Assembly (NCBI RefSeq): GCF_002776575.1
Contig: NZ_CP022548.1
Span: 3,735,001 to 3,799,000, forward strand
Direction: 5' to 3'
Origin: Sphingorhabdus sp. YGSMI21
Lineage (GTDB): Bacteria; Pseudomonadota; Alphaproteobacteria; Sphingomonadales; Sphingomonadaceae
Length of the DNA: 64,000 nt
Part shown: piece after piece, positions 1-64,000 of the stretch
Layout: each line of letters begins with the position of its first letter
Position numbering within the stretch: position 1 is the stretch's first letter
Position numbers and translations under genes: made by a program
Notes under the pieces: generated by a model
The model's input: the letters and a program-made list of their open reading frames with translations, nothing else
What the model was told of the DNA's origin: nothing
Database searches by the model: none

Positions 1-621
1 TGCATCGTCATTGCCCGGAACCGGGAAAGCGATGTTGCTGGGATCGACGTTCGAATCGAGAATCGCGACAACCGGAATACCCAAAACATTGGCTTCCTTG
101 ATGGCGAGCTCTTCCTTGTTGGCATCGATCACGAACATAACATCGGGAATGCCGCCCATGTCGCGAATACCGCCGAGCGAAAGCTCGAGCTTGGCATGTT
201 CACGGGTCATCTGCAGGACTTCTTTCTTGGTGAAGCCAGCGGTGTCGCCACCAAGCTGCTCTTCCAAAGTCTTCATCCGGCGGATCGAGTTGGAAATCGT
301 TTTCCAGTTGGTCAGCATGCCGCCAAGCCAGCGATGGTTTACGAAATGCTGGCCGCTTGCGCGCGCTGCTTCAGCGATAGGCTCTTGCGCCTGACGCTTG
401 GTACCGACGAACAGGACCTTGCCGCCAGCCGCAGTGGCGTTGGCGATAAAGTCGAGCGCCCGTGCGAACAGGGGCACGCTCTGCGAAAGGTCAAGAATAT
501 GGACGCTGTTGCGGGCGCCGAAGATGTACGGTTTCATCTTCGGGTTCCAGCGGTGGGTCTGGTGGCCGAAATGCGCTCCGGCTTCAATCAATTGCTGTAG
601 GGTGACGACAGGGGCCGCCAT
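1..621 (-). CDS. rpsB: 30S ribosomal protein S2 (5' part, runs off the left edge)
   Basis: Structural protein of the small ribosomal subunit. The reading frame is open from the ATG at 621 to the window edge, 207 codons, so roughly the last fifth of a usual S2 is missing. The N-terminus reads [11 protein letters not shown], followed by the S2 hallmarks [42 protein letters not shown] and, near the edge, [22 protein letters not shown] ribosome binding site lies just upstream of the ATG. The 241 bp before it (622-862) hold no gene and should contain the rpsB promoter and leader. In most bacteria tsf follows rpsB, but it would lie outside this window. Identity is certain from sequence. Confidence 0.97.
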
Positions 622-862
622 AATATTTCTCCTTATCCGGTTATGCCTCTGGAAAGCTGAGAACCTCAAACGACCTGAAAGACCGCTATCGGCACCGGTA
701 TGAGTGCTTTCCATGTGGAATGAGCGTGCCGTTAAGGCCAAGCGGGACAAAATGCAACCACATTTTGCGGCACGACAGGAACTTCTCCCGTAATCACCGC
801 GGACGGACGGTCCGGCGAATGGCAACAACAGTCAAGCGGCCCGGCCTATACTGTCCCACCGC

Positions 863-3133
863 TCAAGCCGGATTCGGCTTTGCCACCGGCGCCAGCAATT
901 GCCCGAGTTCTCTAACCAGAAGCGCGGATTGGATCGGCTTGACCAGATGGGGGGAGCTACCAAATATCGCTGGCCGGTCATCCCTGCTGCGCCCCGAGAT
1001 CGAAAGAAACGGCGTACCCGCTTGGGACAGCAGCTCGGCGACGGGCGCCGATGTCTCTTTGCCCAGATTGATATCCAGCACTGCCGCATCGCACATCTGG
1101 TTCTCCAATATCGCAAGCGCGCCCGAGGCCGTCGCTACGGGGCCGAAAATTTCAAATCCGGCGGCTTTCAATATTTCGGAGACTTCCATGCCGATCAATA
1201 TTTCGTCTTCCACGACCAATATCCGCGCGGAATCCGAAATGGAGGATTGCCCCATATGGGCAGCAGCACGCGATTTCTGGGTCGACACTTCCAGATTGTC
1301 GAGAACCTTGTCGGCCGGGCAATTCACATGACACACGAGACCGGTCGGGAACCAGTCCAGACTGACCTCGCCATTGATGCTCGCTGACAATATCTGGTCG
1401 ATCACCGTTGAACCGAAGCCGTTGCGGGACGGCTTTGTGACTTCCGGCCCTCCCCGCTCGATCCAGTCGAGCAACAGCCGCTGTTCGGAAATCTCCTCCC
1501 CGTCCAGCCTCCAGTCGATCTCGACCGTCCCCTCATCGTTGGACAAGGCTCCGTATTTTGCCGCATTTGTGGCGAGTTCGTGCAGTGCCATTCCGATCGC
1601 CTGAGCAGCCGGAGCGGTTATCTTGAGTGACGGGCCGGACAATTTAATCCGCTCTCCGAATATGTCCTGAAAATGCCCCAGTTGCGATCGGACGAGCTCA
1701 TCCAGCGGAACATTCTGCCAGTAGCTGTTGACCAGAACGTCATGGCTTGCGGACAGCGCGAGAATGCGTTCGTCGAACCGCTGCGCAAATGTCTCTGCGT
1801 CATTTGCGGCGGTCTGCCGCGCAATCACCTGCACCAGCGTCAGCATATTCTTCGCGCGATGGTTGACTTCTCCCATCAGCAGCTGCTCGCGGGCTTCTGC
1901 GAGTTTCCTGTCACTTATGTCATGGGCAATTTTCGACGCGCCGACGATAGTACCGCCGGAATCGAATATCGGCGAGACGGTGACGGAAACATCCACTTCC
2001 CGCCCATCCTTGCACAGCCTGATTGTTTCATAATTGTTGACCTGCTCGGCGCGACTGATCTGGGCGAGAATATTCTCTTCCTCATGCTGCCGATCGGCGG
2101 GAATGAGCAGGCGAATGGATTTGCCGATCATCTCTTCAGCCGTATAGCCGAAAATCTTCTGCGCTCCGCTGTTCCAACTTTTAATCGTACCGTCCAGCGT
2201 CTTGGATATAATGGCTTCGCTGGAGCAGGATACGATCGCGGCCAGATGAGCCTGCGCTTCTTCCGCCCGCTTGCGATCGGTGATGTCGCTGATCGACGCA
2301 TAGAAGAGATTCTCCACGCCGGGAAAATATTGCAGCTGGACGGCGACGTCATAAACGGACCCGTTCTTCCGCTGATGCTGCGTTTCGAACGTCTGGTTGG
2401 CGATCTCGCCGTTCCGCAACGGCGTCACATGACTGATGAATTGCTCTCTGGAAAATTGCGGTTTTATATCCCAGGGCGTCAACTGGCGCAGCTCTTCCAT
2501 GGAATAGCCGAGATTTTCCCGCGCTCCGCGATTGACCAGTTCGAAATGATAGCTGTTCGCATCGAAAATATAGACTTCGCTGACCGAATCCTCGACGATA
2601 CGCCCAAGCCGTTCGTTGAGCGAGGCGGTCGCCAATCGCTCCAGTTCGGCGGCTGCCCGACCGGAAAACACCTCGATCACCTCGGCAGCCTGGTCAGCAT
2701 CTTCAAATGGCTTCTCATCCAGCACCGAAAGCAGGCCGAGCACCTCCCCCGACGCGCTACGCAATGGCGTTCCGACATAGCTGACAGCCCCCATGTCTTT
2801 CAGCATCCGGTCCCGCGGGAACAGGTCGATGATATTTTCGGGATAGCAGCAAGCGCCCTGCCCCACGATATTCTCGCAGGGGCTGTCTTTCAGATCATAT
2901 TCGAAATTGTCGCCGGGGCCGTCATCCCATACCGCTACGGTGCAGGCTTTACCGCGATCAACGGGATGGAGCGTGCTCAAAAACACCCATCGGGCCGAAA
3001 GCGTTTCCGCCAGCACTTCTACCATGACCGGGAAAAATGCTTCTCCCACGACCTGAGAGCAGGAGGCCAATTTGGCCTGAATGGACGGGAAGGAAGCAAC
3101 GGAGCTTTTTGCCGGCTGAGTGAATTGAACCAT
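863..3133 (-). CDS. hybrid sensor histidine kinase, HWE family, GAF-PAS-PAS-kinase-receiver
   Basis: Predicted soluble sensor kinase of 756 residues with no membrane segment. A GAF-like domain covers about 18-165, two PAS domains about 183-285 and 295-405 (each ending in a DITDRK or DISDRK linker), then an HWE/HisKA_2-type kinase. The phospho-acceptor is His425 in GEVNHRAKNML; the ATP-binding part includes HELATNAAKYGAL and GFGSTVI. A receiver domain ends the protein (about 635-750; VVEDE, phospho-site Asp in AVLDINL, Lys in LVKPI). The start is the only in-frame ATG after an upstream stop; its ribosome binding site is weak. In alphaproteobacteria HWE/HisKA_2 kinases often feed the general stress or light response, but the signal here is unknown. 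It stands alone, divergent from the small membrane gene at 3316. Confidence 0.9.
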   Translation of the reverse strand: MVQFTQPAKSSVASFPSIQAKLASCSQVVGEAFFPVMVEVLAETLSARWVFLSTLHPVDRGKACTVAVWDDGPGDNFEYDLKDSPCENIVGQGACCYPENIIDLFPRDRMLKDMGAVSYVGTPLRSASGEVLGLLSVLDEKPFEDADQAAEVIEVFSGRAAAELERLATASLNERLGRIVEDSVSEVYIFDANSYHFELVNRGARENLGYSMEELRQLTPWDIKPQFSREQFISHVTPLRNGEIANQTFETQHQRKNGSVYDVAVQLQYFPGVENLFYASISDITDRKRAEEAQAHLAAIVSCSSEAIISKTLDGTIKSWNSGAQKIFGYTAEEMIGKSIRLLIPADRQHEEENILAQISRAEQVNNYETIRLCKDGREVDVSVTVSPIFDSGGTIVGASKIAHDISDRKLAEAREQLLMGEVNHRAKNMLTLVQVIARQTAANDAETFAQRFDERILALSASHDVLVNSYWQNVPLDELVRSQLGHFQDIFGERIKLSGPSLKITAPAAQAIGMALHELATNAAKYGALSNDEGTVEIDWRLDGEEISEQRLLLDWIERGGPEVTKPSRNGFGSTVIDQILSASINGEVSLDWFPTGLVCHVNCPADKVLDNLEVSTQKSRAAAHMGQSSISDSARILVVEDEILIGMEVSEILKAAGFEIFGPVATASGALAILENQMCDAAVLDINLGKETSAPVAELLSQAGTPFLSISGRSRDDRPAIFGSSPHLVKPIQSALLVRELGQLLAPVAKPNPA

Positions 3134-3252
3134 CGATCCGTTCCCAAAGAAAAAACATTAAGACGTTCGCACGCTTCCCGCAACAGTTTCTTCGCCCCCG
3201 CGCACGGTTGCAACAATGACACTGCCGAATTTCCGTCAATTTTCAGATAGCG

Positions 3253-3282
3253 CTTGACAATGAGAACATAAATGGAACATTA
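3253..3282 (+). promoter_or_regulatory. putative promoter with LexA-like box for the 3316 gene
   Basis: A perfect -35 hexamer TTGACA (3253-3258) is followed by a weak -10 candidate, CATTAA, at 3277-3282 (18-bp spacer). Between them sits GAAC-ATAAATG-GAAC (3263-3277), an exact match to the alphaproteobacterial LexA operator GAAC-N7-GAAC. The second GAAC also forms a palindromic GAAC-N7-GTTC with 3285-3288. A start near 3288 would give a leader of about 28 nt. Promoter and operator function are inferred; one or two chance matches to the 8 fixed bases are expected per 64 kb, so the position is the main argument. Confidence 0.5.
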
Positions 3283-3315
3283 AGAGTTCATCAAAAGAAC
3301 AAACGGGATTGTCAC

Positions 3316-3558
3316 ATGCTTGCTATCGCCATTTCGACCTTTTTTGCCCTTGCCCTATTCGGCTCTATCGCGGTGATTGCGATGATGTTCGCCCAATATC
3401 GTGACAGGATTTCTGCGGTCATCCAGAGCGAATTCAATGACCAGCGGCCCGTGACAGTCATCCAGCCGACAGCCTGTCGCCACCGGAAGGTCAAGACACC
3501 ACAATCTATGACCCCGCACCGCTCGCTTCAGCCCGCTCCGCTGCGCGCTGCCGCTTGA
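3316..3558 (+). CDS. small single-helix membrane protein, possibly SOS-controlled
   Basis: An 80-residue protein of unknown function. Residues 3-26 form one strong hydrophobic helix (AIAISTFFALALFGSIAVIAM region). A charged stretch follows (AQYRDRISAVIQSEFNDQR), then a basic, proline-rich tail. No cleavage site is evident, so it probably stays anchored in the inner membrane. The ATG at 3316 has only a weak GGGA upstream. The last 53 bp overlap the 3' end of pssA on the other strand, so the C-terminal part may be poorly conserved. The upstream site with a LexA-like box suggests induction by DNA damage. Size and topology recall SOS-induced division inhibitors such as Caulobacter SidA, but I see no sequence match that would prove this. 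Confidence 0.55.
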   Translation: MLAIAISTFFALALFGSIAVIAMMFAQYRDRISAVIQSEFNDQRPVTVIQPTACRHRKVKTPQSMTPHRSLQPAPLRAAA

Positions 3559-4300
3559 CCCGCGCATAGCTTCTGATGCTGAACGGAATGAGGATCAGGT
3601 AGCCGATACTGATTGCCGAGAGCATGATCCACGGCGAGTTGATCAGGGCAACACCAACCAGCGCCACCACGGCAATCCCCTCCAGCCTGATATTTTTGCG
3701 CAAACGCAGCGATGACCAGCTGAACGTCGCCGTATTCGAAATCATCAGAAACGCGATCAGCACGATCCACGGTGACACCAGAGCATAGTGACGGAAGATT
3801 TCCTCTCCGGTAATCAACCACAGATAGAGTGGCAACATCGCCAGTCCCGCGCCCACCGGTGCCGGAATACCGGTAAGAAATCCGGCTGATTTGTGCGGCT
3901 GGTCCTGATCATCGATCAAGGCATTGAAGCGTGCGAGGCGCAAGGCGCAACCCACCACCATGGTCAGTGCCAGCACCCAGCCGAATTGCGGCATATATTG
4001 GGTCGACCATAGAAACATGACAAGCGCGGGAGACACGCCAAAGGCGATCACATCGGATAACGAATCGAGCTCCGCGCCAAACCGGCTCTGCGCGTTCAGC
4101 AAACGGGCGATCCGGCCATCCAGACCGTCCAATATTCCTGCCAGAACAATCGCCGCTGCTGCCAGCACCCAATTATCCAGATAAGCGAAGCGAACGCTGC
4201 TCAGGCCAACGCACAATGCCAGCGCGGTCACCGCGTTCGGAACAAAAGCGCGCAGCGGAATACCGCGTTCGGGACGCTTCATCGAACCTTTGCCGACCAT
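3506..4300 (-). CDS. pssA: CDP-diacylglycerol--serine O-phosphatidyltransferase
   Basis: Makes phosphatidylserine from CDP-diacylglycerol and serine in the inner membrane, the step before phosphatidylserine decarboxylase. The CDP-alcohol phosphotransferase signature is clear: DGLDGRIARL, then FGAELDSLSD, giving the D-G-x2-A-R-x8-G-x3-D-x3-D pattern. Several hydrophobic helices follow. I chose the ATG at 4300 (protein starts MVGKGSMKRPERG) because GGAG lies 8 nt upstream; the frame extends to a TTG at 4321 and a second ATG lies at 4282. It follows psd by 37 bp on the same strand, so the two probably form one transcript. The C-terminal 53 bp overlap the small membrane gene at 3316. Confidence 0.92.
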   Translation of the reverse strand: MVGKGSMKRPERGIPLRAFVPNAVTALALCVGLSSVRFAYLDNWVLAAAAIVLAGILDGLDGRIARLLNAQSRFGAELDSLSDVIAFGVSPALVMFLWSTQYMPQFGWVLALTMVVGCALRLARFNALIDDQDQPHKSAGFLTGIPAPVGAGLAMLPLYLWLITGEEIFRHYALVSPWIVLIAFLMISNTATFSWSSLRLRKNIRLEGIAVVALVGVALINSPWIMLSAISIGYLILIPFSIRSYARVKRQRAAERAEASGAGS

Positions 4301-4337
4301 CAGCGTTGCTCCATCCGGCAAGGGGGCAGTGCGGAGA

Positions 4338-5072
4338 TCATTGCCCTACACCCTCAATTTCCTTCGTCCGGCCAATCACGGCAAGAATTGTTTCGCCGGC
4401 AATGGCCCGCTGGCCCAGCACGACATTCGGTTCCGTTCCCTTTGGCAAGTAGACATCAACCCGGCTACCGAAGCGGATCAGTCCGATTCGCTGTCCGGCT
4501 GCGACAAAATCGCCTTCCTTGACAAAGGCCATGATCCGCCGGGCCACCAGACCAGCTATCTGTGTAAAACCGACCTTGAGGCCATCATTGCGTTCAACCA
4601 TGAAATGCTGCCGTTCATTTTCTTCGCTGGCCTTGTCGAGATCGGCGTTGAGAAATTTTCCGGAAATATAGGCCTGCCGTTTCACCGTACCCTCAATCGG
4701 GGTACGATTGATATGGACATCAAACACGCTCATGAAGATCGAGACACGGATCAGTTCCTCGCTGCCGAGGCCGCCCTCACCCTGCAGTTCCAGCGGCGGC
4801 GTAACCGGCATGATCAGGTTCACCAGTCCGTCGGCGGGCGCAACGATATAATTTTCATTGAGCGGGGTAACTCTTTTGGGATCGCGAAAAAACGCCAATA
4901 CCCATATTGTGATACCAGCCATTGGCCAGGCCAGCGTCTCCCATGCCATGACCGCAAAAAACGCTGTGATGGCCCCGGCGATGACGGCAAATTTCCGCCC
5001 TTCGGGATGGATCGGCGGGAAAGACCATTTGGCTTCACCCAGCCCCTTGTTTGAATATTTTTCAATCGCCAT
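4338..5072 (-). CDS. psd: phosphatidylserine decarboxylase proenzyme
   Basis: Converts phosphatidylserine to phosphatidylethanolamine. The proenzyme cleaves itself at a Gly-Ser bond to create a pyruvoyl group; the likely site is the GS in [13 protein letters not shown] near the C-terminus. At 244 residues this is the short bacterial type. Two hydrophobic segments near the N-terminus (about 28-45 and 49-66) give membrane anchoring. Other family features are [13 protein letters not shown] and the DGLV segment. The ATG at 5072 has no strong ribosome binding site. It sits directly before pssA in the order psd-pssA, typical of alphaproteobacteria. Confidence 0.95.
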
Positions 5073-5120
5073 GACCGCTACTTAGTGACGGGCCATTGCT
5101 CTGACAACTCTCCCGTTGAT

Positions 5121-5138
5121 ATATTGGAAATTCAATAT
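5121..5138. promoter_or_regulatory. inverted repeat upstream of icd
   Basis: ATATTG-N6-CAATAT, an exact 6-bp inverted repeat in AT-rich DNA about 130 bp before icd and 50 bp before psd. It could be an operator for either divergent gene. No regulator is implied by the sequence. Confidence 0.25.
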
Positions 5139-5264
5139 TGGCATTTTGTCCGAGCGCAACAAATCGCCCCCGCAACTCTGGGTTGAACAAATGGCAATCT
5201 TTGCTAAGAGGCTGGCAACATCATTCCTCCCTCTTGTTCCCGTTTCAGGAAAGAAATAAACGAT

Positions 5265-6491
5265 ATGTCGAAAATTAAGGTCAAAAACCCGGTCGTCGAA
5301 ATTGACGGCGATGAAATGACGCGGATCATCTGGCAGTGGATTCGCGAGCGGTTGATCGAACCTTATCTCGACATCGATCTGCATTATTATGATCTTTCGA
5401 TCGAAGTGCGCGACGACACCAATGACAAGATTACCGTCGATGCGGCCAACGCGATCAAGAAGCACGGCGTCGGCGTCAAATGCGCGACCATCACGCCAGA
5501 CGAAGACCGGGTCGAGGAATTCGGCCTCAAGCGGATGTGGAAATCGCCGAACGGCACCATTCGGAACATTCTGGGCGGCGTCGTCTTCCGCGAGCCGATC
5601 GTGATCGACAATGTCCCGCGGCTGGTGCCGGGCTGGACCGATCCTATCGTTGTCGGCCGTCATGCCTTTGGCGACCAGTATCGCTGCACCGACTTCAAGG
5701 TGCCCGGACCAGGCAAGTTGCGGCTGGTCTTCGACGGCGATGATGGCACGAAAATTGACGAAGAAGTATTTCAGTTCCCGTCTCCCGGCATTGCCATGGC
5801 GATGTACAATCTGGACGACTCGATTCGCGATTTTGCCCGCGCTTCGATGAACTATGGCCTGAACCGCGAATGGCCGGTCTATCTGTCGACCAAGAACACG
5901 ATCATGAAAGCCTATGATGGCCGGTTCAAGGATCTGTTCGAGGAAATCTTCCAGGAAGAATTCAAGGACAAGTTTGACAAGGCCGGCATCACCTACGAAC
6001 ATCGTCTGATTGATGACATGGTCGCTTCCGCGCTGAAGTGGAGCGGCAAATTTGTCTGGGCCTGTAAGAACTATGACGGCGACGTCCAGTCGGACACCGT
6101 CGCGCAGGGCTTCGGTTCGCTCGGCCTGATGACCTCGGTTTTGATGACCCCGACCGGCGACTGCGTTGAAGCAGAAGCCGCGCATGGCACGGTTACCCGC
6201 CACTATCGCCAGCATCAGCAAGGCAAGGCGACATCGACCAACCCGATTGCTTCGATCTTCGCCTGGACCCGCGGTCTGATCTATCGCGGCAAATTTGATG
6301 ATACGCCGGATGTGACGCGCTTTGCCGAAACGCTGGAACGCGTCTGCATCCAGACCGTCGAAAACGGCGACATGACCAAGGACCTCGCGATTCTTATCGG
6401 ACCCGACCAGTCTTGGATGACGACCGAGCAGTTTTTCGAAGCGGTTCGCTCCAATCTCGAAGCAGAAATGGAAAACTGGCAGAAGTCATAA
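5265..6491 (+). CDS. icd: isocitrate dehydrogenase, NADP-dependent
   Basis: TCA-cycle enzyme that oxidises and decarboxylates isocitrate to 2-oxoglutarate with NADP. The 408-residue protein is the eukaryote-like dimeric type common in alphaproteobacteria. It starts [20 protein letters not shown] and contains the substrate loop [27 protein letters not shown] and the cofactor region [15 protein letters not shown]. The ATG at 5265 is preceded by AGGAAAG. It is monocistronic: the FAD monooxygenase gene converges from the right and overlaps its end by 6 bp. With glcB later in the window it marks the isocitrate branch point between the TCA and glyoxylate cycles. Confidence 0.97.
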
Positions 6492-7712
6492 CCGTTCGAC
6501 CGGAATTTCGGGCGAGCGGATATCCTCTCGCCCGAAGCCGAGACCGACGACACGGCCGGGAATACGCCGCAACCACGGCACCCGGTTCAACAGCCTCAAC
6601 ATGAAAAACGCTTTGTCGATTGGCTCCGTTCGGCGCAAAAGCGGCGCGATGACACGATCCTGCGCGATTTTCTGAAAGGCCTGCATCCGGCGCACCGGTT
6701 TGATCCGGCGGGCATATACCCGTTCCAGTAGCGGGTCGGGATTATCTCCTCTCGCCATCGGACCGGCCAGAACATTGGCGGCCGTGACCGCGTCCTGGAC
6801 AGCCATATTGATACCGACCCCGGCAATCGGTGACATCGCATGGGCCGCGTCGCCGATCGCCAGCAGGCCGGGGCGATGCCAGCGCTCCAGCCGGTCCAGC
6901 GCCACTTCCCGCATCTTCACCTGATCCCAGCTGACTATCTGGTCGAAAGCCTCTCGCAAGTTGGGAACGAGCGACCGCAAGCCCGTGCGAAAGGCCTCCA
7001 GCCCGGCGGCTTTTACCTGACCGGCCTGCCCCTTGTTGAAGATATAGGCGCATTGATAATAATCCTGGCGATCAATCATCACCATGAAACGGCCCGCCTG
7101 AACCGTTCCGAACACGTCGCCACCCTGGCCTTCGGGTTTATCGATGCGGAACCAGAACACATCCATCGGCGCGCCTATATTTTGCAGGGGCAGCTTTGCC
7201 TTGCCGCGCAACACCGATCGCCTGCCGTCCGCGGCAATCACCAGTTTGGCCGCCAGCACTTGCCCGTCCGCAGTCTCGACACCGCACACCCGATCAGCCT
7301 TGTCATAGACCAGATCGACCGCTTCACTTTTCATATGCAAGTCAAACCCGGAATATTGCTTTGCCTTGCCGGCGATGAAATTGAGCAGATCCCATTGCGG
7401 CATCATCGCGATATAAGGCGCCGCTACCGGCAAATGACGGAAATCCAGTACTTTCATCTGCTGGCCAGCGATGTGGATCGATGCCTGTTCCAGCCTGCTG
7501 TGCGGCAATTGCAATAACTCGTCCAGCATGCCCAGTTGATGGAAAAGCTCCAGTGTCGAGGGATGAACCGTATCGCCCCTGAAATCCCGCAGAAAATCCG
7601 CATGTTTCTCGAGCACCGCTGTTTTCAGTCCGGCGCGGACGAACAGCAAGCCGGCCATCATCCCCGCAGGGCCACCGCCTACAATCACAATATCATGCTT
7701 ATTTTCCAACAT
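6486..7712 (-). CDS. FAD-dependent monooxygenase of the PHBH/UbiH fold
   Basis: A 408-residue flavoprotein with the N-terminal Rossmann motif [17 protein letters not shown], a middle DG motif (VIAADGRRS) and the second FAD motif [22 protein letters not shown]. These define the aromatic-ring hydroxylase/ubiquinone hydroxylase group; the substrate cannot be told from sequence. The frame extends upstream to 7955, but that part is low-complexity and antisense to the antiporter gene. The ATG at 7712 has GGAG upstream and begins right at the FAD motif, so I chose it. It is divergent from the Kef-type antiporter (60 bp gap) and convergent with icd. Confidence 0.88.
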
Positions 7713-7772
7713 TCGCTTTCTCCGCCACGTAACCTGCTGACAAATAGCATTGATCGCGTATAGAGTCGCCCC

Positions 7773-9602
7773 ATGCACAGTCCGCTTGAAAATCCAGCCT
7801 TTATCGATGCCATCGTGATCCTCGGCGCCGCCGGGATCGTTATTCCGGCCTTCGCCCGGTTCCGGATCACGCCGATCATCGGATTCATCCTGGTAGGCGT
7901 CTTGCTCGGACCGTCGGGACTGGGCTCGCTGCAGGGTCAATATAGCTGGCTGCAATTTGTCACCATCAATGATCGCGAGGCTATCGAGCCCTTTGCCGAG
8001 ATGGGCATCATATTGCTGCTCTTTTCCATCGGACTGGAACTATCATTCAAGCGGCTCTGGTCGTTGCGCCGGCTCGTCTTCGGCGTCGGCGCGGCGGAAT
8101 TGCTCGCTTCCGGCCTGATCATCGGCTCTGTCCTCTATCTGCTTGGCCAGAATTCCGCCGGCGCCCTGGGTCTGGGACTGGCGCTTGCGCTGTCCTCAAC
8201 CGCTCTCGTGCTGCCAATGTCGGGCACCAAGAGTCCGGTCGGACGAGCGGCACTGGCCATGCTCCTGTTCGAGGACGTCGCCATCGTTCCGATCATTTTC
8301 CTGCTCGGCGCTATCTCTCCGGCGATCACGGCCGATGGCGGGTGGGATGATCTGGGCCGCACATTGCTGATGGGCGGTGCCGTGATCATCGGCATGCTGG
8401 TGCTCGGCCGGCTGCTGCTGCCGCGCATATTTGCGCAGGCCGCCCGCACCAAGAGCCCGGAACTGTTTCTCGCGGTAAGCCTTCTGGTGATCATCCTCGC
8501 CAGCCTCGCAACCGCCGCAACCGGCCTGTCGCCGATCGTCGGCGCATTGCTGGCCGGCCTGCTGATCGCGGAAACCGAATATCATGGCGAGGTGGAAGTC
8601 ATCACCCAGCCCTTCAAGGGCCTTGCGCTGGGCGTATTCCTGATCACCGTGGGCATGCAGATCGATATTCGCGTGATCATGGCCAACTGGTCGGATCTGC
8701 TGATCGCCGTCGTCGGAGTGGTCCTGATCAAGGCGATCGTCACCAGCAGCCTGCTTCGCTTTGCCGGCGCACGGCCCGGCACCGCAACCGAGGCCGGCGT
8801 CCTGATGTCCAGCCCGTCCGAAACGACCCTGATCGTCTTGGCCGCGGCGACTCAGGCGCAGCTGATCCAGCCCCAGACGGCAGCTTTCTGGCAGATCGTG
8901 ACGGCTATCGGCCTGACCATCACGCCATTGCTCGCCCGCTTTGGCCATGACATCGCCCGGCGTATGGAAATGCGCAGCGGCGGTAGTGCAGCGGCGGATG
9001 AATTGCCGGTAGAGGCGCAGCAGACCATCATCATCGGCTTTGGCCGGGTCGGCAAGCTGATCGCCGATCTCTTAACCACCCACAATCAAAAATATCTCGC
9101 CGTCGAGACGAATATCGACACTGTCGCCAAGGCCCGGCGCGACGGCTATCCGATCATGTTCGGCAATGTGTCGCGAAACGAAATGCTCGACCGGTTGCGG
9201 CTGGGCCATGCGAAGGCGCTGGTGCTGACGATGGACGAGCCTGTGCTGTCGGTGCAGATCGTCAAGAAGGTCCGGGCCTGGGTACCCGATCTCCCGATCA
9301 TCGCCAGGGCGCGGGACATCGAACATGCCGCCGAACTCTATCAGGCCGGGGCGACCAATGCCGTGCCCGAAGCGCTCGAGGGCTCGCTGCAACTGTCAGA
9401 GGCTGTACTGGTCGAAAATGGCGTGGCAATGGGACCCGTCATTGCCTCTATCCACGAACTGCGCGATATTTACCGCAAACGGATACAGGAAGAAGGCGAT
9501 CTGGAGCACGAACCCAAACTGAAATCCATGTCCACTTCTACCGGTCAGGCGACCGCCGACGATCTGGTGCCGGACGGCCTCAGCCCGCAAGAACAGACCT
9601 GA
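7773..9602 (+). CDS. Kef-type monovalent cation:proton antiporter with RCK domain
   Basis: A 609-residue inner-membrane protein. About the first 390 residues are a CPA2-type antiporter of roughly 12 helices, with [23 protein letters not shown] and [19 protein letters not shown] as family markers. A TrkA-N/RCK domain follows, with the nucleotide-binding GFGRVG at 422-427 and a conserved acidic residue after the second strand (LAVETNID). Such proteins exchange K+ or Na+ for protons and are gated by NAD(H) or glutathione adducts. No KefF/KefG-like partner lies beside it. The C-terminal 23 bp overlap alaS on the opposite strand. The exact ion is not predictable. Confidence 0.9.
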
Positions 9603-12228
9603 TAGCAGCGATCGCGTCATCGGCCTTGGCGCCGTCGGGCCCACCGCCCTGCGCCATGTCAGGACGTCCACCGCCACCCTTGCCGCCCACAGCGGCAACG
9701 CCGGCCTGAACCAGATCGACCGCGCTGAAACGGTCCGTCAGATCATCCGTCACACCGACTGCGACGGTTGCCCGGCCATCATTGACCGCGACCAATGCGC
9801 TCACGCCGCTCGACAATGTTTTCTTCGCCTGATCAACAAGCCCCCGCAATTCCTTGGGATTCAGGCCCTGAATGACCTGACCGGAAAAAGTCACATCGCC
9901 GACGCTTTCCGTTTCGGCAGCCTTTGCGCCGCCGCCGTTGCCGGCCAGCGCCAGAGCTTTCTTCGCCTCGGTCAGTTCTCGTTCCAGCTTTTTCCGCTCA
10001 TCGACCAGAGCCGCCACGCGGTCCACCGCTTCTTCCGGCGACGCTTTCAACGCGCTGGCGATCGACTTGAGCTTGGCATCCCGGTCCAGCAGCCACAGCC
10101 GGGCGGCCTCGCCGGTCAGCGCTTCGATTCTGCGGACGCCGCTGGCCACCGCGGATTCGGATATGATCGTCATCAGGCCGATATCGCCGAGCGCCTGGAC
10201 GTGGGTGCCGCCGCACAGCTCAACCGAATAATCGAGATCGGCGTCCTGCCCCATCGACAAGACACGCACCTCGTCGCCATATTTTTCGCCGAACAGCGCC
10301 AGCGCACCCGCAGCGACGGCATCGTCCGGGCTCATCAACCGCGTCGTGACCGGACTGTTGCCCCGGATCTGCGCGTTCACGTCCGCTTCCACTGCCTGTA
10401 TTTCGGCATCGGTCAGCGCGGAGACGTGAGAAAAGTCAAAACGCAGACGGTCCGGTGCAACCAGACTGCCCTTCTGGGTCACATGGTCACCCAGATGGTG
10501 CCGCAACGCCTTGTGCAGCAGATGGGTGGCGCTGTGATTGGCGCGCAGCGCCGTGCGGCGAGCCTTGTCCACTTCCAGATGGACCCTGTCCCCGACCGAT
10601 ACCGAGCCCGACCCGATTTCGATCTGGTGGGCATGGAGCCGTCCCAGCGGCTTTCTGGTATCGGTCACGCTGGCCGCAAAACCGTCTTCACCGGATATCT
10701 CGCCCGCGTCACCCATCTGGCCGCCGCTTTCACCGTAGAAAGGGGTCTGGTTGGTCAGCAACGTAACCGTATCGCCGCTCCCGGCGGTTTCGATTTCGGC
10801 GCCATCCTTGACCAGGGCGACGACAACGCCCTCGCCTTCCTCTGACGTATAGCCGGTAAATTCGGTGCTGCCTTCCCGCTCGGCAATGTCGAACCAGACG
10901 GTGTCGGACGCCTGGTCGCCAGACCCTTTCCACGCAGCACGGGCAGCGGCTTTTTGTTCCGCCATCGCCTTGTCGAAGCCTTCCCGGTCGACACCCAGCG
11001 CCTTGTTGCGCAGCGCGTCCTCAGTCAGATCATAGGGGAAACCGAACGTGTCATAAAGTTTGAACGCTGTTTCACCGGGCAGGATATCGCCTTCGCTCAT
11101 GTCGGCGATTTCCGCATCGAGCAGTTTCAGGCCGTTGGCCAGCGTCTGCCGGAAATTGGTTTCCTCGCGCAGCAAGGTTTCCTCTATCAACGGCTGGGCC
11201 CGGATCAGTTCGGGAAAGGCATTGCCCATCTCGCCGGCCAGGGAACCAACCATCCGGTGCATCAACGGGTCCTTGGCGCCGAGCAGATGGGCGTGGCGCA
11301 TCGCCCGCCGCATGATCCGCCGCAGCACATAGCCACGGCCCTCGTTGGAGGGCAGAACACCGTCGGCGACGAGAAAGGACGAGGCGCGCAGATGGTCTGC
11401 AATCACCCGGTGGCTGGCCTGGTTGTCACCCGTTGTGGCGGTGCCGGTCAGCGAACCGGATTCGGCGATCAGCGCCTTGAACAGGTCAATGTCATAATTG
11501 TCATGGACGCCCTGCATGACCGCAGCAACGCGTTCCAGCCCCATGCCCGTGTCAATCGACGGTTTCGGCAGGTCAACGCGATCACCTTCGCCGCGCTGGT
11601 CATATTGCATGAACACGAGATTCCAGATTTCCACGAACCGGTCACCGTCCTCATCCGGGCTGCCCGGAGGGCCACCGAACACATGCTCGCCATGGTCGTA
11701 GAATATCTCGCTGCAGGGACCACAGGGGCCGGTATCGCCCATCGACCAGAAATTGTCGTCGGTGGCGATGCGAATGATCCGCTCGTCCGGCAGGCCGGCA
11801 ATTTTCTTCCACAGATCAAAGGCTTCGTCGTCCGTATGGTAAACGGTCACGGTCAACCGGTCCGGCGAAATACCCCAGGTTTTCGTGATCAGCGTCCACG
11901 CGTGGAGGATCGCCTGTTCCTTGAAATAGTCGCCGAACGAGAAATTACCCAGCATTTCAAAGAAAGTATGGTGGCGTGCGGTATAGCCGACATTGTCGAG
12001 GTCATTATGCTTGCCGCCGGCGCGAACACATTTCTGGCTCGACGTGGCCGTCGAATAAGGGCTCTTCTCCGCACCGGTGAAGATATTCTTGAACGGTACC
12101 ATGCCCGCATTGATGAACATCAGCGTCGGATCATTATAGGGAATGAGCGGCGCGGAGGGTACGATCTCGTGACCTTCGGCCGCGAAATAGTCCAGAAAAG
12201 AGCGTCTTATATCGTTGGTTGTTTGCAT
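9580..12228 (-). CDS. alaS: alanine--tRNA ligase
   Basis: Charges tRNA-Ala. At 882 residues it is full length. The N-terminal class II catalytic domain starts [20 protein letters not shown], with [19 protein letters not shown] and [14 protein letters not shown] residues ([13 protein letters not shown]). The editing domain carries [11 protein letters not shown] and the Cys/His pair in [10 protein letters not shown] coiled-coil and the glycine-rich C-Ala domain ([15 protein letters not shown]) follow. The ATG at 12228 matches the family start. It lies downstream of recA and the GST gene on the same strand, with a terminator in between, and converges on the antiporter gene with a 23-bp overlap. 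Confidence 0.98.
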
Positions 12229-12282
12229 GAAATCGACTTAGGCGACCGATCTGCCGTTGACAATCCCGATCGTGGCCGAAAA

Positions 12283-12909
12283 TCATGCATAGGCATAGGG
12301 CCCGCCCTTTTCGAGCGCGGTCTGATATGCGGGACGCGCATGAATACGTTCCAGAAATGCCAGCAGATTGGGATAGCGCTCGTCGAGGCCAGCGCGCGAC
12401 TGGCAGGCTTCAAGAGGGAAGCTCATCATGATATCGGCGGCGGTGAGCTCATCACCGGCGAAATAGTCACGGTCGGCCAGCTCGCTTTCCAGCCAGACCA
12501 GCAAGTGAGTGGTCATCTGCGACACCGGCTTGCGGGCCGGCAGGCCGAGCAGTCCGAGACGGCCAACCACCAGCAGACCATAGAGCGGCGGCATCATCGA
12601 ACCCTCGGCAAAATGGAGATATTGATTATATAATCGAGAGCCCTTTTTTTCCGCAGGCGCGCCCAATTTTCCGCCAGCCTTGTCGACCAGATATTCGACG
12701 ATCACCGCGGTCTCTATAATCACTTCGCCCTCGTCCTCGATCATCGGCGATTTACCCAGCGGATGCACAGCCTTCAGACTGGCCGGTGCTTTCTGGGTCT
12801 TGGGATTGCGCTCGTAACGCCTGATTTCATAATCGAGACCGAGCTCCTCGAGCAGCCAGATGATCCGCTGCGAACGGCTGTTTTCGAGATGATGGAGAAT
12901 GATGGTCAT
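12283..12909 (-). CDS. glutathione S-transferase family protein
   Basis: A 208-residue cytosolic protein with an N-terminal thioredoxin-like domain (MTIILHHLENSRSQRIIWLL, then HPLGKSPMIEDEGEVIIET with the cis-Pro and Glu that bind glutathione) and an all-helical C-terminal domain (FAGDELTAADIMMSFPLE is the N-capping box). The frame extends to 12987, but the ATG at 12909 begins exactly at the first strand and has GGAAGG upstream. The Ser in NSRSQR is the probable catalytic residue. Substrate unknown; likely detoxification or stress-related. It is separated from alaS by 54 bp and may share a transcript with it. Confidence 0.87.
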   Translation of the reverse strand: MTIILHHLENSRSQRIIWLLEELGLDYEIRRYERNPKTQKAPASLKAVHPLGKSPMIEDEGEVIIETAVIVEYLVDKAGGKLGAPAEKKGSRLYNQYLHFAEGSMMPPLYGLLVVGRLGLLGLPARKPVSQMTTHLLVWLESELADRDYFAGDELTAADIMMSFPLEACQSRAGLDERYPNLLAFLERIHARPAYQTALEKGGPYAYA

Positions 12910-13034
12910 AGCTATACTGGCCTTCCGGAAAGCGCAAAGTTTGTGAAAGTTCGGCCCAAGCAAGCCTCTTGAACCGCCAAATGTCAATCGTTTCCACGAT
13001 TAAGCGATATGCCGGGTCGTCTAACATGACAGGC

Positions 13035-13079
13035 AAAAAAATGGGCCGTCCTCAATGTCGGGGGACAGAAGGACGGCCC
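13035..13079 (-). terminator. rho-independent terminator (leftward)
   Basis: A 10-bp perfect stem GGGCCGTCCT (13043-13052) / AGGACGGCCC (13070-13079) with a 17-nt loop. It is followed, reading leftward, by seven T residues (the A-run at 13035-13041). It lies about 145 nt beyond the recA stop and so ends the recA transcript, or a separate short RNA between the two. Confidence 0.85.
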
Positions 13080-13179
13080 TATGCCAGAGATCGCCTCGGG
13101 GGAGAGTGATCCGGCAAAGCTCGGGATTGATATATTTCTTCGTGCAGCCGCAGCGGCCACGGTCGGACGAGAAGCAGGT

Positions 13180-13215
13180 CCGTCAAACCGGCGGCAACTG
13201 TCGCCGGTTTGACGG
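13180..13215 (-). other. strong hairpin just after the recA stop
   Basis: A perfect 14-bp inverted repeat CCGTCAAACCGGCG (13180-13193) / CGCCGGTTTGACGG (13202-13215) with an 8-nt loop, starting 9 bp after the recA stop codon. No T-run follows on either strand, so it is not a classical terminator. It may stabilise the recA mRNA 3' end. The rest of the 12910-13224 gap shows no gene. Confidence 0.6.
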
Positions 13216-13224
13216 TAAAATCAC

Positions 13225-14313
13225 CTATTTTTCGTCATCACCGTCATCGGCCTTGCCAATCGGGCCCGTCATCATTTCTTCGGCCACTTCTTCCTGTTTG
13301 CCGCGAATCTGGTTTTCCAGCTTCGCCATCATTTCCGGATTCTCCAGAAGGAAGCGCTTTGAATTCTCGCGCCCCTGCCCGATGCGAACCGAATCATAAG
13401 AGAACCATGCACCGGATTTCTCGACCACGCCGGCCTTCACACCAAGATCGATAATCTCGCCGACCTTGGAAATGCCCTGACCGTACATGATGTCGAATTC
13501 CACCTGCTTGAAGGGCGGCGCGACCTTATTCTTGACGACTTTCACCCGCGTCGAGTTGCCGACAATATCGTCGCGTTCCTTGATCTGCCCGGTACGCCGG
13601 ATGTCGAGCCGGACCGATGCATAGAATTTCAGCGCGTTGCCGCCCGATGTGGTTTCCGGATTTCCGTACATCACGCCGATTTTCATGCGGATCTGGTTGA
13701 TGAAGATCACCATGCACTTGGAACGGCTGATCGAACCGGTCAGCTTGCGCAGAGCCTGGCTCATCAGGCGGGCCTGCAGACCAACATGGGTATCGCCCAT
13801 TTCGCCCTCGATTTCAGCGCGCGGCACCAGGGCGGCAACCGAGTCGACCACCAATATGTCGATCGCATTGGAACGCACCAGCGTATCGGTGATCTCCAGC
13901 GCCTGCTCACCGGTATCCGGTTGCGAGATGATGAGTTCGTCGGTATTGACGCCCAGCGCCTTGGCATAGACGGGGTCGAGCGCATGTTCTGCGTCGACAA
14001 AAGCAGCGGTGCCGCCATTTTTCTGTGCCTCGGCGATGACATGCAACGCGAGCGTGGTCTTACCGGAGCTTTCCGGTCCATAAACTTCGATCACGCGTCC
14101 CTTTGGCAATCCCCCGATGCCGAGCGCAATATCCAGTCCCAGGCTACCCGTGGAAATGGCTTCTACTTCCAGTGCCTTGCGCTGGCCCAGCTTCATTGCC
14201 GAGCCCTTGCCGAAGGCACGATCGATCTGCGCCAATGCGGCGTCGAGAGCTTTTTGTCTGTCTGATGAGTTCAACTGATTTTCCGATTCTACGACTTTTA
14301 AATTGCCGGCCAT
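13225..14313 (-). CDS. recA: recombinase RecA
   Basis: DNA strand-exchange protein and co-protease for LexA cleavage, central to recombination repair and the SOS response. The 362-residue protein has the Walker A motif GPESSGKTT, the DAEHALDP and [24 protein letters not shown] (in part) segments and the L2-region [17 protein letters not shown]. The acidic C-terminal tail ends DDGDDEK. The ATG at 14313 has AAGGGGA eight bases upstream. A LexA box lies 76 bp before the start, so autoregulation through SOS is expected. Flanked by cckA upstream (same strand) and a terminator downstream. Confidence 0.99.
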
Positions 14314-14388
14314 TTGCCTGTCCCCTTCGCTAAATGCTTAACCATCATCAATCAATGATTGTGATGATGTACCGCATTTGTTCTCTAA

Positions 14389-14403
14389 GAACAAGAGTAG
14401 AAC
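14389..14403 (-). promoter_or_regulatory. LexA box of recA
   Basis: On the plus strand GAAC-AAGAGTA-GAAC, read on the recA strand as GTTC-N7-GTTC, the known alphaproteobacterial LexA operator. An overlapping palindrome GTTC-N5-GAAC starts at 14380. It sits 76 bp upstream of the recA ATG. A second, weak hairpin (ATCATCA/TGATGAT) lies in the recA leader between 14344 and 14368. Confidence 0.85.
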
Positions 14404-14460
14404 AAAATTTTCTTCCACCAATGCCAAATTATTGAATATTAGTCGAAATGCTTCCGCTTT

Positions 14461-16905
14461 CTAGTCTTCCTTGGCATGTTCGGCCAAAGTCTCCCCGACC
14501 GCTTCCGCAATTTGCGCCACCGAAAATGGCTTGGGCAGAAAATTCACCTTGTCGAGATCGATGGACTTGCGCAATTGCTCCTCGGCATAGCCCGACATGA
14601 AGAGGATCGGCAGGTCCGGATAGTTTTTGCGCACATGTTTAGCCATGGTCGGCCCGTCCATGTTCGGCATCACCACGTCGGAGACGATCAGGTCGAACGG
14701 CAGTTCCTTGTCCGCCTGCGTCGCGAGCAGGCCCAAAGCTTCCTCGCCCTCGCTGGCAGTAACCACCGTATAGCCCTGACGGGTAAGGGCCCGCTCGGCG
14801 ACCGCGCGCACCATATCCTCGTCCTCGACCAGCAAGATATGGGCGCTGCCCCACAATTCCTTTTTCGCCGTGGCCTTGACCGGCAGCGAGTTGAGCGTCG
14901 CCCGGTCCAGATCGTCCTTGGTGGGCTGATGCACCGGAAAATAGATCGAGAAGGTGGTGCCGTCTCCGGGCTTGGAATCGGCAAAAATATAGCCGCCGGA
15001 CTGCTTGATGATTCCGTACACCGTGGAAAGTCCGAGCCCCGTCCCCTTGCCGACCGCCTTGGTCGTGAAAAACGGTTCGAAAATCTTGCCGATCACATGA
15101 GGCGGGATGCCGTTTCCGGTATCGGAGAAGATCAGCGCCGTATAGTCACCGACCGGCAGGATATCGCTCTTCAGCGCCCGCACATCGGATGCCACCACTG
15201 CCTGGGTCGAGATCGAAATCTTGCCGCCGTTGGGCATGGCGTCACGGGCGTTGACGCCGAGATTGATAATCACTTGTTCGAGCTGTCCCGGATCCGCACG
15301 GACCAGTCCCAGATTACGGCCATGGCGCACTTCCAGTTCGATCGTCTCGTCGAGCAGACGCTTGAGCAGATTGGAGACATCGGCAACCACGTCGGGCAAT
15401 TGCAACACTTGCGGCCGTAGCGTCTGCTGCCGCGAAAAAGCGAGCAGCTGCCGGGTCAGGCCGGCTGCCCGGTTGCTGTTATTCTTGACTTGCTGGATAT
15501 CGTCATAGTCACTGTCGCCCGGCGCGTGACGGAGCAGCATCAGGTCGCAATGGCCGATGATGGCGGTCAGGATATTGTTGAAATCATGAGCGACGCCACC
15601 GGCAAGCTGGCCGACCGCCTGCATCTTGGTCGCCTGCGCCACCTGACTCTTCAGCTTCGATTCCTCGCTATTGTCGCGGATCGAGAGCAGCACCGCCGCC
15701 TCGCCCAGTCCGCGCACACCGGCAATACCCAGCGCCACGGGTTCCTCGCCGCCATTGCGCAGCCGCACCGCCAGATCGCCGGCCAGCGGCGGGCCGCTCG
15801 CATAGCGACGCACGGCATCGGAAACCGCCGACTTGTCATCGCGGATCATCAGGTCGCCGGGATAGAGCGGTTTTTCCTTTTCGCCAATGCCGGCGGTTTT
15901 CGCGAAAGCCTCGTTGAGAAACAGGAAGCGGCCGTCGCGATCCGTCAGGGCGAGCCCCAGCGGCAGCAGCGACAGCATCGATTCCACCTGTTCCAGCGCC
16001 TTGCCGCGCTCGACCATCCCGCCGTCATCGTCGATCAGCAGGATCAGCGCCGGCCCCTTTTCCTTTTCCCGGTCCAGTGGAACGTGGAAAAGACGCACCG
16101 GCGTCCCATGCCGCCCCTCGCGCTCGAAAAAGATCGTGCCCTTGTCATCAGACCGCAGGAAATTGATGAAATTGCGTCCGGTGATATTGGCATCGACCCG
16201 GCCGGTGGCGCGCAGGGCAAAGGCCTGATTGGACGCCCGGATCCGTCCCTCGCCACCGATCACGCTGGCCAATATGCCGACTTCCGAGAAGGCCCTGCCC
16301 CCGCCGCCACTGACCAGACTGACCATCTCGTCGAGCAGATCCTCCTGGATTTGCGGTATCATCTGCCAGAGCAAATATTCGTCGCCCTGTCCGGCACGAA
16401 CGACTTTTGCGTTATATTCGGCGACGCCGCGCTTCAGCCCTTCGGCATAGCCGCGACCGTCGCGCCAGGCGGTTCGCCCCGCGGTAGCAAGCAGTTCGGC
16501 ACCTCCCGCCTGCAAGGGCAGTTCAGGTGGAACAGCCGCGCCGTTGAACCATTTGGTAAAAAGCTCGTTGGCACAGACCAGCCGCCCGGCCCGGTCAGTA
16601 ATCGCCAGGCCGATGGCGGACTGATCGGCCACCATGCGGGTAACCGCCCAGTCTTCGGGATCCGCCTGGTCCTGATCGGCGGCGATATTCTGCGGACGCA
16701 GGAAAAACGCGACACCCGCGAGGCTGAGCACCAGCGCGAGAAAGGCGATAAGCAGCGTGATATTCTGCACCTGCCAAAAGAGCAGCCCCGCCGAAGCGAG
16801 CACCGCTATAGCCAGAACCAGAGCCCGTGTCCTTACATCGCTCTGCGCCTTGCGCGTGCTGGGATTCAGCAGCCCGGTCTTGTGCTGCGGCTTACTCGCC
16901 ATCAT
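14461..16905 (-). CDS. cckA: cell-cycle hybrid histidine kinase CckA
   Basis: Membrane hybrid kinase that, in alphaproteobacteria, passes phosphate through ChpT to CtrA and so controls cell division, motility and envelope genes. The 814-residue protein has two membrane helices (about 28-45 and 49-69), PAS-like domains to about 415, a HisKA domain with His440 in [20 protein letters not shown], a HATPase domain ([31 protein letters not shown]) and a C-terminal receiver from about 690 (LLVEDED, Asp in [18 protein letters not shown]). The [10 protein letters not shown] motif is characteristic of CckA. The ATG at 16905 overlaps the end of the DUF2062 gene by 14 bp, so translation is probably coupled. 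ATG 16902 is also possible. Confidence 0.93.
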
Positions 16906-17506
16906 CTGCCCTGTTAGCCATGATTTTGATCAACCGCCCTTTCCGTTTCCGGCCAATCCACCAGCGCCAGCCAAATGAACTGACCAGATAGCCGACCGCC
17001 GCAAAAACGATCGCGAAAATCAGAAATCCGAACGCGGTCACCCCCGCTTCGCGCCCCAGCCAGCTCAGCCACTGGCCGAATTCACTCTGGATATGCGTGT
17101 TGATCGGCTGGCTCGATGTCATCGCATCGATCTGCAGGGCAAATTTTCCGGTCTGGTTGGCCGCAGCAATCCAGAACGGATAGGTCAGCGGGTTGGTAAT
17201 GAACGTCGTGATCGCCGCGATCGGAACATTGGCCCGCACCGGAAGCGCCAGAAAGACCGCCGCAAATATCTGGCCCACCGGCACCAGAAAGGCGGCCAGC
17301 ATCCCTAGGGCAACGCCGCGGGGTACCGAACGACGGGTAAAGCGCCACAATTCCGAACGCAGAAAGCGATGGGCAATCGGTTTGAGATATTTGTTCCGCT
17401 CCATCCCGGCGCGAGTCGGCATTTTCTTCTTCAACCAGTGGACCACGAGCATGATCGAACGCGCCGCAAAATCCTTGTCATGAATATTGGGCTTGGGATC
17501 AGCCAT
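16892..17506 (-). CDS. DUF2062 domain membrane protein
   Basis: A 204-residue inner-membrane protein of unknown function. The DUF2062 region covers about 50-185. It contains [19 protein letters not shown], then [20 protein letters not shown] and [13 protein letters not shown], the asparagine/proline-rich core typical of the family. Three hydrophobic segments are visible (about 66-90, 95-120 and 157-182), and the tail is basic (GRKRKGRL). The start overlaps smpB by 8 bp and its end overlaps cckA by 14 bp, placing it in the middle of a coupled operon. This position suggests a role linked to envelope or CckA function, but that is only inference. Confidence 0.85.
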
Positions 17507-17981
17507 GTTCGCGCATCAGCCGGCCCTGCTGCCTTTTCCAGTCACGATCCTTTTCGGTCTGTCGCTTGTCGGGCGCTTTCTTGCCCCGCGCCAGAGCCAG
17601 TTCCAGCTTCGCCCGTCCCTTGCTGTTGAAATAGATGGACAGTGGCACAATCGTCATGCCCTTGCGCATCACCGCTCCGTGCAGCTTGTTGATCTGGCGT
17701 CGGCTCAGCAGCAGTTTGCGCGGGCGCGTCGGAGTGTGGTTGTGCCGGTTGCCATGACTCCATTCCGGAATATTGGCGTTGACCAGCCAGACTTCATCAT
17801 CCTTCACCTCGGCATAGCTTTCGGCAATCGAACCGGAACCGAAGCGCAGCGATTTCACTTCCGTGCCGGTGAGCATGATCCCGGCCTCGAACTTGTCGTC
17901 CAGAAAATAGTCATAGCGCGCGCGCCGGTTTTCGGCGACGACCTTCTGCTTGTCAAATTCTTCTGGCCGCGGTTTTGCCAT
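17499..17981 (-). CDS. smpB: SsrA-binding protein SmpB
   Basis: Partner of tmRNA in trans-translation, which frees stalled ribosomes and tags unfinished proteins. The 160-residue protein starts [20 protein letters not shown]. It contains the family motifs [46 protein letters not shown] and a basic C-terminal tail ([21 protein letters not shown]), which becomes helical in the ribosome. The ATG at 17981 shares one base with the dapA stop (TGATG), so the two genes are translationally coupled. The tmRNA gene itself is not in the window. Confidence 0.97.
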
Positions 17982-18856
17982 CAGATGAGCCCTGCCCCTT
18001 CCAGAGCAGCATCCACTGCCTTGCGGCTGGCCTCGGACGGCGGCGTCATCGGCAGGCGCAGGTCGGTCGAGAAATTCTCGAGCACCCGCGACATCGCATA
18101 TTTGATCGGGCCGGGCGACGCGTCCGAGAAGAGCGACTTGTGCAGCGGATAGAGCACATCATTGAGCTCGCGCGCCTTGGCATAGTCGCCGGCGGCACAG
18201 GCAGCCTGGAACTCGGCGCACAATTTCGGTGCAACATTGGCAGTCACCGAAATGCAGCCGACACCGCCAGCAGCATTGAACGCGAGCGACAGTTCATCGA
18301 CGCCGGAGAGCATCACGAAATCTTCGGCACAGTTCAGCCGGTGCGCGGTGACCCGGTCGAGGTCGCCGCTGGCATCCTTGATCGCCACGACGCTGGGCAG
18401 CTTTGACAGGGCCGCAACCGTGTCGGGCATGATATCCGTCACCGTTCGTGCCGGCACATTGTAGAGCACCAGCGGGAGATTGGTCTTCTGCGTCAGCGTG
18501 GTAAAATGCGCGGTGATGCCCTCCTGGTTGGGCCGGTTATAGTAAGGAGCGACGACGAGACCGGCGGCTGCGCCGCATTTCTTCGAAAAATTGAGGTGCA
18601 GCAAGGCATTGGTCGTGTCATTGGACCCGCAACCGGCGATTACCGGCACCCGGCCCGCTGCCTGCTCGATGCATATTTCTATGACCCGGTGATGCTCCGC
18701 ATTGGACAATGTGGAAGCTTCCCCGGTTGTCCCGCAGGGCACCAGGGCGCTGCTGCCCTGGTCGATCTGCCAGTCTACCAGAGCGCGAAACTGGTCTTCG
18801 GCAAACGATCCGTCGCGAAAGGGAGTCGCCAGAGCCGGTATTGAGCCCGAGAACAT
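17981..18856 (-). CDS. dapA: 4-hydroxy-tetrahydrodipicolinate synthase
   Basis: Condenses pyruvate with aspartate semialdehyde in the lysine/diaminopimelate pathway. The 291-residue protein has the GTTGEAST substrate motif, the tyrosine in [12 protein letters not shown], and the Schiff-base lysine in [13 protein letters not shown]. The ATG at 18856 is the first gene start of the dapA-smpB-DUF2062-cckA operon. Upstream (18873-18893) lies the inverted repeat TTTGCC-N9-GGCAAA, a possible operator. The arrangement ties cell-wall precursor supply to trans-translation and CckA; dapA-smpB neighbours are common in alphaproteobacteria. Confidence 0.97.
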
Positions 18857-18872
18857 CTAATAATCCTTTATG

Positions 18873-18893
18873 TTTGCCTTGGAAATTGGCAAA
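18873..18893. promoter_or_regulatory. inverted repeat between dapA and the transglycosylase gene
   Basis: TTTGCC-N9-GGCAAA, a perfect 6-bp inverted repeat 17 bp upstream of the dapA ATG and 78 bp before the divergent transglycosylase gene. It lies in the only spacer available for both promoters. Function not known. Confidence 0.3.
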
Positions 18894-18970
18894 GCCGCCA
18901 CCAAGTCATTTTCAATATTAACGGTGATATAGTTCGCCGTTCAGCGCCTGATAAGGAGCCTAACCGTAAA

Positions 18971-20962
18971 ATGTCCAGCATGGTATCAAGATTTGTTATA
19001 GCGGCACTGCTTTTCAGCCCCGCCACCTGCATGGCAGCCGATAATATCGGCGAACAGATGGGCTGGCAAAATGAAAGTGCGGGCCTGTCCGATCCGACCG
19101 GCGGCAATGCCGTTCTCGGCCTGCAACGCTGGCGTGTGCTGACTCAATCCGACAATTATTCCTTCGAGGACTATGCCGGCTTTCTGGTAACTTTCCCGGG
19201 TTGGCCCGAAGACACGAGAATGCAGCGTAACGCCGAACAGGCGATCAATATCAACAGCTTCTCCCCTGCCCGCGTGCTCGCTTTCTTCAGCCGATTCGAG
19301 CCGACAACCAATGCCGGCGCCGCCAAATTTGCGATTGCCCTGCAGGCGACCGGGCAGCGGGAGCTCGCGGAAAAATGGGCCAGAACGGCTTGGCGCGGCG
19401 GCACCCTGACCGACGAGGACGAGGCAGCACTGATCTCGCGTTTCAGCTCGGCCTTCAGCATCGAGGATCATGACGCGCGTATGGACGCGCTATTATGGGC
19501 CAGGGCAACGCGCGATGCGGCGCGGCAAATTGGCTTTACGTCGCCTGCGCGCCGCCCGGTGTTCCAGGCGAGGCTCGCCCAGCTCACCGAATCCTTCGAC
19601 GCCAATGACCAGGCCAGCGCGGTTGGCGGTATCGCCCGCGATGATGCCGGCTATCTGGCCGATCGCGCCCGCTATTTGCGCAATCAGGGACAAAGCGCGG
19701 CGGCGCGTCAGCTGCTCGCCACCCGTCCGCCGCTGCGCGTCAAACCCGCCTCGCCGGAAACCTGGTTCGAGGCAATACTGATAAATGCGGAAGCCGCTGC
19801 CAATGACCGGCAATGGTCGACGGCCTATAATATCGCCTCGAAAATCGAGGATGCCTATGCCGTGCCGACGCGGATCGCCGACCAGAATTCGCGTGTGCGG
19901 GACAAATATTCCGATCTTGCCTGGATTGCTGGCACAGCGGCGCTGAACGGTCTGCGCCAGCCCGCCATGGCGGTGCCGATGTTTGATCTGTACGCGCAAT
20001 CCTATGACTCGCCCAATATTACGTCCAAGGGCTATTACTGGGCCGGGCGCGCTGCTGCCGAAGCCGGCCAGACCGAGCAGGCCAATGCCTATTTCGAGAA
20101 AGCAGCTGCTTTTCCGGACTATTTCTACGGTCAATTGTCGCTGGAACGGCTCGGGCGTCCGCTGCCGGAGTTTAACCGCAAGCCGGCGATCGAAATAACC
20201 GAGGAAGACCGCAAGGCCTATGACAGCGAGCCGCTGGTTATCGCGACCAAGGCTTCGATCCGCACCGGTCCGTGGAAAGAGCAGATCCGGTTTCACCGGG
20301 CGCTCGCCTATAATGCCAAGACAGCCAAGGACTATCTGCTGCTCAGCGATCTCTCGACCCGTATCGGAGCCCGTGATCTCGGCGTGATCAAGGGCATCAG
20401 CGCGCTGAGCGCCGGTGTCGGAGCGATCGACGAGACATCCTTCCCCACGATGCCTGTGCCCTTTGGCCATGAAAGCACCTGGACGCTGATTCACGCGATT
20501 ACCCGGCAGGAAAGCCAGTTTGCCGAGGGCGCGATCAGCCACGCCGGCGCGCGCGGCCTGATGCAGTTGATGCCCGGCACCGCCCGCGAACAGTCCGGCA
20601 AGGCGAACCTCTCTTACAATCTCTCCTCGCTGACCGAGGACCCGCAATATAATATCCGTCTGGGCAGCGGCTATATCCAGCGGATGATGGACTATTATGG
20701 CGGCAGCTACCCGCTCGCCGTCGCCGCCTATAACGCCGGTCCCGGCAATGTGAACAAATGGCTGCGACGCAATGGCGACCCGCGGATGGGCGGGATCGAC
20801 TGGATCCAGTGGATCGAGGATATCCCGATTTCCGAGACCCGCAATTACGTCAAGCGCGTGCTGGAAAATGTAGTGGTCTATGACACGAAAAACCCGAACG
20901 GCCCGACCATCCGCAGCGATACGCCACTAACCCGCTATATCGGGAAAAATTACAAGGGATGA
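18971..20962 (+). CDS. soluble lytic murein transglycosylase
   Basis: Periplasmic enzyme that cleaves peptidoglycan between N-acetylmuramic acid and N-acetylglucosamine, forming 1,6-anhydro ends. The 663-residue protein has a signal peptide (about 1-22, cleavage after CMA), a long helical superhelix typical of Slt70, and a C-terminal SLT domain. The catalytic glutamate is Glu514 in ITRQESQF, followed by GARGLMQLMPGTA and YNAGPGNVNKWL. The ATG at 18971 has AAGGAG 12 nt upstream. It is divergent from dapA and followed after 49 bp by a lipoprotein hydrolase. Confidence 0.93.
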   Translation: MSSMVSRFVIAALLFSPATCMAADNIGEQMGWQNESAGLSDPTGGNAVLGLQRWRVLTQSDNYSFEDYAGFLVTFPGWPEDTRMQRNAEQAININSFSPARVLAFFSRFEPTTNAGAAKFAIALQATGQRELAEKWARTAWRGGTLTDEDEAALISRFSSAFSIEDHDARMDALLWARATRDAARQIGFTSPARRPVFQARLAQLTESFDANDQASAVGGIARDDAGYLADRARYLRNQGQSAAARQLLATRPPLRVKPASPETWFEAILINAEAAANDRQWSTAYNIASKIEDAYAVPTRIADQNSRVRDKYSDLAWIAGTAALNGLRQPAMAVPMFDLYAQSYDSPNITSKGYYWAGRAAAEAGQTEQANAYFEKAAAFPDYFYGQLSLERLGRPLPEFNRKPAIEITEEDRKAYDSEPLVIATKASIRTGPWKEQIRFHRALAYNAKTAKDYLLLSDLSTRIGARDLGVIKGISALSAGVGAIDETSFPTMPVPFGHESTWTLIHAITRQESQFAEGAISHAGARGLMQLMPGTAREQSGKANLSYNLSSLTEDPQYNIRLGSGYIQRMMDYYGGSYPLAVAAYNAGPGNVNKWLRRNGDPRMGGIDWIQWIEDIPISETRNYVKRVLENVVVYDTKNPNGPTIRSDTPLTRYIGKNYKG

Positions 20963-21011
20963 GCATCGGTCCGGCCCGGTCGATGTCCCCTCTTCCAGGT
21001 GGAAGCTGCCT

Positions 21012-22463
21012 GTGAAATATCTACCCACGTTCCTGACCGCGATATTGGCGGCCGTCGCCCTGAATGCCTGCGCCACTCCCCATGAACGGGCCGCACAATC
21101 CGGGTTCACCGCCTGCGATGACCGGAATATGCACGCGAATCTGTCCGACAGCCTCTGTACCGAGATTACAGTCGACCACGGCGCGTTGCAGGACGAGCCC
21201 GTCAATCTGTTCGTGCGCAAATTCCCGGCGCGCGGCGACCACCAAGGCGAGATATGGCTGATCGCCGGAGGCCCTGGAGAATCCGGTGCCAGTTTCTACG
21301 CCGACATCAATTTCTTCAGACAGACGTTCGCCGGTTATGATGTCATGGTGCCCGACCATCGCGGCACCGGCTACTCGACGAAATTGTGTATGCCGGAGGA
21401 AACGCTGGATAGCCCGGACGGGCTGGCGCTCGCCGGCGCGGAATGGGGAAGCTGTTTCGAGCAGCTATATGCAGCTCCCGGGAGAGCCGGCCGCTTCAGC
21501 CGGAGAAACGCCGCGCTTGATCTCGACACACTTGTCTCGACATTGGGCTCGAAAGACAAAAGGCTGATTTACGGTGTCTCCTACGGCACGTCGCTGGTGC
21601 TCGAATATGCCAGGTTAGCTTCCACCGATATCGACGGTATCATTCTCGACTCGCTGACACCGGCCCCGTCCGATCATTCAAATGGCCTCTCCTATCGATC
21701 GCAGACCACCGACCGCGTCGGCATGGCCTTGCTCGACCGCTGCGCGACAGATAGCGATTGCAGTCTCGGCCCTGAAGCCGTCACAACCTACCGCGCCCTG
21801 CTCAAGCATCTCGACGCGGGCGCGGAAATTCCGGGCATGGATCGCGTTCCCAATGGTGATCTGCGCCAGTTCATGGGACTGCTTCTGGACGTGCCGGAGG
21901 CCCGCAACCGGATTCCCGATATCATCGCCGCGCTTTCGAACAGGGATCCCGCAGCCGGTCCCCTGATCGAGCAAGTCATCCAGAGCGCCGAAGCCCACTG
22001 GAGCGAGATCACCCGTTACGCGCAGGCGACATCGTCGATCCCCCTGTCGGCCATCATCACCGGTTCCGAATATAACAGCCGCCCTGATCTGACCGCCGAG
22101 AGACTGGCATCGGAAAAAGCGGAATTGGGCTTCACCAGCCCGCTCCCCGGCCTGCTGGTGAGCAACCAGTTCCCGCTTTACGAAGCGCCGCCGGCGCTGG
22201 CCGCACGCGCGACCCTGCCGCCGATATTGATCTTGCAAGGCACATTGGACGCGAAAACACCCTATGATGCAGCGATCAATCGCGCAGCCAGCCTAAGTAC
22301 CCGTGGCCCGGTCGGGGTGCTGAGCCTCACCGACGCCCCGCACGCGGCCTATATCACCAGCCAGGATTGCCTGGCCAAGCCCCTTTCGCGCTTTGCCAAT
22401 GACCCGACCGCGGTCAGTTCACAGACCTGTTCCCCGGAGAATGTCGCGATAACGTTCCGATAA
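21012..22463 (+). CDS. lipoprotein alpha/beta hydrolase, tripeptidyl-aminopeptidase type
   Basis: A 483-residue secreted serine hydrolase. The start is a GTG at 21012 with AGGTGGAAG upstream; no ATG fits. Residues 1-20 form a lipoprotein signal ending in the lipobox LNAC, with Cys20 as the lipidation site. The hydrolase fold shows the oxyanion region AGGPGESG, DHRGTGYST and the nucleophile Ser190 in GVSYGTS. The C-terminal part has the TAP-like ILQGTLDAKTP and a catalytic-type His in TDAPHAAY. Family members are mostly exopeptidases or esterases; the substrate is not known. It follows the transglycosylase on the same strand, so co-transcription is likely. Confidence 0.85.
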   Translation: MKYLPTFLTAILAAVALNACATPHERAAQSGFTACDDRNMHANLSDSLCTEITVDHGALQDEPVNLFVRKFPARGDHQGEIWLIAGGPGESGASFYADINFFRQTFAGYDVMVPDHRGTGYSTKLCMPEETLDSPDGLALAGAEWGSCFEQLYAAPGRAGRFSRRNAALDLDTLVSTLGSKDKRLIYGVSYGTSLVLEYARLASTDIDGIILDSLTPAPSDHSNGLSYRSQTTDRVGMALLDRCATDSDCSLGPEAVTTYRALLKHLDAGAEIPGMDRVPNGDLRQFMGLLLDVPEARNRIPDIIAALSNRDPAAGPLIEQVIQSAEAHWSEITRYAQATSSIPLSAIITGSEYNSRPDLTAERLASEKAELGFTSPLPGLLVSNQFPLYEAPPALAARATLPPILILQGTLDAKTPYDAAINRAASLSTRGPVGVLSLTDAPHAAYITSQDCLAKPLSRFANDPTAVSSQTCSPENVAITFR

Positions 22464-22561
22464 AAAAGGCCGACAGCGAGCCAATAAATCCGCCTGCGGC
22501 TGTAACCTAATCGCCCGTCCGCCTGAATAGGCTCCCATACATCAGTTATTCCGGAGCATTC

Positions 22562-23167
22562 ATGCCAGAGACGTCCCGCAGCATCGCCACATATTTATCC
22601 ATCATGCTTCTGCTCACGGTGGCGACGCAAATATTCTATATCGCGACCCTTGGCGGCGTCGGGATTGTCGAGGGCTGGCCGTTGCGGTCGACCCTCTGGA
22701 CCGCCGAAATTCTGCTGTTCACCGGCATCACGATCGCTTCGCTCGTCGCCCTGGTTCGTTCCCCGGCGATGCTATGGGGCTGGGCCGCTCTGGTCGTGGC
22801 AGGGGCGATCAATATCGTCCAGTCCGGCATCGGCCTGTCGATGTTTCTGCCGGCCGCCAAAGCCGGGCCCGAGTTCGCGCCGCTTATGGGCACCCTGCTC
22901 GCCGGTTCGTTTATGTTCTACAATCTGGCAAAGGCGATAATCGGACTGGCTGCCTTGCTCTTCGGACTATCCCTGTTTCGCAGCGACAAGACCAAAGTCC
23001 GGGCGATCGGCCTGATCAGCATGATCGCCGGCGTGATTGCCATGATCCTGAATATTGCCGCGGTATATCTGGGGCTCGGTGCCGTACCGTTTTCGGGTGC
23101 GAGCGGCGCCGTTGCTACATTTTTTGCAGCCTGCACAATCTGGTTACACACACGCATGGCGAGATGA
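22562..23167 (+). CDS. conserved-looking integral membrane protein of unknown function
   Basis: A 201-residue, very hydrophobic protein with about six predicted membrane helices (roughly 9-30, 44-66, 73-95, 105-135, 145-168 and 175-195) and short loops. I recognise no motif or family. The ATG at 22562 is preceded by CCGGAG with good spacing, and base composition matches the neighbours. It is 98 bp after the TAP-type hydrolase and converges with ppk2. It could be a small transporter or a stress-related membrane protein, but nothing in the sequence supports either choice. Confidence 0.7.
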   Translation: MPETSRSIATYLSIMLLLTVATQIFYIATLGGVGIVEGWPLRSTLWTAEILLFTGITIASLVALVRSPAMLWGWAALVVAGAINIVQSGIGLSMFLPAAKAGPEFAPLMGTLLAGSFMFYNLAKAIIGLAALLFGLSLFRSDKTKVRAIGLISMIAGVIAMILNIAAVYLGLGAVPFSGASGAVATFFAACTIWLHTRMAR

Positions 23168-23211
23168 GACAGGCCGGCAACTGAGCGGACGAAACACCAG
23201 CGCTACAAGTG

Positions 23212-23997
23212 CTAGTCCTTCGCCTCATAGCCGAACGCCTCGTGCGCCAGTTTCACCAGCTCCGGATCCGCGTCCGGCAGATGGGCCGGCAGGGCCGCTT
23301 CCAGCGTGTCGGCGACATGGGTCATGGCGGCGATGCGGGCGGATTTCTTGTTGTTTCCGGCGATCACCTTCCACGGCGCCCAGCGGGTGTCGGTATATTG
23401 GAACATGTCGTGCATGGCCTCGAGATATTCATCGCGCTTTGCCCGGTTGCGAAAATCCTCGGCGGTAATCTTCCAGCGCTTGTGCGGCGTATCGAGCCTT
23501 TTGGTCAGACGCGCGTCCTGTTCTTCCTGCGTCGTGTGGAAGAACAGCTTCACCAAATTGGTGCCGCCGTCGATCTGCTGTGCTTCAAATTCGTTGATCT
23601 CGTCATAGCCGCGCTTCCAGTCGGCCGGATCACAAAAGCCCTCCACACGCTCGACCAGCACCCGGCCATACCAGCTGCGATCGAAAACGCCTATTTCGCG
23701 GCTGCCCGGCAGTTTCTGCCAGAAGCGCCAGAGGAAATGGCGGTCTTTTTCTTCCTTGCTCGGTGCGCCGATCGGCCAGACATCATAATAGCGCGGGTCC
23801 CATTCGCCGGTCATCCGGCGGATCGTGCCGCCCTTTCCCGCCGCGTCCCATCCCTCGAACACCAGGATCGAACGGCTGCCGTGAATGATATGTTTGAAAT
23901 GGATATGCGCCAGCCGGTCCTGCAGCGCTTTCAACGCCTCGCCATAGTCACCATCAAATTTTTCGGCGGATTCATAGTCGGACAGGTCTATGGTCAT
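23212..23997 (-). CDS. ppk2: polyphosphate kinase 2
   Basis: Transfers phosphate between polyphosphate and nucleotides. The 261-residue single-domain protein carries the Walker A motif FEGWDAAGKGGTIRR, the Walker B-like FDRSWYGRVLVERVEG and the lid region DTPHKRWKI. It begins MTIDLSDYESAEKF, chosen because the ATG at 23997 has CGGAG upstream; the frame runs on to 24042 without support. Single-domain PPK2s act either as NDP or NMP kinases; the subclass is uncertain. The ppk1-ppx pair lies about 10 kb away, so this genome has both routes of polyphosphate metabolism. Confidence 0.93.
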   Translation of the reverse strand: MTIDLSDYESAEKFDGDYGEALKALQDRLAHIHFKHIIHGSRSILVFEGWDAAGKGGTIRRMTGEWDPRYYDVWPIGAPSKEEKDRHFLWRFWQKLPGSREIGVFDRSWYGRVLVERVEGFCDPADWKRGYDEINEFEAQQIDGGTNLVKLFFHTTQEEQDARLTKRLDTPHKRWKITAEDFRNRAKRDEYLEAMHDMFQYTDTRWAPWKVIAGNNKKSARIAAMTHVADTLEAALPAHLPDADPELVKLAHEAFGYEAKD

Positions 23998-24072
23998 TCT
24001 CACTCCGTTCGCGCTCAGCTTGCCAACCCCGAGGGCGAGCACCGCTCAACAGCATCTATCGCATATCGCGAG

Positions 24073-24098
24073 CCTTTGACAAGCTCGGCACCGACAGG
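24073..24098 (-). repeat. short dispersed-type intergenic repeat
   Basis: A 26-bp stretch containing TTTGACAAGCTCGGCACCG in the gap between ppk2 and the next gene. From general knowledge of sphingomonad genomes it resembles a family with the core TTCGACAAGCTCAG that recurs between genes. Only one copy is visible here, so the assignment is tentative. Confidence 0.3.
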
Positions 24099-24159
24099 TC
24101 AATCCATATCCGCCACGTCCGGACGACAGGCGTGCAAACCCGTCACCTTCGCGGGAATT

Positions 24160-25098
24160 TCACGATGTTGCAGAGCGACGCAATTCCCATTCTTCCGAGG
24201 CGCGCCGGTGATCGCTGACGCGCCGCAAGGATTGTGTGACCTCCGACTTACCGGGCGCGAGCCTGTCCGCCTCTTCATACAGCATCAGCGCGGTTTCGAG
24301 GTCGCCGCGCTGTTCCGCGCAGAGGCCGCGATTGAACGTCAGCGAGATATGAACCTGACCGTTTCCAGCCGCTTCGTCCCACATCCGGCAGGCTTCCACC
24401 GGATCGCTCTTGGTCATCCTGATCGCCGCCTTGAAGAAATTTCCTTCGACCTTGCTCATGCCCTTGCGACTTTCCAATATCCGGATATCCTGACGATATT
24501 CTCGCGGGGCCAGATCATTGCGGACGGCGCCGGCGGTCTGCGAGACCATGTTGCGGATCACCGATTCGCTGCTGGCAAAATCCTCGTCATCGCCAAAGCA
24601 GATTGTCTGCTCTTGCTTGTCCGGGAAGCTTTCGGCGTAGAGACTGCGCCCGTCGCTATAGCGTGTCGCCCTGACCTGCGCGCGATAATCGATGATCCGG
24701 GTGAGGCAGTCGACCTTGATATTCTTGTGCGTGACGCATTTGCCTTTGTCGTTCCGTTCGACGCAGCGCCGCCGTTTCGCGGTTGTCTCATATTCTTCGA
24801 CGCCGGCCGTCACATTGCCGGAAAGCGTCGCATCCGGTTGCACCGCAGAGCGCCCGCCAATCACCACGAAATAGGGTTCGTCATGAATATTGACCGCAGA
24901 GAGCCGGTCCTCCAGTTCAAAAGCCAGCGCCCGGCCATCGCTGCCGCCAAAACGCTCGATGGACAGGGATCCGATTTCTGCAAATTCGGGCGAATGCGCC
25001 GGCGCCATCCCCTCGATGGTGAGAACCTCTGCCTGCGCTGCACCTGAAAGGGCCAATGAGGCCGTGATTGCTGCGGTCACTAATCTGTTCATGTCCAT
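24160..25098 (-). CDS. exported protein with C-terminal TPR-like repeats
   Basis: A 312-residue protein with a clear signal peptide (MNRLVTAAITASLALSGAAQA), so it is probably periplasmic. The middle holds a Cys-rich basic stretch (KRRRCVERNDKGKCVTHKNI) with a further Cys in VDCLTR. The C-terminal 100 residues look like tetratricopeptide helices (ACRMWDEAAGNGQ, FNRGLCAEQRGDLETALMLY). I do not recognise the family. ATGs lie at 25098 and 25092; the G-rich ribosome binding site abuts the first and is better spaced for the second, so the protein may be two residues shorter. It lies between ppk2 and an alpha/beta hydrolase on the same strand. Confidence 0.75.
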   Translation of the reverse strand: MDMNRLVTAAITASLALSGAAQAEVLTIEGMAPAHSPEFAEIGSLSIERFGGSDGRALAFELEDRLSAVNIHDEPYFVVIGGRSAVQPDATLSGNVTAGVEEYETTAKRRRCVERNDKGKCVTHKNIKVDCLTRIIDYRAQVRATRYSDGRSLYAESFPDKQEQTICFGDDEDFASSESVIRNMVSQTAGAVRNDLAPREYRQDIRILESRKGMSKVEGNFFKAAIRMTKSDPVEACRMWDEAAGNGQVHISLTFNRGLCAEQRGDLETALMLYEEADRLAPGKSEVTQSLRRVSDHRRASEEWELRRSATS

Positions 25099-25149
25099 CC
25101 CCCCCGAAACCAGTCGTTCACAATTATCGATGTGAAGATGAACGAAACA

Positions 25150-26049
25150 TTAGCCGCTGATGATCAGTTCCGCAATCCGTTTCGGGTCCTGCATCGGCAT
25201 GAAATGCGTAAGATCGGGCAGATAGACGTCGGTGCCATTGGCGAAACCGTCCGCAAGTCCGGGTGGAGTTGGTGACGTGGCGAAATCAAAAGCGCCATTT
25301 TGTTCGAGCTGCGGCGCGCGCAGAACCGTCACCGGCTGGGTAATAGCGTCGATCAGTGGCCACGGATCAACCGTAGCGCTGGTCGCATAGACCGACGCCT
25401 CGGTCTGCGGCGGACAGGCCAGCCGATAGCCGCCCTGCCCGTCCGGCAGCAAGCCATGGGCGCAATAATCGCGCAGGACCGCCGGGTCCCACAATTTATA
25501 GGGATGCCGGTCCTTGAACCGCTCGAACATTTCCTCCGGTCCGGTCCAGCTGTTGCGGCGTCTGGCGACCATTTCGTTGGTCGCGCTATAATCGGGCGGG
25601 TTTTGATAGACCGCCCGTTCCATGATCACCGGATCGACCAGAACCAGGCGCTCCACCAGCTCGGGATGGCTGGCCGCGACCTGCACCAGGCAATGGCCCC
25701 CCATGCTGTGGCCTGCTCCCACCGCAAAGCGAATGCCGAGCGATTGCACCAGTTCGGCGGTTGCGCCCGCAACATCGTCCCAGTCGGTGATGATCGGCGC
25801 GGCGCTGCGTCCGTGACCCAGCTGGTCAACCGCAATGACATGGGTGCCGTCCGGGAAGGCAGCGACGACCTGGTCCCAGCAGCGCGCGTGGAAACCTGTT
25901 GCGTGAAGCAGGAGGACGGATGGACCGTCGCCCGGCTTGCCCCATTCGAAATAGCAGATATCGCCGTGGGAAGACGCGAAATGATGTTGTTCGGGGATGA
26001 TACTGGTCAATTCATAACTCCGTTCGTCTCCGGCATAGGCACAAGACAT
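25150..26049 (-). CDS. alpha/beta hydrolase
   Basis: A 299-residue cytosolic hydrolase. The fold is shown by LLLHATGFHARCWDQVV (oxyanion region), DQLGHGRSA, the nucleophile elbow GHSMGGHC, an acidic residue after strand 6, and the catalytic-type His in LPDLTHFMPMQ. The ATG at 26049 lies just inside the gap after aspS. Substrate unknown; it could be an esterase, lactonase or meta-cleavage type hydrolase. Neighbours give no pathway context: aspS upstream is on the same strand with 63 bp between. Confidence 0.85.
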   Translation of the reverse strand: MSCAYAGDERSYELTSIIPEQHHFASSHGDICYFEWGKPGDGPSVLLLHATGFHARCWDQVVAAFPDGTHVIAVDQLGHGRSAAPIITDWDDVAGATAELVQSLGIRFAVGAGHSMGGHCLVQVAASHPELVERLVLVDPVIMERAVYQNPPDYSATNEMVARRRNSWTGPEEMFERFKDRHPYKLWDPAVLRDYCAHGLLPDGQGGYRLACPPQTEASVYATSATVDPWPLIDAITQPVTVLRAPQLEQNGAFDFATSPTPPGLADGFANGTDVYLPDLTHFMPMQDPKRIAELIISG

Positions 26050-26064
26050 GTCCTGCTTCCCGAC

Positions 26065-26086
26065 GTGTCTCGACTACGCTCGACAC
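26065..26086. repeat. imperfect palindromic repeat between aspS and the hydrolase gene
   Basis: GTGT-CT-CGA-CTACGC-TCG-ACAC, a 7-bp stem with a 2-nt bulge. It fills most of the 63-bp gap. The core CTCGACTACGCTCGACACGA resembles repeats I know from between sphingomonad genes. Not a good terminator, since no T-run follows. Confidence 0.4.
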
Positions 26087-26112
26087 GAACGGAACTGCCT
26101 ATAATGTTGAGG

Positions 26113-27897
26113 CTAGCCTTCCTTTGGCGGCTCGACCACCCGAATATGCAATTCCCGCAACTGTTTCTGCGACACGCCGCTCGGCGCGCTCATCATCAGG
26201 TCTTCGGCTTTCTGGTTCATCGGGAAGAGAACGACTTCGCGGATATTCGGCTCGTTCGCCAACATCATCACGATCCGGTCAACGCCCGGAGCCGAGCCAC
26301 CATGCGGCGGCGCGCCATATTTCAGCGCGTTGATCATGCCGGAAAATTCGGTGTCGACCTGATCCTTGGTGTAACCGGCAATCTCGAAGGCCTTGTACAT
26401 GATATCGGGCCGGTGGTTCCGGATTGCGCCGGAGGAGAGTTCGATGCCGTTGCAGACAATATCATATTGCCAGGCAAGAATATCGAGCGGGTCCTGATTT
26501 TCCAGCGCTTCCAGCTCGCCTTGCGGCATCGAGAAAGGATTGTGCGAGAAATCCAGCTTCTTCAGTTCGTCATCATATTCGAACATCGGATAGTCGACGA
26601 TCCAGCAGAATTTGAACGCATTCTTGTCGATCAGGTCGAGCTGTTCCGCTGCTCTTGTCCGTGCCAGACCGGCTAGCTTCGCCGCATCGGCTTCCTTGCC
26701 GGCGGCAAAGAACACGCCGTCGTCAGGGCCACAGCCGAGATCGGCGAGCAGCTTGGCCGTGCCTTCCTCGCCATGATTCTTGGCAATCGGCCCGCCGGCC
26801 GCGCCTTCCTTCATGTTGATATAGCCAAGGCCGGCGAAACCTTCTGCGCGAGCCCAGTCATTCATCGCGTCAAAGAATTTACGGCTGTTCTTGCCCGCTT
26901 CCGGAGCGACAAAGGCACGCACGGTGCCGCCGGTCGAGGTGATCTTGTCGAACAGACCGAAGCCCGAGCCCTTGAAATGCTCGCTGACGTCCTGAATGAT
27001 GATCGGGTTGCGCAAATCCGGCTTGTCATTGCCATATTTCAGCATCGATTCCTTGTAGGGAATGCGCGGAAATTCGCCAGCCGGGGTGACCGAACGGCCA
27101 TTGGCAAATTCCTCGAACACACCGGCAAGAACCGGTTCCAGCGTCTGGAACACATCTTCCTGGGTGACAAAGCTCATCTCGAAATCGAGCTGGTAAAACT
27201 CGCCCGGCGAACGGTCGGCGCGGGCGTCTTCGTCGCGGAAACAGGGCGCGATCTGGAAATAGCGGTCGAAACCGGCGACCATCAGCATTTGCTTGAACAT
27301 CTGCGGCGCCTGCGGCAGCGCGTAGAATTTGCCGGGATGGACGCGGCTCGGCACGAGATAGTCGCGCGCGCCTTCCGGGGACGAAGCGGTCAGGATCGGG
27401 GTCTGGAATTCGGTAAAGCCCTGTTCGGTCATCCGGTTGCGCAGACTGGCGATCACCTTCGAGCGCAGCATCATATTAGCGTGAACGCTTTCGCGCCGCA
27501 GGTCGAGGAAGCGGTAGCGCAGGCGGATATCCTCGGGATATTCCTGCTCGCCAAAGACCGGCATCGGCAATTCGTCGGCCGGGCCCTGCATGCTCACCGT
27601 GTCGGCGACCAGTTCCACATCGCCCGTTGGCAGATTCTTGTTCACCGTTTCGGCGTCGCGGGCGACAACCTTGCCGGTTACCGTGACGACCGATTCCACC
27701 CGCGCGCCGTCGAGCGTCTTGAACGCCTCGCTGCCGGTCTCGCTGACGATCTGGGTCAGACCGAAATGATCGCGCAGATCGACGAACAGCAGATTGCCAT
27801 GATCGCGTTTGCGGTGAATCCAGCCGGACAGGCGGACTTCCTCGCCGACGTGCGAAGAGCGGAGCGCGGAACAATTGTGGGTGCGATATGCGTGCAT
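26113..27897 (-). CDS. aspS: aspartate--tRNA ligase
   Basis: Charges tRNA-Asp. The 594-residue enzyme starts [20 protein letters not shown], has the OB-fold anticodon domain ([20 protein letters not shown]), class II motif 2 region ([19 protein letters not shown]), the bacterial GAD insertion domain and motif 3 ([18 protein letters not shown]). In many alphaproteobacteria AspRS is non-discriminating and works with GatCAB; the sequence alone does not settle that here. The 27898-28104 gap upstream holds only its promoter. Identity is certain. Confidence 0.97.
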
Positions 27898-28104
27898 GAT
27901 AGACCTTTGGAATTGGGTGCTTTCCCAGATGGAAAGATTGCACGCGTAACACAGGTCTGCGGGCCATTTGTCAAGGCTTGAGATTGCCCGAACAGGCTGT
28001 GCGCCGCGCCTGATGCGGTGTTTTGCGAGGGATAAGGCTGTCGCCGCCGAAAGCTCTGCAACAGGCGCAAGGTGTCAGCGGCCCACGATAGCTTTGCTAA
28101 ACGC

Positions 28105-28386
28105 TCAAGCCTGGCTGTCCTTACGATCTTTTAGCGGATAGTCTTCGGGCCGAACCGTGGAAACATTGGGACGGTCGCTCACCTTTTCCGGGGCCTGGCC
28201 GCCGGGAGTCGCATTATCGTCCTTGTTTTCCGGTACATTGTCGGCGTCTCCGTATGTACCGCCGGCCTTGCCCTTATCCATGCCGTAGGAACTGTCCGGT
28301 CGATGCGGAGTACCGGGCGCTGCCCCGGGGTTCAGTCGCTCATATTCGTGCGAATGTCCGGCTTTCTTCTTGTCAATCTTCGCCAT
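28105..28386 (-). CDS. small hydrophilic protein, probably general-stress controlled
   Basis: A 93-residue, highly charged protein, rich in Asp, Lys, Gly and Pro (MAKIDKKKAGHSHEYERLNP, then DADNVPENKDDNATPGG). It has no hydrophobic core and is probably disordered. The ATG at 28386 has GGAGAG upstream; the frame reaches 28413 without support. Upstream, a GGAAC-N16-CGTAAT element closely fits an EcfG (general stress sigma factor) promoter. Composition and control would suit a desiccation or osmotic stress protein, but that is inference. No family recognised. Confidence 0.65.
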   Translation of the reverse strand: MAKIDKKKAGHSHEYERLNPGAAPGTPHRPDSSYGMDKGKAGGTYGDADNVPENKDDNATPGGQAPEKVSDRPNVSTVRPEDYPLKDRKDSQA

Positions 28387-28419
28387 GGGGGACTCTCCAT
28401 TATGTTGTGTCATAATAGA

Positions 28420-28446
28420 ATTACGCGGCCATCGCAGGATAGTTCC
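28420..28446 (-). promoter_or_regulatory. candidate EcfG (general stress) promoter
   Basis: On the minus strand GGAAC (28446-28442), a 16-nt spacer and CGTAAT (28425-28420), against the alphaproteobacterial EcfG pattern GGAAC-N16/17-CGTT. It lies 34 bp before the ATG of the small hydrophilic protein gene. Three of four -10 core bases match. Confidence 0.5.
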
Positions 28447-28450
28447 GCCC

Positions 28451-29335
28451 TTATGGACAAGCGACCTCTATGGCATCCTTCGCAACGCGGACCTGGACTG
28501 GCGTGGTTGCCAGTACTTCGCCATCGATCGAAATCTTCAGCTTCGGTATGGTCTCCAGATGAAAGGATGTTCCGGAAAATTCGCGCGTGTTGGCGTTCCG
28601 GTCTCTCAGCTTGAGCGCTTTAGCAAACCAGTCCCACATGAGCTGGATTTTACTCTTTCCGACCACGGCCTGGATCACGATCTGCCCGCTGTCGATTTCC
28701 GCATCGTCGGACAATTCCAGACCGCCATGATAGGGTCCGTTCAAAATCCGCACTTCGGTTGACCATAATGCATGCTTTTCTGCGCCATCATCGATCATCA
28801 GCCTGAACGGCCGGAAGCCGATGAGGCATTTCAGGGCCCAGAACAGATAGCCGAAACGACCCAGATAGCGCTTCAAATCGTGCGGTACCGTTTCCCCGAT
28901 GATCGGGGAAAGGCCCAGGGACGCAGCGTTTACAAAATAGTCATCATCGATCATGCCAAGGTCAATCGGCTTGCGATGCCCGTGCGCGATGACATCAATG
29001 GCCCCCTCCAGATCGAGCGGCAAGCCCAGCGTTCGCGCTGAACTATTGGCGGTCCCCAGCGGCAATATGGCGAAGACGCAACCGGTACCGACAAATTCGT
29101 CCACCACGCCGGAAAGCGAACCATCCCCGCCGCCGACGATAACCATCGGGGCGTTCTGAATCGCTCGGCGGACAATTTCCTGAATATTGTCAGGATTCTC
29201 GACAGCCTTTGCGTCGAGTAGATTAATGCCGGCTTCAGCGAGCTTTGCTTTCGCCTCGTCGAACTGGTCTTCTCCCTTCCGGGATCCGGCGTTGACAACG
29301 AGGATGGCGTCCCGCGGGAGAGAATTGTTTTTCAT
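28451..29335 (-). CDS. diacylglycerol kinase-family lipid kinase (YegS/DgkB type)
   Basis: A 294-residue lipid kinase with the family ATP-binding glycine motif VIVGGGDGSLSGV and the second motif LPLGTANSSARTLG. Usual members read GTxND; here the position after GTAN is Ser rather than Asp. The C-terminal beta-sandwich includes YFVNAASLGLSP and ENWFGKT-like residues. These enzymes phosphorylate diacylglycerol or sphingoid and related lipids; sphingomonads make glycosphingolipids, but the substrate is not shown by sequence. The gene is divergent from a metallophosphoesterase 71 bp away. Confidence 0.88.
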   Translation of the reverse strand: MKNNSLPRDAILVVNAGSRKGEDQFDEAKAKLAEAGINLLDAKAVENPDNIQEIVRRAIQNAPMVIVGGGDGSLSGVVDEFVGTGCVFAILPLGTANSSARTLGLPLDLEGAIDVIAHGHRKPIDLGMIDDDYFVNAASLGLSPIIGETVPHDLKRYLGRFGYLFWALKCLIGFRPFRLMIDDGAEKHALWSTEVRILNGPYHGGLELSDDAEIDSGQIVIQAVVGKSKIQLMWDWFAKALKLRDRNANTREFSGTSFHLETIPKLKISIDGEVLATTPVQVRVAKDAIEVACP

Positions 29336-29373
29336 GGAGAGAATACGCCGCGGCGGATGTTTGGATGCACGAT

Positions 29374-29400
29374 GAAACCACTTTATGTTTCAACCGTTAG
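29374..29400 (+). promoter_or_regulatory. possible EcfG-like promoter before the metallophosphoesterase gene
   Basis: GAAAC (29374-29378), 16 nt, CGTTAG (29395-29400). The -10 core fits EcfG exactly; the -35 differs by one base from GGAAC. A start 7 nt after would make the mRNA leaderless, with ATG at 29407. The GAAAC half also pairs with GTTTC (29387-29391). Confidence 0.3.
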
Positions 29401-29406
29401 ACCTGC

Positions 29407-30303
29407 ATGGCACGGATCGCACATCTATCTGACATTCACTTTGGCGCAAATGACCCCACCATCGTTGCAGCAACGATCGACTGGCTGAAAGAGAAACAGC
29501 CTGATCTTGTCATCATCAGCGGTGACCTGACCCAGCGCGCGCGCGAGGGTCAATTTCACGATGCCGCCGAATATCTCCGGGCACTGCGGGAAAACGGGCA
29601 CAAATTGCTGGTCGTCCCCGGCAATCATGACATTCCCCTATATGATGTTTTCCGGCGCTTCGCTTCGCCGCTAAGACGGTACAAACGTCATATTGCTCAG
29701 GACCTGTGTCCCTGGGTGGAAACGGATGAAGCCGCCATCTTGGGAATCAATACCGCCCGATCCCTCACGATCAAGGATGGCCGGATCAACCACGACCAGA
29801 TGCAGCTCATTCGCCGACGATTCAAAGGCGTTGCACCTCATAAAACGCGAATTCTGGTTACCCACCATCCATTGTTTGAACTGCCCATTGGCCAAGGCAA
29901 CGAGCTTAGCGAAGCCGTGGGACGACAGGAAGATGCCCTTCAGGCGATAGCCGACGCCGGCATTCATCTGACGCTGGCGGGCCACTTCCACCGCACCTAT
30001 GCCGAAGCCGCCAGCAAAATGGTCGCTGAAGCCGGCCCCACCCTGGTGATCCAGGCGGGTACGGCGACGTCGACCCGTCTGCGCAATCAGGAGCCGCAAA
30101 GCTTCAACTGGCTGCACGTCGAACCAGACAACCGGATGGAATTGCAGGTGATCGTCTGGAATGGCGAAGGATTCCAGCGTGCAAGCCACGTCGGGTTTTC
30201 GCTGGACGGAAATCAATGGCATTCGGAAGAATTGTCCACTCACGAACCGGCTACGGGTGATTTCCGTGGCGCAAAAACGCCATCGGCCGCAGTCGGTCGC
30301 TGA
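29407..30303 (+). CDS. metallophosphoesterase (calcineurin-like, CpdA type)
   Basis: A 298-residue cytosolic binuclear-metal phosphoesterase. All five family motifs are present in order: HLSDIHFG, ISGDLTQRA, VPGNHD, VTHHPLFE and LAGHFHRTYAE. The layout resembles bacterial class III cyclic-nucleotide phosphodiesterases such as CpdA, though many relatives act on other phosphodiesters. The ATG at 29407 has no clear ribosome binding site. It is divergent from the lipid kinase gene and converges with the lactone oxidase gene; the lipid kinase pairing suggests a role in lipid or signalling turnover. Confidence 0.9.
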   Translation: MARIAHLSDIHFGANDPTIVAATIDWLKEKQPDLVIISGDLTQRAREGQFHDAAEYLRALRENGHKLLVVPGNHDIPLYDVFRRFASPLRRYKRHIAQDLCPWVETDEAAILGINTARSLTIKDGRINHDQMQLIRRRFKGVAPHKTRILVTHHPLFELPIGQGNELSEAVGRQEDALQAIADAGIHLTLAGHFHRTYAEAASKMVAEAGPTLVIQAGTATSTRLRNQEPQSFNWLHVEPDNRMELQVIVWNGEGFQRASHVGFSLDGNQWHSEELSTHEPATGDFRGAKTPSAAVGR

Positions 30304-30331
30304 AGATCGGAACGGTGACGGATGCTAAAGC

Positions 30332-31846
30332 CTAGATCAGCCCCAATTTGACCAGTTCATCATTCGCAAACACCTGCCGGTCGGCGGGCTCCGGCATCAC
30401 TTGCGCCTGTGCCCATTTCCAGTCGGCAAAATTCTGCCCATAGTCCTGCTTCACCCGCCGCTCGTCGAGATTGTTGGTTTTTCCCCAATGGCGTGTGAAG
30501 GGAATCCCGGCATCGTCGAGCGCCTCAATCACTTTCTTGTAACCTTTATGGCTGGATTCGACATTGGGCCCGTCAAAGTCGATAACCACATTGTCCGGCC
30601 AGTGCGCGGGTGCGAGCAGACCTTCTGCCTGCTTGACGAAACGCAGGGTGACAACCGTACCGCCGCCACCGCGCCTGAAACTATTTATAATCAAATCAAA
30701 AACTTCACTCAGCTTTTTACGATCAAGTGTCACTGATCCGTTGAACAGACTAGCAATCGGTGAATGTTCTTCGGTGGTATGCCCCCAGGTGGCGATGGCC
30801 GGCGGATCGTCGACATCGCGATTGTCGGGATAGCCCTGTTCCATCGCAAATTGCATGATCGCGCCCTTGAACAGGTCGCTTTGCGCCATTGCCTTTCCGA
30901 GCAGGGTCAGCGCGTCATAGCCGGCCCCCATGTCCCGCGGCGGCGGCGGCGGGATGCTGGCGTCGAAGGGCCGCTTGTAGAGAAAACGCAACAGGCATTT
31001 TTTGTCGAAAGGGTCGAAAGGATTGAGGATAACCTGCTGAAAATAAGGGTCTTCATTCAGGCCGAACGCGCAGGAAAATTTCTTGAATTCGCCGCGGCAC
31101 AGCCAGTCGATATGCTCGCGCTTTATCGTCGCTGCCTTCTGGATATTCTGCACCATATAGATCGGATCGGTCTCGATCAGCATCGCGGTGACAAAGCCCA
31201 TCGCCCCGACGTGCAACTGGGCGGCGGCAAAGATCCGGTCATCGCGGATGATCTCCGATCCGGTCTGCGCGATGAACGCATCCGACAGCATCGCTTTTGC
31301 CGGCGCGATCCACAATATCCGTTCCGGCGTCACCAATTGTACAGCCCGGACATGATCCTGAATACCGCCCGCCTGCCAGACGCTGCCGTGGGTTCCGGTT
31401 GCACAGGCACCGGCAAAACTCTGGCCATTGCTCGCCCCGCCGGTGCGCAGGGACCGGCCAATCTCTTCGGCACTTTCGTAAACTTCGTCAACCGTTGCGC
31501 CGGCCTGCACCAGCAACAGTGCTTCCGCGGCAACTTCGCAATCTTCATGCAGATCTTTGGCCGACAATTTATAAGTCCGGTTGAGCCGCAACGTCTCGAC
31601 CAGCCAGCCATCCTCCACCACATTGATCGGCGACGGCGACCAGCCTGCCCCGATCGGCCTTACGGGAATCTGATATTGTTTCGCTTCCTGAAGCAGCGCC
31701 AATACTGTCTCTGCCACACCTTTCAGATGCGCCCGACCATTTCTCTCGTCGCCGTTGGCCAGTTCGATCCGGTCCTTGAGATTGCATTCCGCGGTTTCGT
31801 GATAATTGGCCCAGACTTGCTGGCCGAGATGAACAACCCGCGCCAT
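30332..31846 (-). CDS. FAD-linked sugar-lactone oxidase (D-arabinono-1,4-lactone oxidase type)
   Basis: A 504-residue flavoprotein of the VAO family. The N-terminal FAD domain has the PCMH features VRPIGAGWSPSPIN, SFAGACATGTHGS and GAMGFVTAM. The C-terminal part ends with the aldonolactone-oxidase signature FTRHWGKTNNL. Such enzymes oxidise aldono-lactones or similar sugars with O2 or an electron acceptor; the substrate is uncertain. A proline run (IPPPPPPRD) is notable in the middle. The ATG at 31846 overlaps the stop of a small membrane gene upstream (TGATG), so the two are coupled. Confidence 0.85.
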   Translation of the reverse strand: MARVVHLGQQVWANYHETAECNLKDRIELANGDERNGRAHLKGVAETVLALLQEAKQYQIPVRPIGAGWSPSPINVVEDGWLVETLRLNRTYKLSAKDLHEDCEVAAEALLLVQAGATVDEVYESAEEIGRSLRTGGASNGQSFAGACATGTHGSVWQAGGIQDHVRAVQLVTPERILWIAPAKAMLSDAFIAQTGSEIIRDDRIFAAAQLHVGAMGFVTAMLIETDPIYMVQNIQKAATIKREHIDWLCRGEFKKFSCAFGLNEDPYFQQVILNPFDPFDKKCLLRFLYKRPFDASIPPPPPRDMGAGYDALTLLGKAMAQSDLFKGAIMQFAMEQGYPDNRDVDDPPAIATWGHTTEEHSPIASLFNGSVTLDRKKLSEVFDLIINSFRRGGGGTVVTLRFVKQAEGLLAPAHWPDNVVIDFDGPNVESSHKGYKKVIEALDDAGIPFTRHWGKTNNLDERRVKQDYGQNFADWKWAQAQVMPEPADRQVFANDELVKLGLI

Positions 31847-32178
31847 CAGGCTTCTCCCACGTCATGGTCACCGGCATAGCAACGATAGGCGATGCTCACC
31901 TTCCGGACAAAGCCGAAGGTTACCAGACAGACCAGAACAGCCTTGCCGGTCATGAAAAACCGCATGTCATTTATGCCAAGCTGATAGCAGTCATCAACTT
32001 GCAGGGATCGTCCCCGCCGCGACGCGAAGCCCCAGGCCAATATCGTGATCTCGATTGTTTTGCCGCCGACCGGCCGCGGATCGGCAACCGCCAGACAGGC
32101 ATCACCCCACAGCGCCATAATCTGCCCCAGCAATAGCAATGCCAGCGCACCGATCAGAACCAGTGACCAAAATGTCAT
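31846..32178 (-). CDS. small membrane protein coupled to the lactone oxidase gene
   Basis: A 110-residue protein with an N-terminal membrane helix (MTFWSLVLIGALALLLLGQI). A basic segment and a second weakly hydrophobic stretch (FFMTGKAVLVCLVTFGFV) follow. No family recognised. The ATG at 32178 has GGGGGA 6 nt upstream; the longer frame would need a TTG. Its stop overlaps the oxidase start by one base, so the pair is co-translated. It might anchor or serve as an electron partner of the oxidase, but this rests on position only. Confidence 0.65.
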   Translation of the reverse strand: MTFWSLVLIGALALLLLGQIMALWGDACLAVADPRPVGGKTIEITILAWGFASRRGRSLQVDDCYQLGINDMRFFMTGKAVLVCLVTFGFVRKVSIAYRCYAGDHDVGEA

Positions 32179-32249
32179 GATTTCCCCCAAATTTTATCCT
32201 GCACCCACGAATTGTTTGCGGGATGAGCCGCCCGCTGTATAGGATAAAA

Positions 32250-33440
32250 ATGCACATCCATAATTTGCTGACGACCAATCAGGACATCGCCGATATCTGC
32301 ACTCGCTTTGCGACTGCCGACTTCGTGGCAGTTGATACAGAGTTCATGCGCGAGAATACCTATTGGCCCATTCTCTGCCTCATCCAGATTTCCGATGGCA
32401 AGGAAGCCGCGGCGATTGATCCGCTGGCGAAAGGTGTCGACCTTGGTCCCCTTATGGAATTGCTGGTCAATAACGAGAATGTGCTCAAGGTTTTTCATGC
32501 CGGAGGACAGGATGTCGAAATCATCCACAATATCACCGGAAAGACCCCGCACCCGATATTTGACACCCAGATTGCCGCGATGGCCATCGGCCAGAGCGAA
32601 CAGATCGGCTATGCCAATCTCGTCGATAGTTGGCTGGGCATCACCCTGGACAAGGGCGCGCGCTTCACCGACTGGTCGCGGCGTCCGCTGAACGCGCGTC
32701 AACTGGAATATGCGGTGGCCGACGTCACTCATCTCGCCAAAATTTTCCCGATGATGCTGGACAAATTGCGCGAGACTGGCCGGGGCATGTGGATCAATGC
32801 CGAAATGGAAAAGCTCGCCGATCCCGATAATTATGTCAATGATCCGGAAAAATCCTGGCTAAGGGTCAAATCGCAGGGCCGCAATCTGGAGATGCTTGGG
32901 AGGCTGAAAGCGATTGCAGCCTGGCGGGAGACCGAAGCCCAATCCAAGGATCTGCCACGCGGCCGGATTATGCGCGATGAAACGCTGGCGGATATTGCAG
33001 CCCATCCTCCCAAGGATCAGAACAAGCTGGGACAGGTCCGCGGACTATCGTCCGGCTGGAAAAACAATGATATCGGCGCACGGCTGATGGAAGTGATCGA
33101 ACAGGCGGAACCGCTATCGCGCGACGACTTGCCGCTGAAAATCGGCCGGCGCCCCAAGAATGGCAAATCCAACGCGCTGGTTACCGACTTGCTCAAACTG
33201 TTGCTCAAGATCCGGTCGGCGGAAATGAACGTCGCCTCCAGACTGCTGGCCCGCGCCGATGATCTGGAACGGATCGTTGCCGGCGAGCGCGAAGACGTGC
33301 CGCTGCTCGAGGGTTGGCGCTACGAAGAATTTGGCCGGGACGCGCTGGATCTGGTTGAAGGCAGGGTGAGCTTCACGGTCAAGGACGGAAAACTCAAAAT
33401 GACCCACCAGCAAGAAGGCGATAACGCCGAAGCGGAATAG
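32250..33440 (+). CDS. rnd: ribonuclease D
   Basis: 3'-5' exoribonuclease of the DEDD group, trimming the 3' ends of tRNA precursors and stable RNAs. The 396-residue protein has Exo I DTEFMRENTYWP, Exo II in KVFHAGGQDVEIIHN, Exo III YAVADVTHLAKI, and an HRDC region (LPRGRIMRDETLADIA). I chose the ATG at 32250 (MHIHNLLTT), which has AGGA at good distance; an ATG at 32223 would add nine residues. It converges with ppx with no gap: the two stop codons are adjacent. Confidence 0.93.
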   Translation: MHIHNLLTTNQDIADICTRFATADFVAVDTEFMRENTYWPILCLIQISDGKEAAAIDPLAKGVDLGPLMELLVNNENVLKVFHAGGQDVEIIHNITGKTPHPIFDTQIAAMAIGQSEQIGYANLVDSWLGITLDKGARFTDWSRRPLNARQLEYAVADVTHLAKIFPMMLDKLRETGRGMWINAEMEKLADPDNYVNDPEKSWLRVKSQGRNLEMLGRLKAIAAWRETEAQSKDLPRGRIMRDETLADIAAHPPKDQNKLGQVRGLSSGWKNNDIGARLMEVIEQAEPLSRDDLPLKIGRRPKNGKSNALVTDLLKLLLKIRSAEMNVASRLLARADDLERIVAGEREDVPLLEGWRYEEFGRDALDLVEGRVSFTVKDGKLKMTHQQEGDNAEAE

Positions 33441-34952
33441 CTAGACGGCAGTCATCACCGGTTCCAAACCCATCATGTTGGCCAGATGGCCATGCCGCTT
33501 GGCAACCGCGTCACCATAGAGATGGACGAGATCACCGGCTATCGTCAGTTCCAGCTGTTTCCCGGACTTGCGGATTTGCGTCTGTTCCAGCGGGTTGCGG
33601 GTACCGCCGCTCAACCGCTGCGCCAGGCGCATCGCCAAGCCCCAGCTGATCGCCCGCTGTGTCGCCTGATCGCTGGCGAGTTTACCGCCGCCGGGGAAAA
33701 TATGATTGCCGCCCCCGAAACTGGTATAGAGTGCCTGCCCCAGCATCTCGCGTTCCGGACCGCTGATCGCCACCCAGTTGCCGTGCAATCCGATTTCCAG
33801 TCCGCGCTCCGCGCGAAAATTCGGGTTTGCGCGCCACGCAACATCACCGAGATTGCAGGCCGCCTGCCGAATTCGGTGCCATTCGACCGGATCCTCGGAG
33901 AATATATCGGCGATCCATTTGCCGAGCAATTTGCTGTTGGCCGGGAAGCGGGCCTGTGCCGCACCGGCATCTTCGGTCGCCAGCAAGAGCGGATCGCGCG
34001 CTGCTTCCTGCTTGCTGATGCTCTGGTACAGCAGCCCTTCTCGCACACCATAAGCAGAGACAACCATCTTGCTGCTGTTGAGATAACGCACCAGCATCGA
34101 CAAAAGCCATGCGGCATCCTTTAGGGTCGGTATCCGCGAACTCGAAAGCCCAGGCACATTCTTGAGCTTTTCCTTGTTCAGACGGGCAAGCCTGCTGACG
34201 AGCCGTTGCGCGCGCCGCGGTTCCATCTCGTAATTGTGGATGACCGGAAGCGGATAATGGCTGTCAAACATGTCAAGCCGGGCCAGAGATCGCCAGGAAC
34301 CGCCGACCAGATAGAAAGGAAGTCCCTGAGCCTGCTTCTCCCAGCCGGTCTTTTTGAGCATCTTGCGGACTTGCCTCTTGAGCGCATCCTGCCCCTTCGC
34401 ACGCAGGTCCGCGACCCTGAGCACGCCCAGCGGGAAGGAATAGCGTTCCAGCACTTTGCCCTTCTCGATCATCGCCAGTTCCAGACTGCCACCGCCGAGA
34501 TCACCAACTATACCCTTGGCATGCGGTATGCCGGAAATAACGCCGAGTGCTGCCGATTCCGCCTCTTCTTCACCCTGCAGAACCACAACGTCATAGCCGA
34601 TCTCGCGCGCCGCTTTTAGCAAATCCTTGCCATTGCTGGCGTCCCGCACCGCAGCGGTCGCGAAACTCTTGACGCTGTCGACTTCCATTTCCATGCACAG
34701 GCAATGGAAGCGCTTCAGTCCGCGCACCGCGAGCGCCATTGAATCCTTGGCGATCGCACCGGTGGTCGACAGTTCCCTGCCGAGCCCGGCCATTACCTTC
34801 TCATTGAACAATATTGCCGGAACCCTAGCCGGCCCCTGATAGACAACAAGTCGGATGGAGTTTGAGCCGATATCGACTATCGCCGTACGCTGGCGACCAT
34901 GTTTTTTCCTCATCTGGACAGGGAAGAAATCAGCGCCTTTTTGTCCCGGCAT
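33441..34952 (-). CDS. ppx: exopolyphosphatase / guanosine pentaphosphate phosphatase
   Basis: Hydrolyses terminal phosphates from polyphosphate. The ASKHA-fold motifs are VDIGSNSIRLVVYQG, the phosphate 2 loop VGDLGGGSLELAMI and the glutamate-bearing QGEEEAESAALGV. At 503 residues from ATG 34952 it is the two-domain form with an HD-like C-terminal part. A GTG at 34961 overlaps the ppk1 stop (GTGA), but AAGG is spaced better for the ATG. It follows ppk1 directly, so synthesis and breakdown of polyphosphate share one transcript. Confidence 0.93.
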   Translation of the reverse strand: MPGQKGADFFPVQMRKKHGRQRTAIVDIGSNSIRLVVYQGPARVPAILFNEKVMAGLGRELSTTGAIAKDSMALAVRGLKRFHCLCMEMEVDSVKSFATAAVRDASNGKDLLKAAREIGYDVVVLQGEEEAESAALGVISGIPHAKGIVGDLGGGSLELAMIEKGKVLERYSFPLGVLRVADLRAKGQDALKRQVRKMLKKTGWEKQAQGLPFYLVGGSWRSLARLDMFDSHYPLPVIHNYEMEPRRAQRLVSRLARLNKEKLKNVPGLSSSRIPTLKDAAWLLSMLVRYLNSSKMVVSAYGVREGLLYQSISKQEAARDPLLLATEDAGAAQARFPANSKLLGKWIADIFSEDPVEWHRIRQAACNLGDVAWRANPNFRAERGLEIGLHGNWVAISGPEREMLGQALYTSFGGGNHIFPGGGKLASDQATQRAISWGLAMRLAQRLSGGTRNPLEQTQIRKSGKQLELTIAGDLVHLYGDAVAKRHGHLANMMGLEPVMTAV

Positions 34953-34957
34953 GCTGT

Positions 34958-37147
34958 TCACGCCTTTTTCTTGCGGCGACGCAGGCTGAGACGAGGCACG
35001 GCGTTGCTTTTCTTTAGCGCCTTGCCGCGACCGGAAAGAGACGGGTTGGTCATGAAATAGCGATGCAGGTTGAACGGCTTGTCGGACGGCTTTACTCTCG
35101 TGTAGCTACCATCGGCATTCAGCTCCCAACTCTGTTCGTCATCAATCAGATTGGCAACCATGACCTGATCCAATATCTGGTCGTGGACGGTCTTGTTGGT
35201 GATCGGCATCATATATTCCACACGCCGGTCAAGGTTTCGTGGCATCCAGTCAGCCGATGAAATATAGAGCTTCGCTCCGTCATTCGGCAATTCCCTGCCA
35301 TTGCCAAAGGCCCATATGCGGCTATGTTCGAGAAACCGGCCAACGACCGATTTTACGCGAATATGGTCGGACATGCCCGGCACATCGGGCCTGAGGCAGC
35401 AAATACCGCGAACCACCAGATCAATTTCGACACCGGCGTTGCTCGCCTGATAGAGTTTTTCAATGAGTGCCGGATCAACCAGCGAATTCATCTTGGCCCA
35501 GACCATGCCCGGCTTGCCGGCCCGGACATTGGCAATTTCCTGATCGATCAGGCCCATCAGGTCGTTGCGCATGTCGCGGGGTGACATGGAAATAAGTTCC
35601 AACGCCTTGGGCTCGACATAGCCGGTGATATAATTAAACAATTGCGCCGCATCGCGCGCGGCTCGCGGGTCGGCGGTGAAGAAGCTAAGATCGGTATAGA
35701 TTTTGGCGGTTACCGGATGGTAATTGCCAGTGCCAAAATGGCAATAGGTGCGATAGCCTTCCTGTTCCTTGCGAACGACCATCGATATTTTCGCATGCGT
35801 CTTCCATTCGATAAATCCGTAGACGACCTGGACGCCTGCCCTTTCCAACGCGCTTGCCCAGAGCAGATTCTGCTCTTCGTCAAAACGGGCCTTGAGTTCG
35901 ACAATCGCGGTCACCGATTTACCCGCTTCGGCAGCATCTATCAGCGCACGGATAACGGCGGATTGCTTGCCGGCGCGATACAAGGTCTGCTTGATCGCCA
36001 CCACATCGGGATCGGCAGCAGCCTGCCGCAAAAATTCGATCACCACCTCGAACGATTCATAGGGATGATGGACCAAAATATCCTTGTCCCGGATCGCGGC
36101 GAAACAGTCGCCGCCATGATCCCGTATACGCTCGGGAAAACGCGGACTATACGGCGTGAATTTCAGATCCGGACGGTCTTCTTCGACCAATATGTCGAGA
36201 TCGCCGACGCCGACCAGCCCGTTGATGCGGCTTTCGGTGGCCCCGTCATCGAGCAGATTTTCCCGCAACATCGCGATCACCGGTTCGGCAAGATTCGGCC
36301 CCATTTCCAGCCGGATCACATCACCGCGGCGTCGGCGTTTGATAGCGCTGCGGAAATAGCGGACGAGATCTTCAGCCTCTTCCTCCACCTCGATATCGCT
36401 GTCGCGGATGATCCGGAACAGTCCGCTGTTTTTCACGGCGTAGCCCGGAAACAGGATATCGGAAAATTCCTGAATCGCCGTCTCGACCGAAACGTAGATT
36501 GCCGATTCTCCGGGCAAGCGGATGAAGCGCGCGAGGCCCGACGGGATCATCACCAGTTCTCTGATACCCTGATTGTCGGATTCCCTGACCAGATCGAAAA
36601 CAAGGCTCAGCCCCTTGTTGGGAATGAAGGGGAAGGGATGGGCCGGATCGAGCGCTTGCGGGGTGAGTACCGGGAATATCTGGTCAATGAAATGCTGCCT
36701 GAGCCAGCTCTTCGAATCCTCGGACAGGTCGGCCACAGCCGAGACAAAAATATCTTCCTCAGCCAGCGTTCTGGACAGGGCCGCCCATACCCGTTGCTGA
36801 TGTTCGATCAGCAAATCTGTCCGGGCCGCTATCGCTTCCAACTGCTGCGTGGCGGTCAGGCCATCGGCTGAACGTTCCTCGATTTTCTGCCGATATTGTC
36901 CGACCAATCCGGCGAAGCGAACCATGAAAAACTCGTCCAGATTGTTCCCGGATATCGACAGAAAGCGCAGCCGTTCTAGCAACGGATGGGCGCTGTTCTC
37001 GGCCTCTTCGATAACCCGCTCGTTAAAGCCTAGCCAGCTGATTTCCCGATTGAAATACCGCTTACCGCTCTCCTCCGTCGAGGCAACGGGGACAGTATCC
37101 GCAGGCAGCACATCCGCATCAGGCGATTCTGCAGCAGGATTTTCCAT
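34958..37147 (-). CDS. ppk1: polyphosphate kinase 1
   Basis: Polymerises the gamma-phosphate of ATP into polyphosphate at the inner membrane. The 729-residue protein shows the full four-domain layout: N-domain (YFNREISWLGFNERVIEEAEN), head domain, and the two C-terminal PLD-like domains. These contain the catalytic-His region GFIEWKTHAKISMVVRKE and HFGTGNYHPVTAKIYTD, then CCLRPDVPGMSDHIRVKSVVGRFLEHSR. The basic C-terminal tail (LRRRKKKA) may bind polyphosphate. The ATG at 37147 lies 4 bp after the hdaA stop. Confidence 0.97.
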   Translation of the reverse strand: MENPAAESPDADVLPADTVPVASTEESGKRYFNREISWLGFNERVIEEAENSAHPLLERLRFLSISGNNLDEFFMVRFAGLVGQYRQKIEERSADGLTATQQLEAIAARTDLLIEHQQRVWAALSRTLAEEDIFVSAVADLSEDSKSWLRQHFIDQIFPVLTPQALDPAHPFPFIPNKGLSLVFDLVRESDNQGIRELVMIPSGLARFIRLPGESAIYVSVETAIQEFSDILFPGYAVKNSGLFRIIRDSDIEVEEEAEDLVRYFRSAIKRRRRGDVIRLEMGPNLAEPVIAMLRENLLDDGATESRINGLVGVGDLDILVEEDRPDLKFTPYSPRFPERIRDHGGDCFAAIRDKDILVHHPYESFEVVIEFLRQAAADPDVVAIKQTLYRAGKQSAVIRALIDAAEAGKSVTAIVELKARFDEEQNLLWASALERAGVQVVYGFIEWKTHAKISMVVRKEQEGYRTYCHFGTGNYHPVTAKIYTDLSFFTADPRAARDAAQLFNYITGYVEPKALELISMSPRDMRNDLMGLIDQEIANVRAGKPGMVWAKMNSLVDPALIEKLYQASNAGVEIDLVVRGICCLRPDVPGMSDHIRVKSVVGRFLEHSRIWAFGNGRELPNDGAKLYISSADWMPRNLDRRVEYMMPITNKTVHDQILDQVMVANLIDDEQSWELNADGSYTRVKPSDKPFNLHRYFMTNPSLSGRGKALKKSNAVPRLSLRRRKKKA

Positions 37148-37150
37148 GGG

Positions 37151-37768
37151 CTAAATATCCACCTTTTCATCATCGGCTTCAAAAAAACCGAGCGCTGATT
37201 TCGCGATTGCCAGATTTATCGGTTTCCGGGACTCAATTGCTAACGAGTCCATTTTTTGCGCCAGTTCAAGCACCATGGCATAGGACCGAACCATGCGCTT
37301 TTCCAGATAGCGCAACGCATCCTGAGATATTGTCAGCCCGCGTATGGCGAAATATTTCTGAAAGAGGCCGTCGATCATCGCCTGATCGGGAGCACCAATT
37401 TCAACATGCAGCGACGCGGCCAGACGGGATTTGAGATCCGGAAGAGTGATCCCCCACTCCGACACCGGCTTGGCCGCCAAAATTAAAAGCGGCTTTTGCT
37501 CGCTGTTGGCGCGATTCCAGAGATGGAATATCTCTGTGTCCTTATGATCTGCAGCATCGTCGAGGGAGAACCCGCCGCTCTCCGCTTCGAACGCCGCGGC
37601 CATCGTGGTTTTGCCAGAGGCTTCGGGACCGGTCAGAATCAAGGTATGATGCACCCAATCCTGCCAATTCTGCAAATGCCTGTGCACTTCGGCATTGGCT
37701 GCGGTCACCAGATATCCCCCCTGATCCGGCGACGGTTTCTGTTCAAGAGGGAGGGCTATCTGACTCAT
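37151..37768 (-). CDS. hdaA: DnaA-like AAA protein HdaA (regulatory inactivation of DnaA)
   Basis: A 205-residue AAA-type protein that resembles the ATPase part of DnaA but lacks its DNA-binding domain. It starts MSQIALPLEQKPSPDQGGYL; QIALPL is the clamp-binding motif expected at the N-terminus of Hda. The P-loop is LTGPEASGKTTMAA; sensor regions follow (PDLKSRLAASLHVEI). With the loaded sliding clamp, Hda/HdaA promotes ATP hydrolysis by DnaA and so prevents re-initiation. It lies between a DUF2066-type gene and ppk1 on the same strand, with 12 and 3 bp gaps. Confidence 0.9.
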   Translation of the reverse strand: MSQIALPLEQKPSPDQGGYLVTAANAEVHRHLQNWQDWVHHTLILTGPEASGKTTMAAAFEAESGGFSLDDAADHKDTEIFHLWNRANSEQKPLLILAAKPVSEWGITLPDLKSRLAASLHVEIGAPDQAMIDGLFQKYFAIRGLTISQDALRYLEKRMVRSYAMVLELAQKMDSLAIESRKPINLAIAKSALGFFEADDEKVDI

Positions 37769-37780
37769 GGTCCCGTTATA

Positions 37781-39067
37781 TTATTGTCCGGAGCGACTGA
37801 TACGCAAGGCGCCCGCTCCTTGCTGAACTTGCCATCCTTGCGCTCGCAGCGCCTGAGCCAGCGTAGAAATATCGCCTCTATAGGTCACGCTCATGACTGA
37901 AACACCGCCTAGAGCGAGGCTGGACGTGGAAGCGGAGGTAACGCCTGGGATCGCGCGTAGCGACGCTTCGCCGCGCCCGACAGCGCCAACATCCGGCGTA
38001 TCAAATTGCAGCGAGATACTGGTTGCGGCAGCAGGTGCGGCTATAGGTGCTTCTCCGGCGGACTCGGTTGCGCTGTTCCCTGCGTCTGATGCAGCATCCT
38101 CGCCCCCGCCTACCTCGCCAGCCAGATCCTCATCCAGATCAAAATCTTCAAGATCGAGCTCGTCCAGATTAAACGGATCCTCAATGATCAACGACTTGTC
38201 GGTTTTCAATATGCCCCGCGACAGGGCACTGGCATAGATATTATCAAGACGCGCGATGCCCTGGTCCATCATCTTGGGTATATCTTCGCTGCGGTCCACT
38301 TTGAGGGCGAAGCTGTCGATAAACCGGTTGTCGGGACCATAGCGCGCCGTGAAACGACCGGTCACCGGACCGCCGGGATATTCATAGGTCAGCCGGACAA
38401 TCGGAATGATGACATCGGCTGCGCCGAACTGATCGAGAATATTGCGCCACCAGCGCCGACTCGGACGATTGGCCTGCCCTGCGGTCAGCACCAGCGATTC
38501 GCTGTCCGACCCATAAGGCCGCACATAATCAATGGCGCTGTCCCCGGAGCGGAAACGCGCCCAAGCCTTTTGCCATTCGGTGCGGTTCTCGAACACCTGC
38601 GGAGAACCACCGCTCCACATGATCGGTAGAACCAGCAGCGGCGGAGAACGCAACCGCCGGCCGCCAACGCCCAAGATCGAACCCGTTCGCGCCCGATCAA
38701 ACATCACGCCTAGCGTGGCAATATAGCGTTTGGGGCCGATCTGCTCCTGCTCGACAATAATCGCCGAGACGATGGTATTGAGCGTACCGTCAGGCAGTCC
38801 GGAGGTCTCCCCGCCCTGCGTACGCTTGTAGAGCATCTTCCAGGCCTTGCGCTGGGCTTCTTCCCAGCCTTTTTTCCGCGCGTCGAATGCATTATCGCCA
38901 TGGACATCGACTTCCACGCCCATGACTTCAAAATCACCGGTGCTGGCCAGCGGCGCGACGCCGCGCTCCGTACCTTCCAGCTGGGCATAGACAACGGTTC
39001 CCGCGAGCACAGTCACGACGGCAATGGCGGCGGCAATCTTGGTCCGGAAGTCACTCAAAAAACTCAT
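37781..39067 (-). CDS. DUF2066-like exported protein
   Basis: A 428-residue protein of unknown function. Residues 1-28 form a signal peptide or anchor (KIAAAIAVVTVLAGTVVYAQ). The first half has the pattern typical of DUF2066 proteins (VEVDVHGDNAFDARKKGWEE, then AQRKAWKML). A strongly acidic linker follows (FNLDELDLEDFDLDEDLAGE), then a small C-terminal domain (about 345-428) that looks like a ferredoxin-fold repeat. The ATG at 39067 has AAGGGCG upstream. It is the first gene of the DUF2066-hdaA-ppk1-ppx run and divergent from purM, an order I associate with alphaproteobacteria. Confidence 0.75.
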   Translation of the reverse strand: MSFLSDFRTKIAAAIAVVTVLAGTVVYAQLEGTERGVAPLASTGDFEVMGVEVDVHGDNAFDARKKGWEEAQRKAWKMLYKRTQGGETSGLPDGTLNTIVSAIIVEQEQIGPKRYIATLGVMFDRARTGSILGVGGRRLRSPPLLVLPIMWSGGSPQVFENRTEWQKAWARFRSGDSAIDYVRPYGSDSESLVLTAGQANRPSRRWWRNILDQFGAADVIIPIVRLTYEYPGGPVTGRFTARYGPDNRFIDSFALKVDRSEDIPKMMDQGIARLDNIYASALSRGILKTDKSLIIEDPFNLDELDLEDFDLDEDLAGEVGGGEDAASDAGNSATESAGEAPIAAPAAATSISLQFDTPDVGAVGRGEASLRAIPGVTSASTSSLALGGVSVMSVTYRGDISTLAQALRAQGWQVQQGAGALRISRSGQ

Positions 39068-39129
39068 TTGCGCCCTTTTGACGATTATGGCGTAGAAATC
39101 CAGCCGCGACTTGTCTAATCGCTCAAGCT

Positions 39130-40236
39130 ATGAGTGAAAAGCAAAATGAGCCGGATTCTTACACCTATGCGAAAGCCGGTGTGTCCATCGAAGCGGGCAA
39201 TGCCCTGATCAAGGCGATCGCGCCTCTGGCCAAAGCCACGGCGCGCCCTGGCGCCAATGCCGAACTCGGTGGTTTCGGGGGATTTTTTGATCTTAAGGCG
39301 GCGGGCTATCAGGATCCGCTGCTGGTCGCGGCCAACGACGGCGTTGGCACCAAGCTGAAACTGGCGATCGACTATGGCCGCCATGACACGGTCGGCATTG
39401 ATCTTGTTGCCATGTGCGTCAACGATCTGATCGTACAGGGGGCAGAACCCCTGTTTTTCCTCGACTATTTCGCCACCGGAAAGCTCGAGAACGGCATTGC
39501 TGAACGGGTTGTGGCGGGGATTGCCGATGGCTGCAAGATGTCAGGCTGCGCCCTGATCGGCGGCGAAACGGCGGAGATGCCTGGCATGTATGCCGACGGC
39601 GACTATGATCTTGCCGGATTCTGTGTGGGTGCGGTGGAACGCGAAAAGGCCGTGACCGGAATGACGATCGAGCCGGGCGATGTGCTTCTCGGTCTCGAAT
39701 CCTCCGGCGTTCATTCCAACGGTTTTTCACTGGTCCGCCGACTAGCCGCCGACAAGGACTGGAAAATGGACCGCCCTGCCCTGTTCAACCCGGATATATT
39801 GCTGATCGAAGCCCTGATCGTGCCGACCCGGATTTACGTGAAGTCGCTACTGCCGCTGATGCAGTCCGGCCGGATCAAGGCGCTGGCCCATATTACGGGC
39901 GGCGGATTGCTGGAAAATATCCCGCGCGTTTTGCCGAATGGCACGCACGCCCATGTCGATGCTTCGAGCTGGGAGCAGCCCCGCCTGATGGCCTTCCTGC
40001 AGGCACAGGGCAATATCGAGCCGGAGGAAATGGCGCGGACATTCAATTGCGGCATCGGTATGGTGCTGGCGGTATCGCCCGACCAAGTGCAGTCGATCAC
40101 AGACGATCTGGAAGCCGCCGGCGAGAAGGTCCACAGGATCGGTGATGTCCGTGACGGGCCCAAAGGCTGCTCAGTATCGGGCGCACGCGGCATATGGTCG
40201 GCGACGGACGACTGGACCGCCACGCACAATGGCTGA
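39130..40236 (+). CDS. purM: phosphoribosylformylglycinamidine cyclo-ligase
   Basis: Closes the imidazole ring to give AIR in purine synthesis. The 368-residue protein starts [18 protein letters not shown] and contains [40 protein letters not shown] and [15 protein letters not shown], the ATP-binding motifs of the family. The ATG at 39130 has no evident ribosome binding site. The stop overlaps the purN start by 8 bp, so the pair is coupled, as in most bacteria. Confidence 0.97.
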
Positions 40237-41194
40237 AAAGGCCAAAATCGCGATTCTAATTTCCGGCCGCGGGTCGAATATGGCGGCGATGGTCTATGCA
40301 GCCAAATCCTCCGACTGCCCCTTCGAGATCGTACTGGTGGCATCGAATGATCCCCAAGCGCCCGGCCTGAGACTGGCCGAAGCGGAAAATATCGCAACGT
40401 TCGTTCATCCGCACAAAGGCCTGGAGCGCGAAGCGCATGATGCAATGATGCACGAGGCCATAGTCGAAGCCGGGGCAGAATATGTCGTGCTGGCTGGCTA
40501 TATGCGGATCTTGAGTGATGGTTTTGTCAGAAAATGGACGGACCATATGCTGAATATCCATCCCAGCCTGCTACCGAAATACAAAGGCCTCGACACCTAT
40601 CAGCGCGCTATCGATGCGGGCGACAGCGTCGCGGGATGCAGTGTCCATCTCGTAACTGCGGAACTGGATGATGGCCCTGTACTGGCCCAGACCGAGGTCG
40701 CCATTTGGCCCGACGACGATGCCGACAGTCTGGCCAGCCGCATTTTGATCGCCGAACATCAGCTCTATCCCGCCACGCTCGCCAAATATGTCACGCGCGA
40801 GGCGGATCCGGACTGGATATTGGCCCAGGTTCGCGCGCGTGCGCTGGCGCTCGAGGAGACCCACGAACGGGCCAGTTTCGGCGCCCCCGGTTGGCGCGTG
40901 GGCAGCCAAACAACGGGCAAATATTTCGCCTATTTCGCGCAGAGCTATCATGGCGAGGCCAGCATAGCCCTTCTCGTAAAGACCACTGGACTGGACGAGC
41001 AGGCTGCATTGATCAGTGCCGATCCCGACCTCTATTATTCTCCCAAATTTTACGGAAAGTCAGGCTGGATCGCGATCCGCCTCGACACAGGCCGTACCGA
41101 TTGGGACCATATTGCGGACCGGCTGTACAGCAGCTGGTGCCAGGTGGCGCCGAAACGACTTACCAAGATGATTGCAATCGCCGACCAATTTTAG
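40229..41194 (+). CDS. purN: phosphoribosylglycinamide formyltransferase fused to a YjbR/MmcQ-like domain
   Basis: Residues 1-190 are GART (PurN), which formylates GAR with 10-formyltetrahydrofolate. The catalytic set is visible: Asn109 and His111 in NIHPSLLP and Asp147 in LDDGP, plus the phosphate loop SGRGSNM (12-18). Normal PurN is about 200-220 residues; this protein has 321. The extra 205-315 region ([56 protein letters not shown]) matches the YjbR/MmcQ family, small proteins once proposed to bind DNA. The longer frame from 40142 is antisense noise; the ATG at 40229 overlaps purM. Confidence 0.92.
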
Positions 41195-41369
41195 GGGATA
41201 ATGCATCACGGGCTGAAAATCTTTGGACAACAAGGAGGAGGGAGAACTGTTATCCAAAAAGGTCTGCGGCCCGAATTGGGAAAAGAAACTCCAACCCGCG
41301 ATGCAGTTTTACAGATAGGTGGTAACCGCTGTGAAATCCATACGGCCCTTGGACCGTATGACTCCCTGA
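41195..41369. other. gap between purN and the LOV-HTH gene with one hairpin
   Basis: No gene is supported in these 175 bp. CATACGG (41339-41345) / CCGTATG (41354-41360) forms a 7-bp stem just beyond the LOV-HTH stop; without a T-run it is only a weak terminator candidate for the convergent pair. Confidence 0.3.
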
Positions 41370-42026
41370 CTACATTCCCGCCTCGACAGCCAGTCGGACC
41401 ATGTCCGCCGCGCTGGGTACATCGAGCCGTTTCATCAGGATCGAACGATGCATTTTTACGGTCCGCTCGCTGAGACCCAGTTCATGCGCGATCTGTTTGT
41501 TGAGCAGCCCCTTGGCGATGAATTGCAGCACTTCCCGTTGCCGCTTCGACAGCTCTTTCACAATCTCGACAGCCCGCATGCGGCGCGCTTTCGCCAGCGC
41601 AGGAACATCCGCATCGATTTCCACCTGCGATCCCAGAAAATATTCCAGCTCGCCCTCTTCGTCGAACAGGGGAGCCACCAGCACCGCATTCTGGAACGGC
41701 GTGCCGTCCTTCTTATAATTCAAAATCTCGACCAGGACGGACTTTTGCTGCCGCACCCCGCGCCGAATTTCCTCCGTCAGCCAGGGCTTTGTCTCTTCGC
41801 CCGAGAGAAAACGGCAATTCCGACCGATAATGAAGTCCCGGTCATAGCCCGTCAGTTCCACAAAGGCATCGTTGACGGCGACAAGCGGATTATCGGGCAA
41901 ACGCGGATTGCTGACCACAGAGGCAATCGGACTTTTTTCGATCAGGCCCATGACAGAGGCCGTGGGCAAATCCGATTTGGAAATCGCCATCTGGTTTTTC
42001 ATGCTGGAATTCTGTTCGCGCTCCAT
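41370..42026 (-). CDS. blue-light LOV-HTH transcription factor (EL222-like)
   Basis: A 218-residue photoreceptor transcription factor. The LOV/PAS domain (about 30-145) has the flavin-binding signature GRNCRFLSG with the photo-adduct Cys71, then [20 protein letters not shown] and [21 protein letters not shown] linker helix leads to a LuxR-type HTH (about 155-215: [33 protein letters not shown]). The sequence is very close in layout and wording to Erythrobacter litoralis EL222, which dimerises and binds DNA on blue light. No strong ribosome binding site precedes the ATG. It lies 102 bp downstream of putA on the same strand. Confidence 0.92.
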
Positions 42027-42128
42027 CGGATTAAGCTACTCTACATATAGTGTTAAAGGCAAGCGTAGAGCGGAACCGTGGCCATGGGCATTTGCCCGCA
42101 ATGAAGCGGCCCGACGGCATCCACACCC

Positions 42129-45100
42129 TCAGGTCAGCAGCGAAACATTTCCTCCCGCAGCGGTCGTATCGATACAGACATGCCGTTCAACCAGACATTG
42201 CTGACCAAAATTCTCTTCGGTGATGATCGGGATCAGCGGCCCGTCGCGTTTCGCCAATGCCTCGCGGATAGCGTGGACATCCGCGATTTCGCTCCAGCAG
42301 ACAACGGCATCGATACCGGTCAAGGCAGACAGCATTTCGCGAGGCACAAATCCGTCGACCGTCTGTTTTCCGGTAGCGCCGGGAACGCAGGTCAACGACA
42401 CGCAGCCCTGCTGATGCGCCGTCTCGGCCTGCCTTGCAGCATCTTCCGCTGTAGGACCAAGACACAATATCGTCCCCCGCGCATAGGTGAACAGCTCATT
42501 CGATTCACCGGTAGGTCCGGGCATGATCTCGGAACTGCGTGGTCGCATGTCGACAGCCGGCAAGTTGTCGAGTGCCGCCTGCACCCTGTCAAGGGTTAGC
42601 TGATTGCCCTGTTCGATCGCCGACACCGGCCTGGAGCCCGCATGGAAGCGCGTTAGATAATGTGGCCCGCCGGCCTTGGGGCCGGTGCCGGACAGACCCT
42701 CTCCGCCAAAGGGTTGCGAACCGACCACCGCACCGACCTGGTTGCGATTGACGTAGATATTCCCGACCTTCAAGGCGCTGGTCAGCTTGTCGATGCGGCG
42801 CTCGATCCGGGTCTGCAGGCCGAAGGTCAGCCCGTAGCCGCGACTGTTGATATCGCTGACAATCATGTCCAGCTCGTCATTCTTGAACGTTGCAACATGC
42901 AGGACGGGACCAAAAATTTCCTCTGCCAGATCGTTGATTCCGTTCACCCGGATGACCGCCGGACCGACAAAATGGCCTTCATCCGGACAGTCGAGCTGCT
43001 TCAGCAACCGGCCGTCTTTCCGTGCGGTGGCGATATGGCTGCTGATTTTATCGTGCGCCGCCTGATCGATCACCGGGCCGATGTCGGTCGACAACCACCA
43101 GGGATTGCCCATTTCAGTAGCATCCATGGCGCCGAAGAGCATGTTCAGAAAAGAATCGGCGACATCTTCCTGCAGATAGAGAACCCGCAAGGCCGAGCAA
43201 CGCTGCCCGGCCGACTGGAATGCCGAAGTAATGATATCGCGAACCGATTGTTCGGGCAAAGCGGTCGAATCGACGATCATGCAGTTCAGGCCGCCGGTCT
43301 CCGCGATCAGCAACGAGTCCGCCTGACCATTTTCGGCGATATTCCGGTTTATCGTCTGGGCCGTCGCGGTAGAGCCGGTAAAACAGACACCATTGATCCG
43401 GGCATCACCGCTGATCGTTGCCCCAACGGTCGCACCAGCACCGGGCAGCAACTGCAGAGAAGCAACAGGAACGCCGGCTTCGTGCAGCAAATTGGTGGCA
43501 AGCGCTGCTATAAGCGGCGTCTGGTCGGCTGGTTTCGCCAATACCGCATTGCCCGCAGCGAGAGCCGCGGCAACCTGACCGGTAAAAATCGCCAGCGGAA
43601 AATTCCAGGGCGAGATGCAGCTGATGATGCCACGGGGCTTGCTCTCCGGATGTTTCTCCGCTTCCTTGGCATAATAGCGCAGGAAGTCGACCGCCTCGCG
43701 CAGTTCCGCGATCGTATCGAACTGGGTCTTGCCCGCTTCGCGCGCCAGCAATGCGAAAATTTCGCCATGATGGTGTTCGTAAAGATCGGCGGCCCGGCGC
43801 AGGATCGCGGCCCGCTCGGACACCGGAGCATCCCAGGACCGGGCGTCTTCTATGGCCTGTAGCGCCTGGCTCTCGTCCGCCTCGATCACTTCGCCGACCT
43901 GACTGTCCACGCGCGCCGGATTGAATATCTTGCGGGTGGTTCCGCTGGTGACCGGCCGAACGGTGATCGGCGAGGAACGCCACAGCTTCTCGGCAAATGG
44001 CGCCCGCTCTCCGACATATTCGTTCATGTCGGTGCGATTGGCCAGATCCCAGCCGCGCGAGTTGACCCGTTCCGGCTGGTAGAGATCGACCGGCTTGATG
44101 ATTTTCGACCGGCTGGCCTGCTGATCGGCTTTCAGCGTCGCGAAAGGATCGGTGGCGATCATTTCGGCCGCCACCGCATGGTTGGCCAACTGGTTGACGA
44201 AGGACGAGTTCGCGCCATTCTCCAGCAACCGCCGCACGAGATAGGCGAGCAGTTCGCGATGCTTGCCGACAGGCGCATAGATTCGCGACCGCACTTTTTC
44301 ATTGCGCAGCAGCGCATCGTGCAAGGTTTCGCCCATACCGTGAAGCCTCTGGAATTCGAAATTCTGCTGGTTCCCTGCCATTTCGAGAATGGCGGCGACG
44401 CTGTGCGCATTATGCGTGGCAAATTGCGGGTAGATCCGGTCGGTCATTTTCAGCAGCTGCGACGCGCAGCAAATATAGCTGATATCGGTCGCCGACTTGG
44501 TCGTGAACACCGGAAAATCGGGGACACCGTCCATCTGCGCACGTTTGATCTCGCTGTCCCAATAGGCGCCCTTGACCAGGCGAACCATGATCTTGCGGTC
44601 CAGCTGCGTCGCCAGCGAATAGAGCCAGTCGATCACAAAGCTGGCGCGCTTGCCAAAAGCCTGGACGACAACGCCGAAGCCGTCCCAGCCGGTCAGGCGC
44701 GGATCGCTGAGCACCATCTCGATCATGTCGAGCGATATGCCCAGACGATAGGCTTCCTCGGCGTCGATATTCAGACCGATATTGGCATCGCGCGCGGCCC
44801 GCGCCAGTTCACCCACGCGTTCGGCAAGTTCGGGCACCGCCTTGGCCTGCTGGCTCATCTCGTAGCGCGGATAGAGCGCCGACAATTTGATCGACAGCCC
44901 CGGGTTTTCCCGCAAGTCATCGGAAATGGCGACCTTGGCTATTTCCTCGATCGCGTCGGCATAGGCGGCGAAATATTCATCCGCGCCTTCCTGCGTGATC
45001 GCGGCCTCTCCCAACATGTCATAGGAATAGGTGGCGCCCTTCGCTTTCCACTTCTCCGCCCGCTTCAAGGCGAGCTTCATATCCTCGCCAAGGACGAACT

Positions 45101-45608
45101 GATTACCGAGTTCCTTCATCGCCTGGCGCACCGCCACCCGGATCACCGGTTCGCCCAGGCGCTTGATCGCACCGCGCAGGGCGTCGAGCGGCCCGCGGCT
45201 TTCCGGCTTGTTGATCACGCTGCGCGTCATCTCCAGCGCATAGGTCGACGCATTGACCAGCGAGCTTTCCGACTGGCCGATATGCTCGCGCCAGTTGGAG
45301 GGCCCGATCTTGTCCTCGATCAGCGCGTCGATCGTCTGGTTGTCCGGCACGCGCAACAGCGCCTCGGCCAAGGTCATCAGCGCCAGACCTTCGTCGGTCG
45401 ACAGCCCATATTCGCCGAGAAAACTTTCCGTCAACGTCGGCCCCGAGGCGCTCCGCACATCGCGGACAACCTGGATCGCCCGCTCCTGAATCCGCTTGCG
45501 GGTCGGCTCGTCCGGCGCATAGTTGGAAATCAGATAATCCAGGATCTCATCTTCATCACTGCGGTGATGCGTGCGGATTTTTTCCCGGTAGTCCATCAGG
45601 GTGTTCAT
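42129..45608 (-). CDS. putA: bifunctional proline dehydrogenase / P5C dehydrogenase
   Basis: Oxidises proline to glutamate in two steps with FAD and NAD. The protein of 1159 residues from ATG 45608 (AGGAAG upstream) has a proline dehydrogenase barrel (INIDAEEAYRLGISLDMIEM-like, here LNIDAEEAYRLGISLDMIEM) and an aldehyde dehydrogenase domain with the catalytic Cys in SAGQRCSALR and the Glu in LLIAETGGLN. A C-terminal extension beyond about 1000 residues fits the longer PutA class. There is no N-terminal ribbon-helix-helix domain, so it should not regulate its own operon. The longer frame to 45641 has no ribosome binding site. Confidence 0.96.
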   Translation of the reverse strand: MNTLMDYREKIRTHHRSDEDEILDYLISNYAPDEPTRKRIQERAIQVVRDVRSASGPTLTESFLGEYGLSTDEGLALMTLAEALLRVPDNQTIDALIEDKIGPSNWREHIGQSESSLVNASTYALEMTRSVINKPESRGPLDALRGAIKRLGEPVIRVAVRQAMKELGNQFVLGEDMKLALKRAEKWKAKGATYSYDMLGEAAITQEGADEYFAAYADAIEEIAKVAISDDLRENPGLSIKLSALYPRYEMSQQAKAVPELAERVGELARAARDANIGLNIDAEEAYRLGISLDMIEMVLSDPRLTGWDGFGVVVQAFGKRASFVIDWLYSLATQLDRKIMVRLVKGAYWDSEIKRAQMDGVPDFPVFTTKSATDISYICCASQLLKMTDRIYPQFATHNAHSVAAILEMAGNQQNFEFQRLHGMGETLHDALLRNEKVRSRIYAPVGKHRELLAYLVRRLLENGANSSFVNQLANHAVAAEMIATDPFATLKADQQASRSKIIKPVDLYQPERVNSRGWDLANRTDMNEYVGERAPFAEKLWRSSPITVRPVTSGTTRKIFNPARVDSQVGEVIEADESQALQAIEDARSWDAPVSERAAILRRAADLYEHHHGEIFALLAREAGKTQFDTIAELREAVDFLRYYAKEAEKHPESKPRGIISCISPWNFPLAIFTGQVAAALAAGNAVLAKPADQTPLIAALATNLLHEAGVPVASLQLLPGAGATVGATISGDARINGVCFTGSTATAQTINRNIAENGQADSLLIAETGGLNCMIVDSTALPEQSVRDIITSAFQSAGQRCSALRVLYLQEDVADSFLNMLFGAMDATEMGNPWWLSTDIGPVIDQAAHDKISSHIATARKDGRLLKQLDCPDEGHFVGPAVIRVNGINDLAEEIFGPVLHVATFKNDELDMIVSDINSRGYGLTFGLQTRIERRIDKLTSALKVGNIYVNRNQVGAVVGSQPFGGEGLSGTGPKAGGPHYLTRFHAGSRPVSAIEQGNQLTLDRVQAALDNLPAVDMRPRSSEIMPGPTGESNELFTYARGTILCLGPTAEDAARQAETAHQQGCVSLTCVPGATGKQTVDGFVPREMLSALTGIDAVVCWSEIADVHAIREALAKRDGPLIPIITEENFGQQCLVERHVCIDTTAAGGNVSLLT

Positions 45609-45686
45609 GGGGCAACGGCTTCCTAATAATTGTGGCGACATATTTTCGATTGGGGGAACAATGTCATTGTGAGGCCGGACAGCGAA

Positions 45687-45792
45687 CGATCATATGATCG
45701 TGTTGATCGGTTCGGCCGGGTGGCACCGAATATCTCACTTCCGGTTGCAAACGCAACCTTTGTCAATTGACCGAGGCAAATTTGGTCAATTG
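45687..45792. promoter_or_regulatory. cluster of inverted repeats upstream of putA
   Basis: Three perfect inverted repeats within 106 bp, 79-184 bp before the putA ATG: CGATCATATGATCG (45687-45700), GGTTGC-AAAC-GCAACC (45743-45758) and CAATTGACC-N11-GGTCAATTG (45764-45792). They look like regulator binding sites. Since PutA lacks a DNA-binding domain, a separate Lrp/AsnC- or MarR-type regulator is expected, but none lies next to putA. Confidence 0.5.
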
Positions 45793-45839
45793 GGGCGTTA
45801 CCGCGATGCGAAGATAGAGAGGCATTGCTCGCTGTCTCT

Positions 45840-45872
45840 CTGGGCCTTTGCGACTTCGTGCCTTCGTGCGAA
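45840..45872 (-). repeat. GCGAAG-type intergenic repeat, half copy
   Basis: The plus strand reads GGCCTTTGCGACTTCGTGCC followed by TTCGTGCGAA. It is clearly related to the right arm of the palindrome at 46450-46474 (CTTCGCGACTTCGCGGTTTC). It looks like a diverged single arm of the same element. Confidence 0.4.
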
Positions 45873-46173
45873 CTCAATCAATATGCGTCGCGCTGGAAAC
45901 TTTACAGAAAAGCCCGGTTTTATTTTCCGTGACTTTTGCCCGAATACCTCAGGTTTCCGGGACTTTTGAACCAGCAACGGCGCGCCGAGTGTGACCTTTC
46001 GATTTTGGCCGACAATCGCTCCCCTTCAATTCCAGGGGCGTGCGGAGGGGGCTTCGTCATCTCCAGATTGTCAAAGAGCGCGGCCCAAGCTTGTCGCAGG
46101 ACCGCGGAACAGGATAGGCCATGGCAGTGGGTGTAGGAAAGCGGTTTTGCGAGATCGCCCTGAACATGTTGCG

Positions 46174-46195
46174 CCTTCTCCCACGAGGGAGAAGG
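46174..46195. repeat. short palindromic repeat (REP-like)
   Basis: CCTTCTCCC-ACGA-GGGAGAAGG: a perfect 9-bp stem with a 4-nt loop. This matches the general form of the CTCTCCC/GGGAGAG palindromes that are scattered between genes in many proteobacteria. No T-run follows. Confidence 0.55.
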
Positions 46196-46402
46196 ATAGG
46201 AGATCTTGGCGCCAAGGCGTCAGCGGAGGCGGCTAGATGCAGTTAGCTGAGGATGTTCTGATCTCCGGTCGCTGTGCCCTCACCGTCCGACTCACCCTTA
46301 CCCGGCTTCGTCCAGGCCGCAAGCTGCCGATTCTGAGCGCCCTGCGTCGTTCGGTTCGAGGTCAAAATCGCCGCGTTATCGCTTTCATTTTTTCAATGGG
46401 CC

Positions 46403-46474
46403 CGCGCGAAGCCGCGAAGCCGCGAAGGTTGGAAAACAGCGCGCAATCGCTTCGCGACTTCGCGGTTTCGCGCG
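46403..46474. repeat. 25-bp near-perfect palindrome of GCGAAG units
   Basis: Left arm 46403-46427 consists of three GCGAAG-like units (CGCGCGAAGCC, GCGAAGCC, GCGAAG). The right arm 46450-46474 is its reverse complement with two mismatches, across a 22-nt loop. A transcript would form a long stable stem. Confidence 0.6.
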
Positions 46475-46591
46475 ATTCCGGCCGTTGCCAAGCCGGGTCA
46501 CATGACGGGAAACGTTCGGAGAATGTTTCTGACCGGCTCAATCTTGAAAATGTCGCTCGTCCGACATGGCAAGAACAGCCCCATCAAATGG

Positions 46592-47365
46592 TCAGGACAC
46601 CACGCCTTCCACCACCGATTTCGCATTGTCGACGCGAATGGCCGCACCATTGATGAACTTGCTTTCATCGGAGGCCAGGAAAAGCACGGTATTGGCAATA
46701 TCATCCGGTTCGCCGAGCGCACTCGGTGCCGGGCCTTCGCTGGAAGGGCGGAGATCGTCACGGCCCATGACCTTGGGGCCGATGGCCTCGACCATCGGCG
46801 TCAATATGCCGGCGGGATGGACGCTGTTGCAGCGGATGTTATATTTATTGTTGGCGCAGTGAACGGCGACGCTGCGGGTCAGGCTTTCGATCGCGCCTTT
46901 GGCCATCGAATAGGCGACGACGATCGGCTCGCCGATGATCGAAGCGATCGAGCACATGTTGATGATCGTCCCGCCACCCGAAGCCTTCATCGCCGGCACG
47001 GCATATTTGCAGCCATAAAAGGCGCCGTCGGCGCTGACCGCCATGACGAAGCGATATTCCTCGGTGGTTTGCGTCTCGATCGTGCCGGGTTCGACCACGC
47101 CGGCATTATTCACCAATATGTCGAGTCTGCCATGGCGCGAAACGACATCGGCGATCAGGTCTTCCCAGCCCTGCTCGTCGCGGACGTCCTGCAGCTGGAA
47201 TTCCGCCGCATCACCGATTTCTACGGCAACGCGCTGACCATTTTCCTCGTCCATGTCGGTGAGGATGACCGTTGCGCCCTCCCGCGCGAATATCCGGGCA
47301 TCGGCTTCACCCAATCCCTTGGCCGCGCCTGTTATTATTGCCACTTTGCCTTGCAGTCTGCCCAT
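46592..47365 (-). CDS. short-chain dehydrogenase/reductase
   Basis: A 257-residue classical SDR. The NAD(P) motif is ITGAAKGLGEADA, an acidic residue after strand 2 (LTDMD) suggests NAD preference, NNAGVV stabilises the sheet, and the active-site set is Ser in MCSIAS, Tyr in YSMAK and Lys four residues later. The ATG at 47365 has GAGGAG upstream. It is divergent from a SnoaL/NTF2-like gene, a pairing often seen in steroid or aromatic degradation gene sets; the substrate is unknown. Confidence 0.9.
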   Translation of the reverse strand: MGRLQGKVAIITGAAKGLGEADARIFAREGATVILTDMDEENGQRVAVEIGDAAEFQLQDVRDEQGWEDLIADVVSRHGRLDILVNNAGVVEPGTIETQTTEEYRFVMAVSADGAFYGCKYAVPAMKASGGGTIINMCSIASIIGEPIVVAYSMAKGAIESLTRSVAVHCANNKYNIRCNSVHPAGILTPMVEAIGPKVMGRDDLRPSSEGPAPSALGEPDDIANTVLFLASDESKFINGAAIRVDNAKSVVEGVVS

Positions 47366-47449
47366 GCTTTATCTCCTCAACGATCATTGCGGTGAAGGCT
47401 AGGGCCAGAGTCAAATTATAACGACTGGCAAAATTAGGAGATATCAGGA

Positions 47450-47947
47450 ATGTACAGTTTGGAGCAGCTTTCGGCACGCGAGGAAATCCGCGATATCCTG
47501 CACCGCTATTGCAAGGGGATCGATCGCCGCGACTGGCCGCTGGTCCGCTCCTGCTTCGCCGATGACCATGTCCACAAACATGGCGATTATGAAGGGCCGC
47601 CGGACGAGTTCATCGGCTTTGCCAGCCAGACGCTGGAAAATATCCCGGGCACCCACCACTCGATCTCCAATGTCCATATCGACCTGTCGGATGACGGCAA
47701 CAGCGCCACCAGCGAGGCCAATTTCGTCGCCTATCACTATATCGAGGCGGGCAACCCCGACTTCGCTGCCTGCCAGACCCATGGCAAGGCCACCGACTGG
47801 ATCGTCGCCGGCCGCTATTGCGACAGGCTGGAAAAACGCGACGGCGCCTGGATCATCGTCAAGCGCGAAGCCTTCCACGACTGGGAACGATCCGAAGAAG
47901 CCAGCAGTTCGGCAGTAACCGTCGGCAATCATGCGGGAGGCAGCTAG
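47450..47947 (+). CDS. SnoaL/NTF2-like family protein
   Basis: A 165-residue protein of the NTF2-like cone fold (SnoaL_4 group). Characteristic pieces are REEIRDILHRYCKGIDRRDW, LVRSCFADD and, near the end, GRYCDRLEKRDGAWIIVKRE. The His/Asp pairs (DDHVHKHGDY) could form a small-molecule active site, as in scytalone dehydratase-like enzymes. The ATG at 47450 has AGGA directly before it. It is divergent from the SDR gene (84 bp), so the two probably act on the same kind of substrate. Confidence 0.85.
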   Translation: MYSLEQLSAREEIRDILHRYCKGIDRRDWPLVRSCFADDHVHKHGDYEGPPDEFIGFASQTLENIPGTHHSISNVHIDLSDDGNSATSEANFVAYHYIEAGNPDFAACQTHGKATDWIVAGRYCDRLEKRDGAWIIVKREAFHDWERSEEASSSAVTVGNHAGGS

Positions 47948-48002
47948 ACGTTCCGGGCGGATTGCCGCAGAGATGGCGTTCCTTGGCACCACGAGGAGGC
48001 GC

Positions 48003-48098
48003 CATGACCAGCCTTAACCGTCCGGAAATATTGCACGCCTTTCAGAATTCGACGGCGCGACGCGGCTTCCGCGTCAGTCCTCGATACGTTGCAGGTTG
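48003..48098 (+). CDS. possible very small ORF with a strong ribosome binding site
   Basis: A 31-codon frame (MTSLNRPEILHAFQNSTARR...) preceded by GAGGAGG four bases before the ATG. It overlaps the end of the vWA gene on the other strand and lies 55 bp after the SnoaL-like gene. It may be a real small protein, a leader peptide, or the decayed start of a lost gene. No family recognised. Confidence 0.25.
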
Positions 48099-49867
48099 AT
48101 CCTGGCATTGCTACCCACTGCGCGGTCCTTAAGATAAAGCCGGTCGCCAACCAATCGCCAGCCAAAGATGATGTCACTGTCTTTGAAGAATATCTGCTTT
48201 TCGTTCACGGCGAATTCTTCCGTCTCGCTCTCTTCCACGCCACGGGGCGGCTTGACGCGCTCGGTTTGAACATAGCCTTCGTCATCCTCCTCCGTCTCGA
48301 AGGTCATGATATTCCCTTTGAAAACATCGACAAACCCCGTCGCGCGGACAACTTTCCAACGGCCTGAGATTGCCCTGTGCCGGATATTTTCAGGTAGCTC
48401 GCCGGAATAGCCGGCATAATAAGCGGCTTCGGCGCGCATATTGCCAACGAGCTTGAGTTCGGAATCCAGGCTGGCCAGCGAAGCGTTCTTCAGCCTGTTT
48501 TCGAGATCCGAAAGGATGCTGAAGGCCCGTTTCGGGTCATTGTCGATATGATAGGCCGTGGTGGCGCTCTGCATATGCAGAAACTGGTCAACCAGATTTT
48601 GCGACAAACGCAAAGGCGCGCTGGCGACGGCACCCGGCGGCGCTACAGTCAACTGGTCGGTCCCGGCCTTGCCCGATTGTGCCTCGGCGTAACTGAGCGA
48701 GACATTCATGAGCCATCCGTCCTCGTCAATGGCGGCCACTGGCAAGTTTGCGCGTTCGCTAGACTTGCCAAGCGTGACATAAATACCGCCGCCATTATTG
48801 CTGAGGAACACCGTGGGAATTGTCACGGCGATTGCCCCGTCCCTTCCGCTTGTCATCAGGCTATCGGGTACGCCGAAAACACCCGTTGCGGCCCAACCAT
48901 TAGCGGGCACGATTGTCAGTTTCAAATCATGGGCGAGCTCTCCGCCCATCAATTCGAATTGTCTGGAAAAGACATCTTCGACAGCGGCTTGATCCTCGAT
49001 AAAGAACAGATTCCCACCCCGCACGCTCGACAATTTTGTCGCGAGACTGTCGTCGAATATAACGCCGACGCCGATCGTTGTAAGGCCGACGTCGCGCTGC
49101 GAGGCGGCAATTGCCATGCCCATGAAGCCTTCTGCAGACGTATCACCAACATTGGCGTTTTCATCGGTGAACAGCATCACACGGGTCGAACCGGGGAACC
49201 CTTTCTGGCTATCAAACGCCGTATCATAGCCAACTTTGAGGCCCGCTTCCATATTGGTGGAGCCAGCGCTTTCGATCGCGTTGACCTTGGACAAGATGGC
49301 ACGGCGATTTTGCTTCAACTTGGTGGGATTCATCCATACATGCGATTCATCGCCGTAAAGGACAATGGAGAGCTGGTCGTCGTCCTGCATCTGGCTGACA
49401 ATCCGGCGCAAACTCTGCCGGACAAGCTCGAGCGGTTCACCCCACATCGATCCCGATTTGTCAACGACAGCGACCAGATTGAGCGGCGGGCGCTTGTAGA
49501 GAGCTTCATCGATATTGGTCGCAAAGCCAAGCCCGACAAATAGCTTGTCAGCGGGGCGTCCGGGCAAAGATGCGGGCATGGCTTCCGTTACCAGACAGAA
49601 CATCTGTTCACATTTCTGAGTGCTGGGAAGAGTCAGATCATGCTCGCCCATCAGCCCCTCAATGGTCAGCATTTCCGGTCGGGGCATCCCGTCTTCAGCC
49701 GCTTTTCGAAATCGGCGGGCATCCTGAGCTCCGCCTTGGCGAGCGGATGTCACGACTATGACGTTATAATCGTCCTCTTCCTGCAGGACTTGAGCCTGTG
49801 GTCTCTCGGGGAGGATAGCGCACGATGCGATGACGAACCATGTTGCGAATTTACTGAAGCTATCCAT
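48074..49867 (-). CDS. exported von Willebrand factor A domain protein
   Basis: A 597-residue protein with an N-terminal signal (MDSFSKFATWFVIASCAILP) and so probably periplasmic or surface exposed. A vWA domain covers about 129-300 with the MIDAS motif VVDKSGSMWG (Asp136, Ser138, Ser140). Later parts include FTDENANVGDTS and a beta-rich C-terminal half. It resembles bacterial secreted vWA proteins of the YfbK group in the stretch KRPPLNLVAVVDKSGSM. The ATG at 49867 has AGGAGGGG upstream; the longer frame to 49942 is unsupported. Function unknown. Confidence 0.82.
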   Translation of the reverse strand: MDSFSKFATWFVIASCAILPERPQAQVLQEEDDYNVIVVTSARQGGAQDARRFRKAAEDGMPRPEMLTIEGLMGEHDLTLPSTQKCEQMFCLVTEAMPASLPGRPADKLFVGLGFATNIDEALYKRPPLNLVAVVDKSGSMWGEPLELVRQSLRRIVSQMQDDDQLSIVLYGDESHVWMNPTKLKQNRRAILSKVNAIESAGSTNMEAGLKVGYDTAFDSQKGFPGSTRVMLFTDENANVGDTSAEGFMGMAIAASQRDVGLTTIGVGVIFDDSLATKLSSVRGGNLFFIEDQAAVEDVFSRQFELMGGELAHDLKLTIVPANGWAATGVFGVPDSLMTSGRDGAIAVTIPTVFLSNNGGGIYVTLGKSSERANLPVAAIDEDGWLMNVSLSYAEAQSGKAGTDQLTVAPPGAVASAPLRLSQNLVDQFLHMQSATTAYHIDNDPKRAFSILSDLENRLKNASLASLDSELKLVGNMRAEAAYYAGYSGELPENIRHRAISGRWKVVRATGFVDVFKGNIMTFETEEDDEGYVQTERVKPPRGVEESETEEFAVNEKQIFFKDSDIIFGWRLVGDRLYLKDRAVGSNARINLQRIED

Positions 49868-50072
49868 CAATCCCCTCCTGACAAAGCAGTTCTTGCCAGC
49901 ATCTTGCCATGCGCTCGGGGAATCGCAAGTTTTTAGGATCATCGATCCGAAATAGTATATCCTTAGCTACTGCTCGGCCTTGCCGACCATGTCGGCGCAA
50001 AAGTCGACTTTTCTATCCACCAACTGACATCTACTGTGAAAAATCTCCCTAGCGCTCTGCGCGCCCGCATTT

Positions 50073-50101
50073 TTGACAAATTGACGATCGACTGGCAATA
50101 T
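50073..50101 (+). promoter_or_regulatory. sigma-70-like promoter of the HU gene
   Basis: TTGACA (50073-50078), 17-bp spacer, CAATAT (50096-50101). This leaves about 25 nt of leader before the HU ATG. A perfect 5-bp palindrome GGATC-ATC-GATCC lies further up at 49936-49948. Confidence 0.6.
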
Positions 50102-50132
50102 CCGGGCGCCTGGAGCTTTTCAGGGGTATGTG

Positions 50133-50450
50133 ATGAACCGACAGGACCTCATCAGCGCCGTTGCCGAAGCAAGCGGCCTGAGCAAGACAGACGCAGCCAA
50201 AGCGGTCGACGCGATTTTCGATGCGATTGCGGGTACATTGAGCCGGGGCGGAGATGTCCGTCTCGCCGGATTTGGCACATTCTCCACATCCAGACGCAAG
50301 GCATCGACCGGCAGAAACCCCCGCACCGGGGAACCGATGCAATTAGCACCCTCGACCAGTGCAAAATTCAAGGCCGGGAAGGGTCTGAAAGAAGCCATCA
50401 ACAACCGCCGCGGCGGCGATGATGGCTGGATTGGCCCCAAATTCAGATAA
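50133..50450 (+). CDS. HU-family DNA-binding protein
   Basis: A 105-residue nucleoid protein of the HU/IHF family: MNRQDLISAVAEASGLSKTD, DAIAGTLSRGGDVRLAGFGTF, then the DNA arm with the intercalating proline in RNPRTGEP. It is about 15 residues longer than usual HU, with a Gly/Asp-rich tail (NNRRGGDDGWIGPKFR) that is unusual. GTG at 50130 lies directly before the ATG; AGGGG fits the ATG better. It is followed after 21 bp by a small membrane protein gene. Confidence 0.93.
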   Translation: MNRQDLISAVAEASGLSKTDAAKAVDAIFDAIAGTLSRGGDVRLAGFGTFSTSRRKASTGRNPRTGEPMQLAPSTSAKFKAGKGLKEAINNRRGGDDGWIGPKFR

Positions 50451-50471
50451 TGCAATCGGCTGGCACCGCAT

Positions 50472-50891
50472 ATGACACCTGAAAAACGACTGGAAAATCT
50501 GCGCAAGGAACAGGATGCCTATTCCGCCAAGGTCAGCGAAACCAGCCGCTATATCGGCTATGGCCTTGTCGCGGCAGCCTTCAGCCTGTTGTCGCGGGCC
50601 ACGGAATTCAGCAAGGGCATGGAAGCCTTCGCCGACAATCTTTTGGTCTGGGCAGCAATCTGCGGGTGTATCGCCGTGTCGCTCGATTATCTCCAGATGT
50701 TGATGGGATGGCTGGCAGCGAGCCAAGCGGCAAATAACGGCACCGAATATAAGCAGACGAAACGCGGCAAGCAATTTCAAGCCGTTCTCAATTTCTCATT
50801 TTACGGCAAGCAGGTTGTTGCGATCAGCGGTGTGCTGTTTTTGTTGACTGCTATCGGCAGCCGCGTTTCCTTTCCCGCGATCGCCGGCTGA
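50472..50891 (+). CDS. small integral membrane protein of unknown function
   Basis: A 139-residue protein with a charged N-terminal helix (MTPEKRLENLRKEQDAYSAK). Three hydrophobic segments follow, about 27-41, 58-82 and 113-130. No motif is recognised. The ATG at 50472 lies 21 bp behind HU, with no separate promoter visible, so co-transcription is likely. It converges with an SDR gene. Codon use matches the surroundings. Confidence 0.65.
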   Translation: MTPEKRLENLRKEQDAYSAKVSETSRYIGYGLVAAAFSLLSRATEFSKGMEAFADNLLVWAAICGCIAVSLDYLQMLMGWLAASQAANNGTEYKQTKRGKQFQAVLNFSFYGKQVVAISGVLFLLTAIGSRVSFPAIAG

Positions 50892-50948
50892 AACTTTCTT
50901 TTTCGCACCGCAGGCTCTCGTAACAGAAGCCCGTCGCTCCCGCCGATA

Positions 50949-51737
50949 CTAGACCAGCAGATAGCCGCCATCGACGGTGATAATCTCCCCGGTCATGAAC
51001 GCCCCGGCATTGCTTGCCAGCAAGAGCGCCGGCCCCATGATATCCTCGTCGTGGCCCCAGCGGTGTAGCGGGATCATTGCAATTTCCTGCTCATATTGCT
51101 CTTTATCCTGCTCGACCAGGCTGGTCATTTTGGAATGGAAGCGTCCCGGCGCGATGGCGTTCACCCGGATATGATCGTCGGCCAGCAGGCTGGCAAGATT
51201 GCGGGTGAGCTGGTGGATCGCCGCTTTGGACGTGCCATAGCTGATGCCACTCCCCGCGCTGCCGAGAATACCGGCGATCGAGCCGATGTTGATGACGGAG
51301 GCGCTGTTCTGCGCCGTCGCATTGGCTTTCAGCAAAGGCAGAAGCTGCTGGGTCAGGAAAAATGGCGTCTTCACGTTGAGGTCCATGACCTTGTCCCAGC
51401 CGATTTCGGGAAACTCTTCGACCGACGCCATCCAGCCGGTGCCGGCGTTGTTGACCAGCACGTCGATATGATCTTCCCGCTTCGCCAGTGCCTTGGCAAA
51501 GGCTGCGATTTCTTCTCCGCTGCTCATATCACCGGGGAGCGCTACGCATTCGCCGCTATCGCTCAGACCGGACAATTCTTTGGCGGTCGCGTCACATTCT
51601 TCGGGTTTGCGAGCGGTGATATAGACCCGCTTGGCGCCAGCTTCCAGAAAGGCGCGTGCCATGGCTTTTCCCAGACCCCTGGAGCCTCCGGTGATAACGC
51701 AGACTTTGTCGTGCATCGAAAACAGATTATTTTGCAT
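50949..51737 (-). CDS. short-chain dehydrogenase/reductase (RhlG/FabG-like)
   Basis: A 262-residue SDR. NADP-binding motif ITGGSRGLGKAMA, followed by an Arg-bearing strand end (YITARKPEE) that favours NADP; NNAGTGW; catalytic Ser in IGSIAG, Tyr and Lys in SYGTSKAA. The end reads VDGGYLLV, as in 3-oxoacyl reductases. The ATG at 51737 has GAAGGAAG upstream. Relatives reduce 3-oxoacyl or other ketones; the precise substrate is open. Confidence 0.9.
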   Translation of the reverse strand: MQNNLFSMHDKVCVITGGSRGLGKAMARAFLEAGAKRVYITARKPEECDATAKELSGLSDSGECVALPGDMSSGEEIAAFAKALAKREDHIDVLVNNAGTGWMASVEEFPEIGWDKVMDLNVKTPFFLTQQLLPLLKANATAQNSASVINIGSIAGILGSAGSGISYGTSKAAIHQLTRNLASLLADDHIRVNAIAPGRFHSKMTSLVEQDKEQYEQEIAMIPLHRWGHDEDIMGPALLLASNAGAFMTGEIITVDGGYLLV

Positions 51738-51883
51738 CGGAAAACTTCCTTCAGAGTGGGTGCGGATTCATGGGTACGCTACACGCAAACTCTGTCAGTT
51801 GTCAGGAAGTTTCGGATAAATATCGCAGCAAAATCTACTGCGCTGGCAGACCGGCCTCGCCCCACCTAGCTTGCTGGATAACC

Positions 51884-51920
51884 AAAAAAACGCCCGGAGT
51901 CAGAATGTGCGACCGGGCGT
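51884..51920 (-). terminator. terminator of ndk
   Basis: A perfect 8-bp stem ACGCCCGG (51890-51897) / CCGGGCGT (51913-51920) with a 15-nt loop, followed leftward by seven T residues (A-run 51884-51890). It lies 26 bp after the ndk stop. The right side also has CTTT, so it might work weakly in the other direction. Confidence 0.85.
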
Positions 51921-51946
51921 CTTTAACTGAGCAAAATGCGTTCGGC

Positions 51947-52369
51947 TTAGCCGACGATTTCGTCTTCGTTGAAGAAATAGGCGATTTCGATCGCGGCATT
52001 TTCTTCGCTGTCCGAACCATGGACCGTATTCGCTTCGAGGCTTTCGGCCAGTTCCTTGCGGATCGTGCCCGGAGCGGCGTCGGCAGGGTTGGTCGCGCCC
52101 ATGATGTCGCGGTTCGCCTGCATCGCATTTTCGCCTTCAAGAACCTGAACGACGCAAGGGCCGCTGATCATGAAATCGACCAGTTCGCCGAAGAAAGGAC
52201 GATCCTTGTGAACCGCGTAAAAGCCTTCGGCCTGTTCGCGGGTCATGTGGATGCGCTTGGAAGCGACGACGCGTAGGCCTGCTTCTTCCAGCATCTTGGT
52301 AACAGCACCGGTGATGTTGCGACGGGTAGCGTCGGGTTTAATGATCGAGAATGTCCGTGTCACGGCCAT
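51947..52369 (-). CDS. ndk: nucleoside diphosphate kinase
   Basis: Balances nucleoside triphosphate pools by phosphate transfer through a histidine. The 140-residue protein begins [20 protein letters not shown]; the active-site His is in [20 protein letters not shown], and the Kpn-loop [14 protein letters not shown] is present. GGAGC lies 8 nt before the ATG. It is monocistronic or follows holC with a 117-bp gap, and has its own terminator. Confidence 0.98.
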
Positions 52370-52486
52370 GATAAAGCTCCATAAATGTAGGGATAGTCAA
52401 AAGTTGCGCCGCCCTTAGCCGCTGCACTGCACCATGGCAAGTTTTCGATGATCGTCTGACCGTCCTGGTCGGCAGTTTCGCGGAAA

Positions 52487-52924
52487 TCAGGGGCCTTCGA
52501 CCCAGCGCCCGCCATCCTGTTTCCAGTAGCGCGGGGTCACATCATCCTTGGCCGCCAAGTCCCGCCAGGCGTTTCGCGCGTTGTCGATTTGTTCGGCTGT
52601 AAACAGGAAGAAAGCGCGCTCGAATGCCAGCGCCTCTTCCCGCCACAAGCCATCCGACAGGATGATATAGGAGGCACCGTTTGCCGCATCGCATTGCTCT
52701 GAAATCAGGATCGGCTGATCGGCCTGCCGCTCGGACCCTGCAAAATCGTGGGCCAGGAAGCTGGCCGGATCATCGCTCCACAATGCATTGCCCAGTGCCA
52801 CGCACCGGGCCTCGTCTTGCGACACAAGGAGAACCCTTTTGCCTGCTTCCAGAGACTTGCCCGCCAGCATGGGCACCAGCTTGTCCGCCGGGTCGCGGGT
52901 CAGGTGATAGAAATCAACCCGCAC
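52487..52924 (-). CDS. holC: DNA polymerase III subunit chi
   Basis: Clamp-loader accessory subunit that links the replisome to SSB. The 145-residue protein starts MRVDFYHLTRDPADKLVPML and has the chi features GKRVLLVSQDEARCVALGNA, ALWSDDPASFLAHDF and QPILIS. The start is a GTG at 52924, with GGGAAAG further upstream; no ATG fits. It is 43 bp downstream of pepA on the same strand, the pepA-holC order typical of proteobacteria. Confidence 0.93.
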   Translation of the reverse strand: MRVDFYHLTRDPADKLVPMLAGKSLEAGKRVLLVSQDEARCVALGNALWSDDPASFLAHDFAGSERQADQPILISEQCDAANGASYIILSDGLWREEALAFERAFFLFTAEQIDNARNAWRDLAAKDDVTPRYWKQDGGRWVEGP

Positions 52925-52967
52925 CCGCTACGCTTTCCCACAAGAATTCAGCGTCATTGAAACGCGA

Positions 52968-54425
52968 TCAATCTTCGAAATTGTCGGCAACATATTGGTT
53001 GAGCAGGCGCACGCCATAGCCGGTCGCGCCCTTGTCCCAGACCGGACCGGGCTTGTCCGCCCAGACCATACCGGCGATATCGAGATGCGCCCATTTCACA
53101 CCGTCCTTGACGAAGCGCTTGAGGAATTGCGCCGCGGTAATCGACCCTGCCCCGCGCGGACCGACATTCTTCATGTCGGCAATCGGCGAGTTGATCAGCT
53201 TGTCATAAGCCGGACCAACGGGCAGACGCCACAGCGGATCACCGGAATCCTTGCCCGCATCGATCAGGTCGTCGGCAAGATCGTCATCGTTGCTGAAGCA
53301 ACCGGCATGTTCGTTGCCCAGCGCGATAATCATCGCACCGGTCAGGGTCGCCAGATCGATCAGCACTTCCGGTTTGAATGTTTCCTGCGTCCAGTGCATC
53401 GCGTCGCACAATACCAGCCGTCCTTCGGCATCGGTGTTGATCACCTCGATGGTCTGGCCGTTCATGCTGGTCACGACATCGCCAGGGCGCTGCGCTTTGC
53501 CATCCGGCATATTCTCGACCAGCCCGCAAACGCCGACAACATGCGCCTTGGCCTTGCGCCCAGCGAGCGCCTTCATCGTTCCGGCCACGGCACCAGCGCC
53601 GCCCATATCCCATTTCATCTCTTCCATGCCGGCACCCGGTTTGAGCGAAATGCCGCCGGTGTCGAACGTGACACCCTTGCCGACCAGAGCAAGCGGGGTC
53701 TTCTGCTCCCCATCGGTACCGTCCCAGCGCATCGCCAGCAGCCGCGGCGGCCGTTCGGACCCCTGCGACACGCCGAGCAATGCACCCATGCCGAGTTTTT
53801 CCATCTCGTCCCAGCCGAGCACGGTGAATTCGACGCCGAGTTCCTTCAGTTCTTCGCAACGGGCGACGAAGCTTTCGGGGTAGATAGCGTTGGCCGGTTC
53901 GGCGACCAGTTCGCGGGTCAGGGCAACACCGTCAGCAACCGCGGACAAGTCCGTCCAGGCTTTTGCGGTCTCCAGATCCTGGTCGAGCACGGTGATTGTC
54001 TGCAGCGTAACCTTCTGCTTTTCCGGCATGGTCGTCCGGTATTTGTCGTGCCGCCAGCTGCGTAATTTCGCGCCGAAGAGCAATTTCGCCAGCCGCTCGT
54101 CGTCGAGACCCGATGGTTCGATGACCGCGTGTTTCGCGCCGGATGCCAGGATTTTGGCGATGGCCGAACCACCCGCTGATTCTGCATTATTCGCCTTACC
54201 CTTGCCCAATCCGGTCAAGATGATCCGCTTGACCGCACCTGCCTCGGTAACGAAAATTTCGAAAACTTCACCCAGCTTGCCGGAAAACCGGGCGGCTTTT
54301 GCCCCCGCCTTGACGATATTTGCTTGTTCGAGCTTGAGCTCGAAATCGTCCAGTCCATTCTCGGCGATGGTAAAAATTATTGCATCAGCGTCTGCGGGCC
54401 GCTCTGTGGCAAAGGTGAAATTCAT
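52968..54425 (-). CDS. pepA: leucyl aminopeptidase
   Basis: Di-metal M17 exopeptidase, removes N-terminal residues and recycles peptides; the E. coli homologue also binds DNA. The 485-residue protein has the M17 catalytic motifs GKGVTFDTGGISLKPGAGME, INTDAEGRLVLCDA and the bicarbonate-site Arg within the second. The ATG at 54425 has AGGGACAG upstream. It is the first gene of pepA-holC and divergent from lptD across 268 bp. Confidence 0.96.
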   Translation of the reverse strand: MNFTFATERPADADAIIFTIAENGLDDFELKLEQANIVKAGAKAARFSGKLGEVFEIFVTEAGAVKRIILTGLGKGKANNAESAGGSAIAKILASGAKHAVIEPSGLDDERLAKLLFGAKLRSWRHDKYRTTMPEKQKVTLQTITVLDQDLETAKAWTDLSAVADGVALTRELVAEPANAIYPESFVARCEELKELGVEFTVLGWDEMEKLGMGALLGVSQGSERPPRLLAMRWDGTDGEQKTPLALVGKGVTFDTGGISLKPGAGMEEMKWDMGGAGAVAGTMKALAGRKAKAHVVGVCGLVENMPDGKAQRPGDVVTSMNGQTIEVINTDAEGRLVLCDAMHWTQETFKPEVLIDLATLTGAMIIALGNEHAGCFSNDDDLADDLIDAGKDSGDPLWRLPVGPAYDKLINSPIADMKNVGPRGAGSITAAQFLKRFVKDGVKWAHLDIAGMVWADKPGPVWDKGATGYGVRLLNQYVADNFED

Positions 54426-54693
54426 TAGAAAACTGTCCCTATTTTTCTGTTTTGAGGAGTGAAAAGCCTTATTGGCTTACTCGTCGATCCGACTCATTTA
54501 TGGCCGGGCCGGCATTTATCCTGTCGTGAGCCGTTGCTGCACCGTCTTGGTTTTCCGGTCAAGCATCTGTTCATCAGAATCTGGCAAAGAAAATTTGCAG
54601 ACTGGGCAATCTGGTGCAATAGGCGTTCGGAAGGTGGACAGTGCGATATTCAATGCCGTCCGAAATGGGGCTAAAAGTAGGTTGAGCCAGTCG

Positions 54694-56907
54694 ATGAAAT
54701 CTTCACTCGCCCTTTTCACCTTGGGTCTCGCCGCTGTCACTCCGGCTGCGGCCATGGGCCAGTCGCAAGACGACGACACCGTCTCCTCTGATCAGCAAGC
54801 CGACGAGATCGAATTCAGCGCCGACAGTATCGATTATGATTTCGAAAATGACTTCGTCACGGCAAAGGGCAATGTCTTGCTCAATCGCGACGGATATCAG
54901 TTGCGCGCTGATCAGGTCTTGTGGAACCGCAAAACCGGCGCTGTCGTGGCAGAAGGCAATATCAAGTCCGTCAGTCCCGATGGTGACGTCGCCTATGGTG
55001 ATCGCATTGAGCTGACCGACAGTCTGCGCGACGGTGCTGTCGACAATCTTCTGCTCGTTCTGGAAGATGGCAGCCGCCTCGCGGCCCGTCGCAGCGAACG
55101 GTTTACCGACGGCTCGCTCGCGCTGCACAATGCCGCCTACACCGCCTGCGCGGTCTCGACCGAAGACGGATGTCCGAAAAATCCGAGCTGGGAGATCAAG
55201 GCGGTCAAGGTCATCTACGACCCGGTCAAGAAACGCGTCAAATATGATGGCGCACGGATCGAGATTTTCGGACTGCCGGTCATTCCCCTGCCCGGTCTCT
55301 CCCATCCGGTAAGCGACGAGAACCGCAGCGGCATTCTGGTGCCGGACATCAAGTTCGACACGGTGAATGGAATGGGTATCACCATCCCCTATTATTTCAG
55401 CATCGCACCCAACCAAGATGCAACGGTTACCGCACAGGTGTTTACCGACGTCGCCCCGCTAGTCAGCGGCACGTTTCGCAGCCTCGACGACAAGGGCGCA
55501 TTCCAGCTGACCGGCTATGCGACTTACGGTTCCCGTATTCCGACCGGTGCCACCCAGCTCATTCCCGATTCCGAAAAGGATTTCCGCGGCTATTTTGCCA
55601 CGAGCGGCCGGTTCCGGCTTGATGACAAGTGGACGATTTCGCAATCGGCCCGCATCGTGTCCGACCGCACCTTTTTGCGGCGCTATGACATCAGCGATGA
55701 CGACAGTCTTCGCTCCACCATCAATGTCGAGCGGATCAGCGACAGCAGCTATTTCTCTCTTGCCGGCTGGGCGTTCCAGACGTTGCGGGTGAATGATCCG
55801 CAAAACCGTGTGCCGGTTGCGCTGCCGGTGCTGGACTATCGCAAGCGGTTCGATGATCCGGTTCTCGGCGGTCGGCTCGAGGTACAGGCCAATAGTCTGG
55901 CAATCGGGCGCAGCGAGGGACAGGACACGCAGCGCGCATTCGGCTCTGCCCGCTGGGACATGCGAAAGCTGACCGACTGGGGGCAGGAAATCACCCTGAC
56001 CGGACTGGTCCGCGGCGATGTCTATCATAGCGACGACAATGCGCTCAACGACACGGACATCTATCGCGGCCAGAGCGGCTGGCAGACCCGCGCCATCGCC
56101 ACGGCGTCGATTGATGTGAAATGGCCGCTGATCGGCGAGGCCTTTGGCGGTACCCAGACGATCACCCCGCGTTTCCAGATTGTCGCAACACCCGCTCTGG
56201 CCAATCTTTCGGTTCCGAACGAGGATTCCCGCGCCGTGGATCTGGAAGACACCAATCTTTTTTCTCTCAACCGCTTCCCCGGCTATGATCGCTATGAAGA
56301 CAATGTCCGCGCGACCTACGGGATGGAATGGGAAATCAATCGTCCCAATCTGCAGGTCAATATGGTCGTCGGCCAGAGCTATCGACTGGAAAACAACAAT
56401 AATATCGTGCCCGAAGGCACCGGCCTGTCAGACCGTTTTTCCGATATCGTCGGTCGCACCAACGTCCGGTTCAAGGATATCGTCAAGTTCACCCATCGTT
56501 TCCGGCTCGACAAGGATAATCTGGCGGTACGGCGGAACGAGATCGATGCAACCATCGGTTCGAAAGAAACCTATGCCCAGGTCGGTTATCTGCGCCTGAA
56601 CCGCAATATCGGATTGGATCTGGAAGATCTGCGCGACCGCGAGGAAGTGCGCGCTGGCGGACGTTATCAGATCGACAATTACTGGTCCGTATTCGGGTCG
56701 GCGATTATCGACCTGACCGATCGGAGCGAAGATCCGATCTCTGTGGCCGATGGTTTTGCTCCCGTGCGACACCGTCTCGGAATCGCTTATGACGACGGCT
56801 GCCTCTCTATGGGCGTAACCTGGCGCTATGATTATGAAGACACCGGTGACGCGCGTAGTGGCAGCACCTTCCTGTTCCGGCTGGCCTTGCGCAATCTGGG
56901 CGTGTAA
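54694..56907 (+). CDS. lptD: LPS-assembly protein LptD
   Basis: Outer-membrane barrel that inserts lipopolysaccharide into the outer leaflet. The 737-residue protein has a signal peptide (MKSSLALFTLGLAAVTPAAA), an N-terminal OstA/LptA-like domain (IEFSADSIDYDFENDFVTAK and following) with the paired cysteines in YTACAVSTEDGCPKNPSW, and a long C-terminal beta-barrel. I chose the ATG at 54694 because it begins the signal sequence; the frame extends to 54472 without sense. It leads the lptD-surA-pdxA-rsmA operon, the same order as in E. coli. Confidence 0.94.
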   Translation: MKSSLALFTLGLAAVTPAAAMGQSQDDDTVSSDQQADEIEFSADSIDYDFENDFVTAKGNVLLNRDGYQLRADQVLWNRKTGAVVAEGNIKSVSPDGDVAYGDRIELTDSLRDGAVDNLLLVLEDGSRLAARRSERFTDGSLALHNAAYTACAVSTEDGCPKNPSWEIKAVKVIYDPVKKRVKYDGARIEIFGLPVIPLPGLSHPVSDENRSGILVPDIKFDTVNGMGITIPYYFSIAPNQDATVTAQVFTDVAPLVSGTFRSLDDKGAFQLTGYATYGSRIPTGATQLIPDSEKDFRGYFATSGRFRLDDKWTISQSARIVSDRTFLRRYDISDDDSLRSTINVERISDSSYFSLAGWAFQTLRVNDPQNRVPVALPVLDYRKRFDDPVLGGRLEVQANSLAIGRSEGQDTQRAFGSARWDMRKLTDWGQEITLTGLVRGDVYHSDDNALNDTDIYRGQSGWQTRAIATASIDVKWPLIGEAFGGTQTITPRFQIVATPALANLSVPNEDSRAVDLEDTNLFSLNRFPGYDRYEDNVRATYGMEWEINRPNLQVNMVVGQSYRLENNNNIVPEGTGLSDRFSDIVGRTNVRFKDIVKFTHRFRLDKDNLAVRRNEIDATIGSKETYAQVGYLRLNRNIGLDLEDLRDREEVRAGGRYQIDNYWSVFGSAIIDLTDRSEDPISVADGFAPVRHRLGIAYDDGCLSMGVTWRYDYEDTGDARSGSTFLFRLALRNLGV

Positions 56908-57005
56908 AGGTCATCCAAACAGGTCGGCCCACTCATATTGGGTTCAGCAGATAATTGGTATTTGCTTCGTAAAATTTACTCTGTGTAGTTGAGAAGAAAC
57001 AAAAT

Positions 57006-58370
57006 ATGAATGTATTGAGCACGAAAATCCAGGGCTTCAAGAGCAAGGCTATCCTGATCACGGCGCTTGCCATTGCGGGTGCCTCCCCCTCGGTCAGCCA
57101 GACCGTTGCGGATACGTCGCTGCCGCAGACCGGACTGGATATTCCCGACGAGCTGACAATATTCGGCAATAATGATCCGAACGTCCGTCGCGCGACAGCG
57201 ATCGTCAACGGAGACATCATTACCGGCACCGACGTCGGCCATCGTCTTGCCCTGATCGTCGCTGCCAATGGCGGCGAGGTCTCGGACGAAGAGAAACAGC
57301 GCCTGCGGCTCCAGATATTGCGCAATCTGATCGATGAAACGCTGCAGATCCAGGAAGCCGAAGCCAATGAAATCGTCATAGCGCCGGAGGAAGTCGAAGC
57401 CACGTTCCGTCAGGTTGCACAGCAGAATTTCAAACAGGATCTCGACGCATTCGACCAATATTTGCGATCGCAGGGATCGTCCGCCGACACGCTGAAGCGC
57501 CAGATCAAGGGCGAGCTGGCCTGGAGCCGGCTGCTCCGCCGCAATATCCAGCCGTTCATCAATGTCGGCGATGAAGAGGTCAACGCCATCATCGAACGAT
57601 TGAACGCCTCAAAGGGCACCACCGAATATCGTATCGGTGAAATCTACATGTCGGCCAATCAGGAAAACGCCGAACAGGTGGCAGCAAATATGGTGAAGAT
57701 ACTGGAGCAGATCCGCGCCGGTGGTTCGTTCGTCGCCTATGCCCGCCAGTTTTCGGAGGCATCCACGGCCGCCACCGGTGGTGATCTGGGCTGGGTCCGG
57801 CCCGCACAATTGCCGCAAACCCTCGCGCAGGCAGCCGAACAGATGCAGGTCGGACAAGTCGTCGGTCCCATCGAAGTCCCGGGCGGTTTATCCATCCTCT
57901 ATCTGATCGATTCGCGCCAGGTGCTCACCGCCGATGCGCGAGACGCTCTGCTCAGCCTCAAACAGCTGGCGATCGACTTCCCGCCGGGCGTCACCGAAGC
58001 TCAGGCATCTGCCCGGGCCGCGAAATTTGCGACCGAGACGCAGGCTATCAAGGGTTGCGGTGCAGCCAACGAAGTGGCGGCCAGGCTCGGTGCCAGCGTG
58101 GTCGATAATGATCAGGTCCGTCTGCGCGATCTTCCTGCTGCCTTGCAGGGGGCGATCGGACAGTTGCAAATCGGTCAGGCCAGCCAGCCATTCGGCTCGG
58201 TCGAAGATGGTGTCCGCGTTCTCATACTCTGTGGCCGCGATGATCCGCAGAGCGCCGCAGCACCATCCTTTGATGCGATCATGTCGCGACTCGAAAATGA
58301 CCGGATCAACAAACGGGCGCAGATCTATCTGCGCGATCTGAGACGCGACGCCATTATCGAATATAATTGA
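57006..58370 (+). CDS. surA: periplasmic chaperone/peptidyl-prolyl isomerase SurA
   Basis: Helps outer-membrane proteins fold in the periplasm. The 454-residue protein has an N-terminal signal (roughly residues 1-32, ending SVSQTVA), a SurA N-domain (NGDIITGTDVGHRLALIVAA, then RLQILRNLIDETLQIQEAEA) and one clear parvulin domain (YRIGEIYMSAN, GGDLGWVRPAQLPQTLAQA, VGPIEVPGGLSILYLID). The last 60 residues give the C-terminal helix. It lies 98 bp after lptD and its stop overlaps the pdxA start (TGATG). Confidence 0.93.
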   Translation: MNVLSTKIQGFKSKAILITALAIAGASPSVSQTVADTSLPQTGLDIPDELTIFGNNDPNVRRATAIVNGDIITGTDVGHRLALIVAANGGEVSDEEKQRLRLQILRNLIDETLQIQEAEANEIVIAPEEVEATFRQVAQQNFKQDLDAFDQYLRSQGSSADTLKRQIKGELAWSRLLRRNIQPFINVGDEEVNAIIERLNASKGTTEYRIGEIYMSANQENAEQVAANMVKILEQIRAGGSFVAYARQFSEASTAATGGDLGWVRPAQLPQTLAQAAEQMQVGQVVGPIEVPGGLSILYLIDSRQVLTADARDALLSLKQLAIDFPPGVTEAQASARAAKFATETQAIKGCGAANEVAARLGASVVDNDQVRLRDLPAALQGAIGQLQIGQASQPFGSVEDGVRVLILCGRDDPQSAAAPSFDAIMSRLENDRINKRAQIYLRDLRRDAIIEYN

Positions 58371-59377
58371 TGGCAGAGCGGAACGCCAAGCCATTTGCCG
58401 TTTCCTGCGGAGATCCGGCGGGTGTCGGGCCGGAAATCATCGGCAAGAGCTGGCAGCAGCGGGCGGAAACCGGGCTCAAACCGTTTTTCGCGATCGGCAA
58501 TATAGCCGACTTTGAAAATCTCGCCGGCGTGCCGGTTCGCAAGATCGAGCAGCCGGTGGAAACCGGCGAGACTTTTGACGAGGCGCTGCCCGTCTTCCAT
58601 ATCCACAACGCCGCCGCCGCGGTTCCCGGAGAGGCGACGCTGGACAGCGCGCAATGTTCCCTGCACGCGCTCGAAATTGCCTGCGGTCTGGCCCGCTCGG
58701 GCGATGCCGGTGCGGTGATCACCGCTCCCGTCTCCAAGACCCAGCTTTACAAGATCGGCTTTCGCTATCCCGGCCAGACCGAATTTGTTTCGGAACGCTG
58801 CGGAATTGCGCGCGAAAATGCCGTGATGATGCTGGCCGGACCCAGCTTGCGGGTCATTCCGATGACCACCCATATCGCCCTCAGGGACGTGACAGAGCAA
58901 TTGACCGAGCGGCTGATCCTTGCCCGCGCCCGTGCCGCAGAGAAGGCGATGGTCCGCAATTTCGGCATCGAGAAACCCCGCATCGCGGTAGCGGGCCTCA
59001 ATCCGCATGCCGGCGAGAGCGGCAATCTCGGTGACGAGGAGCAACGGATCATGCAGCCGGCAATCGATGCACTGCGCAACGACGGCATGGATATCACCGA
59101 TCCGCTGCCGGCCGACACGATGTTCCACGAGGAAGCCCGAGCGCAATATGATGTCGCGCTGTGCCCCTATCATGACCAGGCCCTGATACCGCTCAAGACC
59201 CTGCATTTCTTTGACGGCGTCAATATCACGCTCGGCCTTCCGATCGTCCGTACCTCGCCCGACCATGGCACCGCCTTCAACATTGCCGGCCGGAATATCG
59301 CCGACCCGCGCTCGATGATCGCAGCGATCCAGATGGCCGCCACCGCGGTCACCAACCGCCAGATATACGACCATTGA
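58370..59377 (+). CDS. pdxA: 4-hydroxythreonine-4-phosphate dehydrogenase
   Basis: Step of pyridoxal phosphate synthesis, oxidising 4-phosphohydroxy-threonine with NAD. The 335-residue protein begins [20 protein letters not shown] (ATG 58370) and contains [10 protein letters not shown], the metal-binding His in [10 protein letters not shown], a second His in GLNPHAGE, and [13 protein letters not shown]. It is coupled on both sides: TGATG with surA and TTGA with rsmA. Confidence 0.96.
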
Positions 59378-60201
59378 GCCAGCCTGTTGCCCTGCCCCCG
59401 CTGCGGGAGGTGATCAAGAAACACGGCCTGACCGCGAGCAAGGCGCTGGGCCAGAATTTCCTGTTCGACATGCAGCTTCTCGACCGGATCGCTGCGGTGC
59501 CGGGCAATCTGGACGGCCAGTCCGTCTTTGAAGTCGGCCCCGGTCCCGGCGGCCTGACCCGCGCCCTGTTGCAGGCCGGTGCCCATGTGACCGCTGTGGA
59601 GCGGGACGAGCGCTGCCTGCCCGCCCTGTCCGAACTGTCCGGCCATTTCCCGGACAAGCTGACGCTGATCAACGACGATGCGCTCGCACTGGACCATGGC
59701 AGCCTGTTCGAGGGTCCGTTCCATATCCTGTCCAACCTGCCCTATAATGTCGGTTCCGCGCTGCTCGTGAAGTGGCTCTCCGCTCCGCAATGGCCACCGC
59801 AATGGCAGTCGCTGACCCTGATGTTCCAGCGCGAGGTCGCCGACCGGATCGTCGCCCGGCCCGGCTCGAGCGCCTATGGCCGCCTCTCGATCCTGGCCCA
59901 GTGGCGCAGCACGGCCAAGCTCGCCATGACCGTCCACCGCTCGGCCTTCACGCCGCCGCCCAAGGTCATGTCGGCGGTCGTCCATATCACGCCCGCAGCG
60001 CAGCCCGAAGGCGTCGATTTCGCCAAGCTGGAAGTCCTGACGCAGACCGCCTTCAGCCAGCGGCGCAAGATGCTGCGGCAAAGCCTGAAGAAGCTGCCCG
60101 GCGGCCTCGAAGCGCTCGAACAGGCCGGCATCGACAGCCAGCGCCGGCCCGAGACCCTTGCCGTGTCCGAGTTCGTCGAACTCGCCCGGCTGCTCTCCTA
60201 G
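59374..60201 (+). CDS. rsmA: 16S rRNA dimethyladenosine transferase
   Basis: Dimethylates two adjacent adenines near the 3' end of 16S rRNA. The 275-residue protein starts at a TTG (59374) that overlaps the pdxA stop; no ATG is available before the core [13 protein letters not shown] motif [18 protein letters not shown] and the catalytic [15 protein letters not shown] are intact. The start choice rests on coupling and expected length. The stop overlaps glcB on the other strand by 4 bp. Confidence 0.95.
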
Positions 60202-62303
60202 CCGGCCGCTTTCAGTTTCCGCCGATAGGCGTGCAGCAACGGCTCGGTATAGCCGCTCGGCTGCTCGACACCCTTGAACACCAGATCGCGCGCCGCCTGG
60301 AAGGCCAGGCTGGCATCCGGATTGGGAGCCATGGGCCGGTACAGAGGATCGCCCGCATTCTGCCCGTCGACCTTGGCCGCCATCCGCAAAAGAGCGGCAT
60401 CGACCTGCTCAGGCGAACAGACACCGTGCAGCATCCAGTTGGCCATATGCTGTGAGGAAATCCGCAGCGTCGCGCGGTCTTCCATCAACCCGACATCATT
60501 GATGTCGGGAACCTTGGAGCAACCGATGCCCTGATCGATCCAACGCACCACATAGCCCAAAATGCCCTGCGCATTATTGTCCAGCTCATGCTCGATTTCT
60601 GCATCCGACCAATTGTGGCCGTCGGCCAACGGAATGGTCAGCAACTTGTCGAGCGGCGCAATGCCGTCCGCCGCGACCTCTTTCTGCCGGTCGAAAACAT
60701 TGACCCGGTGATAGTGGATCGCGTGCAGCGTCGCCGCCGTCGGGCTGGGCACCCAGGCGGTGTTGGCGCCGGTCATCGGATGGCCGATTTTCTGCTCCAT
60801 CATGTCGGCCATCATGTCGGGCGCGGCCCACATGCCCTTGCCGATCTGCGCCTTGCCGGACATGCCGCAAGCCAGGCCGATGGCGACGTTGCGCTGTTCA
60901 TAAGCGGTGATCCAGTCGCTTGTCTTGATGTCGGCCTTGGCGAGCATCGCCCCTGCCTGCATCGAGGTGTGGATTTCGTCGCCGGTCCGGTCGAGGAAGC
61001 CGGTGTTGATGAACACGACCCGGTCCTTCACTGCATGGATACAGGCAGCAAGGTTTGCCGACGTGCGGCGTTCTTCGTCCATCACGCCCACCTTAATCGT
61101 GTGACGGGCGAGACCGAGCAAATCCTCCACAGCATCGAACAGATCGTTGGTGAAGGCGCATTCTTCCGGCCCGTGCATCTTCGGTTTCACGATATAGATG
61201 GAACCGGCGCGGCTGTTGCGCAGTTCGCCGAGCCCTTTGAGATCATGCATCGCGATCAGGCTGGTAAAAACACCGTCAAGCAGGCCTTCCGGCGCTTCCG
61301 ACCCGTCGGCCAGCAGGACCGCCGGATTGGACATCAGATGCCCGACATTGCGGACAAACATCAGGCTGCGACCCGGCAGGGTGAAGGATTTGCCGTCGAG
61401 ATCAACATAGTCGCGATCGGGATTGGCCTTGCGCTCGACCGTCTTGCCGCCCTTTTCGAAGGACGCATCGAGATCACCGCGCATCAGACCGAGCCAGTTT
61501 GTATAGGCCAGCACCTTGTCCTCGGCGTCGACAGCGGCAACCGAATCTTCCATGTCGATGATCGTGGTCAGCGCCGCTTCCATGAGGACATCGGCGATAT
61601 GGGCCGGATCATCCTTGCCGATCGGGTGCGCCGGGTCGATGACGATTTCGGCGTGCAGTCCGTTATGCTTGAGCAGCAGCGACTGGCCGTTGCGGCCAAC
61701 CAGCTGTGAGGGATCCGCCAAGGCGGGCTCGCCACCGGCATAATCGGTCCATGATCCGCTCGACAGCGGAAAGGCTTCGTCGAGAAAGGCTTTTGCCGCC
61801 TTGATAACCGCAGCGCCGCGCTCCGGATCATAGCCGCCAGGCTTGGCCGGTGGCGCGTCCAGCGCGTCAGTACCGTAGAAGGCGTCATAGAGACTGCCCC
61901 AGCGCGCGTTGGCGGCGTTCAGAACGAAGCGGTCATTGAGCGAAGGCACCACCAGCTGCGGTCCGGCCATGGTCGCGATCTCGGGATCGACATTTTCCGT
62001 GGTGATAGAAAAAGCCGCCGGTTCTTCAACCAGATAACCGATGTCTTTCAGAAAGCTTTGATATTCCGCCTGATCAATCGGCTGCCCCTTGTGCTCAACA
62101 TGCCAGGCATCAATCTGCGCCTGCAGTTTCTCGCGCTTGGCCAAAAGCTCCGCATTGCGCGGCGCGAATTTTCCGAGAAGATCAGCAAACCCGGCCCAGA
62201 ATTTTTCCCCGTCCACCCCGGTTCCCGGCAAGGCACGGTCATTGACAAAATCGAGCAGTTCCTGCGCGATCTGGATATTGTTCTGGCTGACATATTCGGA
62301 CAT
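60198..62303 (-). CDS. glcB: malate synthase G
   Basis: Condenses glyoxylate with acetyl-CoA to malate. The 701-residue size is the monomeric G form. It begins [20 protein letters not shown]; landmarks are [49 protein letters not shown] and [20 protein letters not shown]. The ATG at 62303 has GAGGAAG upstream. The frame continues to 62363 without support. No aceA or glc operon genes lie beside it. A tandem repeat about 160 bp upstream may be its operator. Confidence 0.97.
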
Positions 62304-62385
62304 GATTCTTCCTCGTTCAAATGCATTTTCCCGCAGCATAGAAACTACACCGGGGGCGTTCAAATTGTTCCGGGGAGGAATCGCT

Positions 62386-62400
62386 GCCGTCTATGACGGC
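62386..62400. other. hairpin in the glcB leader
   Basis: GCCGTC-TAT-GACGGC, a tight 6-bp stem 83 bp before the glcB ATG. On the plus strand TCTTTTT follows, so it would look like a terminator for rightward transcription, though no rightward gene precedes it. The remaining gap 62304-62758 contains only the small ORF and repeats listed. Confidence 0.4.
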
Positions 62401-62463
62401 TCTTTTTCGCCCTGTAAATGGGATGGGCCGCTGGAGAGACGAAAAAGGATATTCCCGGAGATG

Positions 62464-62481
62464 AACTTTACAAACTTTACA
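62464..62481 (-). promoter_or_regulatory. tandem 9-bp repeat upstream of glcB
   Basis: AACTTTACA twice in direct succession on the plus strand, read toward glcB as TGTAAAGTT twice. It is 161 bp before the glcB start. The ACTTTaCAAA core is one base from the RamB/PccR-type motif (CTTTGCAAA) that controls acetate and propionate metabolism genes in other bacteria. Operator function is inferred. Confidence 0.4.
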
Positions 62482-62518
62482 CTGTTATGAAAATTTTTCC
62501 TTTTCCTGCGATCTCTTA

Positions 62519-62617
62519 TTAGAAGCCATTGAAAACCAACTGAATTTCCATCCATTTTTTGCCATTGTCGGAATTTCTGACAAAGGAGGGAAAGGACGAA
62601 CGGGCGAGCTTGATCAT
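62519..62617 (-). CDS. possible 32-residue small protein
   Basis: A short frame (MIKLARSSFPSFVRNSDNGK, then KKWMEIQLVFNGF after residue 19) with a near-perfect AAAGGAG six bases before the ATG. Basic and aromatic, no membrane helix. It lies 215 bp upstream of glcB on the same strand. The strong ribosome binding site makes chance less likely, but I know no family. It could be a leader peptide or a small stand-alone protein. Confidence 0.4.
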   Translation of the reverse strand: MIKLARSSFPSFVRNSDNGKKWMEIQLVFNGF

Positions 62618-62758
62618 GGGACACTCCTTTTGAAACGGCACGGCAAGGCCGCTGCGGACTTCGGATTGCAACAATAACGGTGCCCCGCGCTGTAGGACAG
62701 CGTTTTTCCCCTGACAGAGCGACTGGCATGGACTCACGACAAATGCTATCGGTTTCAA

Positions 62759-63967
62759 ATGAAAGCAGATTCCTCCTCCGAGATGACAATATTGGAAAAG
62801 GCCAACGACCTGCCGCTTTTGCCGCGCACGCTCGAATGGGCGAAGGTCAACAGCGGCACCACCAATCTCGATGGCCTGGCAACCGTCGCGGGAATGCTCG
62901 CGGATGCTTTTTCGGTATTGCCGGGAGAGACCAGTCTGGTCGAACCCGACACGGTCGAGGCGGTGCGCGCAGATGGCTCGGTCGACCGGGTCCAGCGCGG
63001 TCGGCATCTGGTCACTTCCGTTCGCCCCGAAGCGCCGGTGCGTCTGCTGCTGACCGGCCATATGGACACGGTCTTTGCGGCGGATCACCCGTTCCAGCAT
63101 ATCGTCGAGCTGGAAAGCGGCATTTTGAACGGCCCGGGCCTTGCCGACATGAAGGGCGGTCTTTCCGTCATGCTCGGCGCGCTGCAATTGCTCGAGCAAA
63201 GCGAATATACCAGCCAGATCGGCTATGACGTGATGATCAACAGCGACGAGGAAGTGGGTTCAGGATCTTCGGCAACGCTGATCAGGCGACTGGCCGAGGG
63301 TAAGACCGCCGCCCTCACCTACGAACCCGCCCTGCCCGACGGCACTTTGGCCGGCGAACGCGGCGGCAGCGGCAATTTTTCGATCATCTTTACCGGCAAG
63401 AGCGCGCATGCCGGGCGCAACCCGGACGAAGGGCGCAACGCGCTGGTCGCGGCAGCGGACATGGCCGTGCGGCTGAAAGCGCTGCACCGCGAGGGTTTGA
63501 GCGTCAATCCAGCGAAGATTGATGGTGGCGGGCCGAATAATTCGGTTCCCGATCAGGCCATATTGCGCGTCAACTTCCGGCCCAAGACGCTGGAAAATCA
63601 GGCTGTGGCGCAACAGGCTCTGGACCAGATGGTCACAGATATCGCGAAGCTGCACGATCTTGGCGTCCACTGCCACGGCGGCTTTGGCCGCCCGCCCAAG
63701 CCGATTGATCCGCAGGCGGAAAAGCTGTTCGGCCTTGTGAAGCAATGCGGCGCAGAGCTGGGTCTGGATATCAGCTGGCGCGGCACCGGCGGCGTATGCG
63801 ATGGCAATAATATCGCGGCCTGCGGTATCCCGGTGGTGGATACGATGGGCGTGCGCGGCGGGGCGATCCACAGCGCCGACGAATTTCTGATCACGGACAG
63901 TCTGGTCGAACGGACACAATTATCGGCGCTGACGATCATGCGGATCGCCGAAAAAGGAGGATTATGA
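62759..63967 (+). CDS. M20-family zinc hydrolase
   Basis: A 402-residue amidohydrolase of the carboxypeptidase G2/ArgE group. Metal and catalytic residues are visible: His and Asp in LTGHMDTVF, Asp in GPGLADMKGG, the Glu pair in NSDEEVGS, and the C-terminal His in RGGAIHSADEF. The dimerisation domain starts near ERGGSGNFSIIFTGKSAHAG. The ATG at 62759 is used although no ribosome binding site is seen; 62783 is an alternative. It overlaps the next gene by ATGA, so both are co-translated, and the pair may belong to arginine or N-acyl amino acid breakdown. Confidence 0.87.
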   Translation: MKADSSSEMTILEKANDLPLLPRTLEWAKVNSGTTNLDGLATVAGMLADAFSVLPGETSLVEPDTVEAVRADGSVDRVQRGRHLVTSVRPEAPVRLLLTGHMDTVFAADHPFQHIVELESGILNGPGLADMKGGLSVMLGALQLLEQSEYTSQIGYDVMINSDEEVGSGSSATLIRRLAEGKTAALTYEPALPDGTLAGERGGSGNFSIIFTGKSAHAGRNPDEGRNALVAAADMAVRLKALHREGLSVNPAKIDGGGPNNSVPDQAILRVNFRPKTLENQAVAQQALDQMVTDIAKLHDLGVHCHGGFGRPPKPIDPQAEKLFGLVKQCGAELGLDISWRGTGGVCDGNNIAACGIPVVDTMGVRGGAIHSADEFLITDSLVERTQLSALTIMRIAEKGGL

Positions 63968-64000
63968 GTTTCCGGATACGCGCGGCGCGGGTCGATGATC
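63964..64000 (+). CDS. start of an acyltransferase-like gene (runs off the right edge)
   Basis: Only 12 codons are visible: MSFRIRAARVDD, beginning at an ATG that overlaps the M20 hydrolase stop (ATGA) with AAAGGAGG just upstream. The xIRxArxxD start is typical of GNAT-fold acyltransferases and of arginine N-succinyltransferase. With an M20 hydrolase before it, AstA is a fair guess, but the fragment is too short to be sure. Confidence 0.4.
   Translation, partial: MSFRIRAARVDD

Follow-up and report, generated by a model that had tools for sequence, protein, structure and literature searches.

A short gene of Sphingorhabdus sp. YGSMI21 encodes a predicted single-helix membrane protein of 80 amino acids ending in PLRAAA, and sequence comparison makes it very nearly certain that this gene is under LexA control. 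It lies at positions 3316–3558 of the forward strand in the window, i.e., the whole stretch of 64,000 nucleotides that was analyzed, and was defined from its open reading frame, its orthologues, a coding test and an AlphaFold2 model. Reasoning from these features and from analogy, we consider it fairly probable that this is a LexA-repressed SOS gene whose product, a bitopic inner-membrane protein, halts cell division during DNA damage. The gene appears from our searches to be conserved through most of its family, which we take to be the Sphingomonadaceae, and to be limited to it. SOS division inhibitors are unrelated between bacterial groups, and their tiny size and rapid evolution make them difficult to find. 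The small protein is a new, unrecognized family of a known functional kind. Its gene is a concrete one that can be located by its position, preceded by a LexA box and tail-to-tail with pssA. This holds for 47 of the 57 genera sampled, and the DNA-damage checkpoint of sphingomonads is therefore directly testable.

Candidate promoter and LexA box

The region upstream of the small gene presents a −35-like hexamer, TTGACA (3254–3259), followed on the same forward strand by the candidate LexA box GAACATAAATGGAAC (3264–3278), which has the form GAAC-N7-GAAC. The best −10 candidate by eye is CATTAA (3278–3283), a weak element with three of six matches to TATAAT and an 18-nt spacer from TTGACA. The box fills this spacer and shares one base with the putative −10. 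Two additional forward-strand half-sites continue in an 11-bp register, namely an inverted GTTC (3286–3289; 24 of 29 genus orthologues) and a GAAC within the leader (3297–3300; 29 of 29). The alphaproteobacterial LexA box is given as GTTC-N7-GTTC in an excerpt of PMC3323433, and the motif of GAACATAAATGGAAC is its reverse complement. A preliminary description of this DNA had reported TTGACA, a GAAC-N7-GAAC inside the spacer and a weak −10, and had read the motif as a LexA box of alphaproteobacterial form; all three elements are present, and the form agrees with the published one. That description did not include the two additional half-sites, the overlap with pssA, the Ala-Ala end or the occurrence throughout the family, all given below or above.

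By a first-order model, 0.0016 boxes are expected by chance per 150 nt on one strand. Genome-wide, the plain motif has 52 + 58 matches vs 36 + 40 for the motif read backwards (110 vs 76, or 1.45 times). Because this enrichment over the reversed control is modest, a single box constitutes weak evidence. Counting both strands, the window contains one further exact GAAC-N7-GAAC, GAACAAGAGTAGAAC (14389–14403).

Conservation of the box within the genus

The nearest named relatives are Sphingorhabdus and Parasphingorhabdus. We found the small protein in 30 of the 32 genomes of the genus, own genome included, and the two misses (G004 and G021) are 67% and 73% complete. Every one of the 30 orthologues starts with ATG and is 79–87 amino acids long. 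GAAC-N7-GAAC precedes the ATG in all 30, at −52 in 29 of them and at −53 in one, and TTGACA is located 9 or 10 nt 5' of the box in all 30. When the locus with the one-base shift (L023) is left out, the four half-sites GAAC, GAAC, GTTC and GAAC are kept in the 11-bp register in 29, 29, 24 and 29 of 29 orthologues, respectively.

The small gene converges with pssA (3506–4321, reverse strand; start codon as listed mechanically), which encodes CDP-diacylglycerol-serine O-phosphatidyltransferase. The assignment is based on NCBIfam TIGR00473, with a score of 102.5 bits that falls just below the cut-off of 107. The two genes overlap tail-to-tail by 53 nt (3506–3558). In the other direction, a large PAS-containing histidine kinase with a receiver-like C-terminal domain (863–3133, reverse strand) is divergent from the small gene; it resembles blue-light-activated kinases with a score below the family cut-off. 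We rejected the idea that the box serves this kinase: in the flanking sequence examined, only 3 of the 30 genus loci showed similarity to the kinase, while the box accompanies the small gene. The upstream neighbor changes while pssA is constant downstream (convergent in 30/30 loci), and therefore the box belongs to the small gene.

The spacing of half-sites differs at some loci outside the window's genus. Upstream of L043, L044, L047 and L048, the arrangement read by eye is GAAC-N7-GAAC-N5-GAAC, a spacing shorter than the 11-bp register of the genus, and the extra half-site is possibly a second LexA contact.

Distribution across the family and the order

We searched 397 genomes of the family with profile A1, built from the 30 genus proteins, and obtained matches in 41 genomes belonging to 15 of 96 genera. 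The earlier search that identified the genus proteins had given two weak matches outside the genus, in G038 and G062. Sphingopyxis was also among the groups with relatives of the small protein, according to a protein listing. A1 matched 31 non-genus genomes, and among the 20 of these whose loci were examined, 19 presented an exact box no more than 160 nt from the start and 19 presented a convergent pssA. A second profile, A2, matched 118 of 396 genomes of the order. From these we counted 73 further matches with no in-frame stop, an E-value up to 0.0033 and a position outside alignment A2, leaving out weaker or stop-bearing ones. An exact box was found in the 280 nt examined for 66 of the 73, vs 5 of 654 equally long control windows taken from the same loci. 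TTGAC was found within 25 nt before the box in 51 of these 66, vs 220 of 9296 windows of 25 nt. Convergent pssA was found at 63 of the 73 loci (at one of them, L157, pssA ends ~425 nt away), the box and convergent pssA were found together at 59, and the two genes overlap in 56 of these 59. The box and the synteny represent independent confirmation since the search used the protein only; the same cannot be said of the Ala-Ala end described below, which is part of the search profile. The preliminary description had called for a search of sphingomonad genomes and had named a box not conserved before orthologues as one of the outcomes that would refute it. Relatives were found across the family with the box mostly kept (30/30 in the genus, 19/20 and 66/73 in the distant sets), which supports, by comparison, the part of the earlier proposal that concerned SOS control of a small membrane protein.

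We also sampled pssA loci directly, taking one genome for each of 59 genera and dropping G037 and G056, for which no convincing pssA was found. At 47 of the 57 family loci, we detected a small hydrophobic ORF that is convergent with pssA and preceded by an exact box, using detector limits that were set once the features of the family were known. The other ten loci failed the detector and none is counted in the 47: in L195, L222 and L228 (52 amino acids), an exact box precedes a convergent hydrophobic ORF that falls outside the detector limits, L225, L231 and L236 carry a hydrophobic convergent ORF with no exact box, and there was no clear case in L194 (only 380 nt available downstream), L198, L218 and L233. 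The same detector was negative at all 27 control pssA loci, which represent the order's other families (27 of 30 control genomes were usable, since the rest offered insufficient sequence or lacked a listed main pssA locus). Across the class, a profile search covering 289 genomes found no strong match beyond the window's family. It returned 13 matches, three in the own family and ten elsewhere (E-values from 7e-4 to 0.0099), and five of these ten carry internal stops; the ten were assessed by profile score and reading frame. Absence from such profile searches is no proof, as they score a limited number of candidates per genome.

Box-bearing members with no pssA in the 1.5-kb flanks were L049, L116, L123, L130, L142, L143, L144 and L147. 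Several loci have unusual surroundings. In two genomes of one genus, the small gene is located away from pssA, convergent to lon and ~630–650 nt past its end (L080 in G335, ~7616–7867; L142 in G206, ~1408–1647). Lon removes SulA in E. coli, as stated in an excerpt of PMC13396833, and this neighborhood is either suggestive or accidental. In another genus, the gene convergent with a box-bearing small gene encodes an adenylate kinase, and the small protein ends in PEAA (L123 and L130, in G220 and G157). Finally, G138 presents two tandem profile matches ~600 nt apart (L148 and L116, C1:2190349 and 2190953); we saw an exact box in front of the second match only.

Coding potential and predicted protein structure

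The small gene extends from the ATG at 3316–3318 to the TGA at 3556–3558 and comprises 80 codons. We compared the first 42 codons, which lie outside the pssA overlap, across 100 pairs of sequences that were each less than 30% diverged. Synonymous changes accounted for 1070 of 1571 single-base codon differences (68%) vs an expectation of 24%, and because of this excess we conclude that the small protein is under purifying selection. The 80-codon gene with one N-terminal helix that had been described earlier thus corresponds to a real frame, and its helix to a predicted one.

The predicted transmembrane helix spans about residues 3–25 (3322–3390, forward strand), based on hydropathy, structure and helical periodicity. 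The AlphaFold2 model (79 sequences) presents one helix over residues 2–40, confident to about residue 30 and followed by a low-confidence tail, with a mean pLDDT of 72.7 and a pTM of 0.37. Across 96 proteins, all measured from the start of the profile match, the mean length is 80 amino acids (66–108) and the hydrophobic stretch begins at about residue 3. The charge ahead of this stretch is near zero on average, and 94 of the 96 have a tail with a net positive charge. By the positive-inside rule, this charge pattern predicts that the C-terminus is inside. Conservation along the helix follows a period of 95–100 degrees, and none of 2000 shuffles gave a periodicity as strong, which suggests that the conserved face is a protein-binding face. 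Overall, the product is predicted by these models to be a short protein with a single transmembrane helix, as small division inhibitors are.

The C-terminal LRAAA (codons at 3541–3555, forward strand) is a putative degron, as suggested by the conservation of the Ala-Ala end. This end is found in 30/30 genus proteins, 18/20 of the first distant set and 64/73 of the further proteins, as well as in 41 of 47 proteins of the pssA-anchored loci (hand count). Within the overlap, this conservation is not independent because the codons are partly shared with opposite pssA codons. Among box-bearing members of the second set, Ala-Ala is present in 51 of 56 that overlap pssA, in two of three that adjoin it without overlap and in all seven located away from it, vs 20 of 446 mechanically listed long ORFs. 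We do not fully reject Ala-Ala as a by-product of the overlap: the seven unlinked members that keep it come from two genera only, and L049, a member of the first distant set away from pssA, ends in RVA. LAA-COOH is a described ClpXP signal (excerpt of PMC7857536), and it is plausible that the C-terminal Ala-Ala is a degron. The conserved end provides a testable idea about exit from arrest.

Relation to known families and systems

No Pfam, NCBIfam or PADLOC family convincingly matches the small protein. Seven Pfam families matched one member each of 47 (best E-value 0.0029) and two of five proteins had weak PHROG matches of unknown function (E-values of 0.01 and 0.0025); all were disregarded. 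Where named, the source annotations of relatives are hypothetical or uncharacterized (30 proteins in one set and the best 120 of 276 in another). Among the matches listed from the open-access literature, no title or abstract start mentioned a sphingomonad SOS division inhibitor. The earlier statement that no sphingomonad counterpart is known fits both these family searches and this literature, among the matches listed. A phage origin was also considered and rejected, as no relative of the small protein was found in viral contigs.

The gene can be compared with several damage-induced membrane proteins, which we summarize from excerpts of the cited sources. SidA of Caulobacter crescentus is a protein of 29 amino acids that is SOS-induced and binds FtsW (PMC4211646). 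It resembles the protein described here as an SOS-induced small inner-membrane protein of an alphaproteobacterium with LexA control, but it is set apart, by description, by its 29 amino acids vs ~80 with a basic tail here. DidA, also from Caulobacter, is a damage-induced division inhibitor of 71 amino acids with a single transmembrane helix, but its induction is SOS-independent and relies on DriD (PMC4211646), whereas the small gene has a LexA box. SosA of Staphylococcus aureus is similar in its size (77 amino acids), its single N-terminal transmembrane helix, its SOS induction and the link between its C-terminus and turnover (PMC6851548). The sosA genes are also located at the same chromosomal location across staphylococcal species (PMC6851548). 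In contrast, the C-terminus of SosA is extracellular according to PhoA-LacZ fusions (PMC6851548) while charge predicts an inside location here, and the neighbor of our small gene is pssA; this comparison is by description and claims no sequence relation. YneA of Bacillus subtilis, which acts on FtsW, and ChiZ of Mycobacterium tuberculosis are likewise membrane proteins that are induced by damage and stop division at a late step (PMC13396833). Both possess a LysM domain (PMC13396833, PMC6851548), unlike the small protein: we found no Pfam LysM match in four small proteins at E-values up to 1 or in 47 members at E-values up to 0.1.

Proposed function and alternative explanations

Comparison or prediction supports the box with its conservation, the gene, the helix with its conserved face, the Ala-Ala end and the synteny. 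In the mechanism that we propose, LexA bound to GAAC-N7-GAAC between the −35 and the −10 would keep the small gene off until RecA-stimulated cleavage of LexA leads to its transcription. The protein of ~80 amino acids would then insert its N-terminal helix into the inner membrane, where the conserved face may bind a late component of the divisome (FtsW, FtsI or FtsN, by analogy with SidA, SosA and YneA) and septal wall synthesis would be blocked. Once damage is repaired, LexA would shut the gene and the protein would be removed via its C-terminal Ala-Ala. The protease would be of the ClpXP type if the tail is cytosolic, as favored by the positive-inside rule, or of the CtpA/Tsp type if it is periplasmic. 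We infer LexA binding, induction, membrane location, target, effect on division and degradation. The target and the mode of action may differ from those of SosA and YneA because the predicted topology, with the C-terminus inside, is opposite. Counting against this explanation are the 7 of 73 further matches without an exact box, the 10 of 57 genera that fail the detector, the modest genome-wide enrichment of the motif and the several boxes that precede genes unconnected with repair.

The main rival is that the gene encodes an SOS peptide resembling TisB or DinQ: once inserted into the inner membrane, it would discharge the proton-motive force, and growth would slow (dormancy) with the divisome left untouched. 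TisB is a short SOS-induced toxic membrane peptide with an antisense RNA. TisB and DinQ of E. coli are both SOS-controlled peptides with a single transmembrane segment, and they share with the small gene the same regulation and a small hydrophobic helix. DinQ is described, in an excerpt of PMC3567139, as a toxic single-transmembrane inner-membrane peptide under SOS regulation with an antisense RNA. No known RNA family was matched in or around our small gene (Rfam, 2800–4400 of the window, known families only). Against this rival, the 96 members measured are 66–108 amino acids long, their basic tail is long and one face of the helix is conserved, which exceeds what a pore needs, and wide syntenic inheritance within one family contrasts with the patchy pattern that we would expect of toxins. 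Such a dormancy peptide has perhaps one chance in several of being the correct explanation.

A LexA-regulated membrane protein might instead perform another task during damage, for instance as an anchor or regulator of a protease, a kinase or a repair complex. No described family matches the protein, so homology cannot give its function, and the basic tail could conceivably bind acidic partners. We nonetheless regard this as unlikely, as the size, the single helix, the instability-type C-terminus and the SOS control together fit the pattern of division inhibitors.

It is also conceivable that the transcript counts for more than the protein: it would extend, as antisense RNA, into pssA and into the next gene (psd-like by eye) and lower phosphatidylethanolamine synthesis under SOS conditions. 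The 53-nt tail-to-tail overlap, an overlap at 56 of the 59 further loci that have both a box and convergent pssA, and a convergent order kept across genera are compatible with such an effect. However, purifying selection acts on the part of the protein encoded outside the overlap, one face of its helix is conserved, and box-bearing members away from pssA exist; antisense action is therefore improbable as the main function and is best seen as a possible extra. A composite version, in which a family-wide division checkpoint of sphingomonads evolved independently of SidA and combines a C-inside blocker, self-clearing by ClpXP and an antisense transcript into phosphatidylethanolamine genes, seems to us doubtful as a whole; if true, one LexA event would slow both septation and membrane supply. 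Finally, a chance box in front of a spurious ORF, an explanation that the genome motif count near the reversed control (110 vs 76) might invite, has a negligible probability and is ruled out by positional conservation in 30/30 orthologues, the excess of synonymous changes and the contrast between 66/73 matches and 5/654 control windows.

LexA-type boxes elsewhere in the genome

lexA was present in 24 of 24 genomes tested. In this genome, the genes preceded by the motif, whichever way it points, include lexA, uvrA (of which the sequence examined contains a part), radA and radC, together with two radical-SAM genes, one UDG-linked and the other of PA0069 type. By eye, two more box-preceded genes resemble imuA and an mmcB-type gene, both unnamed by NCBIfam at the threshold used. 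Other boxes precede mobile-element-like or non-repair genes, or no clear gene. These contexts were viewed for 20-odd of the 110 genome matches, which were picked by eye for A/T-rich spacers.

Some of these boxes occur in repeated arrangements. L001 (G000 C1:82488 and 82725) and L069 (C1:1380830 and 1381069) each present a pair of LexA-type boxes 237–239 nt apart. In each pair, one box precedes the gene of a small protein (102 or 103 amino acids, pilin-like by eye and similar at the two places) and its partner precedes a putative regulator. These are perhaps two related SOS-linked integrative conjugative elements. Boxes also precede similar genes present in two copies, L004 (C1:167121) with L067 (C1:1331337) and L003 (C1:116200) with L068 (C1:1360218). 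By eye, these genes are a primase-like ORF and a phage-repressor-like ORF, which would fit mobile elements that have been duplicated and are controlled by the SOS response.
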